Source of the DNA: Rhodospirillales bacterium
Lineage (GTDB): Bacteria; Pseudomonadota; Alphaproteobacteria; Rhodospirillales; UBA2165
Direction: 5' to 3'
DNA length: 53,190 nt
NCBI GenBank assembly: GCA_012960465.1
Contig: DUBF01000069.1
Coordinates: 73,246 to 126,435 of the forward strand
A program made the translations under genes and the position numbers. Within the stretch, counting starts at the first letter, position 1. Each line of letters starts with the position of its first letter. Below, piece after piece: positions 1-53,190 of this stretch. Under the pieces are notes generated by a model, which saw nothing but the letters and a program-made list of their open reading frames with translations, was not told where the DNA came from and did no database searches.

Positions 1-484
1 CGTCCGCAGCGACCGCAACAACGCCAGTTTTCGATTTAGCGTTAGAGAAATGCACCAAAACACCGTCATCATTCTGTTCAACTCCAGCACAGCTATGGTC
101 TAACTTAATCGCATCGGGACCTAGCCTATCCAAAACCGCCTCAAATAAAACCTGATGGAGATCTGCACGATGAATAGAAAAATGTGGGAATTCATATCCC
201 GCAAATCGGCCGCACGGCTCGGAAAATATAAGCTGACCATGGCGATTATAATAAGTAAATTCTTTCGCCTCTACACCAAAAGCCTTTAAATTATGCTCCA
301 GACCAAGAGCACTTAACTCCCGAATAGCGTGCGGTAACATGTTAATACCAACGCCAAGTGGCTTAAACTCTGGCGCCGCCTCATAAACACGACAAACCAT
401 ACCACGCGCATGTAATTCTAGCGCCAGCGTTAGCCCCCCTATACCGCCACCAATTATCACAATTTCCTGATTTTTATCTTTCAT
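1..484 (-). CDS. FAD-dependent monooxygenase, PHBH/salicylate hydroxylase type (partial, C-terminus off window)
   Basis: Only the first 161 codons are present; the gene runs off the left edge. The N-terminus begins MKDKNQEIVIIGGGIGGLTL, a Rossmann GxGxxG dinucleotide site, and the strand ends in an acidic residue (VYEAAPEF) that normally binds the FAD ribose. A GVGINMLPHAIREL segment and the FSIHRADLHQVL segment are typical of group A flavin monooxygenases. These enzymes hydroxylate aromatic or related rings using NAD(P)H and O2. The gene diverges from the YciI protein at 666. The start is the ATG whose complement lies at 482-484. Substrate cannot be inferred from this fragment. Confidence 0.85.
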   Translation of the reverse strand, partial: MKDKNQEIVIIGGGIGGLTLALELHARGMVCRVYEAAPEFKPLGVGINMLPHAIRELSALGLEHNLKAFGVEAKEFTYYNRHGQLIFSEPCGRFAGYEFPHFSIHRADLHQVLFEAVLDRLGPDAIKLDHSCAGVEQNDDGVLVHFSNAKSKTGVVAVAAD

Positions 485-665
485 AAAATTAGAGAACCCC
501 ATATTAGCCGATAGGCTACCTGATTAAGTTAAAGATAATACTCCATCCCAATATGTTCAATTTAATAATTTTATAAGGGTTATCAATTGTGTTTTCAGAA
601 GATCGAAAATATGGCAAGTATAAATCCATTATTCTTTGAAAAAGGAAGGTCCTTTGGGAACTTAA

Positions 666-1286
666 ATGCAATATTTTACGTGGGGAATAAATAAACCGGG
701 GACCACAGAGAAGCGAACGTCTTTAATAAGAACGCACTGGGATTTTATAGCTAATTTTGATAAAAACCTGATCGCTCGCGGTCCTGTTTTGGACGAAGGA
801 GACCTAAGTGTTGTTATTGGCTCAATACACATTGTAGAACTCGAAAATCTGACTAAAGCCGAGGATTTTACTTATAATGAGCCATTTGCCAAAGCTGGGC
901 TTTTCAAATCTATCATCATCAAGCCATTCAAACTAGAAATAGAAAGAAACCAATTCGATTTTATAAGTAATCCAAATTTTATACGATTTTTTATATATTG
1001 CCCAGCAACGGTCGACCCAAAAGAAATAAGTCCAGAACTAGCTGAGGCTCACAAAGTCTACTGTAAAAGATTCGATAAGAATTTTATTTGTCATGGATCA
1101 CTTTTAACCAATGATCATACTTGGCAAGGCAATATATATTTTCTTGAATTTGCTAATAAACTTGATATCGATAAATTTCTCAAGAGTGAACCTTTTGCAA
1201 AGTCGAATATTTACGATAAGATAGAGATATTCCGGTGGACAATGGGGGGTCCGGAGAACCTTAATGTTGCCGGAGCCTTGAGCTAA
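666..1286 (+). CDS. Tandem YciI-like domain protein
   Basis: 206 aa with two copies of a YciI-like ferredoxin-fold domain, roughly residues 1-95 and 105-200. Both copies carry a length-matched pattern: an HW or AHKVY segment near the start, a GPVLDE or GSLLTND turn, and an EPFAKAG or EPFAKSN motif near the end. YciI-domain proteins are usually about 95 aa and some are hydrolases or dehalogenases; a His-Asp pair is normally catalytic. The gene lies 7 bp before an alpha/beta hydrolase on the same strand, so the two may be co-transcribed. A tandem fusion is less common than the single domain. Function is unknown. Confidence 0.75.
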   Translation: MQYFTWGINKPGTTEKRTSLIRTHWDFIANFDKNLIARGPVLDEGDLSVVIGSIHIVELENLTKAEDFTYNEPFAKAGLFKSIIIKPFKLEIERNQFDFISNPNFIRFFIYCPATVDPKEISPELAEAHKVYCKRFDKNFICHGSLLTNDHTWQGNIYFLEFANKLDIDKFLKSEPFAKSNIYDKIEIFRWTMGGPENLNVAGALS

Positions 1287-1293
1287 AACAGAC

Positions 1294-2064
1294 ATGCAAC
1301 TCTCCATCTTTAAAAATATTTTAATCCGATCCAGTGCTGACAACACAGACATGGCTTTATGGTGTTTGCCAGGATTTGCCGATAGCGGTACAGCCTTCTC
1401 AGCTCTCCACCATACAGTATTTGCAAACTCAACTCGGATAATTACACCTGATTTACCCGGGTTTGGATCTAGTCCCGTTAATAATCATTCCTGTACGATA
1501 AAAGCATACGTTGCCACATTACTTGAACTTATTAATGAATTAACACCAGATGAAAAAATCGGTTTTATCGGTCATTCAGTTGGCTCTATCATAGCGGTTG
1601 AGGCTGCACTGAATTTAGGAGATCGCTGTATAGGCGTATTTTCAATCGAGGGTAATTTAACTGAAGAAGATGCCTATTTTTCAGGTCAGGCAGTCAATTT
1701 TATAAAGCCACAAGAATTTAAAAACTTATTCACCGATAAAATCTGGGCCAAAGGTAAAAACAACGACATCTTTCGTACTTACTTTAGCGGTTTAAAACAA
1801 GCTGACCCAACAGCAATGTGGCACTTTGGCAAAGACGTGAAGCGATATAGTCAAGATGACCAGCCAGGGAGAAAAGTTATGGAACTTGGCTGTCCATTTC
1901 TTTATTTCTGGTGTCTAGATAATACACCGATCGCATCTCAAAAGTTTTTAGACTCAAACAAAATCAACAACGTCCAAATAACCGGCACGAGCCACTGGCC
2001 AATGATCGATGCGCCAGAATTAACGGCAAAACATCTATTAAAATTTTTCGAAAAACAAAAATAA
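1294..2064 (+). CDS. Alpha/beta hydrolase
   Basis: 256 aa. The nucleophile elbow is GHSVGS (about residues 92-97), the oxyanion strand region WCLPGFADSG lies near residue 24, and the likely catalytic His is in GTSHWPMIDA near the C-terminus. The overall pattern LPGFGSSP followed by GHSVG matches the MhpC/BioH-like class of soluble hydrolases that cleave esters, C-C bonds or thioesters. It has no signal peptide, so it is probably cytoplasmic. It follows the tandem YciI gene by 7 bp. The substrate is not recognisable. Confidence 0.8.
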   Translation: MQLSIFKNILIRSSADNTDMALWCLPGFADSGTAFSALHHTVFANSTRIITPDLPGFGSSPVNNHSCTIKAYVATLLELINELTPDEKIGFIGHSVGSIIAVEAALNLGDRCIGVFSIEGNLTEEDAYFSGQAVNFIKPQEFKNLFTDKIWAKGKNNDIFRTYFSGLKQADPTAMWHFGKDVKRYSQDDQPGRKVMELGCPFLYFWCLDNTPIASQKFLDSNKINNVQITGTSHWPMIDAPELTAKHLLKFFEKQK

Positions 2065-2157
2065 ACCCAAGGACAAGTTTAATATTTCTGTTATGAGTAT
2101 CTAATCAACGAGAAAGTAAAAAAAATAGATCCCGAGTCTAAATAAATTTTCCTGTCG

Positions 2158-2730
2158 CTAAGATACTATCAAATATTTTTTTAATAGTTGCATCTGCGCA
2201 ACCAAAAATAATATTGTTAATATTAAAATACCAAATACCTTGAAATTAACCCAAAAATCAGTGGATTGAGTTCTCCAAACTGCCTCATTCAGCAAGGCCA
2301 TAGAGAAAAAGAAGATTGCAAACCGGCGAGTAAGAAGGACCCAACCCTGGTGTTCCATTTTTAAAGAAGCGCCAAGTAGTTTCTCAAGAAAAATATTCTT
2401 TGTGTATAAACCCACCAAAAGGACTAACCCAAAGACAACCTGAATTATGGTTGGTTTCATCTTGATGAAAGTTTCATCCTTTAGCCAAAGAGTTAAACCT
2501 CCAAAGACAATAATTATACATCCTGTCACGATCGGCATAATAGGAAGCCGCCTTTCAATTAGAAAAGAAAGGGCCAGCACCACAAGCGTTGCAATGATTA
2601 TTGCGGCTGTAGCCGCGTACAAATCCGCCAACCAATACGTGACAAAAAAAACAATTATTGGGCCATATTCGACTGCTGCCTTTAATAGCTTAGGGTCAAT
2701 CGAGGCCTTCTTTTCTTTTGGGTCGTCCAC
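2158..2730 (-). CDS. yciB: YciB-type inner membrane septation protein
   Basis: 190 aa polytopic membrane protein of the YciB/IspA (intracellular septation protein A) family. Visible hallmarks are the EYGPIIVFFVTYW first helix, an ERRLPIMP loop and the LNEAVWRTQSTDFWVNFK segment near the C-terminus, all conserved in the family. About five transmembrane helices are predicted by eye. YciB takes part in cell-envelope synthesis and division in E. coli. The start chosen is GTG at 2730, because GAGGAA lies 6 nt upstream; an upstream TTG at 2760 would add ten residues but has no ribosome binding site. It is monocistronic and ends convergent with the 1294 gene. Confidence 0.85.
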   Translation of the reverse strand: MDDPKEKKASIDPKLLKAAVEYGPIIVFFVTYWLADLYAATAAIIIATLVVLALSFLIERRLPIMPIVTGCIIIVFGGLTLWLKDETFIKMKPTIIQVVFGLVLLVGLYTKNIFLEKLLGASLKMEHQGWVLLTRRFAIFFFSMALLNEAVWRTQSTDFWVNFKVFGILILTILFLVAQMQLLKKYLIVS

Positions 2731-2861
2731 AAAATTTTCCTCAAAAATTAATTCCAACAATCATAAGAATAGCGCCCAAAATAAAAAATTAAAGCGCGTA
2801 TTTACTTTAATAGACTTACCGTAGAAATAAGCCTATATACACACAAATATTGAGGTAATTT

Positions 2862-3854
2862 ATGTTTGCTCCATTTTTCTTAAACCGCGTGTGGGCGTTA
2901 TGGTCGTGGCTGGGCAGCGCTTTTATTTTAATTTCTACCTGGTACCAGGTGCAATTAGACGTAAAAATTACCGAGTGGTTCCGAACCTTTTATGACACCC
3001 TGCAAAAAGCATTGAGTAAGCCTAATTCGGTAACGTTTGATGAATTTTTAGCATTCCTTATTGAATTTTCCCAAATAGCCGGTCTATGGATCGTAATAAT
3101 GGTTATTACAGGGTTTTTTGTATCACATTGGGTTTTTAGATGGCGAACAGCAATGACCAATCGATATCAAGCTCTTTGGGATGACGTAAAACACATAGAA
3201 GGCGCCGCACAAAGAGTTCAGGAAGATACTTTAAAATTCGCAAGAATAATGGAAACCTTGGGCGTCGGTTTATTGGATTCAGTGATGACCTTAGTTGCCT
3301 TTGTGCCACTTTTATGGGGCCTATCTAAACAAATAACCGCGTTACCGTGGATAGGACAGGTCAATCACGGTCTAGTTTGGGTTGCTATTCTGACCGCCCT
3401 AGGCGGAACTCTATTGTTGGCGATGGTAGGTATAAAATTACCAGGTATCGAGTTTGATATACAAAAAGAAGAGGCAGCTTATCGCAAGGAACTTGTATTA
3501 GGGGAAGATAATCAGGAAAGAGCCAAACTAACTATGCTGGAAGATCTTTATTACAAAGTCCAAGGAATACATTTTAAATCTTATTTCCATTATCTATATT
3601 TTAATGCCTGCAAGTGGAGTTATTTCCAGGGAATGGTAATTGTTCCTTACATAGCTCTTGCCCCAACAATTGTTACCGGCGTGGTAACCTTAGGTTTCGT
3701 TCAACAAATTGTACGAGTTTTTGGTAGGGTTGAGAGTTCGCTCCAATATTTAGTGCGCTCCTGGTCAACAATAGTTGAGTTAATCTCCGTGTTTAAGCGG
3801 CTTAGAGCATTTGAAAGCGCAATAGAACCCAAAATTTTAGTCTCTGAAAAATAA
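2862..3854 (+). CDS. SbmA/BacA-family membrane transporter
   Basis: 330 aa with several transmembrane helices and no ATPase domain. The N-terminus (RVWALWSWLGSAFILIST, then LDVKITEWFRTFYDTLQKAL), a WRTAMTNRY segment, the RVQEDTLKFARIME segment and a C-terminal FGRVESSLQYLVRSW segment match the SbmA/BacA family. These proton-driven inner membrane proteins import peptides and, in rhizobia, affect very-long-chain fatty acid envelope lipids. It is shorter than E. coli SbmA (about 406 aa) but covers the core fold. It stands alone, divergent from yciB with 131 bp between the starts. The transported substrate is not known. Confidence 0.85.
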   Translation: MFAPFFLNRVWALWSWLGSAFILISTWYQVQLDVKITEWFRTFYDTLQKALSKPNSVTFDEFLAFLIEFSQIAGLWIVIMVITGFFVSHWVFRWRTAMTNRYQALWDDVKHIEGAAQRVQEDTLKFARIMETLGVGLLDSVMTLVAFVPLLWGLSKQITALPWIGQVNHGLVWVAILTALGGTLLLAMVGIKLPGIEFDIQKEEAAYRKELVLGEDNQERAKLTMLEDLYYKVQGIHFKSYFHYLYFNACKWSYFQGMVIVPYIALAPTIVTGVVTLGFVQQIVRVFGRVESSLQYLVRSWSTIVELISVFKRLRAFESAIEPKILVSEK

Positions 3855-3910
3855 TTGACCCATAAAACCTAGGAAGGTCGTATCAGGAGTACTTATCCCA
3901 GTTACAAAGA

Positions 3911-3994
3911 TCACTTGTTCAGTAAGGACCACGCAGCCCAAAATATGCATCCACATACCAAAAGGGCAAAAACAACAAGTATTATTCCTAACAT
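3911..3994 (-). CDS. Possible 27-aa single-span membrane peptide
   Basis: An ATG reading frame of 27 codons in the gap between the convergent genes ending at 3854 and 4080. The peptide begins MLGIILVVFALLVCGC and ends in WSLLNK: one hydrophobic helix followed by a short polar tail. No clear ribosome binding site precedes it, so it could be chance. Apart from this and a hairpin at 4060-4078, nothing else was seen in this gap. Confidence 0.2.
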   Translation of the reverse strand: MLGIILVVFALLVCGCIFWAAWSLLNK

Positions 3995-4059
3995 ATTGAT
4001 AGGTTACCGTACGACAAAAGTGAATTCAACCTCATCGCGGAAGAAGCTGAATTCTGGAA

Positions 4060-4078
4060 GATCATGCAAAACATGATC
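4060..4078 (-). terminator. Stem-loop directly after the FAH-family gene
   Basis: Perfect inverted repeat GATCATG, loop CAAAA, CATGATC, starting 1 bp beyond the stop codon of the gene at 4080-5012. On the transcribed strand the loop is TTTTG and only a short TT follows, so it is a weak candidate terminator or a 3' end stabilising hairpin. Confidence 0.4.
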
Positions 4079-4079
4079 C

Positions 4080-5012
4080 TTAATCTGGACTATATTTACC
4101 TGTCAACTGAGGCGCATGAGGCGGCTCAAGGCCCTTATTCTTCCTGGCTAGTCTTGTCGTTCTTTCCCACGTCCGTTTAAGGTCGTCACGAATATTCACT
4201 TTTAATCGGCCCATACCCTCACATTCCAACTCGACAGTATCACCATCATGAAAAGGATTCAGTCCACCATGGTTTGTTCCTGTGGCAATAATGTCTCCGG
4301 GCTCAAGGGTATGAACATGACTGATAAACTCAATACATCGTTTAATATTATGGGCCATATCATTTGTATTAAAATCCTGCATAATTTGTCCATTAACCCA
4401 CAACTTGATGGGCAACTCCTGTGGATTGGCGATTTCATCTTTAGTAACAAGGTATGGACCAATAGGTGTAAAAGTTTCACGCGCTTTCATTTGGAAAAAA
4501 ACATTAGAGGCCGGAGGCAGTCCACGAGCAGATCCATCTATAAAATTTACATACCCAAAGACGTAATCCATCGCGTCGCCTTGGCTCACTTGATAGCAGC
4601 GTTTACCAATCACAACTCCTAACTCTCCTTCTCCCTCAAAGACTGTAGCGGGAATATCCTGAAGAACCATTGTATCATTGGGTCCAATAACGCTATTGGA
4701 TGCTTTAGTGAAAGCATTAATGGCAGGGGTCTCGGTTAACGTACCATCCTCCATATAATTTACAGCCATACAATCTATATTAACTGGACGCGGAAGAGGC
4801 GGACGTATCCGAACGCTACTGACAGGAACACCCTGCGCGCTATTTACAGCTTTCTCCAAAAGGCTGCGGTACTGATCAAAGTTCTCTATTAACCCATTAA
4901 CCAGGTCGTGTGGGCCAACCATTGGTATGCCACTTACTTTATCACTCACATCTATAACGTTGTCCCCACTCAAAATCCCAAGTCTGAAATCATCAAAAAA
5001 TAGAATTTTCAA
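4080..5012 (-). CDS. Fumarylacetoacetate hydrolase (FAH) family protein
   Basis: 310 aa. The C-terminal FAH fold is clear from residue about 75: EGEGELGVVIGK carries two metal-binding Glu residues, YVFGYVNFIDGSAR supplies the Asp, and GDIIATGTNHG is the usual terminal motif. Family members hydrolyse or hydrate 2-oxoacid C-C or ring-cleavage products (for example fumarylpyruvate or 2-oxohept-3-enedioate), usually in aromatic catabolism. The start is TTG at 5012, supported by GGGAG 7 nt upstream. It diverges from the RraA-type gene at 5162, so the 149-bp gap probably holds both promoters. The exact substrate is not assignable. Confidence 0.85.
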   Translation of the reverse strand: MKILFFDDFRLGILSGDNVIDVSDKVSGIPMVGPHDLVNGLIENFDQYRSLLEKAVNSAQGVPVSSVRIRPPLPRPVNIDCMAVNYMEDGTLTETPAINAFTKASNSVIGPNDTMVLQDIPATVFEGEGELGVVIGKRCYQVSQGDAMDYVFGYVNFIDGSARGLPPASNVFFQMKARETFTPIGPYLVTKDEIANPQELPIKLWVNGQIMQDFNTNDMAHNIKRCIEFISHVHTLEPGDIIATGTNHGGLNPFHDGDTVELECEGMGRLKVNIRDDLKRTWERTTRLARKNKGLEPPHAPQLTGKYSPD

Positions 5013-5161
5013 AATACTACTCCCTCATAGATAATGTGATCTTACTGTTTATCATTCGGTTAAAATATTAATGTTGCAAGCAAAAACAGCACAAATGCGT
5101 GACAATTAAATTGAATCCCTCCAAAATTAGATTCTGAAATAGAACAAGGGGGCTTCTAGTA

Positions 5162-5794
5162 ATGAGTACAAAAATAAGTGATGAAATTTTAAGGGCAGCA
5201 TCAGAAATTTCGGCTGCAACAATGCACGAAGCGGCCGGTAAAATAGGCGCCCTTCCTTCTTATTTAAAACCTATTTCGTCTGGTATGAAGATTTGTGGAC
5301 GGGCATATCCCGTTAAAGGACCTTCCGGTTGTAACCTTTGGCTCCATAGGGCAATTGCGAAAGCTAAGCGCGGTGATGTACTCATAGCAGACATCGGAGA
5401 CGATAAAGAGTTTGGCTATTGGGGAGATATCATGGGCACCAGCTCAATAACCAAAGGTATAGCTGGGCTTGTCATAGATGGGTGCGTTCGCGATCAGTTT
5501 GAATTGGAAGAAATGGGATTTCCCGTTTTTTCTTCAGGTCTTAGTATCCGAGGCACAGAAAAGAAATTTGATGGGAAAGGATCACTTGAAGAGCCTATAA
5601 TCTTAGGCAATATAGCAATTGAACATGGTGATCTAGTTTTGGGTGATAATGATGGGATCGTCATTATTCCCGCCAACCAAGTCGAGGACAGTATAACCAA
5701 ATCGATAGAACGCGAAGATAAGGAAGACGCAACAAAAAAGCGTCTTCGTGATGGCGAAACCACAATGGCAATATATAATTGGCCAGAAAATTAA
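5162..5794 (+). CDS. RraA-family protein, probable class II 4-hydroxy-2-oxoacid aldolase
   Basis: 210 aa. The motifs WGDIMGTSSITKGIAGLVIDG and CVRDQFEL (Arg-Asp, about residues 109-110) are those of the RraA / HMG-CHA aldolase superfamily. In aldolase members, Arg and a metal-coordinating Asp act on 4-hydroxy-4-methyl-2-oxoglutarate-like substrates to give pyruvate and a second oxoacid. True RraA proteins are RNase E inhibitors, but a catabolic context (FAH hydrolase, alcohol dehydrogenase, cupin) favours the aldolase or a decarboxylase role. GGGG lies 9-12 nt upstream of the ATG. The next gene follows after 18 bp and is probably co-transcribed. Confidence 0.8.
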   Translation: MSTKISDEILRAASEISAATMHEAAGKIGALPSYLKPISSGMKICGRAYPVKGPSGCNLWLHRAIAKAKRGDVLIADIGDDKEFGYWGDIMGTSSITKGIAGLVIDGCVRDQFELEEMGFPVFSSGLSIRGTEKKFDGKGSLEEPIILGNIAIEHGDLVLGDNDGIVIIPANQVEDSITKSIEREDKEDATKKRLRDGETTMAIYNWPEN

Positions 5795-5812
5795 AAAGGA
5801 AAAGGAATTAGC

Positions 5813-6946
5813 GTGGCAAGTATTTTAAATTTCCCCCCCATCCATTTTGATTTTGGAGCCATCAAAGAGCTTACTCTTGAGCTCGATAAAAGACAAATTG
5901 ACCGGCCTCTCGTTATAACTGACCAAGGTCTTGTAGAGCATGGTGTCTACGGGAAACTTCGCGATGCATTGCCGAGTGATATGGCAGTTTCTTTGTTTGA
6001 TAGAATTCCAGAAAACCCAACCATCTTAGGAGTTGAACAAGCACTTGAAGTATATAAAAAAAATAACTGTAATGGTATTATTGGGCTCGGTGGAGGATCC
6101 ATACTTGATTCTGGAAAAGCCCTAAGGGTTATAGCAACTCATGATATATCATTAATCGATATTTTGGGTAATTTAGATAAAATAACGGCTAATGTGGCAC
6201 CTTACATAACGATACCAACTACCGCAGGCACCGGTGCAGAAATTACTTTTGGAGGAGGCATCCACCCGGAACCTAATGCACCAGCCTTCGGTATTCGTAG
6301 TATGCACGTACGGCCCGATCTCGCTATCTGTGATCCGGAATTCACTATGACATTACCTCCGCGATTGACAGCTGCAACGGGTATGGACGCCCTCACCCAT
6401 TGCGTCGAAGGTTTTTTATCCAATAACTCCAACCCTCCAACCGAAGCAATTGCTTTGGATGGTGCTCGGCGTGTTATCAATTTTATCGATCGAGCCGTAA
6501 CGAATGGTGACGACCGCGAAGCACGTTCAGAAATGTCGATGGCAGCACTTGAGGGAGGGATGGCAATCTATATGGGATTAGGCCCAATTCATGCCCTATC
6601 AATGACGTTTGGAAATAGTCCGCTTCACCATGGCACTCTTGTTACAGTTGCTATGCCAGCTGTTATGAGATTCTATAATGGTAAAATCGAAGGTAATGGT
6701 TTGGAGCGAATTGCCGAGGCAATGGGTCTTACTGCAGACAAGGAATCCGGAAATCGTATAGCTGATGCTGTAGCAGAAATAAATGCTAAGTTGGGCCTTC
6801 CTTCAACTGTGCGGCAAATGGGTTATGATAAAACTGATATTGAACAAATGGTGAAGGACTCTTGTGAAAGCCATTTTAATATTTCAGCACCTACTCGACC
6901 CAGTGCGGACGAATATGAAAAAATAGTTGTTGAAGTATTAGGTTAA
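5813..6946 (+). CDS. Iron-containing alcohol dehydrogenase
   Basis: 377 aa, class III (iron-dependent) alcohol dehydrogenase. GLGGGSILDSGKA (about residues 96-108) is the nucleotide site and IPTTAGTGAEIT is conserved. Metal ligands are visible as Asp and His in GMDALTHCVEGF and two His in GPIHALSMTFGNSPLHHG. These enzymes oxidise or reduce alcohols, or reduce maleylacetate in aromatic degradation. The start is GTG at 5813, preceded by AAAGGAAAAGGAA. It follows the aldolase-type gene by 18 bp, so one pathway could produce a carbonyl compound that this enzyme reduces. Substrate unknown. Confidence 0.88.
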   Translation: MASILNFPPIHFDFGAIKELTLELDKRQIDRPLVITDQGLVEHGVYGKLRDALPSDMAVSLFDRIPENPTILGVEQALEVYKKNNCNGIIGLGGGSILDSGKALRVIATHDISLIDILGNLDKITANVAPYITIPTTAGTGAEITFGGGIHPEPNAPAFGIRSMHVRPDLAICDPEFTMTLPPRLTAATGMDALTHCVEGFLSNNSNPPTEAIALDGARRVINFIDRAVTNGDDREARSEMSMAALEGGMAIYMGLGPIHALSMTFGNSPLHHGTLVTVAMPAVMRFYNGKIEGNGLERIAEAMGLTADKESGNRIADAVAEINAKLGLPSTVRQMGYDKTDIEQMVKDSCESHFNISAPTRPSADEYEKIVVEVLG

Positions 6947-7055
6947 AAAGCTGTTTCCTGCACCCCCGCTAAAGTTCGATTAATGCATAGATTTCTCTTA
7001 AAAATACCACGGTGATTGAAATACCTTGATTTACGCCGACTACTAAACTTATTTA

Positions 7056-7883
7056 TTAAAGGCCATCATCTTGTCCATGAATATGATAGGCGATCTCACG
7101 AGCAGGTTTACGTCCTTCACTATCAATACCAGTCGGTAGCCATGCGCATACGTTCGCACCCGGAGACCAAACCGTCTCACACGGACCTGGTACAAAGAAT
7201 TCGACAAATACCGCCTCGGCATCACTCTCATTAATAAAAGTATGGAGTTCGTGCTCGTAATTATAGAGAACATCCCCAACTTCAAGTTCCTGTCGGTCCC
7301 CATTGAGTAGTGCTGTAATGCGTCCTGAGATAATATATTGAAAATGTTCTGCACCTACATGGTGGTGCTCAGGGGCAGCCGTGCCCGGTGGATAGGTAAT
7401 CATCTCACCCTTAAATGCATTCGTACCCGTCAGTGCAGGCGTAGCCATATAAATCCTCTTACGAGCATCATGCTCAGATTCTAAAATAGGTTCTCGCGTC
7501 CAGTCAGTATGACGCAAAACCCTTGGCATATCGTTTATATCAGGATCAAACCGTTGAGCATCGGACACACGCGCGACAAGCACGACGGCATCACCTTCAC
7601 CGGAAACAAAGTTACCATGAAAACCTTGCGGTAAATATGAAATTAAATCAGGTGTTAGGGTCTCAGTCATACCCTTAAACGATCCTCGACCTGACAAAAC
7701 CTGCACCCAACCTACTGCGCCGCTCTCAAGCACCAAATTATATTCTGCATCAGATGCAACTTTTATATAGTCCAGAAGAATTTGATCATTACCAATTACT
7801 TCCGGCTGCAGCAGGCGGATTATATCACATCCTGGTGATACAATAGTTGGTTTTTGATCGATGTGTCTTATAATAACAGGCAC
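7056..7883 (-). CDS. Bicupin protein with one intact metal site
   Basis: 275 aa with two cupin domains, about residues 30-105 and 150-245. The C-terminal cupin has a complete metal motif: PEHHHVGAEHF followed by the second-motif His in ELHTFIN. The N-terminal cupin has lost its His ligands (VLSGRGSFKG, then LPQGFHGNF). This resembles bicupin dioxygenases and isomerases of the gentisate dioxygenase or quercetinase type, but no specific family is clear. The start is GTG at 7883 with GAGGGAA upstream. It lies 22 bp downstream of the esterase at 7906 on the same strand, so they form a two-gene unit. Confidence 0.75.
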   Translation of the reverse strand: MPVIIRHIDQKPTIVSPGCDIIRLLQPEVIGNDQILLDYIKVASDAEYNLVLESGAVGWVQVLSGRGSFKGMTETLTPDLISYLPQGFHGNFVSGEGDAVVLVARVSDAQRFDPDINDMPRVLRHTDWTREPILESEHDARKRIYMATPALTGTNAFKGEMITYPPGTAAPEHHHVGAEHFQYIISGRITALLNGDRQELEVGDVLYNYEHELHTFINESDAEAVFVEFFVPGPCETVWSPGANVCAWLPTGIDSEGRKPAREIAYHIHGQDDGL

Positions 7884-7905
7884 TTTATTCCCTCATAAAT
7901 TAACC

Positions 7906-8823
7906 CTAAATAATTTTATTGATGAAATCTATAATATCAGGTCCCACGCCATTATCACCAGAACCAATGGAGTAAACTTGCGACACATGATTATGACCGC
8001 ACATTTGCTTATAACGCGGGAACCAATCAAATTTAGAACCAATTTCCAATAATAACTCTACGCCAAATCGCTCCCAACCAATAGGATCATATTCTGCAGT
8101 TGAAATCATAATCGGGGTTTTACCATGATCTACATTCCCTAAGATTGCCATTTCAGCATATTTATCGGATGGCTCACCAAAATAAGCTATTTGATTAGGC
8201 GCCGCATTCTCAGAACTATTGCCATAAACACCAGACATTAACATCGCCCCAGCGCATCCAGGTCCATCATCTGGATGCATTGATTTACGAAGTACATAAG
8301 TTGACACATGACCTGCACCTGCAGACTGACCAAGTAAAAATATTTTCTTTGGGTCGCCCCCGTAGGCGGTGATATTTTCTCGCGCCCAATCAAGAGCATT
8401 GCCAACATCAACAGCTCCATCTGGCCAGCTTGCCTCTGGAGCAAGTCGGTAAGTCGCGTTAATGCCAATCATTCCGTTACGTACAAAAAAATTAGCGACA
8501 TTACCATGTAATAAATCTCCCTCAACATTTTTATGCCCTTGCACATAGCCACCACCGTGAAAGAAAATAACGGTAGGTAATTCGGCTGTATTCTCATCTC
8601 CTAAGTGAATATCTAATATATTTCTCGTGTCAGACCCGTAGGCAACATCCCTTATAATTTTGATCCCACTTCGATCTATTTTTCTGAGAACGGGCATATA
8701 TATTTCCTTCGTTCTCTCAAGCACATCTACACTAAATACTTTACCCATACTCTTGATTTCCGCCGCAATTTCTTCGGGTATATTGTGGATACGCTGTGCC
8801 GAACGACTATCTAACTTATTCAT
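7906..8823 (-). CDS. Alpha/beta hydrolase, carboxylesterase (HSL-like)
   Basis: 305 aa from the ATG at 8823, which has GGGGA 8 nt upstream; an in-frame start at 8892 would run into the divergent gene's promoter and is less likely. HGGGYVQGHK is the oxyanion-hole motif of hormone-sensitive-lipase-type esterases, GQSAGAGH holds the nucleophile Ser, and CGHNHVSQ probably carries the catalytic His. No signal peptide. The gene is paired with the bicupin and divergent from a second hydrolase at 8931, which suggests that a single ester- or amide-containing substrate is processed here. Confidence 0.82.
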   Translation of the reverse strand: MNKLDSRSAQRIHNIPEEIAAEIKSMGKVFSVDVLERTKEIYMPVLRKIDRSGIKIIRDVAYGSDTRNILDIHLGDENTAELPTVIFFHGGGYVQGHKNVEGDLLHGNVANFFVRNGMIGINATYRLAPEASWPDGAVDVGNALDWARENITAYGGDPKKIFLLGQSAGAGHVSTYVLRKSMHPDDGPGCAGAMLMSGVYGNSSENAAPNQIAYFGEPSDKYAEMAILGNVDHGKTPIMISTAEYDPIGWERFGVELLLEIGSKFDWFPRYKQMCGHNHVSQVYSIGSGDNGVGPDIIDFINKII

Positions 8824-8930
8824 ACATAAAATCCCCAAAATTAATTTTCCTAAAATATCAGAACCATAATCGCTGGCTGGTGATAATTCCAATAGTCTTT
8901 TATAATAATACGCAAAAGAGGAAACAACCT

Positions 8931-9791
8931 ATGATCTATCTGAATTATAACCAGGAAGAATTAGATGCCCAATACAATCAGGCAACTTTAGTTCCCGATA
9001 TTACATCCTATATAGAATATTGGACAACAGCAGGGTCAAAGGCGCGCAAATCTTTAACATGTAAATTAAATGTTGCATATGGTACGTCCGACGTTACACA
9101 TCTCGATATATTTCCAGCGACGGGCAAGAAAACTCCCATTCATGTTCACATTCATGGAGGTGCATGGCGTCAACTCAGTAAAGAGCACGCCTCTTATCCA
9201 GCCCCTCATTTTGTATCAGCTGGAGCCACTTTTATTGCACTAAATTTTGGTCTGGTACCTGAGTATTCACTTGGCGAAATTGTCGATCAAGTCCGTGAAG
9301 CAATAAAATGGATTTGGCAAAATGCCGTCTCTTTCAATGGAGATCCTGATCGAATATTCATCTCAGGGGTCTCTTCTGGTGCACACTTAGCTGCAACTAT
9401 TTTATCGGATGACTGGCGCAAAAAACTTAATCTACCGGAAAATGTTATAAAAGGCGCTGTTCTTGCAAGTGGTCCTTATGATCTAGAACCCGTGAGATTA
9501 AGTGCCAGAAACAACTACCTAAACCTTAATCAACAAGAATCAGATCGGAACAATCCTTTAAAGCATATCCCGCAGGTAGGATCGGAAATTATAATCTGCT
9601 GGGGAGATCGAGAATTGGATGAATTTCAGCGGCAAGGCCAAGCTTACGCAGAGGCTTGGCAAGCTGGCGGTAACCCCTGCAAAGTTATAACCCTTAAGGC
9701 CTTAAACCACTTTGATGTCGCCAATGAATTTGGCCACGCCGAAAGCCCATTATTCCGAGCTACGTTAAAGCAAATGTCTCTGATAAATTAA
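8931..9791 (+). CDS. Alpha/beta hydrolase, arylformamidase (KynB)-like
   Basis: 286 aa from the ATG at 8931, which has AAAGAGGAAA upstream; in-frame codons back to 8796 overlap the divergent gene and lack a ribosome binding site. [11 protein letters not shown] (oxyanion region), [20 protein letters not shown] (nucleophile Ser) and [11 protein letters not shown] (catalytic His) match the arylformamidase-like esterases. Kynurenine formamidases of this type hydrolyse N-formyl amides, but other family members are general esterases. No kynurenine-pathway genes are linked. Its end overlaps the convergent ureG stop by 4 bp. Confidence 0.78.
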
Positions 9792-10399
9792 ATCTTTAAG
9801 CCACCTTTATCTATGACGAAGTCAATAATTTCAGGCAATCCTTTATTCTCTTTTAGATTGGAAAAATAGAAAGGTTTTTCACCGCGCATTTTTTTCGCAT
9901 CACGATCCATTACTCCTAGATCAGCACCAACAAAAGGAGCAAGGTCTATTTTGTTAATGACCAATAAATCGGATCGCGTTATCCCCGGACCACCCTTGCG
10001 AGGAATTTTATCACCGGCAGATACATCAATCACATAAATTGTAATATCTGCCAGTTCTGGTGAGAAGGTTGCAGCTAGATTATCACCGCCACTTTCAATA
10101 AAAATGATATCAAGCCCTGAAAACTTTTGACTAAGCTCTGAAACGGCTGCCAAATTCATCGAGGCGTCTTCCCGAATAGCAGTATGCGGACACCCGCCAG
10201 TTTCAACCCCCAAGATACGGTCTGCAGCGAGTGCTCCCGACCGTGTCAAAAACTCGGCATCTTCCCGAGTATAAATGTCATTTGTAATGGCAGCGATGTT
10301 AAATTTTTCTCGCATGGCCTTGCACATCCGGTCCAGCAAGGCGGTTTTTCCTGTTCCTACAGGACCGCCAATACCCACCCTGAGAGGATTTGAAGTCAT
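9788..10399 (-). CDS. ureG: Urease accessory GTPase UreG
   Basis: 203 aa SIMIBI GTPase that drives nickel insertion into urease with UreF, UreD and UreE. The P-loop [17 protein letters not shown] is at residues 9-25, [15 protein letters not shown] and [18 protein letters not shown] are the switch regions, and [13 protein letters not shown] supplies the guanine-specificity NKxD. The [17 protein letters not shown] segment has the CPH nickel/zinc-binding motif. There is no His-rich N-terminal extension. It overlaps ureF by 4 bp (ATGA) and is the last gene of the urease operon. Confidence 0.97.
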
Positions 10400-11100
10400 G
10401 ACCTAAACAACCTCGTATATTGTGTTTCATGTTTCATCGAAGCCCAATCGATGATTGGTGCCGCCGTTCCAAGATCCTCAATCTTACCCAAAAATATGGT
10501 CTCCGTCATATCGTTAATACTCGATTTTAATTCTTCAATACATCGTTGACCAGCAACCTGCCCGAGTGGCACCAAGCGGATCCCCGCCGAAACCAAATTG
10601 ACCGAGAATGCATGAAAATAGGCAAGTAGCGCAGCTCGGAGCGGAATATCAGAAGCAGCTGAAACAACTGCCACAGCAGTAGCGTAGGTAGCTTGACGCC
10701 CCGTATTACCTATAACTTCGATGGCATTATCAAGTTTTTCTAACTTCCATATTTGGGACACCGTATCGAGAAAAGCTTTTCCCTGAGAACTACTTTCTAG
10801 CGCCATTTCGGAAGTGCCGCGCATAACATCCGAGCGCTCAACTGCCCATTGTAACTCTTCAAATTTATTCTCCATAACAGCGGTCCAGGCTAACTTAAAG
10901 AGGGCACCATCAATACGTCCAGTTCCCTTGCTGAGGGCTGCATTAATCCAGAGACACAAATCATCTACGTTCTTTATTCGCCCTTCCTCAACCGCATATT
11001 CAATTCCATGGGAATAAACATAGCCGCCCACCGGAAAACTAGGCGACAGTAAAGTCATCAAATCAAGAAGCGCTATATTTGATAAGGTATTAGTGGCCAT
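10396..11100 (-). CDS. ureF: Urease accessory protein UreF
   Basis: 234 aa. Family motifs include [18 protein letters not shown] near residue 15 and the [19 protein letters not shown] segment near the C-terminus. UreF bridges UreD-urease and UreG and couples GTP hydrolysis to nickel delivery. The start chosen is ATG at 11100, which begins [18 protein letters not shown] and overlaps the 3' end of ureE by 11 bp; a 28-residue upstream extension would lie wholly within ureE and is not family-like. Overlap with ureE and ureG implies translational coupling. Confidence 0.95.
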
Positions 11101-11560
11101 AGAGGTGACCGTCTGTATTTTTAGAAATATTATAAGCACCCTGTTCAGGCGAAAATACTGCTTTATTGCGTATAGTTTTCGCACCCAACCCTTCTAACAT
11201 GATCTCCAAAACATGGTCATAAGTGATGCGAAGTATCCCATTATCAAGGATCTGGACAGGCGTGTGACGATTGCCAATATGCCAGGCAATTCGAGCTGCC
11301 TGGGCCGTTGTCGCACACTGTATATCCAAAACGTCCTCTTCAGCTGCCTTGACCGCTATGACCCCGCCTTCTTCCAGAACTAATGCGTCGCCCTCTTCCA
11401 ATTGAACTGCCTCAGCCAGATCCAGCAAGAGGGCGGCGCCATCATCATCGTGCATCTTAATTCGGCGACGATAGCGATCTTGATAAGGCAATGTAATAGT
11501 TCCGAGAACTTCATCTTTGCCCCAGTTATCGGCATGAATAATATTTATGGCGCGTCGCAT
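11090..11560 (-). CDS. ureE: Urease accessory nickel metallochaperone UreE
   Basis: 156 aa. The N-terminal peptide-binding domain begins [13 protein letters not shown], and the C-terminal nickel-binding domain has AWHIGNRHTPVQI, with the conserved His, and YDHVLEIMLEGLG. The C-terminus ends HLYGH and lacks the long poly-His tail of some enterobacterial proteins, so storage of many nickel ions is unlikely. The last base of the ureC stop and the first base of this gene share position 11560. Confidence 0.95.
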   Translation of the reverse strand: MRRAINIIHADNWGKDEVLGTITLPYQDRYRRRIKMHDDDGAALLLDLAEAVQLEEGDALVLEEGGVIAVKAAEEDVLDIQCATTAQAARIAWHIGNRHTPVQILDNGILRITYDHVLEIMLEGLGAKTIRNKAVFSPEQGAYNISKNTDGHLYGH

Positions 11561-13269
11561 TAGAATAAAAAATATCGCTGAGCTAAGGCAAGTTCTTCGG
11601 CTGGCTCACAAACCAAAAGCTCTCCGTCAGCCCGAACTTCGTAGGTTTCTGGATCCACTTCCATCTTGGGCTGATAATCGTTTAGGCGCATATCTTTTTT
11701 CTTAACCGAACGCGTTCCGGAAACAGGTATTGTTCTCTTAGAAACACCAAGTTTCCCGGCAATGTCAGAATTGGCAGCTGCTTGTGAAACAAATGTTACC
11801 GAACTTTCAGTCAGCGATTTTCCAAATGCACCAAACATAGGTCGATAGTGTACCGGTTGCGGTGTCGGAATCGAGGCATTTGGATCTCCCATTGCCGCCC
11901 CAGCAATTGTACCGGCTTTTAATATGATATCTGGCTTTACACCAAAGAGCATCGGCTTCCAAAGGACAAGATCAGCAAGTTTACCCACTTCGACTGAACC
12001 AACATGCTCAGCTATCCCATGTGAAAGTGCCGGATTAATTGTATATTTTGCAATATAACGCTTAACCCTAAAGTTACTATTGTCGCCAGTCTCTTCAGGC
12101 AACGCACCCCGTTGTTTTTGCATTTTATCGGCTGACTGCCAGGTGCGAATTATTACCTCCCCAACCCTACCCATAGCCTGACTATCCGAAGCAATCATAG
12201 AAAAAGCGCCAAGATCATGAAGAATATCTTCTGCAGCAATAGTTTCCCGACGAATTCGACTTTCGGCAAAAGCAACATCTTCTGGAATTTTGGCATCCAA
12301 GTGATGGCAAACCATCAACATATCTAGATGTTCATCTACGGTATTAACCGTAAAAGGCCGAGTGGGGTTCGTTGAAGACGGAAGGACGTTAGCTTCACCG
12401 CATATTTTAATGATGTCTGGAGCATGGCCGCCGCCCGCACCTTCAGTATGGAAGGCATGGATCGTCCGATCCTTAAAAGCGGCAACCGTGTTTTCAACAA
12501 AACCAGCTTCGTTAAGTGTGTCTGTATGGATAGCAACTTGAATATCCATTTCTTCAGCAACGTTCAGACAAGTATCAATTGCTGACGGTGTTGTACCCCA
12601 ATCTTCATGCAGTTTCAGTCCACAGGCCCCAGCTTCTACTTGCGCCTTCAATTCTTCAGGCTGCGATGCATTGCCTTTACCAAAAAAACCAAGGTTCATA
12701 GGCAGACCTTCTGCGGCCTGCATCATGCGGCCAATGTGCCAAGCACCAGGCGTACAAGTGGTCGCATTAGTGCCTTCGGCTGGACCCGTACCACCGCCGA
12801 GCATAGTTGTTATACCCGAATAAAGAGCATCATCAATTTGCTGGGGACTTATCCAGTGAATATGGGCATCAATACCCCCGGCAGTTAAGATGCGCCCTTC
12901 GCCTGCTATAGCCTCAGTACCTGGACCAATAACAATATCAATATTGGATTGAATATCTGGATTGCCAGCTTTACCGATTGCGTTAATACGGCCATCCTTT
13001 AATCCTATGTCCGCCTTAATAATACCTGTATAATCAACGATCAATGCATTAGTAATCACAGTATCGACAGCACCGCCTTCGCGGCTGACCTGGGACTGCC
13101 CCATCCCATCGCGGATCACTTTACCGCCGCCAAACTTTACTTCTTCACCGTAACTGGTCAGATCCTCTTCCACTTCGATAAAAAGGTCTGTATCAGCAAG
13201 CCGGACTTTATCACCGGTTGTCGGACCAAACATAGTAGCGTATGCAGAACGTTCGATTTCATAAACCAT
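11560..13269 (-). CDS. ureC: Urease alpha subunit (catalytic)
   Basis: 569 aa, full length. It hydrolyses urea to ammonia and carbamate at a dinickel site. By sequence position the ligands are His136 and His138 ([11 protein letters not shown]), carbamylated Lys219 (GLKLHEDWG), His248 (AIHTDTLNE), His274 ([10 protein letters not shown]) and Asp362 ([10 protein letters not shown]); the flap Cys-His is at 321-322 (MVCHHLD). All expected residues are present. It is encoded as a separate protein from UreA and UreB, the usual proteobacterial arrangement, and starts 1 bp into the ureB stop. Confidence 0.98.
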
Positions 13270-13583
13270 TATAAGTCTCCAAGTCCGCCCTGTATTTTGG
13301 CATTAAACCCAAAAACTTGGCGTTTACCTTGAAAGGCAACTAGCTCAACTTCACGTGCTTGTCCTGGCTCAAACCGAACAGCCGTACCCGCAGGAATATC
13401 GAGCCTAAAGCCTCTCGCAGCTTCCCTTTCAAAATCTAGAGCCTCATTAGTTTCATAGAAATGAAAATGGGAGCCTACCTGTATGGGACGATCTCCTGTA
13501 TTGATAATTTTTAATTTTATGATTTCCCGACCCTCATTGAGAGTAATCATTCCATCTTTAGTTATAATCTCACCAGGTATCAT
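13269..13583 (-). CDS. ureB: Urease beta subunit
   Basis: 104 aa. MIPGEII at the N-terminus, [18 protein letters not shown] and [11 protein letters not shown] are the family signature. UreB is a structural subunit of the (UreABC)3 trimer. It overlaps ureC by 1 bp and follows ureA by 10 bp. Confidence 0.97.
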
Positions 13584-13593
13584 GTCAGACCCC

Positions 13594-13896
13594 TCAACGT
13601 ATCGGCTGATGCACGGTTACAAGTTTTGTGCCATCGGGAAATGTTGCTTCAACTTGAATATCGTGGATCATCTCCGCAATGCCATCCATTACTTGATCAC
13701 GTTTTAGCACATGCGCACCCTCAGACATCAAGTCGGCAACACGGCGACCATCCCTAGCACCCTCAACAACATAATCACTAATTAATGCAATCGCTTCAGG
13801 ATAATTTAACTTCACACCCCGCGACAATCGCTTGCGTGCAACCTCCGCTGCCATCGCAACCAAAAGTTTATCTTTTTCTCTTGGTGAGAGATTCAT
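13594..13896 (-). CDS. ureA: Urease gamma subunit
   Basis: 100 aa from the ATG at 13896, matching the usual family length. [12 protein letters not shown] and the [10 protein letters not shown] and DGRRVADLM segments are canonical. AGGGAGG lies 7 nt before this ATG, so an in-frame TTG six bases upstream (13902) is rejected as the start. It follows ureD after a 72-bp gap that has no other gene. Confidence 0.97.
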
Positions 13897-13968
13897 TGCC
13901 AATCCTCCCTTTGGATTAATTATTTCCAGTAAAAATCTTTTCTTAAAAAAATCATTATGATCAATTTA

Positions 13969-14844
13969 TTACATATTCCATAATCGTGGTAGCTTGGCTG
14001 GAAGGCCAGCAATTTTATTTCGAAAAGCACCCCAAAACGCGCAAAAATCATTACGCAAATCTAATATATCTTTGCTAAGCCAGCGGATTATTAAAATTTC
14101 ATTGACACATGTTACGCTGGATAAAACGCCACTATTTAGGCTCTCAAGAAATTTTTGCACGACCGGAAGATTATCTTCGGCATCCGGTCCAATATAAACC
14201 GTGGTCGCCATCGACACTGCGCCATCAAAACAAGCTGGATCAGCTATGATTGAAGCTATATCATCTTGCATATGAAGCGCATCCACCCACACCAATTTCC
14301 CATCCCTAATTATTTCCCAACCATCATGTATAAGGCCTGTCTGAAAATGCTCCCCATACCCTAACCGGCCAAATACCACTATCTCACCGGCAATCAGTTT
14401 GCCGTCTCGCTCAACATTAACATGCGTTTGACGTCTTAAACGGGAACCTTCAAATAATATTGTTTCCTGTGGTATATACTCTAACCAACTGCCAGCTTCG
14501 ACTATAAGATTTATTTCTATTTTAGAATCCGTACCCGCAGAGCGATAAACTTTCTCGGCAGATTGTGTAGTTACCAGCGCATTTGCCTTTTTTTCTACCG
14601 TAACCTCAACTGAAATTTTATCCCCGCCCACCAAACCACCGGCAGTATTAACAACCACTGCCTGGGTAATATCCTTGTCAGGAATATTAGGGAAAAGAAT
14701 ACGCTGAGGGTCACTCTGGTACAAATCCCTGAGCCGTGTAACTCCTTCAGCATCGGCATTAAATATTAGTCGAGCCTTACCGGCGACGATAATTTTTCTT
14801 TGCTTTAAAGGTTTGTTGTTCGACTGTAAGATAGCAGTGTTCAT
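13969..14844 (-). CDS. ureD: Urease accessory protein UreD
   Basis: 291 aa. VVNTAGGLVGGDKISVEV (about residues 64-81), TTQSAEKVYRS and GSWLEYIPQETILFEGS are family hallmarks. UreD (UreH) is the scaffold that binds apo-urease and recruits UreF and UreG. It is the first gene of a ureDABCEFG operon. No urea ABC transporter, nickel transporter or regulator is next to it; the following 131 bp upstream holds no gene. Confidence 0.95.
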   Translation of the reverse strand: MNTAILQSNNKPLKQRKIIVAGKARLIFNADAEGVTRLRDLYQSDPQRILFPNIPDKDITQAVVVNTAGGLVGGDKISVEVTVEKKANALVTTQSAEKVYRSAGTDSKIEINLIVEAGSWLEYIPQETILFEGSRLRRQTHVNVERDGKLIAGEIVVFGRLGYGEHFQTGLIHDGWEIIRDGKLVWVDALHMQDDIASIIADPACFDGAVSMATTVYIGPDAEDNLPVVQKFLESLNSGVLSSVTCVNEILIIRWLSKDILDLRNDFCAFWGAFRNKIAGLPAKLPRLWNM

Positions 14845-14975
14845 TTTCTTCTACCATGGTTAGCTAGTAATATTCACAACAACTACCCCAACATCAGCAA
14901 GAACTTGGATAAACTTTAAATACTGTTAGACCAACATTTAAGGAAAGATTATTATCTAAACCTAAGGAGGTCAAC

Positions 14976-15422
14976 ATGACTATAATAACAGGCTCATTAG
15001 ATTTAGATTGGCGGTGTCGCCATACCTGGAAGCGTTCATCCATTAATACGTTGTGGTGCCTACTTGGTTGTTCGATTGGCGATTTTGGTACAATCGCCTT
15101 CTTTCAATTTAGCAATATTGTATGGCCAACGTTAGCCATTATGAGCCTTGCGATAGTCATGGGACTTTTAACCTCAATTTTGCTTGAAACATTTATTCTT
15201 AGTCGACAGATGGCATTATCAGTTGCACTTAAGACTGCATTTGGAATGTCCCTTATTTCGATGATTTCTATGGAAATAGCCATGAACCTCTTAGATATTT
15301 TATTGACAGGTGGCGCCATACTAACGTGGTCGGTTATTCCATTCATGCTTCTTGCTGGTTTCATCGCGCCTCTTCCTTATAATTACTGGCGGCTAAAAGC
15401 GCTCGGTAAGGCATGTCATTAG
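14976..15422 (+). CDS. DUF4396-type integral membrane protein
   Basis: 148 aa, mostly hydrophobic with about four transmembrane helices. The motif SSINTLWCLLGCSIGDFGTI near residue 22 is characteristic of DUF4396 proteins, and the two Cys plus Asp may matter for function. It has a very strong ribosome binding site (TAAGGAGG, 5 nt before ATG). It stands between the urease and formate dehydrogenase operons, convergent with the latter. Function is unknown; some DUF4396 genes are found near metal-handling genes, but nothing here proves a role. Confidence 0.7.
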   Translation: MTIITGSLDLDWRCRHTWKRSSINTLWCLLGCSIGDFGTIAFFQFSNIVWPTLAIMSLAIVMGLLTSILLETFILSRQMALSVALKTAFGMSLISMISMEIAMNLLDILLTGGAILTWSVIPFMLLAGFIAPLPYNYWRLKALGKACH

Positions 15423-15502
15423 ATATTGACCATGATACAGCAAAAAAATGGAGCCGATTTTTTGACAGTTGAGTGGCGGAAATTAACCGCGACTAATCTT
15501 CT

Positions 15503-15727
15503 CTAGGAAATTTTTCTTATATGAAAAATAAATAGATCATTCTTCTGAGTAGATTTTAACAGTTGGTGACCCTGTGTCTGACAAAACACCTCAAAGTCTT
15601 TGACTGAACCAGGGTCTGTAGATTCAACAAGTAAAATATCGTTATCTTCAAGTCGCGTCATAGCCTTCTTAACTTTTAAGATTGGGAGAGGGCAACTCAA
15701 ACCCTTCGTATCAAGTTCGATGGGCAT
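15503..15727 (-). CDS. TusA/SirA-family sulfur-transfer protein
   Basis: 74 aa. The family motif CPLP (Cys12 in TKGLSCPLPILKVKKA) is intact, so it can carry a persulfide. TusA-family proteins pass sulfur to tRNA modification, molybdenum cofactor synthesis or lithotrophic sulfur enzymes. Here it is the last gene of a formate dehydrogenase operon, which points to sulfuration of the Mo/W cofactor or of the enzyme (inference). No FdhD gene is seen in the window. It is convergent with the DUF4396 gene; the gap holds an imperfect AGTGGCGG/CCGCGACT inverted repeat around 15472-15494. Confidence 0.85.
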   Translation of the reverse strand: MPIELDTKGLSCPLPILKVKKAMTRLEDNDILLVESTDPGSVKDFEVFCQTQGHQLLKSTQKNDLFIFHIRKIS

Positions 15728-15785
15728 TTAACCAATCTTTCCCTAGAAAACCTGGCCCATAATAGCTAAATTTCAATTAAACCAA

Positions 15786-15908
15786 TCAGAGCCGCACAAA
15801 TTGAAGTGTAAAGCGTGTGGCAGAACTCCAGTCCAAATCGCTCAACAAAACTGAAGCCAGAATTGAAACAGCTGCGACGGCGACCAGACTATAAACAAAT
15901 GCTTTCAT
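15786..15908 (-). CDS. 40-aa single-span membrane peptide in the fdh operon
   Basis: Short gene between the PepSY protein (stop at 15920) and the TusA-family gene (start at 15727). It encodes MKAFVYSLVAVAAVSILA, continuing to a polar C-terminus that ends in QFVRL: one N-terminal hydrophobic helix of about 18-20 residues followed by about 18 soluble residues. AGGGAGA lies just upstream of the ATG at 15908, so translation is plausible. It may be a small subunit or assembly factor of the membrane formate dehydrogenase. I do not recognise a named family. Confidence 0.6.
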   Translation of the reverse strand: MKAFVYSLVAVAAVSILASVLLSDLDWSSATRFTLQFVRL

Positions 15909-15919
15909 CGTCTCTCCCT

Positions 15920-16294
15920 CTACCTCCATATATGGCCGCGAAGCGCGCCAGGTGATTGCCTATTAGGGCTATTGTCCACCGTTCCAGACAATTGTCGTCC
16001 GCTTGGTCCGTGACGAAACTGCGGCAATCGTTTGCCAGTCTGAGCATCAATGACAAGGGTATTTACCTGAAACGCCGTATTGTAATTTCCACCGTTGAAC
16101 ATGACCCTAACAAAATATACAGGCCTACCTAGATCTTTTCCTATAAACATCTTAAGTACTTTTGCGTCATATTTCTTTTCTATATTTGCCTGTATTACAC
16201 GTTTGCTCATAGCCGCCGAGGCATTTTCTGTAATAAAAAACAAAAATATAGAGGCGACACCAAATAAAATACTGTTTACCGATCGTTTACTCAT
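15920..16294 (-). CDS. PepSY-domain exported protein
   Basis: 124 aa. An N-terminal signal peptide (hydrophobic stretch ILFGVASIFLFFI, cleavage near ENASA-A) is followed by a PepSY-like domain: IEKKYDAKVLKMFIGKD, then YFVRVMFNGGNYNT and LVIDAQTGKRLP. PepSY domains are periplasmic, often inhibitory or assembly modules. Its start overlaps the end of the cytochrome b subunit gene by 8 bp, so it belongs to the same operon. A role in formate dehydrogenase assembly or quality control is an inference. Confidence 0.75.
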   Translation of the reverse strand: MSKRSVNSILFGVASIFLFFITENASAAMSKRVIQANIEKKYDAKVLKMFIGKDLGRPVYFVRVMFNGGNYNTAFQVNTLVIDAQTGKRLPQFRHGPSGRQLSGTVDNSPNRQSPGALRGHIWR

Positions 16295-17483
16295 GGGCTG
16301 TCGGCTCTCCTTGTATACGTTCAGTTAGTGGTTCTGGCGCTGGCTCCCCTTTTATTTCAGCAACCCAGGCAGAGTGATGTTCTCTAGCCCAGTTTTCATC
16401 AACCTCACCTTCCCACATTGCATCAATCGCACCTTCCATACCAAGCGTTCCAATATAAATATGGGCAATGATTAACGCCACCATAAGCACTGAAAGAATA
16501 CCATGCCAAGCCTGGGTCAACTGCATCTCTTGAATTGGTTCTAGGTTGGTTGGAAGATTAAAACCAAAATTATTCAGAAAACTAAATGTCCCAGCAAACG
16601 GACTAAACTCAAATGGGAACATCAGGCTTATACCACTGTATGATAAAGATGCCCCGGATAACACAACGGCCCAGAAAATTATTTTTTGACCAAAATTGAA
16701 CTTCTTTGCAGGTGGATGAATATTTTCGTCAAACATACCTCCACCATTTAAAATCCATCCACGGTCATATCTGTCCCATAAATTATGTCTAACCCATAGA
16801 ATAACCATTAATATTATGCCAAGAATAAATGCAAAGCCCATAAAGTTATGTAAACTTTTACCAACACTGGTTACGGCAGAAAAAGCTTCGGGCCCTAAAA
16901 TAGGCAGGATTAAATCTCTGCCATATATCAGGTTGAGACCCGTTAAAGCTAATACACAAAAAGGGACAGCCGTCAGCCAATGAGTAAATCGCTCAAGGGT
17001 GCTAAAACGTTTTATTTTGCGAGCTGACCTTCCGGCGCTAATTTTGATCGTGCCGCGATTACCATAAAACAGGGCAAGAATTATAATGGTACCCAGTATT
17101 AGCCAAGCTCCCAAAGTTATCAGGTCGTCCATTCTAAATTGGCGCCAACTTTGGCCCGCTGACTGAACTAGTATACCAGCATCTTTATTCGGAATTGAAA
17201 CGTTGCCTTTAGTGCCCAAGCGAACACGCCCCCAATTTGTCGAGGTGCTGGGTCTCGGTAAAATATTTGTCGGCATACCAGCGGGTTCACCCCACTTCTG
17301 TGAAGAAGGTGGACGAACACTAGAACCTGGCGACGTCGGTGCAATTGCAGTAGACTTAGCTGGAGATTCAGCGAGGGCTATTTTACCATCACCAATCGCA
17401 CTCTGAGACATGTCTGTCAGTGTTAAAATAGCTACCAAACTTAAACAACCGACCCAAGGAATTATTTTCGACATAAAACTCAT
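16287..17483 (-). CDS. fdhC: Formate dehydrogenase gamma subunit (cytochrome b556)
   Basis: 398 aa from the ATG at 17483, which has AAGGAT 7 nt upstream; an ATG five codons earlier lacks a site. An N-terminal hydrophobic segment is followed by a Pro-rich periplasmic stretch, then five hydrophobic helices. FSTLERFTHWLTAVPFCVLALTGLNL, HNFMGFAFILGIILMVIL and QAWHGILSVLMVALIIAHIYIGT contain the conserved heme-ligand His. It anchors the enzyme and passes electrons to quinone. The C-terminal motif ARAEHHSAW-like (here AREHHSAWVAEI) is typical. A 141-bp gap separates it from fdhB. Confidence 0.93.
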   Translation of the reverse strand: MSFMSKIIPWVGCLSLVAILTLTDMSQSAIGDGKIALAESPAKSTAIAPTSPGSSVRPPSSQKWGEPAGMPTNILPRPSTSTNWGRVRLGTKGNVSIPNKDAGILVQSAGQSWRQFRMDDLITLGAWLILGTIIILALFYGNRGTIKISAGRSARKIKRFSTLERFTHWLTAVPFCVLALTGLNLIYGRDLILPILGPEAFSAVTSVGKSLHNFMGFAFILGIILMVILWVRHNLWDRYDRGWILNGGGMFDENIHPPAKKFNFGQKIIFWAVVLSGASLSYSGISLMFPFEFSPFAGTFSFLNNFGFNLPTNLEPIQEMQLTQAWHGILSVLMVALIIAHIYIGTLGMEGAIDAMWEGEVDENWAREHHSAWVAEIKGEPAPEPLTERIQGEPTAHE

Positions 17484-17555
17484 AAATTTATCCTTCATAA
17501 ATTTGTCAGTGTATTAAATACCAGCCAACACCATTACTCATCGGCAAAAGCGACA

Positions 17556-17583
17556 CCGCAGCACCCAATTAAAGACGCTGCGG
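17556..17583 (-). repeat. Inverted repeat between the fdhB and fdhC genes
   Basis: CCGCAGC (17556-17562) and GCTGCGG (17577-17583) form a perfect 7-bp GC-rich stem with a 14-nt loop, unusual in this AT-rich sequence. It sits in the mRNA between the 4Fe-4S and cytochrome b genes. No T-run follows on the transcribed strand, so it is more likely a processing or stability element than a terminator. The same bases lie inside a startless frame with a signal-peptide-like composition (see findings). Confidence 0.5.
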
Positions 17584-17624
17584 CACCAAAAAATTTATTA
17601 CCTCCCAGCTAAAGAATAAGGATT

Positions 17625-18230
17625 CTAAAGTCGGGCTGGCTTTCCCTTACTTTGGTAGGCAGTTCCCCACCCCCAAGCGCCGGAACCAAATCCGCGAGCA
17701 ACCACACGCTCGCGATAAATATCAGACACTTTATCACTATCACCAGCTAACAGCGCTTTGGTGGAGCACATTTCTGCACATAAAGGTAATTTTCCTTCTG
17801 CCAAACGGTTACGCCCATATTTGTTAAACTCCGCAGAAGAGTTAGTCTCCTCAGGACCACCTGCACAGAATGTACATTTATCCATTTTCCCACGACTACC
17901 AAAATTACCCGCTTGAGGATATTGTGGTGCACCGAATGGGCATGCATAGAGGCAGTAGCCACAGCCAATACACAGATCCTTAGAATGGAGAACCACCCCT
18001 TCCTCTGACTGATAAAAACAATCCACCGGACAAACGGCCATACACGGCGCATCTGAGCAATGCATACAGGCAACCGAAATCGAGCGCTCGCCCGGCTTCC
18101 CATCGTTCAAGGTGACAACCCGTCGGCGATTAACACCCCACGGCACCTCGTTCTCATTTTTACAAGCCGTCACACACGCGTTGCATTCAATGCAGCGCTC
18201 GGCATCACATAGAAATTTCATTCTAGCCAT
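17625..18230 (-). CDS. fdh3B: Formate dehydrogenase beta subunit, 4Fe-4S electron transfer
   Basis: 201 aa with four [4Fe-4S] clusters implied by the Cys sets: CIECNACVTACKNE (residues 13-26), CMHCSDAPCMAVCPVDC, CIGCGYCLYACPFG, and the CTFC and CAEMC pair. It matches the FDH3 subunit beta group of periplasmic formate dehydrogenases that carry electrons from the catalytic subunit to the cytochrome b. It lacks its own Tat signal and would be exported bound to the alpha subunit. It follows the alpha gene after 11 bp. Confidence 0.95.
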   Translation of the reverse strand: MARMKFLCDAERCIECNACVTACKNENEVPWGVNRRRVVTLNDGKPGERSISVACMHCSDAPCMAVCPVDCFYQSEEGVVLHSKDLCIGCGYCLYACPFGAPQYPQAGNFGSRGKMDKCTFCAGGPEETNSSAEFNKYGRNRLAEGKLPLCAEMCSTKALLAGDSDKVSDIYRERVVARGFGSGAWGWGTAYQSKGKPARL

Positions 18231-18241
18231 TGTTTTTCTCC

Positions 18242-21115
18242 TTACGCTGCTTCAATTCGGCACAGACTGCATTTAGACTCTTGCATCTGCGTTACCGAAT
18301 CGTAGCCATATGTCATTGCGGTATTTGCGGCTTCACCCAAAACATAAGGATCTGTTCCTTCGGGATAATTAGCCCTTAGATCCTTGCCTTGGAAGTGACC
18401 TGCAAAGTGGAAAGGCATGAAGGCGACGCCTGGAGCAACACGCTCCGTGACCATCGCTTTCATCTTAAGCTTGGCGCCTTCTGCGCCGTATAACCACACA
18501 GTGCCGCCATCCCTAATCCTAGAATTATTGGCATCAACAGGATTAATTTCAACAAACATTTCCTGCTGCAATTCTGCAAGCCATGGGTTTGAACGACTTT
18601 CGTCACCACCACCTTCATACTCAACCAAACGTCCTGACGTAAGAATAGTCGGGAATTTCTTAGAGAAATCTGTTTTTTGAATACTCTCATACATAGTAGG
18701 CAGACGATAGTGACTTTTTACATCCTTATAGGTTGGATAGTCAGCCACCAAATCGCGCCTCGACGTATAAAGCGGTTCGCGGTGAAGTGGAATCGGATCC
18801 GGAAAGGTCCAAACTAGGGCTCGTGCCTTAGCATTACCAAAGGGTGCCGTACCGTGTTTGATAGCAACGCGCTGGATACCACCTGAAAGATCGGTTTTCC
18901 AGTTTGTCTTATCGCCCGCAACCTTGGCAATAGAAGCTTTCTCTGAAGAGGTTAAATCACCGTCCCAGCCTAATTTCTTCAGCAATTGCATGCTAAACTG
19001 AGGATGACCATCCTTAATTTCCGATCCAACTGGATAAGAACCCTCCGCCAAGAGGTTGGTACCATTTCGTTCAACACCAAAACGAGCCCGGAAGTTCAAC
19101 CCTCCCTCTGCAACTGGACGTGAGGTATCATACAATATCGGCGTTCCCGGATGTTTCATTTCTGGTGTACCCCAGCACGGCCAAGGCAGACCATAGAACT
19201 CACCGTCAACTGGCCCGCCCTTAGCTTGTAGCGTACGCTTGTCGAACATGTGCTGATTAGCCATATGTGCTCTGAGCCGCTCAGGCGATTGCCCGGTATA
19301 ACCGATTGTCCACATACCGCTATTGAATTCACGAGTGATGTCTTCAACCAATGGCTCGTTACCTTTGACCTTAATTTTCTTAAACATCTCTTTAGCCATG
19401 CCAAACTTTTTGGCGAAACGATACATGATTTCGTGATCAGTCTTGGATTCAAAAATCGGATCAACAACTTTTTCACGCCATTGAAATGAGCGATTAGACG
19501 CGGTCACAGATCCATAGGTTTCAAACTGCGTACATGCCGGAAGAAGGTAAACACCATCTTTCCGATCATGCATCACCGCCGTTGCCGTTGGATAGGGATC
19601 AATCACGACAAGAGTGTCGAGTTTTTCCATTGCCGTTTTCATCTCAACACCACGGGTTTGAGAGTTTGGTGCGTGACCCCAGAAAATCATACCTTTTACA
19701 TTGTCGGGCTGAGCAATATTCTTTTTGTCTTCAAGAACACCATCAATCCAACGAGATACTGGAATACCTTTACTGGTCATAAGTTTTTTTGTGGCAAAAC
19801 GACCAAGCATGTAATTGTAATCCACATTCCAAACACGCGACCAATGCTTCCAGGCACCCGTAGAGAGGCCGTAGTAACCTGGAAGAGAATGAGATAACAC
19901 ACACATATCCGTTGCGCCCTGAACGTTATCATGGCCGCGGAAAATATTGGCACCGCCGCCGGCAGTACCCATATTACCTAAGGCCAACTGCAACACACAG
20001 TATGCGCGAGTGTTATTATTACCGTTAGTGTGCTGAGTACCCCCCATACACCAAATTAAAGTACCTGGGCGATTATTGGCCAAAGTTCTCGCAACACGCT
20101 TCAATTGCGAGCCTGGGATACCGGTTACACGCTCACATTCTTTCGGGTTCCATTTTTTTACTTCGGCTCTAATATCTGCCATACCATAGACACGTTGCTG
20201 AATGAACTTTTTATCTTCCCAGCCGTTTTCCAGTATATGCCAGAGAATGCCCCAAACAAGCGGCACATCTGTACCAGGACGCATTTGAACAAATTCATCC
20301 GCATGCGCTGCCGTTCGCGTGAAACGCGGGTCGCAGACTATCACGGGTGCATTATTTTGTTCCTTAGCTTTCAAAATATGCAAAAGCGAAACTGGGTGCG
20401 CCTCAGCGGGGTTACTGCCAAACAAAATAATCGAACGAGAATTTTGAATGTCGTTCATGCTGTTGGTCATTGCACCGTAGCCCCAGGTGTTAGCAACACC
20501 AGCAACCGTGGTGGAGTGACAGATACGCGCCTGGTGATCTCCATTATTAGTTCCCCAGAAAGCGTAGAACTTACGGAACAAATAAGCTTGTTCGTTGCTA
20601 TGCTTTGCGGAACCAAGCCAGTATACTGAATCAGGTCCCGATTCTTTCCTTATTTTCAAAAGACGATCGCCGATCTCATTAACGGCATCGTCCCATTTCA
20701 TTCGCTGCCATTTACCCCCAACAAGTTTCATTGGATACTTCAAACGACGTTCACCATGAGCATGCTCACGGACAGCGGCACCTTTAGCACAGTGGGCTCC
20801 CATATTAATGGGACTGTCAAAACCAGGCTCTTGCCCAACCCAAACACCATTTTTAACTTCGGCGACAACCGTACAACCAACTGCGCAGTGTGTGCAGACT
20901 GATTTTACCAGCTTCATCGCGCCCGATCCTTCGGTTTTGGCGGCAGCTTTTTTAACGCTTCCGATTGACAACGTAGTCGCAGCAGCTAAGCCTCCAACGG
21001 TCATACCAGATCGCTTCAAGAAGGTTCGACGATCAATAGCACTTCCAGTTAATCCCGCTAACGCTTGCGATAAACGAGGGCGATAAGCCACCCCATCCGT
21101 CTTTTTTATCAGCAT
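18242..21115 (-). CDS. fdhA: Formate dehydrogenase catalytic subunit (Mo/W-bisMGD, Cys form)
   Basis: 957 aa, Mo/W-bis-pterin formate dehydrogenase. A Tat signal is visible as DRRTFLKRSG at 28-37. The 4Fe-4S cysteines are Cys74, Cys77, Cys81 and Cys109. The metal-ligand residue is Cys199 next to His200 (HQARICHS), encoded TGT at 20519-20521; E. coli FdhF has selenocysteine here. A molydopterin dinucleotide-binding domain closes the C-terminus (AFMPFHFAG, DPYVLGEAANTAMTYGYD). It oxidises formate to CO2 at the periplasmic face. The neighbouring tungstate-type ATPase suggests tungsten use, but the metal is not shown by this gene alone. Confidence 0.96.
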   Translation of the reverse strand: MLIKKTDGVAYRPRLSQALAGLTGSAIDRRTFLKRSGMTVGGLAAATTLSIGSVKKAAAKTEGSGAMKLVKSVCTHCAVGCTVVAEVKNGVWVGQEPGFDSPINMGAHCAKGAAVREHAHGERRLKYPMKLVGGKWQRMKWDDAVNEIGDRLLKIRKESGPDSVYWLGSAKHSNEQAYLFRKFYAFWGTNNGDHQARICHSTTVAGVANTWGYGAMTNSMNDIQNSRSIILFGSNPAEAHPVSLLHILKAKEQNNAPVIVCDPRFTRTAAHADEFVQMRPGTDVPLVWGILWHILENGWEDKKFIQQRVYGMADIRAEVKKWNPKECERVTGIPGSQLKRVARTLANNRPGTLIWCMGGTQHTNGNNNTRAYCVLQLALGNMGTAGGGANIFRGHDNVQGATDMCVLSHSLPGYYGLSTGAWKHWSRVWNVDYNYMLGRFATKKLMTSKGIPVSRWIDGVLEDKKNIAQPDNVKGMIFWGHAPNSQTRGVEMKTAMEKLDTLVVIDPYPTATAVMHDRKDGVYLLPACTQFETYGSVTASNRSFQWREKVVDPIFESKTDHEIMYRFAKKFGMAKEMFKKIKVKGNEPLVEDITREFNSGMWTIGYTGQSPERLRAHMANQHMFDKRTLQAKGGPVDGEFYGLPWPCWGTPEMKHPGTPILYDTSRPVAEGGLNFRARFGVERNGTNLLAEGSYPVGSEIKDGHPQFSMQLLKKLGWDGDLTSSEKASIAKVAGDKTNWKTDLSGGIQRVAIKHGTAPFGNAKARALVWTFPDPIPLHREPLYTSRRDLVADYPTYKDVKSHYRLPTMYESIQKTDFSKKFPTILTSGRLVEYEGGGDESRSNPWLAELQQEMFVEINPVDANNSRIRDGGTVWLYGAEGAKLKMKAMVTERVAPGVAFMPFHFAGHFQGKDLRANYPEGTDPYVLGEAANTAMTYGYDSVTQMQESKCSLCRIEAA

Positions 21116-21164
21116 AAGCCTCTCCTATTTTTTAAACTCTTCATAAACTATTTCTACCCAAAAT

Positions 21165-21365
21165 TTAAAACTGTGCAGATTCGTAGTACTTTCTCACATG
21201 CTCAGTTTCCTGATAGCCTGTAGTCTCTCCGTTCTTAAGTGACGGGGTAGCCGTAGCCTCGCTCGCAGACAAAACACCACTCGTAACAGCCGCAACTCCA
21301 ACGCCTATCCCTGCTGTCTTGATAAAATCACGCCTTGATGGCGATCCACTTTTTTTAGTACTCAT
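21165..21365 (-). CDS. Formate dehydrogenase region Tat-target small protein
   Basis: 66 aa with a twin-arginine signal (SPSRRDFIKTAGIGVGVAA) and a short tail that ends ETEHVRKYYESAQF. This is the small protein commonly encoded beside FDH3-type formate dehydrogenases (formate dehydrogenase region TAT target family). It lies 49 bp upstream of fdhA. It is presumably exported and may be a subunit or assembly partner; its biochemical role is not established. Confidence 0.88.
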   Translation of the reverse strand: MSTKKSGSPSRRDFIKTAGIGVGVAAVTSGVLSASEATATPSLKNGETTGYQETEHVRKYYESAQF

Positions 21366-21438
21366 CTAAACTCTCCTTGTTTATCTACCCTATCTAGATT
21401 CGGATAGATTATAATACTACTCAGCGTTTAGCCAAAAA

Positions 21439-22053
21439 CTAAGCAGCTATCAAAAAAGCCTCACTTTCGACTTCCATAAATAATTTACCAATCCGTCCAA
21501 CCGGCACAAAAAAACGTGCCGCCTCAGCCATCTCCAGGTTTTCAAAAAATTTTGGAGCCCAACAGGCAATATGATTCTCGAAAAATCTATTCTGTTCAGG
21601 GATAGTTGAGGGCCTCCCAAAGGAGCCAACAATAAGGCCGTGCATCATTTCAAACAGGAATGCAATATGATCCTCAGGCTCGGCGACTTGATCCGACTTA
21701 GCGATGCCAAGCTTTTGCATATCATCACGCAACTCAGCCAGAGGCTTCTCATTTAAAAATCCTGTAAGATAATATGATTTAAACGGGATTAGTTCACCTT
21801 GAGTTACGCCAATAAAAAGTTTGTTATATTCTTCCGAAACTACCTCAACACTAGTATTCTCGGCTAAAGTTTTTAAACGGGTCAACTCTTGGCCAATCGA
21901 GGTATCATCAACCTCAAGACCCTTAATCACGTTAAGCAAATCATGGTCTGCAGCAGCACCAAGAAGACGAGACAACAACAGATAAAACTGCGCGCGAAAG
22001 CGCTCTTCTTCACTTACTCTGACTTTAGTTCCTACTTTAGTAACCGTGGCCAA
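21439..22053 (-). CDS. TorD/DmsD-family redox enzyme maturation chaperone
   Basis: 204 aa, mostly helical. EERFRAQFYLLLSRLLGAAAD near the N-terminus, the YNKLFIGVTQGELIPFKSYYLTG segment and EPEDHIAFLFEMMHGLI are family hallmarks. TorD-like chaperones bind Tat signals and help insert the molybdenum or tungsten cofactor; this one probably serves FdhA. The start is TTG at 22053, supported by AGGGAG 8 nt upstream. An ATG in between is in another frame and stops after nine codons. It is the first gene of the fdh operon. Confidence 0.9.
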   Translation of the reverse strand: MATVTKVGTKVRVSEEERFRAQFYLLLSRLLGAAADHDLLNVIKGLEVDDTSIGQELTRLKTLAENTSVEVVSEEYNKLFIGVTQGELIPFKSYYLTGFLNEKPLAELRDDMQKLGIAKSDQVAEPEDHIAFLFEMMHGLIVGSFGRPSTIPEQNRFFENHIACWAPKFFENLEMAEAARFFVPVGRIGKLFMEVESEAFLIAA

Positions 22054-22136
22054 CCGAGCATCTCCCTACAAAACTTGAAACCAGCCTTGTTAAATTTTAC
22101 TTATTTTTAACACCAAACAATGACCCTGTTGTCTTC

Positions 22137-22165
22137 ACACTAGGAACATCTCGGAATTGAGTCAA
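22137..22165 (-). promoter_or_regulatory. Candidate sigma70-type promoter for the torD-fdh operon
   Basis: On the minus strand TTGACT (22160-22165) and TAGTGT (22137-22142) are separated by 17 bp. The -35 matches well; the -10 is weak. The element lies 84 bp upstream of the TTG start and directly below the Fur-type box, as expected for a regulated promoter. Confidence 0.4.
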
Positions 22166-22188
22166 CAAAAATCAAATCAAAATTAATA

Positions 22189-22205
22189 GTGATAATCATT
22201 CTCAC
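22189..22205. promoter_or_regulatory. Fur-type 7-1-7 box upstream of the fdh operon and cytochrome c
   Basis: GTGATAATCATTCTCAC. The core TGATAATCATTCTCA matches the TGATAATnATTATCA consensus at 14 of 15 positions and is an almost perfect palindrome around the central C. It lies in the 314-bp divergent gap between the TorD-like gene (22053) and the cytochrome c gene (22368). A Fur-family regulator (Fur, Mur or Irr) could control one or both sides. Apart from this box and the candidate promoter, nothing else was seen in this gap. Confidence 0.55.
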
Positions 22206-22367
22206 AAATGTAATTGTGCTAGGCTGCAGCGACAACGCATTTCTCCCTGGTTTGAACTTGGGTATCATTGTTGAAGGAGGGATGATCTTATTTGCATTTT
22301 TTCATCTATCAGGTTAAAAATACGCCAATTGTGTTGATTAATTGGAAATATATAGGTTTTTGCTCTA

Positions 22368-22790
22368 ATGAACAAAACACCATATTGCACTAGACTAATA
22401 ATATTGGTTTTTGTTATTTTTTCTGTATTCACAATTTTTCCGCCCATTTCCCACATTAATTTTGCTCACGCTGCAGATAAATATTTTTTACGAGGTCAAA
22501 AGCTTTTCAAAAAATGCATCCATTGTCACACCTATAAGGCAGCGCAAACTCACCGCATCGGGCCAAATCTCTATGGCATGTTTGGTCGAAAAGCAGGTAA
22601 AGTTGTTGACTTTTATTTTTCTGAAGCTTGGAAAAACGCTAATTTCATTTGGACTGAAAAAACTCTCGACAACTATTTATTAGATCCTCATAAAATGATC
22701 CCAAACAATCGGATGCCGTTCGACGGATTGTCCAGAGCAAGCGACCGTAAAGCTCTTATCATTTATCTCAAGAAAATCGTACAACCTTAG
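22368..22790 (+). CDS. Class I cytochrome c (c2-like), exported
   Basis: 140 aa. A signal peptide spans about residues 1-36 (cleavage near AHA-AD). One heme is bound at CIHCH, Cys50-Cys53-His54; THRIGPNLYGMFGRKAG matches cytochrome c2 and the likely axial Met is in NNRMPFDGL. It is a small periplasmic electron carrier. It lies divergent from the formate dehydrogenase operon across a Fur-type box, so the two may share regulation, but it could serve any periplasmic donor. Confidence 0.88.
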   Translation: MNKTPYCTRLIILVFVIFSVFTIFPPISHINFAHAADKYFLRGQKLFKKCIHCHTYKAAQTHRIGPNLYGMFGRKAGKVVDFYFSEAWKNANFIWTEKTLDNYLLDPHKMIPNNRMPFDGLSRASDRKALIIYLKKIVQP

Positions 22791-22836
22791 CGTTACACCC
22801 TTTCAAGTGGGATTAATATCAAATGAAGAAAATTTG

Positions 22837-23982
22837 ATGATGGATCAAACAACCTATCTTTCACCAAATGGCCAGACCATAACCCACGGTAACGGCACAG
22901 CTACTTGCATGCGAGTAGCGACAATCGAAGGGATAATTACGCTTCGCAGGAATGCGCATGATGATCCGTGGCGAAAAACAGAACAGATATTATCGGATCT
23001 CCACATTGGCTCACTTCTATTTGAGCCTCTTTCCGGCAAACTGTTCGCAGGCGCGCATCATGGCGGCGGCCTTTGGGTGAGCGATGACGGGATTGGAAAG
23101 GAATGGCGTCAATTAACGGTTGGTCTGGATCGACCCCATATATACACAATAGCGCAGCGCACATTGGGTAAAGAGGTGACACTTTTTCTCGGCGCCGCCC
23201 CCGCTGCACTTTACCGGAGCAATGACCTCGGAGAATCATGGACGGAGATGGCCTCACTACGAGATGTACCAGATGCTAATCAATGGTCATTCCCGCCGCC
23301 GCCTCACATTGCCCATGTAAAAAATGTTACCTTCCATCCGAATGAGCCAACGACAATTTTTGTATCCATCGAACAAGGTGGCCTTTTTAAATCGATGGAT
23401 GATGGGGAAAGCTGGCTTGAAATTACCAGTTACTCTCATCCTGATGATATTGCTTATCGGGACATCCACCGATTATTAATACACCCGAGGACTCCAGAGG
23501 TTTTTTATTTGGCAAGCGGCGAAGGGCTGTTTCGAAGCACCGATAAGGGTGGAACCTGGGATCAGCTCACTCGCCGAGGTGATCCGATGGGATATCCCGA
23601 TTTCCTCTATTTTGATCCGGACGACATCAACGTCATTTATATGGCAGGATCATATCGTAACCCCGGCTATTGGATACAGGTAGGTAAATCCGAAAGTAGC
23701 ATTATGCGCAGCACGGACGAAGGCAAAAATTGGCAAATGCTCGATAATGGTTTTCCTAATCCGGTAATTGGCGCTTTTGAGGCAATGGGCATCCACCATT
23801 GGAATAAAAAGACTTTACTGATCATTGGTACGGCCACCGGTGAAATTTATACTAGCGATGACTCTGGCCAATCTTGGCAATGCATAGCCGACAATATGCC
23901 AGCAATTTCCAAAGATGATCACCATATTCCTTTCTTACCACCTAAAGAAAGAGCCGATGCTATGGCAAAGCGCCTCGACTGA
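22837..23982 (+). CDS. BNR/Asp-box beta-propeller protein
   Basis: 381 aa from the ATG at 22837; the adjacent ATG at 22840 and an upstream GTG at 22807 are alternatives. At least six Asp-box motifs are visible: SDDGIGKEW, SNDLGESW, SMDDGESW, STDKGGTW, STDEGKNW and SDDSGQSW. This places it with sialidase/sortilin-like beta-propellers. There is no signal peptide, and no sialidase catalytic arginine triad was recognised, so it is probably a cytoplasmic binding or uncharacterised protein. It follows the cytochrome c gene by about 45 bp. Confidence 0.8.
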   Translation: MMDQTTYLSPNGQTITHGNGTATCMRVATIEGIITLRRNAHDDPWRKTEQILSDLHIGSLLFEPLSGKLFAGAHHGGGLWVSDDGIGKEWRQLTVGLDRPHIYTIAQRTLGKEVTLFLGAAPAALYRSNDLGESWTEMASLRDVPDANQWSFPPPPHIAHVKNVTFHPNEPTTIFVSIEQGGLFKSMDDGESWLEITSYSHPDDIAYRDIHRLLIHPRTPEVFYLASGEGLFRSTDKGGTWDQLTRRGDPMGYPDFLYFDPDDINVIYMAGSYRNPGYWIQVGKSESSIMRSTDEGKNWQMLDNGFPNPVIGAFEAMGIHHWNKKTLLIIGTATGEIYTSDDSGQSWQCIADNMPAISKDDHHIPFLPPKERADAMAKRLD

Positions 23983-24043
23983 GACGCCTTTTAAAACTAT
24001 GATAATGCTCAAAAAAACGATGCCAGGAGCACCCTGTAACTCG

Positions 24044-24240
24044 GATATTTTTTTGCAGTGTTTCGTAAATGCACTCACTGACGCCAGTTTTGGTCACCAT
24101 GTAATTATCGCAGACCCAGGAATAGCAGGTGTCGTCGCGTAGGCTGGATGAATGACGATACTCATATTAGCTTCAAGCTTCATGGTCTCTTCTTCGCAGA
24201 TCATCTGCCGCCCCACCAAATTACAGCACAGATAATATAG
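24044..24240 (-). pseudogene. C-terminal remnant of an M24 (Xaa-Pro) peptidase, frameshifted
   Basis: On the minus strand one frame reads CNLVGRQMICEEETMKLEA and continues NMSIVIHPAYA, up to about 24139. A different frame then continues WVCDNYMVTKTGVSEC followed by IYETLQKNI, to about 24044. Together these match the last strands of M24 aminopeptidases, which end in an EETM...MxxxIHP...DNYxVTxxGVExL pattern. A single-base indel splits it, and the N-terminal two thirds of the enzyme is missing. It lies in the 690-bp gene-poor gap 23983-24673. Confidence 0.6.
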
Positions 24241-24389
24241 CTTTGATAATTAGGATAATGAGGTCCATTAGAACAATAATTCTAAAAGCCAGAGCAATAA
24301 GATTTAACGCTCCTCTATACCTAGCACACCCTGTTTAAGCTGTTTTAATTTAGTTTGTTTTTCTTTGAGTAAGTTGCCTGGCCACGATC

Positions 24390-24617
24390 TTATTCAATAC
24401 CAGCTTCTAAGCAATCAATCATAAGCATAGCATTTTCTAATTTTTGGTCTGGTAATGGAACTAAATTATCTTTCTTAGTTTCAACCAACAGAGCCTTGTT
24501 TACAGCCTCAAAGATATGTCGGTATGTTTTGGCTTGCACTCCAACATAATGTCTAAATGCTGGGCTTCTTCTGGAGCAACTAAAATGTCCCGTTGCTATA
24601 TCTACATCATCAATCAC
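24390..24617 (-). other. Unassigned 75-codon reading frame, possible dehydrogenase remnant
   Basis: A frame that starts MIDDVDIATGHFSCSRRSPA and ends in a helix-like LPDQKLENAMLMIDCLEAGI. The end resembles the C-terminal helix of Gfo/Idh/MocA-family oxidoreductases, but the match is weak and no nucleotide-binding N-terminus is present. It lies upstream, in the same orientation, of the broken M24 peptidase. Most likely it is another decayed fragment. Between it and the M24 remnant (24241-24389) nothing was recognised. Confidence 0.2.
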
Positions 24618-24673
24618 AAATCCTAATGTCTTACGCTACGGTAGCAAGTATATCGCGAAAGTAGCTCTCTCCA

Positions 24674-25630
24674 CTAGTTGGTTATTTCCGAGCCGTCTTC
24701 GAGACGCCAATGACGTAGTACTTCATCACCGCCTCCGGACAACGCCGTTTTCCCATCTGGTGAAAAGGCAACAGTCCAAATCGGCTTCGTATGACCCACC
24801 ATTGATTTCAGCAGTCTCCCAGTTTTGATACTCCAATGGCGAATAATTGCATCGTTACCTGCTGACAACAAAGTTTGATTGTCAGGAGATATTGCTACGG
24901 AAGCGATAAAACCAGCGTGTCCGACGAGTGATTTAAGTTCTTCACCGCTCTCAGCATCCCAAATCCTTACTGTTTCGTCTACGCTGCCGGATGCTAATAT
25001 TTTTCCATTTTTAGAAACCGCTGCCGCATTCACGTTAAAATTATGCCCCTTAAATATTTTTAAGGTGGTTGCCGTGTTCAAATCCCATCGCCTGATTGTG
25101 CCGTCATAACTCGAAGAGAATGCCACATTAGGCTGGTCGGGAACGTCAATTGAAAGGACTGGACCAAGGTGACCGAAGAAACGTTTCTCAATGGCTGCAG
25201 TACTTAAATTCCACAGAATGAGCGATTTATCTGTACTTCCAGAAAGCGCCTGCTTGCCATTATTGAGAAAAACAACACTGGTCACGATACCAGAATGGCC
25301 TTTAAAGTTTTGCAAGACCTTTCCAGATGCGATTTCCCAATGCTTTAAAGTTCCGTCTGCGCTGGCGGATAGGGCTGTCTTACCATCTGGTGAGAAAGTG
25401 ACGCTGTTTACGCTTAACGTATGAGATTTAAATCTTCGCAAGGACTTTTGTGATTCCACTTCCCATAAACGCATGGTCCAATCCCAACTACCAGAAAGAG
25501 CAGTTTTGCCATTTGCCGAAAATTCGACTGAGTTAATAATACTGACGTGACCCGTAAATTCAGCTTGAACGCGAAACGGCATGGTGCTCAAGACCAACCC
25601 AAGAAGCAGAATTTTCAAAAAACTATGCAT
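24674..25630 (-). CDS. Exported WD40-repeat beta-propeller protein
   Basis: 318 aa from the ATG at 25630, with GAGGTG just upstream; a TTG four codons earlier is not favoured. A signal peptide (SFLKILLLGLVLSTMPF, cleavage near VQA-EF) is followed by seven WD40 repeats, each with a GH...V.SV.FS.DGKTALSGS...LW pattern. Seven repeats make one closed propeller. It is probably periplasmic and a protein-binding platform. The nearly identical phrases SPDGKTALSAS and SPDGKTALSGG suggest recent repeat duplication. No partner is evident nearby. Confidence 0.88.
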   Translation of the reverse strand: MHSFLKILLLGLVLSTMPFRVQAEFTGHVSIINSVEFSANGKTALSGSWDWTMRLWEVESQKSLRRFKSHTLSVNSVTFSPDGKTALSASADGTLKHWEIASGKVLQNFKGHSGIVTSVVFLNNGKQALSGSTDKSLILWNLSTAAIEKRFFGHLGPVLSIDVPDQPNVAFSSSYDGTIRRWDLNTATTLKIFKGHNFNVNAAAVSKNGKILASGSVDETVRIWDAESGEELKSLVGHAGFIASVAISPDNQTLLSAGNDAIIRHWSIKTGRLLKSMVGHTKPIWTVAFSPDGKTALSGGGDEVLRHWRLEDGSEITN

Positions 25631-25868
25631 CACACACCTCAAAATCTGGATCAGAATATGCTATACCTTTCTCGATAGCGCAACGTAAGAAACTTTGACA
25701 ATAGTCTGGCATAAAATGTTAGCGAGGGTATTACAATGTTATTAATGTTGCAGCGTGTAAATTTTAAATCAAATACTTGATAATTCTCCGCTATGCAGAA
25801 ATATCTGGATAAATCCTAATACACCGTTATTAATAGTTGTAAGCACTAAATATTTGGGAATTAAAGTT

Positions 25869-26954
25869 ATGACAGTCGTTACTGAAAACGAAGTCACCGA
25901 AGTTCTGGCTAAAGTTATTGTTCCTGACCAAAATAACAACGTAATTGCCCTTGGATTAATATCAGGTATCGTTGTCAAAGATGGTATGGTCCATATTACG
26001 GTTGAAACAACACAAGAACGAGCAACCGCAATGGAAGAGGTACGAAAAGAATGCGAGAAGCTGGCCGGCAACATGCCCGGCGTCTTAAACGCAACGGCGG
26101 TATTGACGGAAGAACGTGAAGTGCCAAGAGCCGATGAAAACCCGGTCCCGAAACTCGATCTTACAGAAGATGAACGCCGTCTTAAAGCTGAAGGCGTATC
26201 CACTATCATTGCCGTTGCTTCTGGCAAGGGCGGCGTCGGCAAATCAACCACGTCAGTTAATATTGCCCTGGCGCTCAGCAGGCTAGGTAAGAAAGTTGGT
26301 ATCATGGACGCAGATATCTACGGCCCTTCGATCCCTCGAATGATGGGCATTTCAGGTCAACCGCGTTCCGAAGATGGCTCGACGTTAATCCCAATGGAAA
26401 ACTACGATGTAAAATGTATGTCGATGGGCTTCATGGTTCCAGAGGAGGAACCAACGATTTGGCGAGGACCCATGGTCATGAGTGCCCTGGAACAGATGTT
26501 ACGTGATGTTGAATGGGCGCCGTTAGATATTTTAATTGTTGATATGCCTCCTGGAACCGGCGACGCCCAACTTACAATGGCTCAGGGAACAGAACTTGCA
26601 GGAGCCATCATCGTATCTACTCCTCAAGACATCGCCTTGCTCGATGCCCGTAAAGGTCTAAATATGTTTAGACAAGTCGAGGTGCCAATCATCGGTATAA
26701 TTGAAAATATGAGCTACTATATCTGCCCTAAGTGTGGTGACGAAGCCCATATTTTTGATAACGGCGGTGCAAAAGAAACAGCAGAAAAATACGGCTGTAC
26801 ATTTCTGGGTGAAATACCCTTAGATAAAGAAATCCGAACAACCTCGGATGCTGGCCGCCCTATAGTTGTGAGCAAAACAAGCAGTCCACATGCAAAAGCA
26901 TATATGAATATAGCAGCTAAAATCATTGATGAAATCGGTCAAATAATGCCATAA
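25869..26954 (+). CDS. mrp: Mrp/NBP35-family Fe-S cluster carrier ATPase (ApbC)
   Basis: 361 aa from the ATG at 25869, about 9 nt after GGGA; a TTG five codons upstream is less likely. An N-terminal MIP18-like domain (to about residue 85) is followed by a deviant Walker A P-loop, ASGKGGVGKSTTSVNIA. DADIYGPSIPRMMG is a family motif, and ICPKCGDEAHIF carries the CxxC that binds a bridging 4Fe-4S cluster at the dimer interface. It loads Fe-S clusters onto client proteins. Several clients (fdh subunits, the 696-aa ferredoxin protein, KorAB) lie in the window. Confidence 0.95.
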   Translation: MTVVTENEVTEVLAKVIVPDQNNNVIALGLISGIVVKDGMVHITVETTQERATAMEEVRKECEKLAGNMPGVLNATAVLTEEREVPRADENPVPKLDLTEDERRLKAEGVSTIIAVASGKGGVGKSTTSVNIALALSRLGKKVGIMDADIYGPSIPRMMGISGQPRSEDGSTLIPMENYDVKCMSMGFMVPEEEPTIWRGPMVMSALEQMLRDVEWAPLDILIVDMPPGTGDAQLTMAQGTELAGAIIVSTPQDIALLDARKGLNMFRQVEVPIIGIIENMSYYICPKCGDEAHIFDNGGAKETAEKYGCTFLGEIPLDKEIRTTSDAGRPIVVSKTSSPHAKAYMNIAAKIIDEIGQIMP

Positions 26955-27037
26955 AGTTCAGCATCAAATAAATACTAGTCTCTAATTAAAATTCAATTTA
27001 TTCGCAGAATTAGTCAAACTGGAGATTAAATACACAA

Positions 27038-27730
27038 ATGTTGGAGAAAAATATTCAAGCACATTTTAATTCTAACTTAGCTAAAGCAACGGTTCATCAA
27101 TTACCTTTTCAATATTTGTTTTATGAAAATGTTTTCCCTTTATATTTCTATAACAACCTTATAGATTCACTACCAAAATTTCCTGTTTACGATCCGTATG
27201 CGAAGGGGCGCCCTGGTGGTAACGAATTTCCAGACAGATTTATTATTAATTTAGATGAAAATATGAAAAATATTGGAGACGTTTGGAAAATTGCTAGAAA
27301 CGTCATTCGAAATCGCTCCACTCAATTAACACTACTCAACAAATTCAAAGAAACAGTAAGTCTTAGAATTAACAAAGGTGCTATCCTTGAACCGGATTCG
27401 ATCCTGATCAGAGACCGAACAAATTATGCGCTCAATCCCCACACTGATCATCCCCGAAGAGTTGTCATAATGATAATATATCTTCCAAAATCCGACAAAA
27501 ATAAACATTTGGGAACAAGTCTTTACGTTCCAAAAAATCCAAGCTTGACCTGCAACGGGCTTTGGCATCATCCAAGATCAGAATTTACGCGTGTTTTCAC
27601 AGCTCCTTACACACCTAACTCAGCAATCGCATTCGCCAAAACTAATAATTCATTCCATGGCGTTGAAGCGGTACCAGAAGGGGAGGAACGAAACTTGATT
27701 CACTTTTTCGCAAAAGCTCCAAATGACTGA
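27038..27730 (+). CDS. Putative 2-oxoglutarate/Fe(II)-dependent oxygenase
   Basis: 230 aa. LNPHTDHPRR gives an HxD pair, FHGVEAV the distal His and EERNLIHFF a 2OG-binding Arg, in the order expected for the double-stranded beta-helix (HxD...H...R). It resembles sugar- or amino-acid-chain hydroxylases found in glycan gene clusters. GGAG lies 13 nt upstream of the ATG. Its 3' end overlaps the FkbM-type methyltransferase by 8 bp, so they are probably translationally coupled and act on the same molecule. Confidence 0.65.
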   Translation: MLEKNIQAHFNSNLAKATVHQLPFQYLFYENVFPLYFYNNLIDSLPKFPVYDPYAKGRPGGNEFPDRFIINLDENMKNIGDVWKIARNVIRNRSTQLTLLNKFKETVSLRINKGAILEPDSILIRDRTNYALNPHTDHPRRVVIMIIYLPKSDKNKHLGTSLYVPKNPSLTCNGLWHHPRSEFTRVFTAPYTPNSAIAFAKTNNSFHGVEAVPEGEERNLIHFFAKAPND

Positions 27731-28502
27731 TTTTGACCTCGCAACATACGAGAATACACAACCCAACATCAATATTGATGGTGTCATTTATTTTATTCCT
27801 AACCAAAGTTGCCTTTGGCGTGCCAATACGCTGCACGACAAAGAGCCAGACACACTAAACTGGATCGCAAATTTTGATAGAAATGATATTTTAATTGATA
27901 TTGGTGCAAACGTGGGAATGTATTCTTTAAGAGCCGCTGTAAAACATGGGCTTAAGGTTTATGCCTTTGAACCGGAGAGCCAGAACTATGCTGTGTTGTG
28001 CAAAAACATTATGATCAACGATGCCGCAGATAAAATACTTGCCTATTGTATGGCAGTTAGCGATGAATCCTTTAGTAGTAGCAACATATATTTTGATAAA
28101 TTAAACTTAAGTTCATTAACCGCCGGTGGCTCATGTCACAGCTTCGGTAACGATATTGATTTTAATCTCAAACCAAAAAAATCTTTATTTCGTCAGGGTT
28201 GCATGTCTATTTCACTCGACCATTTTATGGAAGTAAGCGAAATTCGTCATACCGATCAGAATATCCATATAAAAATTGATGTTGATGGAATAGAACATAA
28301 AGTTGTTGCAAGCGCCCTGCACACAATTCAACTCGACCGCGTTCGGTCTCTGCTCATAGAATTAAATACAAACCTTGGCGAACATAATAAAATTATTGAT
28401 GTGATGGAAGGACTTGATTTTAAAACGACAATACACCCCGATGCAATCCGGAAAGAAGGCCCATTTCAAGGGATTGGAAACCATATTTTTATCCGAAAAT
28501 AA
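27723..28502 (+). CDS. FkbM-family SAM-dependent methyltransferase
   Basis: 259 aa. The SAM-binding motif is LIDIGANVGMYSLRAAVKHG, followed by YAFEPESQNYAVLCKNI, and a later IHIKIDVDGIEHKVV acidic motif, all typical of FkbM-type O-methyltransferases. Members methylate glycans, lipids or polyketides. It overlaps the upstream oxygenase gene. The 147 bp between its stop and the convergent DUF3306 gene holds no recognisable feature. Confidence 0.88.
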   Translation: MTDFDLATYENTQPNINIDGVIYFIPNQSCLWRANTLHDKEPDTLNWIANFDRNDILIDIGANVGMYSLRAAVKHGLKVYAFEPESQNYAVLCKNIMINDAADKILAYCMAVSDESFSSSNIYFDKLNLSSLTAGGSCHSFGNDIDFNLKPKKSLFRQGCMSISLDHFMEVSEIRHTDQNIHIKIDVDGIEHKVVASALHTIQLDRVRSLLIELNTNLGEHNKIIDVMEGLDFKTTIHPDAIRKEGPFQGIGNHIFIRK

Positions 28503-28649
28503 AAACCTATAGCATAACGATACTATCACACCTCTATACTTCAACTCAAAACAATCCCAGCCTTTAATAGTCGTCCCTATGATTTCTCTGCCTAACAAAT
28601 TTTTCATAAATAAAAACTATGTAACCGCACCGCTATCATTCTCATCCGG

Positions 28650-29225
28650 CTATGGCATTTCAGCATCTTCAATCAAATCCTCAGACAGCTCTTCGCCCCC
28701 CTCTTGATTAGATAAATCATCCTGTTTATCACCCTCCTTCGAGGAGCCATCATCTGGTATATTTTTAGCTTCTTCTTTGACTGATATTTTTTCTTCAGGT
28801 TCCTTGGCTAATATTTTTTCTTCAGGATCAACCATCCCCTGCCCCGGCTTATAGCGTGTTGAAACAACCTCGGCGACCATCCCAATCATACTATAATCTT
28901 CATCATAATCGTTGAGCCCATCAAGACCGGCAAAAATGGGGTCACTAGTAAATAATTTTCTAAGCGCCAGTCGTTTAAGTTTCTTGGGAGTGCCCTCACG
29001 CATAAACAAGGAAAAATCAGAATTTTTATCTAACGTTTTGATGTCTGGTAAATCATCGGGGACCGGTAAATTTTCATCGGAAGTCTCCTCTTGCCCGGAT
29101 GAAAGAGCAACCGCGGCCTGCTCAGGAATTTCAACTTGTTCCTGAGATTGATCATCTCGTTCAGCAGTTTTTCGATCCGACCAACGATTAAAAAAATCAC
29201 TCTCCTTACCATCTTTACTACTCAT
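28650..29225 (-). CDS. DUF3306 protein, formate dehydrogenase neighbourhood
   Basis: 191 aa. A conserved start (SDFFNRWSDRKTA) is followed by an acidic low-complexity region, the core NSDFSLFMREGTPKKLKRLALRKLFTSDP, and an acidic C-terminus with many Glu and Asp. This is DUF3306, a family repeatedly adjacent to formate dehydrogenase genes in proteobacteria. Its start overlaps the DUF3305 stop (ATGA), so the pair is coupled. Function is not established; an assembly or redox-maturation role is an inference from context. Confidence 0.82.
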   Translation of the reverse strand: MSSKDGKESDFFNRWSDRKTAERDDQSQEQVEIPEQAAVALSSGQEETSDENLPVPDDLPDIKTLDKNSDFSLFMREGTPKKLKRLALRKLFTSDPIFAGLDGLNDYDEDYSMIGMVAEVVSTRYKPGQGMVDPEEKILAKEPEEKISVKEEAKNIPDDGSSKEGDKQDDLSNQEGGEELSEDLIEDAEMP

Positions 29226-29794
29226 GATGGCTGCCTATTGTACTTATGACTGATGGGTGGTGGTGGCTTATCATAGCCTTCTTTACGCGGATCAAAGGCT
29301 TTACGTTTGCGTTTTTTAAATACCTCTTCAACATAATGTTCATTTACATAATCGTCCAACCACGCCATTACAGATAACGGCATGGGTACATTATCAACTA
29401 TTTCTTCACCACTATCGAGATAATCCTGCGCCTCGTAGGGACAAACGGTCACGAGGAAAGGATATACTTCATGTTCACACTCCTCTTGTTCTTCATCATC
29501 AGTACTGCGCAACACAATAAATATAGATGGCTGTTCCAAGGTCAGATTATATTTGTAGCCCTCCGTCTCCTTATTAAAAATTTCCAATGGTAATGTTGCC
29601 GCGTGAAACTTTACCCAATCACCATTCTCGTCAGAACCACTTGCGAGTTCGATCCACTCATCAATTTCGGCTGCACCCGGTAACACAGAGTCGACACGCC
29701 AGTCATAATCAATCCACTGATTAACCGATGAACACCGCTCTAAGACAATACCTACCGGCATACTCAGTTGTGAAGACTTAAAATCTATATTCAA
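29222..29794 (-). CDS. DUF3305 protein, formate dehydrogenase neighbourhood
   Basis: 190 aa. MPVGIVLERCSSVNQWIDYD, then WRVDSVLPGA and a later YPFLVTVCPYEAQDYLDSGE match DUF3305. The C-terminus is basic (KKRKRKAFDPRKEGYDK). The family co-occurs with DUF3306 and formate dehydrogenase. The start is uncertain: TTG at 29794 sits right after AGGAAA, while an in-frame ATG at 29761 has no clear ribosome site. It is divergent from the tungstate-type ATPase gene. Confidence 0.82.
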   Translation of the reverse strand: MNIDFKSSQLSMPVGIVLERCSSVNQWIDYDWRVDSVLPGAAEIDEWIELASGSDENGDWVKFHAATLPLEIFNKETEGYKYNLTLEQPSIFIVLRSTDDEEQEECEHEVYPFLVTVCPYEAQDYLDSGEEIVDNVPMPLSVMAWLDDYVNEHYVEEVFKKRKRKAFDPRKEGYDKPPPPISHKYNRQPS

Positions 29795-29852
29795 TTTCCT
29801 GTCATCCTATTCAACTTTACATAGCATTTAACGATAGAACAGTTTAATGGTT

Positions 29853-29882
29853 TTGTCACCGAACATAAATTAGTCGTATACT
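29853..29882 (+). promoter_or_regulatory. Candidate sigma70 promoter for the tungstate ATPase / ferredoxin operon
   Basis: TTGTCA and TATACT are separated by 18 bp, both close to consensus. Transcription would start near 29889, just before an AAGGAG ribosome site at 29897-29902. The region lies between the divergent DUF3305 and ABC ATPase genes. Confidence 0.55.
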
Positions 29883-29906
29883 AGGATACCAAAATCAAGG
29901 AGCTTT

Positions 29907-29921
29907 ATGTACTTAGGATGA
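29907..29921 (+). CDS. Four-codon leader reading frame overlapping the ABC ATPase start
   Basis: ATG-TAC-TTA-GGA-TGA follows AAGGAG by 4 nt. Its stop TGA (29919-29921) overlaps the ABC ATPase ATG (29918) in the sequence ATGA. Such an arrangement could allow translational coupling, with ribosomes passing from this mini-frame to the main gene. It may equally be a chance frame. Confidence 0.3.
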   Translation: MYLG

Positions 29922-30691
29922 GCACAATGCCAAACATTCTGCCGCTAGAGCTCAAAGACGTTTCCTTTGAGATTAACGGTATGCGTTATATTAAAGAAAT
30001 AGATTTTACCCTGAATGCTGGATCAAATACGGTTATTTTAGGACCAAACGGAGCCGGTAAAAGCCTTTTTCTACGATTATGTCATGGACTTGTATCTCCG
30101 ACTGATGGTTCTATCAATTGGCATGGAACAGCTGCTCAAAAGCCTGGGAATTATCAGGCAATGGTATTCCAAAAACCAGTAATGCTCAAAAGATCAGTTC
30201 TAGCCAACCTTCATTTTGGTCTAAAATGTCGTGGCATACCAAAAATAAAGCGCGGGCCGATGATAGAAAAAATAATAGAGAAAATAGGTCTTTCCCGCCT
30301 TTCTAAGATCCCAGCAAGATCTCTTTCAACGGGTGAACAGCAACGACTGGCAATTGGCCGCGCATGGTCTTTAGAACCGGAAGTTCTATTTTTAGATGAA
30401 CCAACAGCTAATTTAGATCCAGCGGCAACGCATGTTGTTGAAGAGATTATTAATTCGATTAAAAAAACTGGCACAACAATTGTCATGTCGACACATGATC
30501 TCGGACAGGCACGGCGCTTGGCCGATAATATTTTGTTTTTATACCGAGGCAGAATACTGGAAAATAGTTCTGCAGAAAATTTTTTTACTGCTCCAAAAAA
30601 CGATCTTGCTCAAGCCTTCATAAAAGGCGAACTACTTTGGTGGCACCGCAAAAAACTAAAACCGCCGGCGGAGTTGAAAACGCATCATTAG
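29918..30691 (+). CDS. ABC transporter ATPase, tungstate/molybdate-type (TupC-like)
   Basis: 257 aa. Walker A is GPNGAGKSLFLRLCHGL, the signature is SLSTGEQQRLAIGRAW, Walker B is EVLFLDEPTANLD and the switch His is in STHDLGQARRLADNI. The KPVMLKRSVLANLHFGLKCRG segment resembles tungstate importers (TupC/WtpC). No permease or binding-protein gene is linked. It is encoded just upstream of the 4Fe-4S protein and next to DUF3305-DUF3306 with a formate dehydrogenase 8 kb away, which supports tungstate uptake for that enzyme (inference). The start may instead be ATG at 29927, which has AGGA 8 nt upstream. Confidence 0.78.
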   Translation: MSTMPNILPLELKDVSFEINGMRYIKEIDFTLNAGSNTVILGPNGAGKSLFLRLCHGLVSPTDGSINWHGTAAQKPGNYQAMVFQKPVMLKRSVLANLHFGLKCRGIPKIKRGPMIEKIIEKIGLSRLSKIPARSLSTGEQQRLAIGRAWSLEPEVLFLDEPTANLDPAATHVVEEIINSIKKTGTTIVMSTHDLGQARRLADNILFLYRGRILENSSAENFFTAPKNDLAQAFIKGELLWWHRKKLKPPAELKTHH

Positions 30692-30737
30692 ATAAAGGGC
30701 CTTAAAAGCATAGAAATACTATTAAGGGAAAAGGCAA

Positions 30738-32828
30738 ATGAAATTAAATGATAAAGAAGTCCTAATTTGTGACTGTGAAGGCACGATAAAATTGCCTAAA
30801 AAGGCGCTAACAAAATTATTTGGTAGTGGAGAAATCAATATCAACACCCATTTGTGCCGTGCCCAAATAGGTAATTTTACCAATGCGGTTTCAGCGGGGA
30901 CACCATTACTAGTCACTTGCACCCAGGAAGCCCCGATATTTATTGAGAATGCAATTGAGACGGATCCAGAACTAGCTATTTCTTATGTAAATATTCGTGA
31001 GCGTGCGGGCTGGTCAGAACACGGTGACAAGGCATTACCTAAAATCGCCGCGCTGATTCAAGAGGCGACCCTTGAACCGCCGATGGCCAGTAGCTTAACA
31101 ATGCGCTCAGAGGGCTCAGTCTTGGTATATGGTAAGGATGAGAATGCGCTTGAAATTGCAAAACAAATTGCTAATCGCCTCAGTGTCGTCTGTATTATTA
31201 AAGGTAATGAAGATATCCAGCCGCCGCGTTTAATGGACGTGCCGAGCTTTGTCGGTAATGTAAAATCCGCTAGCGGACATCTGGGCGAATTCAAAATTAT
31301 TGTAGATGACTATGCCGCCGTTCAGGTTTCTTCTCGAGAAAAATTTGAAATTGGTAAAAAGAATAATGATGTCACAATAAATTTTGATTTAATTTTAGAT
31401 ATCTCCAATAGCGAGCCTCTCTTTCCATCTCCCGAGAAACGTGATGGTTATTTTCATGTGGAAGCCGGCAACCCTGCGGGCATTCAAAAAGCCCTGTTCG
31501 AATTAGTCGATATGGTCGGCGAATTCGAAAAACCAAGATATATAAAATACGATAGCAATATCTGCGTCCATGCTCGGAGCTCTCAAGTTGGTTGCACGCG
31601 TTGTATAGACGTCTGCCCGACCGGCGCCATCATACCGGCCCAAGATGAGGTACATATAGATCCATATATTTGTGCTGGCTGCGGAAGCTGTGCGTCCGTT
31701 TGCCCAACGGGCGCAGCCAGCTACCAACTTCCCGCTGGTAATTTTACCTTTGAGCGACTCAAGTTATTACTTGATAGCTATCGCGAGGCCGGAGGGGAAA
31801 CTCCCATCCTATTGGTTCACGATACGATGTACGGGGATGACATGATTGCCGCGATCGCCCATCTCGAGCAAAATAAAAAATGGGGCTTGCCAGCCAACGT
31901 AATACCATTTGCTCTTAACGAAATAACCCAAATTGGCTTTGATTTTTTTGCCGTTGCTTTGGCTTTTGGCGCCAATGCCATTAACATACTCGTAAACCCC
32001 TCAAATATTGAGGAAGTGGAGGGCCTTAAAAGTCAAATTGAATTAATAGAAACTGCAACTATCGGTTTAGGTTTTGGCAAAAACCGGGTCATGATCATTG
32101 ATCAAGCTGATCCTGAGGAAATAGCTGAAATACTTCATTCAAGTATTGCACATCTCGAGATCATTCCAGGTGATTTTGCGCCCATGGGAAGTAAACGCTC
32201 ACTTGCAAACCTGGCCCTTAATCACCTTCATGAACATGCGCCAACTCCGGTAAGTCTCCTACCGCTCCCGAAGGGAGCTCCATTTGGAGCGATTAAAGTC
32301 AATACCGAGGGCTGCACACTCTGCCTTTCATGCGTTGCCGCCTGTCCGACTGGCGCCCTAAAGGACAACCCCGACAGCCCGCAATTTACATTCACCGAAA
32401 CAGCTTGTGTGCAATGCGGACTTTGTCGAACTATTTGCCCAGAATCGGTAATTACTTTAACACCACAATTCAACTTCGATGAAGACGCGCGAAATGCGGT
32501 CATCGTAAAAGAGGAGGAACCTTTTGAATGTATTAAATGTGGAGATCCGTTCGGCGTTAAATCATCTATCAATCAAATGGTCGAAAAACTACGTGGTCAT
32601 TCAATGTTCTCAAGTGACAACGCTCTCGAAAGGATAAAAATGTGTCCGAATTGTCGTGTTGCCGATCAGTTTGATGATCCGGACACTCCAATGGCGGTAG
32701 GAGACCGCCCTGAAATCCGGACGACAGCAGACTATATGAAAGACCGCGAAGAGCTGAGGTTAAATGCAGAAGAACACAAAAAAGCTCACGGTTTAGACAA
32801 TGACAATGACAGTGAAGAAAAGAGTTAA
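30738..32828 (+). CDS. Large multi-cluster 4Fe-4S protein of the formate dehydrogenase neighbourhood
   Basis: 696 aa. It has two ferredoxin-type double-cluster regions: CTRCIDVCPTGAI and CAGCGSCASVCPTGAA near residues 285-330, and CTLCLSCVAACPTGAL and CVQCGLCRTICPESV near residues 530-575. A further CIKCGDPFG and CPNCR pair near the C-terminus may bind a metal. The N-terminal region begins with VLICDCEGTI and has Cys-containing strands of unknown fold. Homologues beside formate dehydrogenases are annotated only as 4Fe-4S dicluster proteins. It lies 46 bp after the tungstate-type ATPase and overlaps the convergent DUF6494 gene by 4 bp. Confidence 0.85.
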   Translation: MKLNDKEVLICDCEGTIKLPKKALTKLFGSGEININTHLCRAQIGNFTNAVSAGTPLLVTCTQEAPIFIENAIETDPELAISYVNIRERAGWSEHGDKALPKIAALIQEATLEPPMASSLTMRSEGSVLVYGKDENALEIAKQIANRLSVVCIIKGNEDIQPPRLMDVPSFVGNVKSASGHLGEFKIIVDDYAAVQVSSREKFEIGKKNNDVTINFDLILDISNSEPLFPSPEKRDGYFHVEAGNPAGIQKALFELVDMVGEFEKPRYIKYDSNICVHARSSQVGCTRCIDVCPTGAIIPAQDEVHIDPYICAGCGSCASVCPTGAASYQLPAGNFTFERLKLLLDSYREAGGETPILLVHDTMYGDDMIAAIAHLEQNKKWGLPANVIPFALNEITQIGFDFFAVALAFGANAINILVNPSNIEEVEGLKSQIELIETATIGLGFGKNRVMIIDQADPEEIAEILHSSIAHLEIIPGDFAPMGSKRSLANLALNHLHEHAPTPVSLLPLPKGAPFGAIKVNTEGCTLCLSCVAACPTGALKDNPDSPQFTFTETACVQCGLCRTICPESVITLTPQFNFDEDARNAVIVKEEEPFECIKCGDPFGVKSSINQMVEKLRGHSMFSSDNALERIKMCPNCRVADQFDDPDTPMAVGDRPEIRTTADYMKDREELRLNAEEHKKAHGLDNDNDSEEKS

Positions 32829-33031
32829 CTTAGGCTTATTTCACCATCTATATCTACCGAGAGATTTAAGGCGCCAATGGAAAGCCTTACTTTCACATCC
32901 AAAGTCTCATCTCCACTCATTGCTTTGCTGTCGAGAGCTGATCGAACGGCGCTTTCTATCTCCCGCTGCGACGTAATGCCAACTTTCTTAAGATACTTTC
33001 GAATATTAATATTAAATTGATCATCATCCAT
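32825..33031 (-). CDS. DUF6494 small protein
   Basis: 68 aa. MDDDQFNINIRKYLKKVGIT followed by SQREIESAVRSAL and an IDGEISLS end match DUF6494. It looks like a small soluble two-helix plus beta protein. It overlaps the end of the 4Fe-4S protein gene by 4 bp and is 19 bp downstream of DUF6352 in the same direction, so those two probably share a transcript. Function unknown. Confidence 0.78.
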   Translation of the reverse strand: MDDDQFNINIRKYLKKVGITSQREIESAVRSALDSKAMSGDETLDVKVRLSIGALNLSVDIDGEISLS

Positions 33032-33050
33032 AAGAAACTCCTTTGTTTAT

Positions 33051-34067
33051 TTAAGCACTATCGGCAAGTGGCAAATTCATCAATAGATTTTGTGGTTTCA
33101 ACCGCAATAAATTATCTGGGGCCATAGCCATACCCAAATATATAGGTTTTCCAGCTATAGTAGAGTTTATAAGCGTTTCATCTTTAATCTCCATCCGAAA
33201 CAAAGATATCAGGCGCTGATTTCTCTCAGGGGCCACGGTATTCCCATTATATAGATCATTGAGTAAAGACGAAGCTTCGGCATCTAAACCAATGTGCCAT
33301 ATCCATTTATCTTCCTTTATTTCCTCCAACGGCTGAATTTTAACTGAAACCTTGTAGAAATGATTAACCCATTTCTCCATTACCCGGCAGAGTGCTGTGT
33401 TTGCCTGACCCCAAACTCGTAAATCTACAACGGTATCATACTTATCAGACCTATCCCAATATATTTCGGCATTTTTCTCAGTCAAAACATCTAGTTCAAT
33501 TTCTCGGCTACCATCCTTCTTTTTAGCCTTGGATACATCAAGACTTGCTGGGCTGCTGGAAGATAAATGTAAATCAACAGTATCAGCGTCTGCCGCCATT
33601 ACAGCGTCATCTTGCACAGAGATTTTCTGATCACGAAATAACATTTCACTGCAACGCGCCCATAAAGGGTAGAGCGTATCATCTAAAATATTTCGTAAAA
33701 TAACTTGCGTAAGCTGGTTAATAAATAAAGGTGGTATTTTAATAGCTGGCTTATTTTTAAAAAAATCTAGATAACCGTTTTCCACTGATTTGCTTGCAAC
33801 CAAATGGTCTCTATAACCAATCATAACTTTATAGTTTTCTTTAATGTCATCATCGGCCATTGCGGCAATATCAGTCGGTGTTACATCCGTTGTTGGATCC
33901 TCTATAAGTCGCGCATGAAGATTACGTTCAGCGTTACAAGATTCTTCAACAGGCCCCATCTCCGGACGCATCAAATAGGCTCGAAGAAAATCATCTGTAA
34001 TTAAAAGATTTCCATCTACCGTTCTATCCAACAACTTATATCCAGATTCGAACCAAAAATCAGTCAT
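33051..34067 (-). CDS. DUF6352 protein
   Basis: 338 aa, soluble, no signal peptide. MTDFWFESGYKLLDR, FLRAYLMRPEMGPVEESC and AERNLHARLIEDP near the N-terminus match DUF6352. An internal Ser/Asp-rich segment near residue 165 is probably a linker. The family is often found near formate dehydrogenase and DUF6494 genes, as here; its role is unknown. No ribosome site is evident before the ATG at 34067. Confidence 0.75.
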   Translation of the reverse strand: MTDFWFESGYKLLDRTVDGNLLITDDFLRAYLMRPEMGPVEESCNAERNLHARLIEDPTTDVTPTDIAAMADDDIKENYKVMIGYRDHLVASKSVENGYLDFFKNKPAIKIPPLFINQLTQVILRNILDDTLYPLWARCSEMLFRDQKISVQDDAVMAADADTVDLHLSSSSPASLDVSKAKKKDGSREIELDVLTEKNAEIYWDRSDKYDTVVDLRVWGQANTALCRVMEKWVNHFYKVSVKIQPLEEIKEDKWIWHIGLDAEASSLLNDLYNGNTVAPERNQRLISLFRMEIKDETLINSTIAGKPIYLGMAMAPDNLLRLKPQNLLMNLPLADSA

Positions 34068-34360
34068 TTGAAAACTACAGTCCTATTTATTTTTAAACAA
34101 AGAGTAATGTGAATAGTCACGTATCGCATTCTTAAAATCAATGAACCTGGGCCGTATTAAGTTTTACTCGCCTAAAGAGCAACTTGTGAGAGAAAATCCT
34201 AGCATATTATTGCCGACCAACGTAACAAAGATTAATATATAAGTTAGAACTTAAAAGAATGACTAAGGATAATTTAAGCAACACGATTTAATAAATTTAA
34301 AAAACTCTTAAACTTAACTCTCCCATTGCAACTCATCCTAAGTTTTGCGACATATGGTAT
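34068..34360. other. AT-rich divergent intergenic gap
   Basis: 293 bp between the DUF6352 gene and gpmI, both starting outwards. It is strongly AT-rich and holds no open frame of note, no hairpin and no obvious repeat. It presumably contains the promoters for both operons. Confidence 0.6.
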
Positions 34361-35953
34361 ATGAATAAAGTCTCTAAAAATACGATCAATGATAATGGCT
34401 CCAAGCGTCGGCCCATAATGCTGTGTATTTTAGATGGGTGGGGCGAACGCGACGGAGGAGATGACAATGCAATCTATCATGCAAATACACCAAATTGGGA
34501 TCACATGGTTACGGATTATCCAACCGCTCGGCTTAAAGCCTCGGATTTGGATGTGGGATTACCTAAAGGACAAATGGGAAACTCTGAAGTTGGACATATG
34601 AACCTTGGTGCCGGAAGAATTGTTCTACAAGATTTGCCTCTAATAGATCAGGCAGTCCAAGACACTACGTTAGGAGAGAACCCGGCACTAATTGAACTAA
34701 TTACAAAACTTAGAAAAAGCAATGGTACCTGCCATTTACTCGGTCTAGCTTCACCGGGCGGGGTTCACTCCCATCAAAACCACCTGATAGCGTTAGCAGA
34801 AATTCTTAATTCCAAAAGTATTCCAAGCAAACTTCACGCCTTCATGGATGGCCGAGATACTGCGCAATCAGGCGGCAAAAAATTTATGGCAGACATCATT
34901 AAAAGGACCTCTAAACTTTCAAATTTTTCAATTGTAACAATTACGGGACGTTATTGGGCAATGGACCGAGATAATAATTGGGATCGAATTGAGCAGGTTT
35001 ATAATGCAATTGTCGAAGGTGATGGATTGCAAGCCGACAACCCCTTAAGCGCTATCCAAACTAGTTATGACGGAGGGAAAACCGACGAGTTTATGCTGCC
35101 AAACGTCATTAGCGACTATAAAGGTATAAATGATGGTGACGGGATCTTGATGTTTAATTTTAGGTCAGACCGCGCACGTCAAATCATATCATGTTTTGTC
35201 GATCCAGACTTTTGCGGCTTCAAAAAGAAGCGCCATATTGATTTAGCAGCGCAAGTAAGCATGACCGAGTATTCTAGTCATATTAGCCAATTCACGAAGG
35301 CTCTATTTCCACAGCGAAAGCTAAAAAAAATATTGGGCGAGGTAGTCTCTGAAGCGGGATTGAAACAACTCCGTGCGGCCGAAACAGAAAAATATGCCCA
35401 TGTGACTTTCTTCTTTAACGGCGGCAGAGAACAAATCTATCCGAAAGAAGAACGCATTTTAGTGCCTTCACCAAAGGTTGAAACTTATGACCTAAAACCG
35501 GAAATGTCGGCCCATGAATTAACCAAACAAATTGTCGACGCAATTGAAATGGAAAATTTTGATCTAATTGTTGCTAATTTTGCCAATGGCGATATGGTCG
35601 GGCACACAGGAATATTCGATGCTGCGGTAAAAGCGGCTGAAACAATTGATGGTTGCTTAAAAAGTCTTGAGGAAGCGCTAATAAGGGTCGGGGGTACGAT
35701 GTTAGTAACCGCTGATCATGGCAATTTAGAACAGATGAGTGACCAACAAAACAATGGGCCCCATACAGCCCACACTCTATCACCAGTGCCATTGATTATC
35801 GTAAACCCACCAGATTTCGTAGAAGGTCTCCGCGAGGGAGTTTTGGCCGATGTTTCTCCAACACTACTCCGATTGCTAGGATTACGACAACCTGAAGAAA
35901 TGACGGGTAACTCATTAATCGTCGAAAAAAAAACCAAAAATGCACCAGCGTAA
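34361..35953 (+). CDS. gpmI: 2,3-bisphosphoglycerate-independent phosphoglycerate mutase
   Basis: 530 aa. It interconverts 3- and 2-phosphoglycerate in glycolysis and gluconeogenesis. The metal-site Asp25 is in MLCILDGWGERDGGDDNA, the nucleophile Ser75 is in PKGQMGNSEVGHMNLGAGR, and TGRYWAMDRDNNWDR, FRSDRARQ and TADHGNLEQM are the further metal and substrate motifs. It is full length. It overlaps the start of the following envC-like gene by 14 bp, so a single operon runs from 34361 to 40781. Confidence 0.97.
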   Translation: MNKVSKNTINDNGSKRRPIMLCILDGWGERDGGDDNAIYHANTPNWDHMVTDYPTARLKASDLDVGLPKGQMGNSEVGHMNLGAGRIVLQDLPLIDQAVQDTTLGENPALIELITKLRKSNGTCHLLGLASPGGVHSHQNHLIALAEILNSKSIPSKLHAFMDGRDTAQSGGKKFMADIIKRTSKLSNFSIVTITGRYWAMDRDNNWDRIEQVYNAIVEGDGLQADNPLSAIQTSYDGGKTDEFMLPNVISDYKGINDGDGILMFNFRSDRARQIISCFVDPDFCGFKKKRHIDLAAQVSMTEYSSHISQFTKALFPQRKLKKILGEVVSEAGLKQLRAAETEKYAHVTFFFNGGREQIYPKEERILVPSPKVETYDLKPEMSAHELTKQIVDAIEMENFDLIVANFANGDMVGHTGIFDAAVKAAETIDGCLKSLEEALIRVGGTMLVTADHGNLEQMSDQQNNGPHTAHTLSPVPLIIVNPPDFVEGLREGVLADVSPTLLRLLGLRQPEEMTGNSLIVEKKTKNAPA

Positions 35954-37202
35954 TTTGAAAAAATTAATCCTCCTTATAACCGTCATTGCTTTATACCCGT
36001 CTCAACATATCGCTGCTCAACAACAAAATGGTAACCTTGGTAAAAAAATCAAGGACGTCGAGAGGGCTATTGCAGAGGGTAAAAAACGCAGCCAGGATCT
36101 CAAACAACGAGCTGATAACCTTAAAAGTGATCTTTCCAAAGCGGAACATGGTCGGATCGTTATTGCCAATACGGTGCAAAATCTGGAAAAAAGGCTGTCT
36201 AAATTAGAAACGGAAATCAGCGATCTACATGAAGCAGAAAATGAAAAGCGCCACTTATTAGATTCGCGACGAGGCCAATTTACAAATATTTTAATGGCCC
36301 TACAACGTATTTCACGTTTGCCTCCAGAAGTGATTATCGCCTACCCAGCAGGAGCAGATGATTTAATTCGAACTGCAATACTGTTGCGTTCAGCCGTTCC
36401 AAAAATTGAAACCCAAGCCACCCAGCTCCGTGAAGATATAGTTGCGCTTACTGCAACCCAAAAAATTATTGCAAATCGAAAATTGCAACTCGATAATACT
36501 GGTCGAGAATTTAGAAAAAAACGTATAATCTTAGATAAACTTATTCGCCTGAAGGCAAAACAACACCAACGGGCAATCTCACGACGACGAGCGGCAGCAT
36601 CAAAAATTAAATCACTAAGTAGCAAAGCGAAGAACCTTCGTGATTTATTTATAAATTTAGAGCAAGAACGCAAAAATCAATCGCTAAAGAAGTTAAGGGG
36701 AGGGCAACCTCAACAACTTAGAAATAAGAAAAATAAAAAACGGGGTTCAAATCAAAAAAGTAGTAAATTCGCAAACCTCGCTCGCCCTTTTAGTCTTAAA
36801 CCCTTCGCATTGTCACGAGGCTCTTTACGTTTCCCAGCCGTTGGACAAATCTCCGGACGTTACGGCGAAAGAATACAACGAGGTATTACTCGTAAAGGTA
36901 TCACAATAAAAACCCGAGCGTTGGCACAGGTTGTCGCCCCACACAATGGTAAAGTCGTTTTTGCTGGTAAATTTCGTGGATACGGTCAACTCTTGATTAT
37001 TGATCATGGAGAAGGATATCATACACTATTAGCAGGTATGTTGCGAATTGATGGAACCATGGGTCAATACGTGCTGTCAGGCGAACCAGTTGGCGTTATG
37101 GGGACCCACAAAGGGGGAGCCCCTTCGCTATATATTGAATTAAGGCGCAACAGCCAGCCAATCAACCCTACTCCATGGCTAGCTCAAAACAAAGATAGTT
37201 AA
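35940..37202 (+). CDS. EnvC-like murein hydrolase activator (degenerate LytM domain)
   Basis: 420 aa. A signal peptide (LKKLILLITVIALYPSQHIA) precedes a long coiled coil, residues about 30-235, a basic linker rich in Lys and Asn, and a C-terminal LytM/M23 fold, residues about 290-415. The zinc-ligand positions are lost: TRKGITIKTRAL replaces the usual HxGxD and GYHTLLAG replaces HxH. EnvC-type proteins of this kind activate amidases during cell division rather than cutting peptidoglycan. It lies between gpmI and ctpA, a common alphaproteobacterial order. Confidence 0.87.
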   Translation: MHQRNLKKLILLITVIALYPSQHIAAQQQNGNLGKKIKDVERAIAEGKKRSQDLKQRADNLKSDLSKAEHGRIVIANTVQNLEKRLSKLETEISDLHEAENEKRHLLDSRRGQFTNILMALQRISRLPPEVIIAYPAGADDLIRTAILLRSAVPKIETQATQLREDIVALTATQKIIANRKLQLDNTGREFRKKRIILDKLIRLKAKQHQRAISRRRAAASKIKSLSSKAKNLRDLFINLEQERKNQSLKKLRGGQPQQLRNKKNKKRGSNQKSSKFANLARPFSLKPFALSRGSLRFPAVGQISGRYGERIQRGITRKGITIKTRALAQVVAPHNGKVVFAGKFRGYGQLLIIDHGEGYHTLLAGMLRIDGTMGQYVLSGEPVGVMGTHKGGAPSLYIELRRNSQPINPTPWLAQNKDS

Positions 37203-37218
37203 AAAGCAAGGTAAGAAA

Positions 37219-38550
37219 ATGAAAAAAATATTATTCCTATTAGTAGCTCTAACCCTTTCGATATTAATCGTCGATCAGCCCCCCAGTCTACAGGCTGCAG
37301 AAAAAGTCAAAGTTAAACAAAATATTAATACCTATCGTTTGCTAAATCTTTTTGGAGACGTATTTGAGCGCGTTCGGACGAGCTATGTTACCGAAGTTTC
37401 AGATGAAGACCTAATCGAAGCTGCAATTACCGGTATGCTAACTTCACTAGATCCGCACTCAAGTTATCTCAATGCTAAGAATTTTAAAGATATGAGAGTA
37501 CAAACGCGTGGTAAATTTGGGGGTCTGGGTATTGAGGTTACAATGGAAGGCGGCTTAATCAAAGTTGTCTCACCGATCGATGACACGCCTGCCTATCGCG
37601 CGGGCCTCAAGTCAGGTGATTTAATAACCCATTTAAATGGAGAAAGAGTGCAGGGACTTACCCTTTCGCAAGCTGTTGACAAAATGCGTGGAAAAGTTGG
37701 TGAAGATATCAAACTCACTATTCGACGCATCGGCAAAGAACCCTTTGACGTCACCGTTACCCGCGGCATCATTCCTATTCATACCGTAAGATCACGGATT
37801 GAAGCTAAAGATATCGGCTACATCCGCATCTCATCCTTTAGCCAACCAACAGAAAAAGGCCTTAAAAAAGCTATGATAAAAATCAAAAAAGAACTTGGTG
37901 AGAAGTTTAGCGGTCTTGTGCTCGATCTAAGAAGCAATCCTGGTGGTCTTCTTGATCAGGCCATCGCGGTCTCTGATGCCTTTCTAGAGAAAGGTGAGAT
38001 TGTCTCAACCCGCGCTCGTAAGAAACAAGATTACCAAAGGTTTAATGCTCGCCCAGGCGACCTAGCGGACGGCAAACCAATTGTAGTTTTAATCAATGGC
38101 GGCTCTGCCAGCGCTTCAGAAATTGTGGCCGGTGCTCTGCAGGATCACAAACGTGCAATCATTCTTGGCACGAAGTCTTTTGGGAAGGGCTCGGTACAAA
38201 CAATCATTCCACTTCAAGAGCAAGGAGCGATGCGCCTAACGACATCCCGATATTACACGCCGTCAGGCCGAAGCATCCAAGAGATTGGAGTAACCCCCGA
38301 CATCATCGTTGAGCCAGTTAATTTTGAGACCACCCAACCTGGAAAGCGTACGCGCGAAGGCGATTTACGGGGTGCTCTGAAAAATGATAATAAAAAAAAT
38401 AATCTTGAAGACATTAAAGATAGACCCTCCAAAAAACCAAAAAACTCAGAAACAAAAGTACTAGAAACCACTGCCAAGGATTTCCAATTACAACGTGCGT
38501 TGGACCTTCTACGTGGCGTCTCAATGTTTTCTCAACGAATTAAAGGGTAA
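37219..38550 (+). CDS. ctpA: S41-family carboxyl-terminal processing peptidase
   Basis: 443 aa. A signal peptide (KKILFLLVALTLSILIV) precedes a PDZ domain (FGGLGIEVTMEGGLIKVVSP, residues about 98-170) and the S41 catalytic domain. The catalytic Ser is in LINGGSASASEIVAGAL and the Lys in LGTKSFGKGSVQT. These periplasmic proteases trim or degrade envelope proteins. It follows the envC-like gene by 16 bp, with AAGG upstream of the ATG. The C-terminal tail (about residues 380-425) is Lys- and Asn-rich and probably disordered. Confidence 0.95.
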   Translation: MKKILFLLVALTLSILIVDQPPSLQAAEKVKVKQNINTYRLLNLFGDVFERVRTSYVTEVSDEDLIEAAITGMLTSLDPHSSYLNAKNFKDMRVQTRGKFGGLGIEVTMEGGLIKVVSPIDDTPAYRAGLKSGDLITHLNGERVQGLTLSQAVDKMRGKVGEDIKLTIRRIGKEPFDVTVTRGIIPIHTVRSRIEAKDIGYIRISSFSQPTEKGLKKAMIKIKKELGEKFSGLVLDLRSNPGGLLDQAIAVSDAFLEKGEIVSTRARKKQDYQRFNARPGDLADGKPIVVLINGGSASASEIVAGALQDHKRAIILGTKSFGKGSVQTIIPLQEQGAMRLTTSRYYTPSGRSIQEIGVTPDIIVEPVNFETTQPGKRTREGDLRGALKNDNKKNNLEDIKDRPSKKPKNSETKVLETTAKDFQLQRALDLLRGVSMFSQRIKG

Positions 38551-38595
38551 ACTAATCATAATAGGGATAAGTCATAGAGTTGCTGGGAATTTTTA

Positions 38596-40293
38596 ATGTC
38601 AGACGAAGAAATACAAACTGAAGCTGATGAAATGGTTGATGATGGCCCATCTAATAAAAACATAGATGAACCCCTAGATGGTCCATCTGATGATAAACCC
38701 CCAGATGGACCACCTGATATTGAGAAAGATGAGCGTGTAAATGAATCAGATGAAAATATCCTTGAAGAGGCGGATGGTTCTGCGCCAAATAATAGTGAAG
38801 AACCAAGCGCTCAGAATACTCCAACAGATTTTGAGCGTGAGACTGATACGGCCAATCAAGAAGATACAGAAGATCTCACCCTAAAAGATATTGATTTACC
38901 TGATGATGGATTTGATGAAGAAGATGAAACCTCTGGAGGGAAAAGAAAATGGGTCCTAATTGGATCAAGTATTGTGCTTCTAGCGATTCTTGGTGGCGTT
39001 GGATTTTACTATTTTAACAATCAAAACCTATTAACGAAAAATGACAAACCAGCCGAAGTCGCTCTGAGCCTAAAAATTCCCAGTAAATCGAAGTTGAAAA
39101 AGGGCCGAAAGAAGATGGTTTCTTCTTCTAAGAAGCTACTCCAAAAAAACCCACCCTCTTTAAATCTAAAAAGCCCTAAAAATTCAAAATCACCAAATAA
39201 GTTAAAGTCTATCAACAAACCAAAACCTGCTGGTAATGCAAAAAAACTGCAGACTAGTAGTAAAAAAAATAAGTCTCCTGATCTTAAAACAAAATCTAAT
39301 GGAAAAAAGAATAAAAAAACCTTAACTCAGGATGGTAAAGCCGTCCAATCCACGTCAGGAGCAAAAATACTTGCTGATGGTAGCCTTGTCTTACCTTCTG
39401 TAACGGCAGCCGCCTTCAAGGGGATCCCAATGATAAAAAATCCACGGCCCCTAGCGGATCCGGATAAATCACTAGGCGAATCTATGGGTGGGGGGGTTAT
39501 CCCAAAAATTTCAACTGACGGCCGCAGACCTTGGAAGTTTTATGGGAAATCTTTTAGCAAACAAACGACCTTGCCACGGGTTGGGATCATTATTAGAGGT
39601 TTAGGTTTTAGCCGGGCGGCAACGACGGCAGCAATCAACCAGACCCCATCCGAAGTTACACTGGCATTTAATCCATATGCAAAAGGCGTTGGCAACTGGG
39701 TTGGGCTTGCAAGAGCAGTAGGTCATGAAACGTTGATCACTCTGCCCATGGAACCAATAGACTTTCCAATCTCAGACCCTGGACCCTTCGCCCTGCAAGT
39801 AGACTTAAAACAAACAGAAAATATTGACAGACTTCGCTACATTCTATCAGTTTCGATGGGTAATGTTGGATTGTTGCAAATGATGGGTACTCGCTTTGTG
39901 AATTCGCGCAAGGCATTGGAACCTATACTCAAGGAAATAAGTTCGCGTGGTCTTTTAATGATTGATAATGGCTTGGCTAGAAAGAGCCAGATTAGCAGTA
40001 TTGCCTCTACTATCGGCTTACCACGAGCTCGTAGTGATGTTTTTCTTGATCAAGACGCTTCACGCGCTAGCATCATGCGAAAACTCTCTGCGTTAGAAGC
40101 TACCGCAAAGAAAAATAAATCTGCAATAGGTATTGCGCAACCCCTGCCAAATTCAATTTCACTGATTATGAATTGGACAAAAACCCTAGCCCAAAAAAAT
40201 CTTGTCTTAGCGCCTATTTCTGCGATCGTAAAAATTTCCGGCAGCTTAAAACCGAAAGCCGATGCCTCAGGTGTGGCTGCGGCCAAGAAATAG
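38596..40293 (+). CDS. Divergent polysaccharide deacetylase (YibQ-type) with long disordered N-terminus
   Basis: 565 aa. Residues 1-115 are strongly acidic, with degenerate repeats such as LDGPSDDKPPDGPPD. A transmembrane helix follows (WVLIGSSIVLLAILGGVGFYY), then about 120 residues rich in Lys, Ser, Pro and Asn. A deacetylase-like NodB fold begins at LPRVGIIIRGLGFSRAAT (about residue 330) and includes EVTLAFNPYAKG, ETLITLPMEP and SRGLLMIDNG. It faces the periplasm by topology. The family is linked to cell division and peptidoglycan. It lies 45 bp after ctpA. Confidence 0.85.
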   Translation: MSDEEIQTEADEMVDDGPSNKNIDEPLDGPSDDKPPDGPPDIEKDERVNESDENILEEADGSAPNNSEEPSAQNTPTDFERETDTANQEDTEDLTLKDIDLPDDGFDEEDETSGGKRKWVLIGSSIVLLAILGGVGFYYFNNQNLLTKNDKPAEVALSLKIPSKSKLKKGRKKMVSSSKKLLQKNPPSLNLKSPKNSKSPNKLKSINKPKPAGNAKKLQTSSKKNKSPDLKTKSNGKKNKKTLTQDGKAVQSTSGAKILADGSLVLPSVTAAAFKGIPMIKNPRPLADPDKSLGESMGGGVIPKISTDGRRPWKFYGKSFSKQTTLPRVGIIIRGLGFSRAATTAAINQTPSEVTLAFNPYAKGVGNWVGLARAVGHETLITLPMEPIDFPISDPGPFALQVDLKQTENIDRLRYILSVSMGNVGLLQMMGTRFVNSRKALEPILKEISSRGLLMIDNGLARKSQISSIASTIGLPRARSDVFLDQDASRASIMRKLSALEATAKKNKSAIGIAQPLPNSISLIMNWTKTLAQKNLVLAPISAIVKISGSLKPKADASGVAAAKK

Positions 40294-40295
40294 TC

Positions 40296-40781
40296 GTGTC
40301 TCCTTACCAAAACCTTGCCTATCGACCCTGTGCCGGGATTATGCTTTTTAATAAACAAGGACGCGTTTTGGTTGGTCAACGACTAGATACGTACCAAAAT
40401 GCCTGGCAACTTCCTCAAGGCGGCATCGAAGAAGGTGAAGAACCTAAGGCAGCAGCTATGCGCGAACTTGAGGAAGAGATTGGTACCTGCAATGCTAAAA
40501 TAATTGGAGAAACAAAAAACTGGCTTAAATACGATTTACCCCCTGAGCTTTTAGGTAAACTATGGAAAGGGCGTTTTCGAGGACAGACACAAAAATGGTT
40601 TGCCTTGCGCTTTTTAGGTACTGACATCGAAATTAATCCTACAACTGTGGTAAACCCAGAATTTAGTGCATGGAAATGGGCTAATATTAACGAAATTCAA
40701 GAAATGGCCGCACCCTTCAAACGATCAGTTTATAAAAGTGTCGTACGCGAATTTGCCCGATTCGCAAAAGTAGCCGGATAA
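40296..40781 (+). CDS. rppH: RNA pyrophosphohydrolase (Nudix)
   Basis: 161 aa from the GTG at 40296, whose start lies 2 bp after the previous stop. Codons upstream to 40173 lie inside that gene and are not family-like. The protein begins (V)SPYQNLAYRPCAGIMLFN, and the Nudix box GGIEEGEEPKAAAMRELEEE is complete, followed by IGT. KNWLKYDLP and WKGRFRGQTQKWF are RppH-specific. It converts 5'-triphosphate RNA to monophosphate and triggers decay. A terminator follows. Confidence 0.93.
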   Translation: MSPYQNLAYRPCAGIMLFNKQGRVLVGQRLDTYQNAWQLPQGGIEEGEEPKAAAMRELEEEIGTCNAKIIGETKNWLKYDLPPELLGKLWKGRFRGQTQKWFALRFLGTDIEINPTTVVNPEFSAWKWANINEIQEMAAPFKRSVYKSVVREFARFAKVAG

Positions 40782-40856
40782 ATTTGAACTAAGTCAAAAT
40801 TTTTCCACCTGTTTAAGATGATTTAGATCAAGTAACGTCGGGTCAAAATTATATAC

Positions 40857-40892
40857 AAACCCCTATTATGACCAGTCTTTCGGGGGTTTTTT
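40857..40892 (+). terminator. Rho-independent-type terminator after rppH
   Basis: AAACCCC (40857-40863) pairs with GGGGTTT (40883-40889); the loop is about 19 nt and a TTTT-rich tail follows. It lies 76 bp after the rppH stop and ends the 34361-40781 operon. The remainder of the 341-bp gap to korA is AT-rich and holds the inverted repeat at 41042-41068. Confidence 0.6.
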
Positions 40893-41041
40893 CCGCATTC
40901 TTAGTTTGCTCAGGGTAATTTCCTATGCTATGAAAAAATCCGTATGCTAGTCAGTCCTATTTATATATTGTTTATATCAATGTAACCTGCGCTCGTGAGT
41001 AAATGTAAATAAATCTTCATGGAAAAATTTAATTTTATCTA

Positions 41042-41068
41042 GTGTTAATTAAGTTAAATAATTAACAC
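41042..41068. promoter_or_regulatory. Perfect 10-bp inverted repeat upstream of korAB
   Basis: GTGTTAATTA and TAATTAACAC, 7 nt apart (AGTTAAA). The exact 10-bp match is 54 bp before the korA start. It could be a dimeric regulator operator; as an RNA stem it would be weak because it is AT-rich. No well-known regulator motif was matched with confidence. Confidence 0.5.
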
Positions 41069-41122
41069 GTAGAGTGAGTTGCTGTAATTTTGGTGGCGAA
41101 AAAGATTAGGAGTTGAACTAAG

Positions 41123-42991
41123 ATGGAAGGATCAACAACTGTTGCAATGGAGGGGGCCATTCGCGAACAGGTAGAAGATGTAGTCGTTCGATTTGCGGGC
41201 GATTCGGGTGATGGTATTCAGATTGCCGGCGGCCAGTTTACACTCACCACAGCATTAGCGGGTAATGATTTGTCAACATTTCCTGATTTTCCAGCTGAAA
41301 TCAGAGCCCCGCAGGGCACCACCTTCGGCGTGTCAGCATTCCAAATACACTTCGGATCACGCGAAATCCGTACTGCAGGTGATGCCCCCGACGTATTAGT
41401 AGCACTCAATCCGGCTGCTTTAAAAGTTAATATTGCCGACCTTAGTAAAGGCGGATTGATCATTGTAGATACTGGCTCTTTCACAGAGCGAAATTTTAAG
41501 AAAGCGGGCTACAATGGCAATCCCATTGAGAATGGTTCTGTCGAGGGCTTCCGGCTTATCACTGCTGATATAACAAGGAACACTTTAGAGGCAGTGCAAG
41601 AATTTGGTCTTTCTCAGAAAGAGGCTGTCCGCTGCAAAAACATGTATGCGCTTGGGCTAGTTTACTGGCTTTATGATCGTGATCGCTCACCAACAACAGG
41701 CTGGCTCAATGATAAATTTGGAAAACGCCCAGAGATCGCTAATGCGAATATAGCCGCAGTTAATGCCGGACATGCATTCGGCGAAACCATCGAAGCATCA
41801 GGCGAGACCTCATCCTACCAGGTAATGCCTGCTACAATTGAGCCTGGCCTTTATCGAACAATTACGGGTATTGAGGCCATCTCATACGGTTTGGTTGCCG
41901 GTGCACAAAAAGCTGATCTTCGAATGACTTTTGCTGGTTATCCAATTACACCAGCGTCGGCCATCCTACATAGTTTATCAAAACTCAAACAATTTGATAT
42001 CATTACCTTTCAGGCGGAAGATGAAATAGCTGCTGTTGGCGCTGCACTTGGCGGATCCTATGCTGGCACCTTAGGGGTCACCGCAAGTTCCGGGCCAGGT
42101 ATCGCCCTTAAAACAGAAACTATTGGATTAGCCATATCCGTCGAGTTGCCTCTCATAGTTATTAACGTGCAACGTGCTGGACCCTCAACTGGCATGCCAA
42201 CCAAAACAGAACAATCTGATTTGCATCAGGCTGTATTTGGCCGTAATGCAGATAGCCCGTTGGTTGTAATATCAGCAAGCACACCTGCCGATAACTTTGA
42301 AGTTGCGATTGAGGCTGTCAGGCTTACAACAAAATATATGACCCCGGTTATGCTATTGACCGATGGTTATCTCGCTAACGCATCGGAGCCATGGAATATA
42401 CCTGACGCTGATAAAATTCCTAAATTCCCGGTAAATTTTTTAAATGATACAAACGAATTTAGCCCTACAAAACGCGATCCGGTAACGCTAGCGCGCAACT
42501 GGCCTATTCCAGGAACACCGCACCTCGAGCATCGAATAGGTGGTATTGAGAAATCATATGACACAGGAAATATTTCATATGATGCAGCCAATCATCAAAA
42601 AATGACTGATATTCGAAAAAATAAAATAGATGGTATTGCAAACGATATTCCTGAACAGAAAGTTACACGCGGTGAAGATGCGGGAAAGATTGCCGTGGTC
42701 GGGTGGGGTTCAACGTTTGGTCCAATAACCCGTGCGGTTCAAAAAATTCGATTGGAGGGACACAAAGTATCGCATATCCATATAAGGCATATCTGGCCAC
42801 TGCCTAAAAATCTAGGGTCCCTTTTAAATGGCTTTAAGAAAGTGATTGTAGCCGAAATAAATACTGGGCAGTTGATAACCGTCCTTCGTAGTCAATATTT
42901 AATTGATGCCCAAGGACTTAATAAAATATCTGGACAACCTTTTAAAGTTTCCGAAGTCGAAGAGGCTATCCGAAAGAGTTTGGAGAATTAA
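41123..42991 (+). CDS. korA: 2-oxoacid:ferredoxin oxidoreductase, fused gamma-alpha subunit
   Basis: 622 aa. The N-terminal gamma domain (residues about 18-200) has VRFAGDSGDGIQIAGG, and the alpha pyrimidine-binding domain (about 245-600) has FAGYPITPASAILH and SSGPGIALKTE. It pairs with the beta subunit downstream to oxidise 2-oxoglutarate (or another 2-oxoacid) to the acyl-CoA, reducing ferredoxin. The fused gamma-alpha form is typical of the KGOR type. AGGAG is 10 nt from the ATG. A perfect inverted repeat sits upstream. Confidence 0.93.
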   Translation: MEGSTTVAMEGAIREQVEDVVVRFAGDSGDGIQIAGGQFTLTTALAGNDLSTFPDFPAEIRAPQGTTFGVSAFQIHFGSREIRTAGDAPDVLVALNPAALKVNIADLSKGGLIIVDTGSFTERNFKKAGYNGNPIENGSVEGFRLITADITRNTLEAVQEFGLSQKEAVRCKNMYALGLVYWLYDRDRSPTTGWLNDKFGKRPEIANANIAAVNAGHAFGETIEASGETSSYQVMPATIEPGLYRTITGIEAISYGLVAGAQKADLRMTFAGYPITPASAILHSLSKLKQFDIITFQAEDEIAAVGAALGGSYAGTLGVTASSGPGIALKTETIGLAISVELPLIVINVQRAGPSTGMPTKTEQSDLHQAVFGRNADSPLVVISASTPADNFEVAIEAVRLTTKYMTPVMLLTDGYLANASEPWNIPDADKIPKFPVNFLNDTNEFSPTKRDPVTLARNWPIPGTPHLEHRIGGIEKSYDTGNISYDAANHQKMTDIRKNKIDGIANDIPEQKVTRGEDAGKIAVVGWGSTFGPITRAVQKIRLEGHKVSHIHIRHIWPLPKNLGSLLNGFKKVIVAEINTGQLITVLRSQYLIDAQGLNKISGQPFKVSEVEEAIRKSLEN

Positions 42992-42995
42992 AATT

Positions 42996-44021
42996 ATGAA
43001 TAAAATAACACCTCCGGAAAAATTAACTATTAAGGATTACGCATCAGATCAGGAAGTCCGCTGGTGCCCTGGTTGCGGCGACTACTCAATTGTTCGCGCC
43101 ATGCAAAAAACCTTAGCCGATCTCCAATCTCCCCCCGAAAAAACTGTTTTTATTTCTGGCATTGGATGTGCTGCTCGTTTCCCTTATTATATGGCTACCT
43201 ACGGGTTCCATACTATCCATGGCCGTGCTGCCGCAATCGCAACAGGTACTAAGCTGGCTAATCCAGAACTGGATATTTGGGTTATTTCTGGTGACGGCGA
43301 TTCACTTTCGATTGGTGGAAACCATTTGATGCATGTACTTCGTCGTAACGTAGATTTACAATATATTTTATTCAATAATGAAATTTATGGTCTTACGAAA
43401 GGTCAGTATTCGCCAACTTCAAAAATTGGCACGCGATCGCCATCAACACCGATGGGATCTATAGACAGCCCTCTCTCCGCCACTCTATATGCTCTCGGCT
43501 GTGGCGCTAAATTCGTCGCTCGTGGGATCGACACCAAACCCAAACATCTGCCAGAAGTTTTTAAGCGTGCGCACGCTCACAAAGGAGCTTCATTCGTTGA
43601 AATATTCCAAAATTGTATTGTCTACAATGACGGCGTATATGATAGCTTTACAGCAAAAGACGTGGCTGCTGAGCGACAAATTGAAGTTGAACACAACAAA
43701 CCGCTGATATTCGGTAAGGAAAAAGAAAAAGGCCTGCGTATGAACTCCGACAAAATTGAGTTGGAAGTGGTAACTATTGGCGAAAACGAGGCTACAGAAA
43801 AAGACATATTGGTTCACGATGAGACTAATAAAGTTTTGGCCACCCTATTGGCCCAAATGGAAGGACCCAATTTCCCAGTTGCTATCGGCGTACTTTATTG
43901 CAATCCATCCAACACCTACGAAGATGCTGTTCATGCTCAAATTGCTGCTGAAAAAAAAGCGCACCCATCTACCAACATAAATGACCTGCTGCGAAGTGGA
44001 CCGACATGGACTGTGGATTAA
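42996..44021 (+). CDS. korB: 2-oxoacid:ferredoxin oxidoreductase, beta subunit
   Basis: 341 aa from the ATG at 42996, 4 bp after the korA stop, with GGAGA upstream; an in-frame extension to 42903 overlaps korA and is rejected. The TPP domain has RWCPGCGDYSIV, FISGIGCAARFPYYM and ISGDGDSLSIGGNHLMHVLR, with ILFNNEIYGLTKGQYSPT. The short Cys set matches the Fe-S site of this group. It completes the enzyme with KorA. Confidence 0.95.
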   Translation: MNKITPPEKLTIKDYASDQEVRWCPGCGDYSIVRAMQKTLADLQSPPEKTVFISGIGCAARFPYYMATYGFHTIHGRAAAIATGTKLANPELDIWVISGDGDSLSIGGNHLMHVLRRNVDLQYILFNNEIYGLTKGQYSPTSKIGTRSPSTPMGSIDSPLSATLYALGCGAKFVARGIDTKPKHLPEVFKRAHAHKGASFVEIFQNCIVYNDGVYDSFTAKDVAAERQIEVEHNKPLIFGKEKEKGLRMNSDKIELEVVTIGENEATEKDILVHDETNKVLATLLAQMEGPNFPVAIGVLYCNPSNTYEDAVHAQIAAEKKAHPSTNINDLLRSGPTWTVD

Positions 44022-44107
44022 GCGATAACGGGCCTTCTTTAAAGATTAAGATAAAATGTTTTATGCTCCAATTATAGAGATGTCCTCAATTCTAGGCTGT
44101 AAAGGAT

Positions 44108-44932
44108 ATGAAATTAACAAAGTATGTTTCTATAACTAAATGCATCCTATTCAGTTTGCTAATCGGCACTTCAAGCACTATCGCAAAAGAACCAGAAAAT
44201 TCATTGATCTCAGGTACAGTTTTTAGAGACTGCCTGGCATGCCCGGAAATGTCGGTCATCCCATCCGGAACATTTTTGATGGGTTCGACCAGAGGTAAAA
44301 AACGAGAATTACCGGTCACTAAAATCACTATCCGAAACCCTCTCGCTGTTAGTCGTTACGAAATAACCTTCGATGAATGGGATGCATGTTATACTGCAAG
44401 AGGTTGTTCAAAGAGGCCTTCCGACCGGGGTTGGGGCCGCGGTAAACGTCCGGTTATAAATGTTCTTCTAACAGATATTGCTGAATACCTATCGTGGTTA
44501 ACAAAAAAAACAGGTCATGTTTATCGCTTACCTTCAGAATCTGAATGGGAATATGCCGCTAGAGCTGGCTCCCAAACCGAGTTTAGCTGGGGAAATCAAA
44601 TGCAAATTGGAGCAGCTAATTGTCGCAACTGTGGCACGGAATGGAGCGGCCTTAAATCAGCTCCAGTTGGCCAATTTATGCCTAATGCTTGGGGTCTTTA
44701 TGATGTACATGGCAATGTTCTAGAATACGTAACTGATTGTTGGACCACAAGTCACGATAAAGTGCCAACAGATGGCTCACCCATAATAACTGAGGGTTGT
44801 TTAAGTAAAGTCGTGAAGGGGGGTGCTTGGTATTATCTACCAAAAGTTTCCCGATCAGCTTCACGAGCACGCAATGATAAACGAGTTTTTAGCTATTTTA
44901 TCGGCTTTCGTGCCTTTCGTGAAATTGATTAA
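44108..44932 (+). CDS. Exported SUMF1/FGE-fold protein
   Basis: 274 aa. An N-terminal hydrophobic segment (CILFSLLIGTSSTI) is probably a signal peptide. The SUMF1 domain starts at IPSGTFLMGSTRGKKRELPV and includes VSRYEITFDEWDACYTARGC, YRLPSESEWEYAARAGSQTE and GLYDVHGNVLEYVTDCW, ending KGGAWYYLPK and RNDKRVFSYFIGFRAFREI. SUMF1-fold enzymes include formylglycine-generating, EgtB and PvdO-like proteins; sulfatase activation cannot be assumed. It lies between korAB and a methyltransferase, with no sulfatase nearby. Role unknown. Confidence 0.85.
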   Translation: MKLTKYVSITKCILFSLLIGTSSTIAKEPENSLISGTVFRDCLACPEMSVIPSGTFLMGSTRGKKRELPVTKITIRNPLAVSRYEITFDEWDACYTARGCSKRPSDRGWGRGKRPVINVLLTDIAEYLSWLTKKTGHVYRLPSESEWEYAARAGSQTEFSWGNQMQIGAANCRNCGTEWSGLKSAPVGQFMPNAWGLYDVHGNVLEYVTDCWTTSHDKVPTDGSPIITEGCLSKVVKGGAWYYLPKVSRSASRARNDKRVFSYFIGFRAFREID

Positions 44933-45082
44933 CTAGAAAATTTTAATGCATAGCAAAATAATTGAAAATTAATTTGTGAAATGTATTATTTACTCATATT
45001 TTAAGAATTGGAGTTATAGCCTAAATTTAAGTGCAGAAATTCTATTATCAAATTTTTATGTGGGACAACACACATTGATATT

Positions 45083-45808
45083 ATGTGGTTAGATATTACA
45101 GAACTTCAAGACTTCTATAGTAAGCCACTCGGACGTATGGCTAGCCATGTGATTGGCCAACACATTCGTGAAATTTGGCCTGACGTCAATGGTATGAATT
45201 TACTAGGCCTAGGATTTTCGACGCCATACCTAAATGTTTTTCTTCATGAAGCCAGCAATATTATTGCAGCCATGCCTGCCTCACAAGGCGCCACCCATTG
45301 GCCAACTGAGGGCGCTGGACAGACCATCATAACCGACGAGGCAGAACTTCCTATAGAAGATATTTCCATAGACCGGGTTATTTTGATCCATAGTGTTGAA
45401 TGTAGTGAAACCATTCGGCCAATGATGCGAGAAATATGGCGCGTCCTTTCTAATAATGGTCGATTAATTATAATTGTTCCGAACCGGAGTGGTGTCTGGG
45501 CACGGCTAGAGAGGACACCATTTGGCTATGGCAGACCTTACAGCCAATCACAACTAACCCGTCTACTTCGTGATACCTTATTCACACCCATAAAAAAAAG
45601 CACGGCACTTTATATGCCTCCAACCCGCTCGCGTATGCTAATCTCGTCTGCGCTGGCTTGGGAAAATATTGGCCGACACTGGTTCAGTATTTTAGGCCTA
45701 ACAATAGGTGGCGTTATATCAATTGAGGCAAAAAAACAAATTTATGCAGTAACACCAAATTTTAATGCTTCTAAAAGACGCGGCTACGTAACAATACCTA
45801 ACCAATAG
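45083..45808 (+). CDS. Class I SAM-dependent methyltransferase
   Basis: 241 aa. The strand NLLGLGFSTPYLN fills the usual SAM-motif place, in which the glycines are less canonical. VILIHSVECSETIRPMMREI, WRVLSNNGRLIIIVPNRSGV and ERTPFGYGRPYSQSQLTRLL resemble the methyltransferase-11 type found upstream of gloB in alphaproteobacteria. There is no ribosome site before the ATG. It converges with metW, 10 bp apart. Substrate unknown. Confidence 0.75.
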   Translation: MWLDITELQDFYSKPLGRMASHVIGQHIREIWPDVNGMNLLGLGFSTPYLNVFLHEASNIIAAMPASQGATHWPTEGAGQTIITDEAELPIEDISIDRVILIHSVECSETIRPMMREIWRVLSNNGRLIIIVPNRSGVWARLERTPFGYGRPYSQSQLTRLLRDTLFTPIKKSTALYMPPTRSRMLISSALAWENIGRHWFSILGLTIGGVISIEAKKQIYAVTPNFNASKRRGYVTIPNQ

Positions 45809-45818
45809 CACCTTTTGA

Positions 45819-46448
45819 TTAAGATTTTTTGAGTAAAAAAATGGCCTGCTCACCACGCAGATTAGCAAAGCGCATTCCAGCGCGCCCAATTTCACGCGTT
45901 CGTCCAACACGATCCAGCGCAATACCATTTTCAATTGTAATTCCCAAGGAACCACAAAGAATAATAAAATCGGTAATTGTACAAAAATGAATATTGGGCG
46001 TATCGTACCAATTATATGATAAAGTTTTTGTTTGCGGCATCTTGCCAATAAACATCAAACCCGCACGCACACGCCAATAACCAAAATTAGGAAAAGAAAC
46101 AATTGCACGTTTTCCAATACGCACAAGATTCTGAAGAACATTATGCGGTTCCCGCGTTGCCTGCAAAGTTTGACCCAATATGACATAGTCAAAAGCCTGA
46201 TCTGGATAATCATCAAGATCCTGATCTGCATCACCCTGGATAACCGACAAACCTGATGAAACACAGGCGTTAACTCCGTCTGAGCTAAGCTCAATACCAC
46301 GGCCGTCAACCTTCTTTTCCTGATTCAGATAATCCAATAGCGCCCCATCACCACAGCCAACATCTAGTGCTCGACTACCTGGTTCTACCATTTTTGCAAT
46401 GAGCTGAAGATCAACACGAAGGTTTAGTTTTTTCAATTTAGTTGTCAT
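45819..46448 (-). CDS. metW: Methionine biosynthesis protein MetW
   Basis: 209 aa. The SAM-type motif [15 protein letters not shown] and the [20 protein letters not shown] segment, with [17 protein letters not shown] and [15 protein letters not shown], are MetW hallmarks. MetW acts with MetX in homoserine acylation for methionine synthesis. Its start overlaps the metX stop by 4 bp (ATGA), so the pair is one transcript. Confidence 0.95.
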
Positions 46449-47632
46449 TTTTTAGTTAATCCATATTTATCAGCAGCACCTTCCAAGAAACCAGTCAGGA
46501 CTTTCCAAAACTCAGGCTCCTCTAGCAAAAATGCATCGTGACCTTTATCTGATCCTATTTCTGCAAAACTTACATTTGCAGCTACTGCATTTAACGCTTT
46601 GACAACGGCCCGGCTCTCTGCAGTTTGATAGAGCCAATCGCTAGTAAATGAGATTATACAAAACCGCGTTCTTACTCCCCGAAAAGCCTCAGCCAGAATA
46701 CCGTTACCATGACGCTCGGCAAGATCAAAATAATCCATTGCTCGCGTAATGTACAAATATGAATTAGCGTCAAAGCGTTCAACAAATGTACTGCCTTGAT
46801 AGCGCAGATAACTTTCAACTTGAAAATCAGCATCAAAACCAAAGGTGATTGCCTCCCGGTCTTGCAATCGACGGCCGAACTTATTCTGTAAAGCAGGTTC
46901 TGACAAATACGTGATATGAGCAATCATTCTAGCAATGGCGAGCCCACGCTGCGGATAGCAATCCTCTTTAAGATAATCACCACTTTTCCAATCCTGATCG
47001 GCCATAATAGCTTGTCGCCCAACTTCATGAAATGCGATATTTTGAGCAGAGTGATGGGGCGCCGTGGCAATTGGGACCGCAGCAAAAACGCGGTCAGGAA
47101 AAGCGACTGCCCATTCAAGAACTTGCATACCGCCCATCGAGCCACCAATTACACAGAAGAGTTTATCTATCCCCAATGCATCCAGCAACAATGCCTGCGC
47201 TCGCACCATATCACTAATTGTAATACCAGGGAATTGAAGCCCCCAATATTCGCCTGTGTCGGGATTAATCTCTTTTGGCCCTGTTGATCCCATACAACCG
47301 CCAAGAATATTGGCGCAAATAATAAAATATCGATCAGTATCCAGAATTTTTCCAGAGCCTATAACCAAATGCCACCAGCCAGGTTTTCCGGAAATAGGAT
47401 TAATATCGCCCGCAAATTGGTCTCCGCTTAAAGCATGACACACCAAAATGGCATTGGTTTTATCTGCATTCAATTTACCGTAAGTTTGATATGCCTGCGT
47501 AAAATTTGTGAGTTTGGCTCCACAATCGAGAAGTAAAGGTTCATCAACTCCTAGAATGGCCTCCTTACCAATATTCTGTGTTACCATTTTATTTGCAGCC
47601 TTTTCATTTTGGCTATCAGCATCATTATTCAT
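46445..47632 (-). CDS. metX: Homoserine O-acetyltransferase
   Basis: 395 aa alpha/beta hydrolase-fold acyltransferase. The nucleophile Ser165 is in [24 protein letters not shown] and [12 protein letters not shown] are family motifs and the catalytic His is in [14 protein letters not shown]. It acylates homoserine in methionine synthesis; acetyl rather than succinyl specificity is assumed from MetX family membership. The leader RNA upstream has a hairpin (47652-47695) and no ribosome site is seen before the ATG, which suggests controlled initiation. Confidence 0.95.
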
Positions 47633-47651
47633 ATGTGTTTCTGTTAATTTA

Positions 47652-47695
47652 GTTCTTAGCTATTAGTTATTAATACAGAAAAATTAGCAAAGAAC
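47652..47695 (-). promoter_or_regulatory. Hairpin in the metX leader, possible SAM-sensing element
   Basis: On the minus strand GTTCTTTGCTA and TAGCTAAGAAC pair over 11 positions with one mismatch and a 22-nt loop, ending 19 nt before the metX ATG. The leader also has TTAACCGT, TTGC and GCTAA elements reminiscent of alphaproteobacterial SAM-II leaders. The full fold is not established, so this is a weak riboswitch call. Confidence 0.3.
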
Positions 47696-47766
47696 GGTTA
47701 ATATTAGGATCATAGCTATGAACGATGCGCTATTCTGTCAATCTTTTCTTTGATTTTAGGTGCTTA

Positions 47767-47785
47767 GCAGACTATCACTGTCTGC
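47767..47785. repeat. Perfect 6-bp stem-loop between metX and aroQ
   Basis: GCAGAC, loop TATCACT, GTCTGC. It lies 54 bp before the aroQ-type start (47839) and has no T-run after it. It may be an operator or a leader hairpin; no function can be assigned. Confidence 0.4.
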
Positions 47786-47838
47786 CTAACTAACATAAAA
47801 CGCATAATAACTGGTTTTAAAAAATACTTAGTAGCAAA

Positions 47839-48759
47839 ATGTCAGATGATAAGTTAAGAAATTTGCGAGATAAACTCGATAAGATTGATGTTGAGATTCA
47901 AAGTCTTTTGACCCAACGAGCCCAAGTTTCGCTCGAAGTCAAGAAAATAAAACAAACGGACCACGCCAAATTAAAACCTGGCCGTGAAGCTCAGATATTA
48001 CGTGCCCTGATCGAACGTCATGATGGCCACTTTCCTAAGCTTGAATTGATAAGGATTTGGCGAGAAATTTTAAGTGCTTCGCTACAATTGCAAGGTCCTT
48101 TCGAGATAGCAGTATATAAGCCCGAAAATAAGAGTGATGGCGACTGGGGATTCATATCGTCTGCTCGCGGGCATTTTGGCTCAAATACACCCATGACTAC
48201 CTATTCGTCACAGCGCCGAGTTATTGAAGCTGTTCTTGAGGATGAGTGCTCGGTCGGTGTCTTACCAATTCCAACGCGAAACGAAGAAAACCCTTGGTGG
48301 CGACACTTGGCTGTGCAAGGAAATACTGTCAAAAATGGTATTGCTTCAAAACCTGCGCGAATTATCGCTAAGCTTCCTTTTACTGTTCCTACAATTGAAC
48401 TCCTCCCTTCCAGAAGTGAATCAGTAGAATGCGTTGTTATTGCTAAAAGTGAAGCTGATCCGTCTGGACTTGATGATACTTACATTGTTCTCGATTTATC
48501 AGAAAATTTTCCAGGTACGCGAATTGATACACGACTAGCTGAAAATAATTTGACTGGTTCAGTCTTATCCATCTGGCATGATTCGGAAGCGCCTGAACGA
48601 TGGTTGTGTTTAATATGTATTAATGAATTTATTTTATTCAACGATATAAAACTCGATCGATTGACAGAAGGTTTTAGTGAAATATTAAATCAAATAACTA
48701 TATTAGGTAGCTATGCTGTGCCCTTAAGCTCAGAAAATTTAAATTCAAACGATAGTTAA
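47839..48759 (+). CDS. Chorismate mutase with degenerate PDT-like C-terminus
   Basis: 306 aa. Residues 1-90 are an AroQ chorismate mutase: LRDKLDKIDVEIQSLLTQRA, then KPGREAQILRALIERHDGHF and the LIRIWREILSASLQLQG helix. Residues about 95-295 have only a faint prephenate dehydratase-like periplasmic-binding fold, with no clear PDT catalytic TxF motif. It converts chorismate to prephenate. It leads the aroQ-hisC-tyrC run (hisC starts 15 bp after its stop), supplying prephenate for tyrosine or arogenate synthesis. Confidence 0.85.
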   Translation: MSDDKLRNLRDKLDKIDVEIQSLLTQRAQVSLEVKKIKQTDHAKLKPGREAQILRALIERHDGHFPKLELIRIWREILSASLQLQGPFEIAVYKPENKSDGDWGFISSARGHFGSNTPMTTYSSQRRVIEAVLEDECSVGVLPIPTRNEENPWWRHLAVQGNTVKNGIASKPARIIAKLPFTVPTIELLPSRSESVECVVIAKSEADPSGLDDTYIVLDLSENFPGTRIDTRLAENNLTGSVLSIWHDSEAPERWLCLICINEFILFNDIKLDRLTEGFSEILNQITILGSYAVPLSSENLNSNDS

Positions 48760-48774
48760 GAAAAGAAAATAATA

Positions 48775-49872
48775 ATGGCCTCCCCTCATCCAATAGCCGG
48801 TTTACAAAACATTGCTCCTTACATCGGCGGCGAATCTGAACTTACTGGATTTGATCGCGTTATAAAACTTGCCTCCAATGAGGGAGCATTTGGTCCAAGC
48901 AAAAAAACACTCGAAGCCTTAAGTTCCAGCGCCCATGATTTTTTTCGCTATCCTGATGGTGATTGCAATGAGTTACGAGAATTATTAGCAGGTAAAAATA
49001 ATTTGCCTAAAGACAATATTATTTGTGGTGCTGGATCCGATGAACTCATAAGTTTACTTTGTAGATCTTACGCTGGAGCTGGCGATGAAGTTCTCTACTC
49101 GGCTCATGGTTTTGCAATGTACCCGATATATGGTCGCACCGTTCGCGCAACTGTTGTTGCGGCGCCTGAAAATGACATTACTGTAGACGTTGATCAATTA
49201 CTCGGACGCGTAACAAATAAAACAAAGCTGTTATTTATTGCCAATCCTAATAATCCAACAGGCACTTATATTCCAAAATCAGAGGTCCAGCGTTTAATTG
49301 ATCTTCTACCCAAAACAGTTTTACTGGTCCTGGACGCTGCTTATTCAGAGTTTGTTGATCGTAAAGATTACTCAGATGGTGCAGAATTTGTTACAACCAA
49401 TGAAAATGTGATCATGCTAAAGACTTTCTCTAAAATTTACGGCATGGCTGGCTTAAGGCTAGGTTGGATGTATGCTCCAGATAGCGTGATTGATATCATC
49501 AATCGAATGCGTAGCCCTTTTAATGTCGCTTATTCGGCAATAGTAGCTGGCATAGCTGCCACCAAAGATAATAAATTCCTAAAATTATCTCAAGAACATA
49601 ATAAAAAGTGGCTAAAATGGACAAGAAATAGTATTCGCACCCTAGGATTAGAGGTGCCCGACAGCGTTTGTAATTTTGTACTTGTCCGTTTTCCACAAGA
49701 CAGCGGGGGGAAATTAACTGCAGAGTCAGCTGATAATTTTCTCAAAACTAAAGGTATTATTGTACGCCGTATGGGTGGTTATGGTTTACCCAACGCCTTA
49801 CGAATTTCAATTGGTACGGGCGAAGAAATGGAAATTACCGTTAATTCACTTAAAGAATTCATGAGCCTCTAA
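48775..49872 (+). CDS. hisC: Histidinol-phosphate/aromatic aminotransferase (HisC)
   Basis: 365 aa fold-type I PLP enzyme. KLASNEGAFGP, FRYPDGDCNELR, CGAGSDELISLL and IANPNNPTGTYI are family motifs; the PLP Lys220 is in MLKTFSKIYGMAGLRLGW. Because it sits between chorismate mutase and a prephenate/arogenate dehydrogenase, it probably transaminates aromatic oxoacids as well as, or instead of, imidazole acetol phosphate. This is an inference from position; no other his gene is in the window. Confidence 0.93.
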   Translation: MASPHPIAGLQNIAPYIGGESELTGFDRVIKLASNEGAFGPSKKTLEALSSSAHDFFRYPDGDCNELRELLAGKNNLPKDNIICGAGSDELISLLCRSYAGAGDEVLYSAHGFAMYPIYGRTVRATVVAAPENDITVDVDQLLGRVTNKTKLLFIANPNNPTGTYIPKSEVQRLIDLLPKTVLLVLDAAYSEFVDRKDYSDGAEFVTTNENVIMLKTFSKIYGMAGLRLGWMYAPDSVIDIINRMRSPFNVAYSAIVAGIAATKDNKFLKLSQEHNKKWLKWTRNSIRTLGLEVPDSVCNFVLVRFPQDSGGKLTAESADNFLKTKGIIVRRMGGYGLPNALRISIGTGEEMEITVNSLKEFMSL

Positions 49873-49873
49873 A

Positions 49874-50782
49874 ATGCCCAAGAAAAATTCTAAAATAATA
49901 TTCAAACGAATAACATTGATCGGTATTGGTCTAATTGGTTCATCAATAGCCCGTCGCGTGAAACGTGATGGTTTAGCCAATCACATTTCAGTCTCCGCCC
50001 GTAGCCAAAACAGTTTGGATAGAGCGGTTGAATTAGGTTTCGCTGATACAGTGACACTTGATCAAGAAGATAGCGTAAAAAATGCGGATCTAGTAATTAT
50101 TTGTTCCCCGATTGGAGCCTATAGTGACATTATACAAAACATCAGGTTAGGCTTAAAGCCGGGTGCTATTATATCTGACGTAGGCTCTGTAAAACAGGCG
50201 GTTATCCGTGATCTAAGCCCCCATATTCCAGAAGGCGTTCATCTCGTTCCCGCACACCCAGTTGCAGGAACTGAGCATTCTGGACCTGATGCCGGCTTTC
50301 CAGAGTTATTTGAAGATCGCTTTTGTATCATCACTCCAACGAAACAAACGAATAAAAAATCGATCAATCAAGTAACCCAATTTTGGCAATCACTCGGCTC
50401 TAAAGTAGAAATTATGGAGCCCAATCACCATGACTTGGTAATGGCCATGACTTCACACCTACCCCATCTAATTGCTTATACAATCGTTGGCACGGCAACA
50501 GATCTTGAAAAAACGTTGGCCAATGAAGTAATTAAATTTTCGGCTGGTGGCTTTCGAGACTTCACCCGAATTGCAGCCTCTGATCCCACTATGTGGCGTG
50601 ATGTATTCCTCAACAACCGTGATGCTGTCCTTGAAATGCTGCAAAGATTTAGTGAAGATATTACGGCTCTCCAACGTGCTATTCGTTGGGGTGAAGGTGA
50701 TACGTTGCACGAATTATTTTCACGGACTCGAGAAGCACGTCGCGGCGTGATTGAAGCTAAACAAGAAAAAATGTATGATTAA
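49874..50782 (+). CDS. tyrC: Prephenate/arogenate dehydrogenase
   Basis: 302 aa. The NAD(P) Rossmann motif is LIGIGLIGSSIARRVKRDG (about residues 14-32), and DVGSVKQAV, HPVAGTEHSGPD and MTSHLPHLIAY are TyrA-family substrate motifs. It oxidatively decarboxylates prephenate or arogenate on the way to tyrosine. The gene starts 1 bp after the hisC stop. It lacks an ACT or chorismate mutase domain. Confidence 0.93.
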   Translation: MPKKNSKIIFKRITLIGIGLIGSSIARRVKRDGLANHISVSARSQNSLDRAVELGFADTVTLDQEDSVKNADLVIICSPIGAYSDIIQNIRLGLKPGAIISDVGSVKQAVIRDLSPHIPEGVHLVPAHPVAGTEHSGPDAGFPELFEDRFCIITPTKQTNKKSINQVTQFWQSLGSKVEIMEPNHHDLVMAMTSHLPHLIAYTIVGTATDLEKTLANEVIKFSAGGFRDFTRIAASDPTMWRDVFLNNRDAVLEMLQRFSEDITALQRAIRWGEGDTLHELFSRTREARRGVIEAKQEKMYD

Positions 50783-50808
50783 AAAATAGAGTATGAGGAT
50801 ATTCCCCT

Positions 50809-51990
50809 CTAGTCATCGGCTGAGAACCTTTTATCCCAATTTATAGATGGTAACGTCATCAATGACAGAGGACCAACAGATAGTTTTCTATCTTGGATCG
50901 TAAGTGGCAGGCTAACACTCCGTTTTCCGCTCGCCGAACGCCGTGAAATTCCACTTAAAATAACTTTGGCCAATAGTGCAGTGTTGGACCGAATAAATCC
51001 AAATGCTTTTAATCTATCTATGAAAGGTATTATGCCCTCGAAATTGACAGACATTGCTAATAAAGGTTGCAATTTTTGATCAAACGCTAATGTTCCAGAC
51101 CCATATGTTTTTAAGCTTCCAGAAACCCCCTCAAATGAATCAATATCAATAATCCCGCCGGCGTCCCGCCAAGTTCTAAGGTTTCTTATATTAAAAACTG
51201 GGCTTAGATCTTCAATAATTTTTAAATTCACAAAAATTTTATCTAAATGATTGTCAAAAGGTAACTTAAGTTCTTTTGGCAAATAGACCCCTTTTAATTT
51301 CATTTGCAAAACCCGGCTTGGGTTTTTGGTAGCTTCGGAGAACAACGTTTTATCTTGCAATAGTACCTGAGTACTAAAAGAAGCTGACTTAATAGAAGTT
51401 TCTACTTCCGATAATTTTTCTGATATTTTTATATCTTCAATTTTAATCTTAAATTTTTCCAGCCACGAGCCTTGAATTTTAGCATCAATATTAATTAATT
51501 TAGCTTCACTTACGAACTCGTAGAGTGTCCCATTATCTTTTAAAGACAAGCTATTCGAACCGCTTAAATCAAATTTAACATTATTAAAGTTCCATGGCCT
51601 TAGTTCAACAGCAGCGCGCTGAGCTAGCCAAATCCATTTTTTATCCTTTTTATATTTTTGATCTTTATTCGAGTGATATGGAATTTTTAATTGTAGTTCA
51701 TTTATACTGATATGAAAATTAATAGGAAAACCGGTAATCTCCAACTTGCCATACGAAGCTAAGACCCCTTGTTCGGCGCTATAATCTCTTAGGTCCTCAA
51801 TCGTGTTCTTTAGATATATCACCATGCCATACCAGAAAATTATATAAATAATAGCTATAATTCCAAAAACCAAGAAGCTGATTGAGAACCTTCTATATAC
51901 TGTATTAGAAAAGATAGAAGATATAGGATAATCTCTCTTGAATATCATATCTCGTATTTTTATAGAAAACGCTTTAAGTTCTATTACCAC
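50809..51990 (-). CDS. DUF2125 membrane-anchored protein
   Basis: 393 aa from the GTG at 51990, with AAAGGG 6 nt upstream; a TTG at 52005 and a later ATG at 51948 are alternatives. One transmembrane helix (FLVFGIIAIIYIIFWYGMVI, about residues 45-65) is followed by a large extracytoplasmic beta-rich domain with GFPINFHISI, the region that defines DUF2125. The family is common beside tyrC in alphaproteobacteria. Function unknown. It converges with tyrC. Confidence 0.78.
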   Translation of the reverse strand: MVIELKAFSIKIRDMIFKRDYPISSIFSNTVYRRFSISFLVFGIIAIIYIIFWYGMVIYLKNTIEDLRDYSAEQGVLASYGKLEITGFPINFHISINELQLKIPYHSNKDQKYKKDKKWIWLAQRAAVELRPWNFNNVKFDLSGSNSLSLKDNGTLYEFVSEAKLINIDAKIQGSWLEKFKIKIEDIKISEKLSEVETSIKSASFSTQVLLQDKTLFSEATKNPSRVLQMKLKGVYLPKELKLPFDNHLDKIFVNLKIIEDLSPVFNIRNLRTWRDAGGIIDIDSFEGVSGSLKTYGSGTLAFDQKLQPLLAMSVNFEGIIPFIDRLKAFGFIRSNTALLAKVILSGISRRSASGKRSVSLPLTIQDRKLSVGPLSLMTLPSINWDKRFSADD

Positions 51991-52132
51991 CGCTAGCCCT
52001 TTCAACAGTTAACCAGTCAATCAAATAAATGATCAATTCTATTTCGAGAAAGAATAACAATATAGCAAAAAATTAACGTCTAAAATTCGCAGCACGCTAC
52101 TGCGAGTTCTAACTAAAACAAAGCCAAACAGG

Positions 52133-53190
52133 CTACGTAATGGTAGCACCAACCTCTCGGCTCTCTGCAAGATTCCTTAAGACAAAACGCTGCAACTTAC
52201 CTGTTGCTGTTAACGGCATTTCGTCAAGGAAATATATTCGACGAGGGCATTTATAAACTGATAGATTAGCTTTTAGCGCCGCAGTTAGTTCCTTTTCAAA
52301 CTCCTCCGCTGAGTTAGTCAACTCAGGAACAACTATAAACAACGCCAATCGAATAAGGCCGTCTTCATTTGGCACCCCTACAACAGCTGCTTCAGATACT
52401 GCTTTATTTTTTAAAACCTGCTCCTCAATTTCAGCGGGACTTACCCATTGACCCGAAATTTTAAGTATATCATCGACACGCCCTTGGTATTCATAGTAAC
52501 CGGAATCATCGAACGTAAACATATCATTAGTGCAATACCAACCCTCTTTAAAAACTTCACTTGTCTTTTGTTTCATATTCCAATAACCAGAGGCAACACA
52601 TTCCATCTTCACCCAAAGAACACCAGGAATTTTTGGTTTAGTAACTATTAAACCCTCATTACTGATTAATTTTACTTCGGTTCCTGGTGTTGGCACTCCA
52701 CAGGTTCCAACAATTATATTATCTGGACGATTGGCTAAAAATAAAAAACAGGTTTCAGTAGCACCGATTCCTTCAAGAATCGGATGGCCAGTTACCTCCA
52801 TCCATTGATCAAAAAGATTTCTCGGAAGTTTTTCGCCTGCACTAAGATAATGGCGTACATTTTTGAATTCGGATTTATTTGCAACACCCTCTCGTAACAT
52901 ATTACGATAAAATGTTGGAACACTGAGAAAGATCGTTGGTTTATGTCGCTGAACAATGCTCGCTACTGCTTCTGCATCTGGCCATTCTGGATAAAGAATT
53001 ACAGTCGCTCCCAATTTAATTGGTGCCAGAAAACAATGCGCCAAAGAAAAAGCAAAAAATAGCTTTGAAGAACCATAGATACGATCACCTGGACCAACAC
53101 TCAAAATATCGCCCATTAAAGAATCAACTGCTAAAATTGAATTTTGACTGTGTATCACGCCCTTAGGTCTGCCAGTAGTCCCAGACGAAT
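52133..53190 (-). CDS. Benzoate-CoA ligase-type acyl-CoA synthetase (partial, N-terminus off window)
   Basis: 352 codons are present; the N-terminal part lies beyond the right edge. The frame at the edge reads SSGTTGRPKGV, the AMP-binding P-loop. LEGIGATETCFLFLANRPDN, VKMECVASGYWNMKQKTSEV, YEYQGRVDDILKISGQWVSP and the C-terminal LTATGKLQRFVLR, with its conserved Lys, are all intact. KLFFAFSLAHCFLAPIKLGA and RHKPTIFLSVPTFYRNML resemble benzoate- and 4-hydroxybenzoate-CoA ligases. It activates an aromatic acid to its CoA ester. The gap to DUF2125 holds nothing obvious. Confidence 0.85.
   Translation of the reverse strand, partial: SSGTTGRPKGVIHSQNSILAVDSLMGDILSVGPGDRIYGSSKLFFAFSLAHCFLAPIKLGATVILYPEWPDAEAVASIVQRHKPTIFLSVPTFYRNMLREGVANKSEFKNVRHYLSAGEKLPRNLFDQWMEVTGHPILEGIGATETCFLFLANRPDNIIVGTCGVPTPGTEVKLISNEGLIVTKPKIPGVLWVKMECVASGYWNMKQKTSEVFKEGWYCTNDMFTFDDSGYYEYQGRVDDILKISGQWVSPAEIEEQVLKNKAVSEAAVVGVPNEDGLIRLALFIVVPELTNSAEEFEKELTAALKANLSVYKCPRRIYFLDEMPLTATGKLQRFVLRNLAESREVGATIT

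Follow-up and report, generated by a model that had tools for sequence, protein, structure and literature searches.

Six genes at positions 4080–9791 of the DNA analysed here, a 53,190-nucleotide stretch from a Rhodospirillales bacterium (hereafter referred to as the window), encode a FAH-superfamily protein, an aldolase of the RraA family (RraA1), an iron-dependent alcohol dehydrogenase (Fe-ADH), a bicupin and two esterases. A sequence-only reading had arranged them into one ordered pathway without an obvious substrate, which raises the question of whether the genes act together or belong to something else. The answer that we favour, with slightly better than even confidence, sees in the region an arm of the aromatic-catabolism island of the genus that has undergone rearrangement, with RraA1 as its pyruvate aldolase, and not a self-contained pathway. 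Three or four of the six genes look like the detached end of an aromatic (lignin-like) degradation island, and two look like later additions. A testable proposal now stands in place of the missing substrate: the region would form the end of an aromatic (lignin-dimer-like) island of the LigXa/LigB/LigY type, carried by uncultured Rhodospirillales-like bacteria.

The six genes fall into four transcription units

The list of open reading frames with translations has all six genes where they had been placed, and each scores above its Pfam cut-off, bearing out the family names given earlier. Strand and spacing split them into four transcription units: FAH (−), RraA1–Fe-ADH (+), esterase 2–bicupin (−) and esterase 3 (+). 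The two esterase frames overlapped in the list because it took the first start codon; on the basis of orthologue starts and ATG positions, we corrected their boundaries to 7906–8823 (−) and 8931–9791 (+). Esterase 2 (BD-FAE/Abhydrolase_3; PF20434, 72 bits; PDB 4zrs, 193 bits) precedes the bicupin in their common direction of transcription, with a gap of 22 bp, and has orthologues in G001, G002, G003, G005 and G008. Esterase 3 (BD-FAE/HaHSL-like; PF20434, 66 bits) is divergent from esterase 2 and convergent with ureG. It scores 120.5 bits with NF058665, the cut-off of which is 320. Considered as a possible kynurenine formamidase, it matches the solved structures of both a formamidase (4e11, 45 bits) and a lipase (9n8r, 110 bits); its orthologue in G001 (68%) lies 1.9 kb from that of esterase 2.

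RraA1 and Fe-ADH form a conserved pair

RraA1 (5162–5794, +; PF03737, 128 bits) was compared with the HMG/CHA aldolase (LigK) family, represented by the P. putida F1 enzyme (PDB 3NOJ), the roles of whose tested residues are described in part of PMC5065237. Seven of the eight tested residues are kept: R110, D111, E188, N58, G131, T132 and R184 correspond to R123, D124, E199, N71, G144, T145 and R195 of the P. putida enzyme, the exception being K27 in place of R40. The Arg-Asp catalytic/metal pair and the Glu metal residue (R110, D111 and E188) are present, and their equivalents are invariant across 15 RraA sequences from three groups. RraA1 differs from this family in the Arg-to-Lys exchange, in having an Fe-ADH partner and in its scores, which are just below the curated equivalog cut-off of NF006731 (173.4 of 179 bits) and well below that of the LigK model TIGR02798 (164.1 of 304.5 bits). 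On the best reading, RraA1 would be an HMG/CHA-kind class II pyruvate aldolase that ends an aromatic meta-cleavage route. The catabolic character and the aldolase step that had been proposed for the region are supported.

Fe-ADH (5813–6946, +; PF00465, 128 bits; PF25137 (ADH_Fe_C), 109 bits) begins 18 bp past RraA1. The two genes are adjacent in six of the nine genus genomes (G000, G001, G003, G005, G006 and G008), on one strand and with a gap of 2 to about 25 bp, while several other neighbours vary. This pair is the tightly conserved piece of the six-gene region. The best curated model of Fe-ADH, NF058672 (4-hydroxybutyrate dehydrogenase, Cupriavidus type), is matched over the full length, yet at 371 bits against a cut-off of 500. 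A further difference from that enzyme lies in the surroundings of Fe-ADH orthologues in other genera: a CoxL-like molybdenum hydroxylase is a neighbour in all five loci fetched (L197, L198, L217, L218 and L219) from 13 family genomes with a match, and GMC and TRAP genes occur in three loci each. These neighbours were read by eye, except for the CoxL of L197 and the GMC of L217, which were checked against Pfam.

Relatives carry the pair within a putative aromatic island

In G003, G005 and G008, the RraA1–Fe-ADH pair shares one contig with genes for a LigB dioxygenase, a C–C hydrolase of the LigY type, a Rieske oxygenase, a further two RraA proteins, 3HAO and ACMSD. For instance, contig C275 of G008 (29.7 kb) has the order est2, LigB, SnoaL, Rieske, amidohydrolase, ABC genes, LigY, RraA2, RraA3, Rieske, Fe-ADH, RraA1, Lrp, E1, 3HAO and ACMSD. 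The orthologues in the window genome are found on C47 (LigB, LigY, RraA2, Rieske and ABC genes), on C69, which is the window (esterase 2, Fe-ADH and RraA1), and on C208 (3HAO). LigY of C47 scores 485 bits with PDB 6e6i/5vn5, as against 216 with LigJ; the Rieske oxygenase has LigXa_C (PF19301, 158 bits) and Rieske (65 bits) domains; and the LigB-family protein scores 69 bits, its best NCBIfam subfamily giving 80 of 290 bits. In the window genome, the RraA2 and LigY genes overlap by 8 bp, and RraA2–RraA3 adjoin LigY in G003, G005 and G008. In another genus, G011 has a single run of RraA1-RraA3-RraA2-LigB-HpaB-LigY, with a LigY that is 90% identical over 192 aa before the contig ends. In four of the five RraA1 carriers from other genera, the RraA triplet is accompanied only by distant Amidohydro_2 proteins (25–27% to LigY).

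The genus island resembles the 5,5′-dehydrodivanillate (DDVA) ligXa-ligZ-ligY genes of Sphingobium SYK-6 in its LigY-type hydrolase, LigXa_C Rieske protein, HMG/CHA-type aldolase and LigB-family extradiol dioxygenase, the last being a likeness at the level of the family. The part of PMC12673573 that deals with this route describes LigX, LigZ, LigY, a hydratase not identified in SYK-6, and then HMG aldolase. The island differs from the SYK-6 system in several ways: three species carry a second and a third RraA paralogue next to LigY, and the window species one such extra paralogue; a solute-binding protein and ABC genes are present; four species have 3HAO/ACMSD attached; and the genes of the window species are spread over at least three contigs. 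The RraA paralogues are candidates for the hydration step that lacks an assigned enzyme in biphenyl-lignin catabolism. The earlier statement that no substrate is obvious can be amended accordingly: the LigXa-like Rieske, LigB and LigY proteins of the relatives allow a substrate class to be proposed, namely dicarboxylated or methoxylated aromatics that undergo meta-cleavage.

The sequences themselves show the gene families, the residues, the gene order and the spread of the island over separate contigs; the substrates, the direction of Fe-ADH and the co-function of the genes are inferred, as follows. The metal-dependent RraA1 would cleave a 4-hydroxy-4-substituted-2-oxo diacid of the HMG or CHA type, which would arise by extradiol (LigB) ring cleavage, after which amidohydrolases of the LigY/LigJ type would carry out C–C hydrolysis or hydration. 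Contig C47 encodes both LigB and LigY in the window species. Fe-ADH, probably co-transcribed with RraA1, may act on a compound of this route, either a small aldehyde or hydroxy acid, and esterase 2, and probably esterase 3, may hydrolyse ester-linked substrates of the island. FAH and the bicupin would have joined this spot in the ancestor of the window species and its sister G002, and are only candidates for a share in the RraA1 route.

The joint retention of RraA1 and Fe-ADH, and the fact that RraA1 and LigB share a contig in G003, G005 and G008, argue for this island reading. So do the gene order of C275 with its orthologues on C47, C69 and C208, the LigY, Rieske and LigB matches of C47, the run in G011, the seven aldolase residues that are kept and the published DDVA route. 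The 3HAO and ACMSD matches point the same way: the 3HAO of G005 exceeds two NCBIfam cut-offs (240 bits against 220 and 212 against 146; 238 and 213 bits in G000), and the ACMSD of G005 scores 439 bits with 2hbv. Several observations argue against it. The LigB/LigY part lies on a separate contig in the window species, with no operon link visible there. RraA1 is a remnant in G002, although LigB, LigY and RraA2 are retained; FAH, Fe-ADH, the bicupin and esterase 2 are retained there too, and RraA1 seems dispensable in this species, the MAG of which is 57% complete. The arrangement in G007 (RraA1 near 3HAO, no RraA2, no close LigB (best 42 bits) and Fe-ADH on a separate contig), the other-genus triplets beside distant Amidohydro_2 proteins and the sub-cut-off scores of RraA1 also count against it. 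Finally, HMG cleavage yields two pyruvates, so that no aldehyde would be left for Fe-ADH.

The genes next to RraA1 admit another reading, which we regard as unlikely though worth weighing, in which RraA1–Fe-ADH serves the meta-cleavage of 3-hydroxyanthranilate (tryptophan/kynurenine) with 3HAO, ACMSD and aminomuconate deaminase, and not the LigY route. The distance between 3HAO and RraA1 is 0.5 to 4.6 kb in G001, G003, G005, G007 and G008, ACMSD adjoins 3HAO in four of these five genomes, and a Rid-family protein comes next in G001 (79 bits with TIGR00004, below the cut-off of 106); the window genome has its 3HAO on C208. However, no ACMSD match at E 1e-40 was obtained in G000, G002, G004, G006 and G007, and RraA1 of G011 sits with LigB/LigY, 3HAO/ACMSD being on a separate contig (C72). 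The usual aldolase of the 3-hydroxyanthranilate route, moreover, is of a different family.

FAH and the bicupin are predicted metal enzymes

The FAH-superfamily protein (4080–5012, −, TTG start; PF01557 (FAA_hydrolase), 171 bits) has maleylpyruvate hydrolase 6jvv as its best PDB match (158 bits). It has the fold of the FAHD1/HpcE/maleylpyruvate hydrolase family and its E-x-E...D metal triad (E128, E130 and D159, which match the motif in alignments with 1gtt, 3qdf, 8sky and 6jvv). Unlike in that family, its lid stretch (NYMEDGTLTE), where canonical acylpyruvases carry the dyad His, contains no His; this His is absent from all 20 FAH-clade sequences compared, and 19 of 19 relatives have Asp, Ser or Asn there. 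Against 6jvv, 1gtt and 3qdf, the His position is occupied by Asp; against 8sky, it lies within an insertion, and the dyad Glu of 8sky aligns with a Glu of the window protein, the Glu partner being missing or ambiguous among the alignments. The window FAH thus lacks the canonical His-Glu lid dyad (His30-Glu33 of FAHD1), the role of which is treated in a portion of PMC8398924 that adds that key residues remain to be proven. These features suggest that FAH is a metal enzyme other than a canonical His/Glu acylpyruvase. Among the nine genus genomes, FAH adjoins Fe-ADH only in the window species and G002. Its neighbours in six other genomes fetched indicate no single role: SDR, VOC and amidohydrolase genes are near in G014, G016 and G021 (by eye), and other genes in G001, G005 and G012.

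The bicupin (7056–7883, −; Cupin_2, 52 bits, second barrel only) belongs to an unnamed family and has no NCBIfam match at E 0.001, TIGR03214 included. Its AlphaFold (AF2) model has two barrels (mean pLDDT 94.4), and its best structural matches are bicupins. A metal site is predicted in the second barrel from His173, His175 and His214, conserved in 39, 40 and 40 of 40 aligned sequences, with a variable Glu179 (32 of 40). The three His residues probably bind metal, and the protein is a predicted 3-His non-haem metal enzyme, which in having three conserved His in one barrel resembles the cupin oxygenases of the 3-His kind. The linker is conserved and family-specific (DWTREPxLxSEHDARKRIY). The two-barrel fold is common to ureidoglycine aminohydrolase, oxalate decarboxylase and quercetinase (Z 22–24), whereas identity to them is about 11–18% and the metal motif is evident in the second barrel alone. 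The fold search ties these three with IolB and singles out no bicupin family; the absence of a family from its matches carries no evidential weight.

Two of the nine genus genomes have the bicupin. No RraA or Fe-ADH homologue was found at E 1e-6 in 67 of 70 bicupin loci, many of which are short. The other three are L033, the G002 locus itself; L055, a Hyphomicrobiales contig with bicupin and Fe-ADH close and convergent (42 and 47% identity); and L072, where RraA (34%) adjoins the bicupin. No partner gene is constant among the 70 loci, the commonest cluster within 3 kb occurring in 23. By eye, this cluster reads as a Bug/TctC receptor. Six relatives at 59–68% identity include four with CoxG and molybdenum-hydroxylase genes downstream (L034–L037, not L038 or L062; one hydroxylase subunit each of L035 and L036 was checked against Pfam), and the plasmid collection contained no relative. 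The region brings out two groups, a bicupin family that is widespread and an FAH clade lacking the dyad, and no assigned function was found for either in the literature searched; that literature likewise yielded no publication on an RraA/Fe-ADH/FAH gene cluster.

The sequence-only reading had the six genes act in the order of hydrolysis, cupin oxidation, C–C cleavage and reduction, and it depended on conserved rather than independent neighbours. Conservation held for RraA1–Fe-ADH and esterase 2, but not for FAH and the bicupin. In its fullest form, the bicupin would open or oxidise an acid, aromatic or heterocyclic, that the esterases had released, with hydrolysis by FAH, cleavage by RraA1 and reduction by Fe-ADH to follow. 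Six genes within 5.7 kb, the identical order of FAH, Fe-ADH, bicupin and esterase 2 in G002, purifying selection against G002 (dN/dS of 0.05 for FAH, 0.10 for Fe-ADH, 0.16 for the bicupin and 0.11 for esterase 2) and the gene pairs of L055 and L072 speak for such a pathway. The four units, the RraA1 remnant in G002, the missing dyad His, FAH and bicupin genes that are unlinked or not found in the remaining genus genomes, and the 67 loci lacking both partners speak against it. The single ordered pathway is unsupported, and we consider it doubtful, a shade more so than the 3-hydroxyanthranilate route.

Further readings and flanking genes

A proposal to which we give slightly less credence again is a lower pathway run by RraA proteins only, in which RraA2 and RraA3 would isomerise and hydrate 4-carboxy-2-hydroxypenta-2,4-dienoate and RraA1 would cleave the resulting HMG to two pyruvates, with FAH and the bicupin as species-specific branch enzymes. 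It is based on the linkage of three RraA paralogues to LigB and LigY and, if true, one fold would serve successive steps. It is rather improbable that the region is a loose assembly of independent genes, sharing no pathway, at a hypervariable site flanked by sbmA and the operon for formate dehydrogenase. The sbmA-to-formate dehydrogenase interval of G007 does hold other genes (GMC oxidoreductase, 3HAO, AzlCD and RraA1), the window genes form four units, and FAH and the bicupin are recent at this spot, but several species have RraA1–Fe-ADH and esterase 2 in the same island despite differing neighbours.

The urease operon, ureG to ureD (9788–14844, −; read by eye from translations), is the right boundary of the region and lies outside the catabolic unit. 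Ureide (allantoin) degradation, with the bicupin as an (S)-ureidoglycine aminohydrolase feeding this adjoining operon, is highly improbable: the aminohydrolase 4e2q does tie with others for the best structural match (Z 23.6, rmsd 2.5, 224 aligned), but oxalate decarboxylase and quercetinase have the same fold at the same Z, inspection by eye of the 26 neighbour clusters that recur most often around the 70 bicupin loci revealed no urease or allantoin gene, and we rejected the pairing on TIGR03214, which gave no bicupin match and, in G000 and G002, one 28-bit match, on C106, and none at the window (controls: a match in 9 of 14 genomes, E. coli included, and one of 14 over the cut-off).

The genes that had been noted at the window edges are also present. 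The right edge cuts an AMP-binding ligase (52133–53188, −), the best models of which are 3-hydroxybenzoate-CoA ligase (450 of 1000 bits) and the benzoate-CoA ligase family (316 of 375), in agreement with the benzoate-type CoA ligase reported there. The flavin monooxygenase of the left edge is a partial FAD-dependent protein (2–502, −; FAD_binding_3, PF01494; NF005720, 204 bits) and is given here as context for the cluster. Between it and the six genes lie a YciI-like protein and an alpha/beta hydrolase (666–2064, +), a pair that is found in G002 too.

Gene organization and its conservation in the genus

The sequence-only reading had assigned six genes to one ordered catabolic pathway, leading from ester or amide hydrolysis through cupin-type oxidation or isomerisation and C–C bond cleavage to reduction. 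All six open reading frames and their domains are present in the window, but a single ordered pathway was not borne out. Judging from strands and gaps, the genes form four transcription units: FAH (4080–5012, minus strand), RraA (the aldolase, RraA1) with Fe-ADH (5162–6946, plus strand; intergenic gap, 18 bp), the esterase gene est2 with the bicupin gene (8823–7056, minus strand; intergenic gap, 22 bp) and the esterase gene est3 (8931–9791, plus strand). The FAH/RraA and est2/est3 pairs are divergent, and FeADH/bicupin and est3/ureG are convergent. The start codons of est2 and est3 were shifted inward, guided by orthologues (L184; start table). Genes for a YciI-like protein, an alpha/beta hydrolase, YciB and SbmA flank the cluster on the left; on the right lies a urease operon, with a formate dehydrogenase operon beyond it, both assigned by eye. 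At the left edge, a partial flavin monooxygenase, the YciI-like protein and the alpha/beta hydrolase make up a small set (window 2–2064; fetched locus L183, 16179–18301) with an acyl-CoA-dehydrogenase-fold protein upstream; the YciI-hydrolase pair is also present in the sister species, G002.

Gene order was surveyed in 100 relatives, nine of which, including the window genome (G000), belong to its genus (G000–G008). Fe-ADH had a match in all nine (60% in G004, 61% in G007 and 74–100% elsewhere). RraA was detected at E 1e-25 or better in seven of the nine, with none in G002 and G004; it was adjacent to Fe-ADH on the same strand in six (G000, G001, G003, G005, G006 and G008) and on a separate contig in G007. 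The contig of this pair also carried est2 in G000, G001, G003 and G008, and est2 shared a contig with Fe-ADH in G002. The bicupin gene occurred in two of the nine genomes, G000 and G002; FAH relatives (E 1e-50) occurred in six, on the Fe-ADH contig in these same two only. Within the fetched stretches, an est3 orthologue was found in G001 only (68%, 1.9 kb from est2). From this distribution, the cluster as written is common to G002 alone, and the part of the proposed gene order best kept in the genus is the RraA-Fe-ADH adjacency, in six of the nine genomes. The best-supported unit is RraA1-FeADH with est2.

The 519 bp between the intact FAH and Fe-ADH genes of G002 (its locus L031, 13543–14061) contain a broken RraA match (tblastn, 41%, 95 bits), a decayed remnant of RraA. 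A second RraA1 copy was not found in G002 at E 1e-25; this MAG is 57% complete, and a copy may lie in the missing part. The sbmA-to-formate-dehydrogenase interval of G007 (L195, 2524–15429) contains different genes, including those for a GMC oxidoreductase, 3HAO, AzlCD and RraA1, and the site therefore seems to be a hotspot.

A probable detached piece of an aromatic island

As an island reference we used the 29.7-kb contig C275 of G008, with gene names assigned partly by eye. Its order is solute-binding protein, est2, LigB (extradiol dioxygenase), SnoaL-like, Rieske, Amidohydro_2, MFS and solute-binding protein 2, followed by four ABC genes, one ORF, GntR, LigY (C–C hydrolase), RraA2, RraA3 and a second Rieske, and then by two ORFs, Fe-ADH, RraA1, Lrp, a PDH-E1-like gene and the 3-hydroxyanthranilate-route genes 3HAO and ACMSD. 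Long stretches of this order are kept in G003 and G005; in G005, LigB is on the RraA1 contig, and est2 is on another, away from RraA-FeADH.

In the window genome, the orthologues are distributed over three contigs. C47 carries both solute-binding proteins, LigB (64%), SnoaL, two Rieske proteins, the amidohydrolase, the ABC genes, GntR, LigY (92%) and RraA2 (85%); the window contig, C69, carries est2 (70%), Fe-ADH (74%) and RraA1 (78%); and C208 carries 3HAO (73%). Orthologues of RraA3 (best other RraA matches, 30–35%) and ACMSD were not found in the window genome. G001 is likewise split, with RraA1-FeADH, est2, est3, 3HAO and ACMSD on C28 and LigB and RraA2 on C29. Because C47 runs on into housekeeping genes (rlmH, nadD, proA, proB and obg, by eye), the island parts of the window genome, whose contigs are those of a MAG, are probably truly apart. 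The best-supported reading is that RraA1-FeADH and est2 are a detached piece of an aromatic island whose kind is known and whose arrangement is new. Two members of the genus have AzlC transporter genes adjoining 3HAO (G000 C208, L207; and L195).

Putative island route

LigY scored 485 bits to PDB 6e6i/5vn5 versus 216 bits to LigJ, 3HAO scored above two curated cut-offs, ACMSD scored 439 bits to 2hbv, a Rieske protein had a LigXa_C domain (158 bits), and LigB scored 69 bits. These sequence-based identities support a putative route in which O-demethylation or hydroxylation precedes extradiol cleavage and C–C hydrolysis. In Sphingobium SYK-6, 5,5'-dehydrodivanillate (DDVA) is converted to 5-carboxyvanillate and 4-carboxy-2-hydroxypenta-2,4-dienoate via LigXa, LigZ and LigY (PMC6874591). 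The next steps, as outlined in an excerpt of PMC12673573, are a hydratase, not identified in SYK-6, and an RraA-family HMG aldolase; for Paenibacillus, the mannonate dehydratase UxuA is proposed there as the hydratase. The island shares the LigXa_C Rieske protein and LigY-like hydrolase with the SYK-6 route, and DDVA is a candidate substrate only.

RraA1 and its paralogues

In an alignment with the P. putida aldolase, RraA1 keeps R123, D124 and E199, whose roles are described in PMC5065237, as well as N71, G144, T145 and R195; R40 is replaced by Lys. A 15-sequence alignment showed R110, D111 and E188 to be invariant across the three RraA paralogue groups, and N58 and G131 of RraA1 to be changed in RraA2 and RraA3, which may therefore catalyse chemistry other than that of RraA1. 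An RraA-family dehydratase/decarboxylase is already known (PMC8563752).

Among 248 genomes of the order, RraA1 relatives (E 1e-55) were confined to the window's family, where 12 genomes carried them. All five carriers from other genera (G009, G010, G011, G017 and G019) have the RraA triplet, which in two of them, G009 and G019, has three est2-like esterases in its vicinity. G011 has LigB-HpaB-LigY in one run with the triplet; the other four have distant amidohydrolases only (25–27% to LigY). A lower pathway formed by the RraA triplet, which we put forward as a proposal, would be the new element. In other genera, five genomes carry tandem RraA triplets (L190, L191, L192, L193 and L194); within the genus, three genomes have RraA2-RraA3 pairs adjoining LigY (L185, L187 and L189).

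Selection, FAH and the bicupin

Between the window and G002, dN/dS was 0.03–0.16 across the eight genes compared (FAH, 0.05; Fe-ADH, 0.10; bicupin, 0.16; est2, 0.11), and all are therefore under purifying selection. The dS value was 0.36 for Fe-ADH and 0.84–1.05 for the seven other genes. Over window positions 5800–7299, 12 of 15 windows of 100 bp had 88–94% identity to L031; flanking this patch, nucleotide identity was 78–91% on the FAH gene side (4100–4999) and 60–88% at 7400–8799. The low Fe-ADH dS and the identity patch suggest recent exchange or recombination spanning Fe-ADH and the bicupin gene's 3' end.

The metal motif of FAH is intact. An Asp of FAH takes the place of the HxxE dyad His in alignments with 6jvv, 1gtt and 3qdf; against 8sky, this His falls within an insertion, and the dyad Glu is opposite a Glu. 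The lid stretch lacks a His in the window FAH and 19 relatives (62–91% identity). The His30-Glu33 dyad can generate the hydrolysis nucleophile, with the essential residues still to be elucidated according to an excerpt of PMC8398924. A standard acylpyruvase role of FAH is thus doubtful, although conceivable.

When 84,980 species genomes were scanned by a pattern-based search, 70 loci with bicupin relatives emerged, mainly in MAGs labelled as Alpha- and Betaproteobacteria. The bicupin model had a mean pLDDT of 94.4. In a 40-sequence alignment, the second barrel retained H173 (39/40), H175 (40/40), H214 (40/40) and E179 (32/40), and the linker DWTREPxLxSEHDARKRIY is conserved. Sequence matches to the PDB were weak (≤28 bits), and many bicupins tied in structure comparison; our best guess is a metal-dependent oxygenase or isomerase. 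Apart from the sister species, the bicupin has six closest relatives; in four of these (L034–L037), CoxG and CoxM/S/L-type molybdenum-hydroxylase genes lie downstream. Fe-ADH orthologues (62–66%) of five other-genus genomes (L197, L198, L217, L218 and L219) adjoin a CoxL-like molybdenum hydroxylase, and three of these five loci also contain a GMC oxidoreductase.
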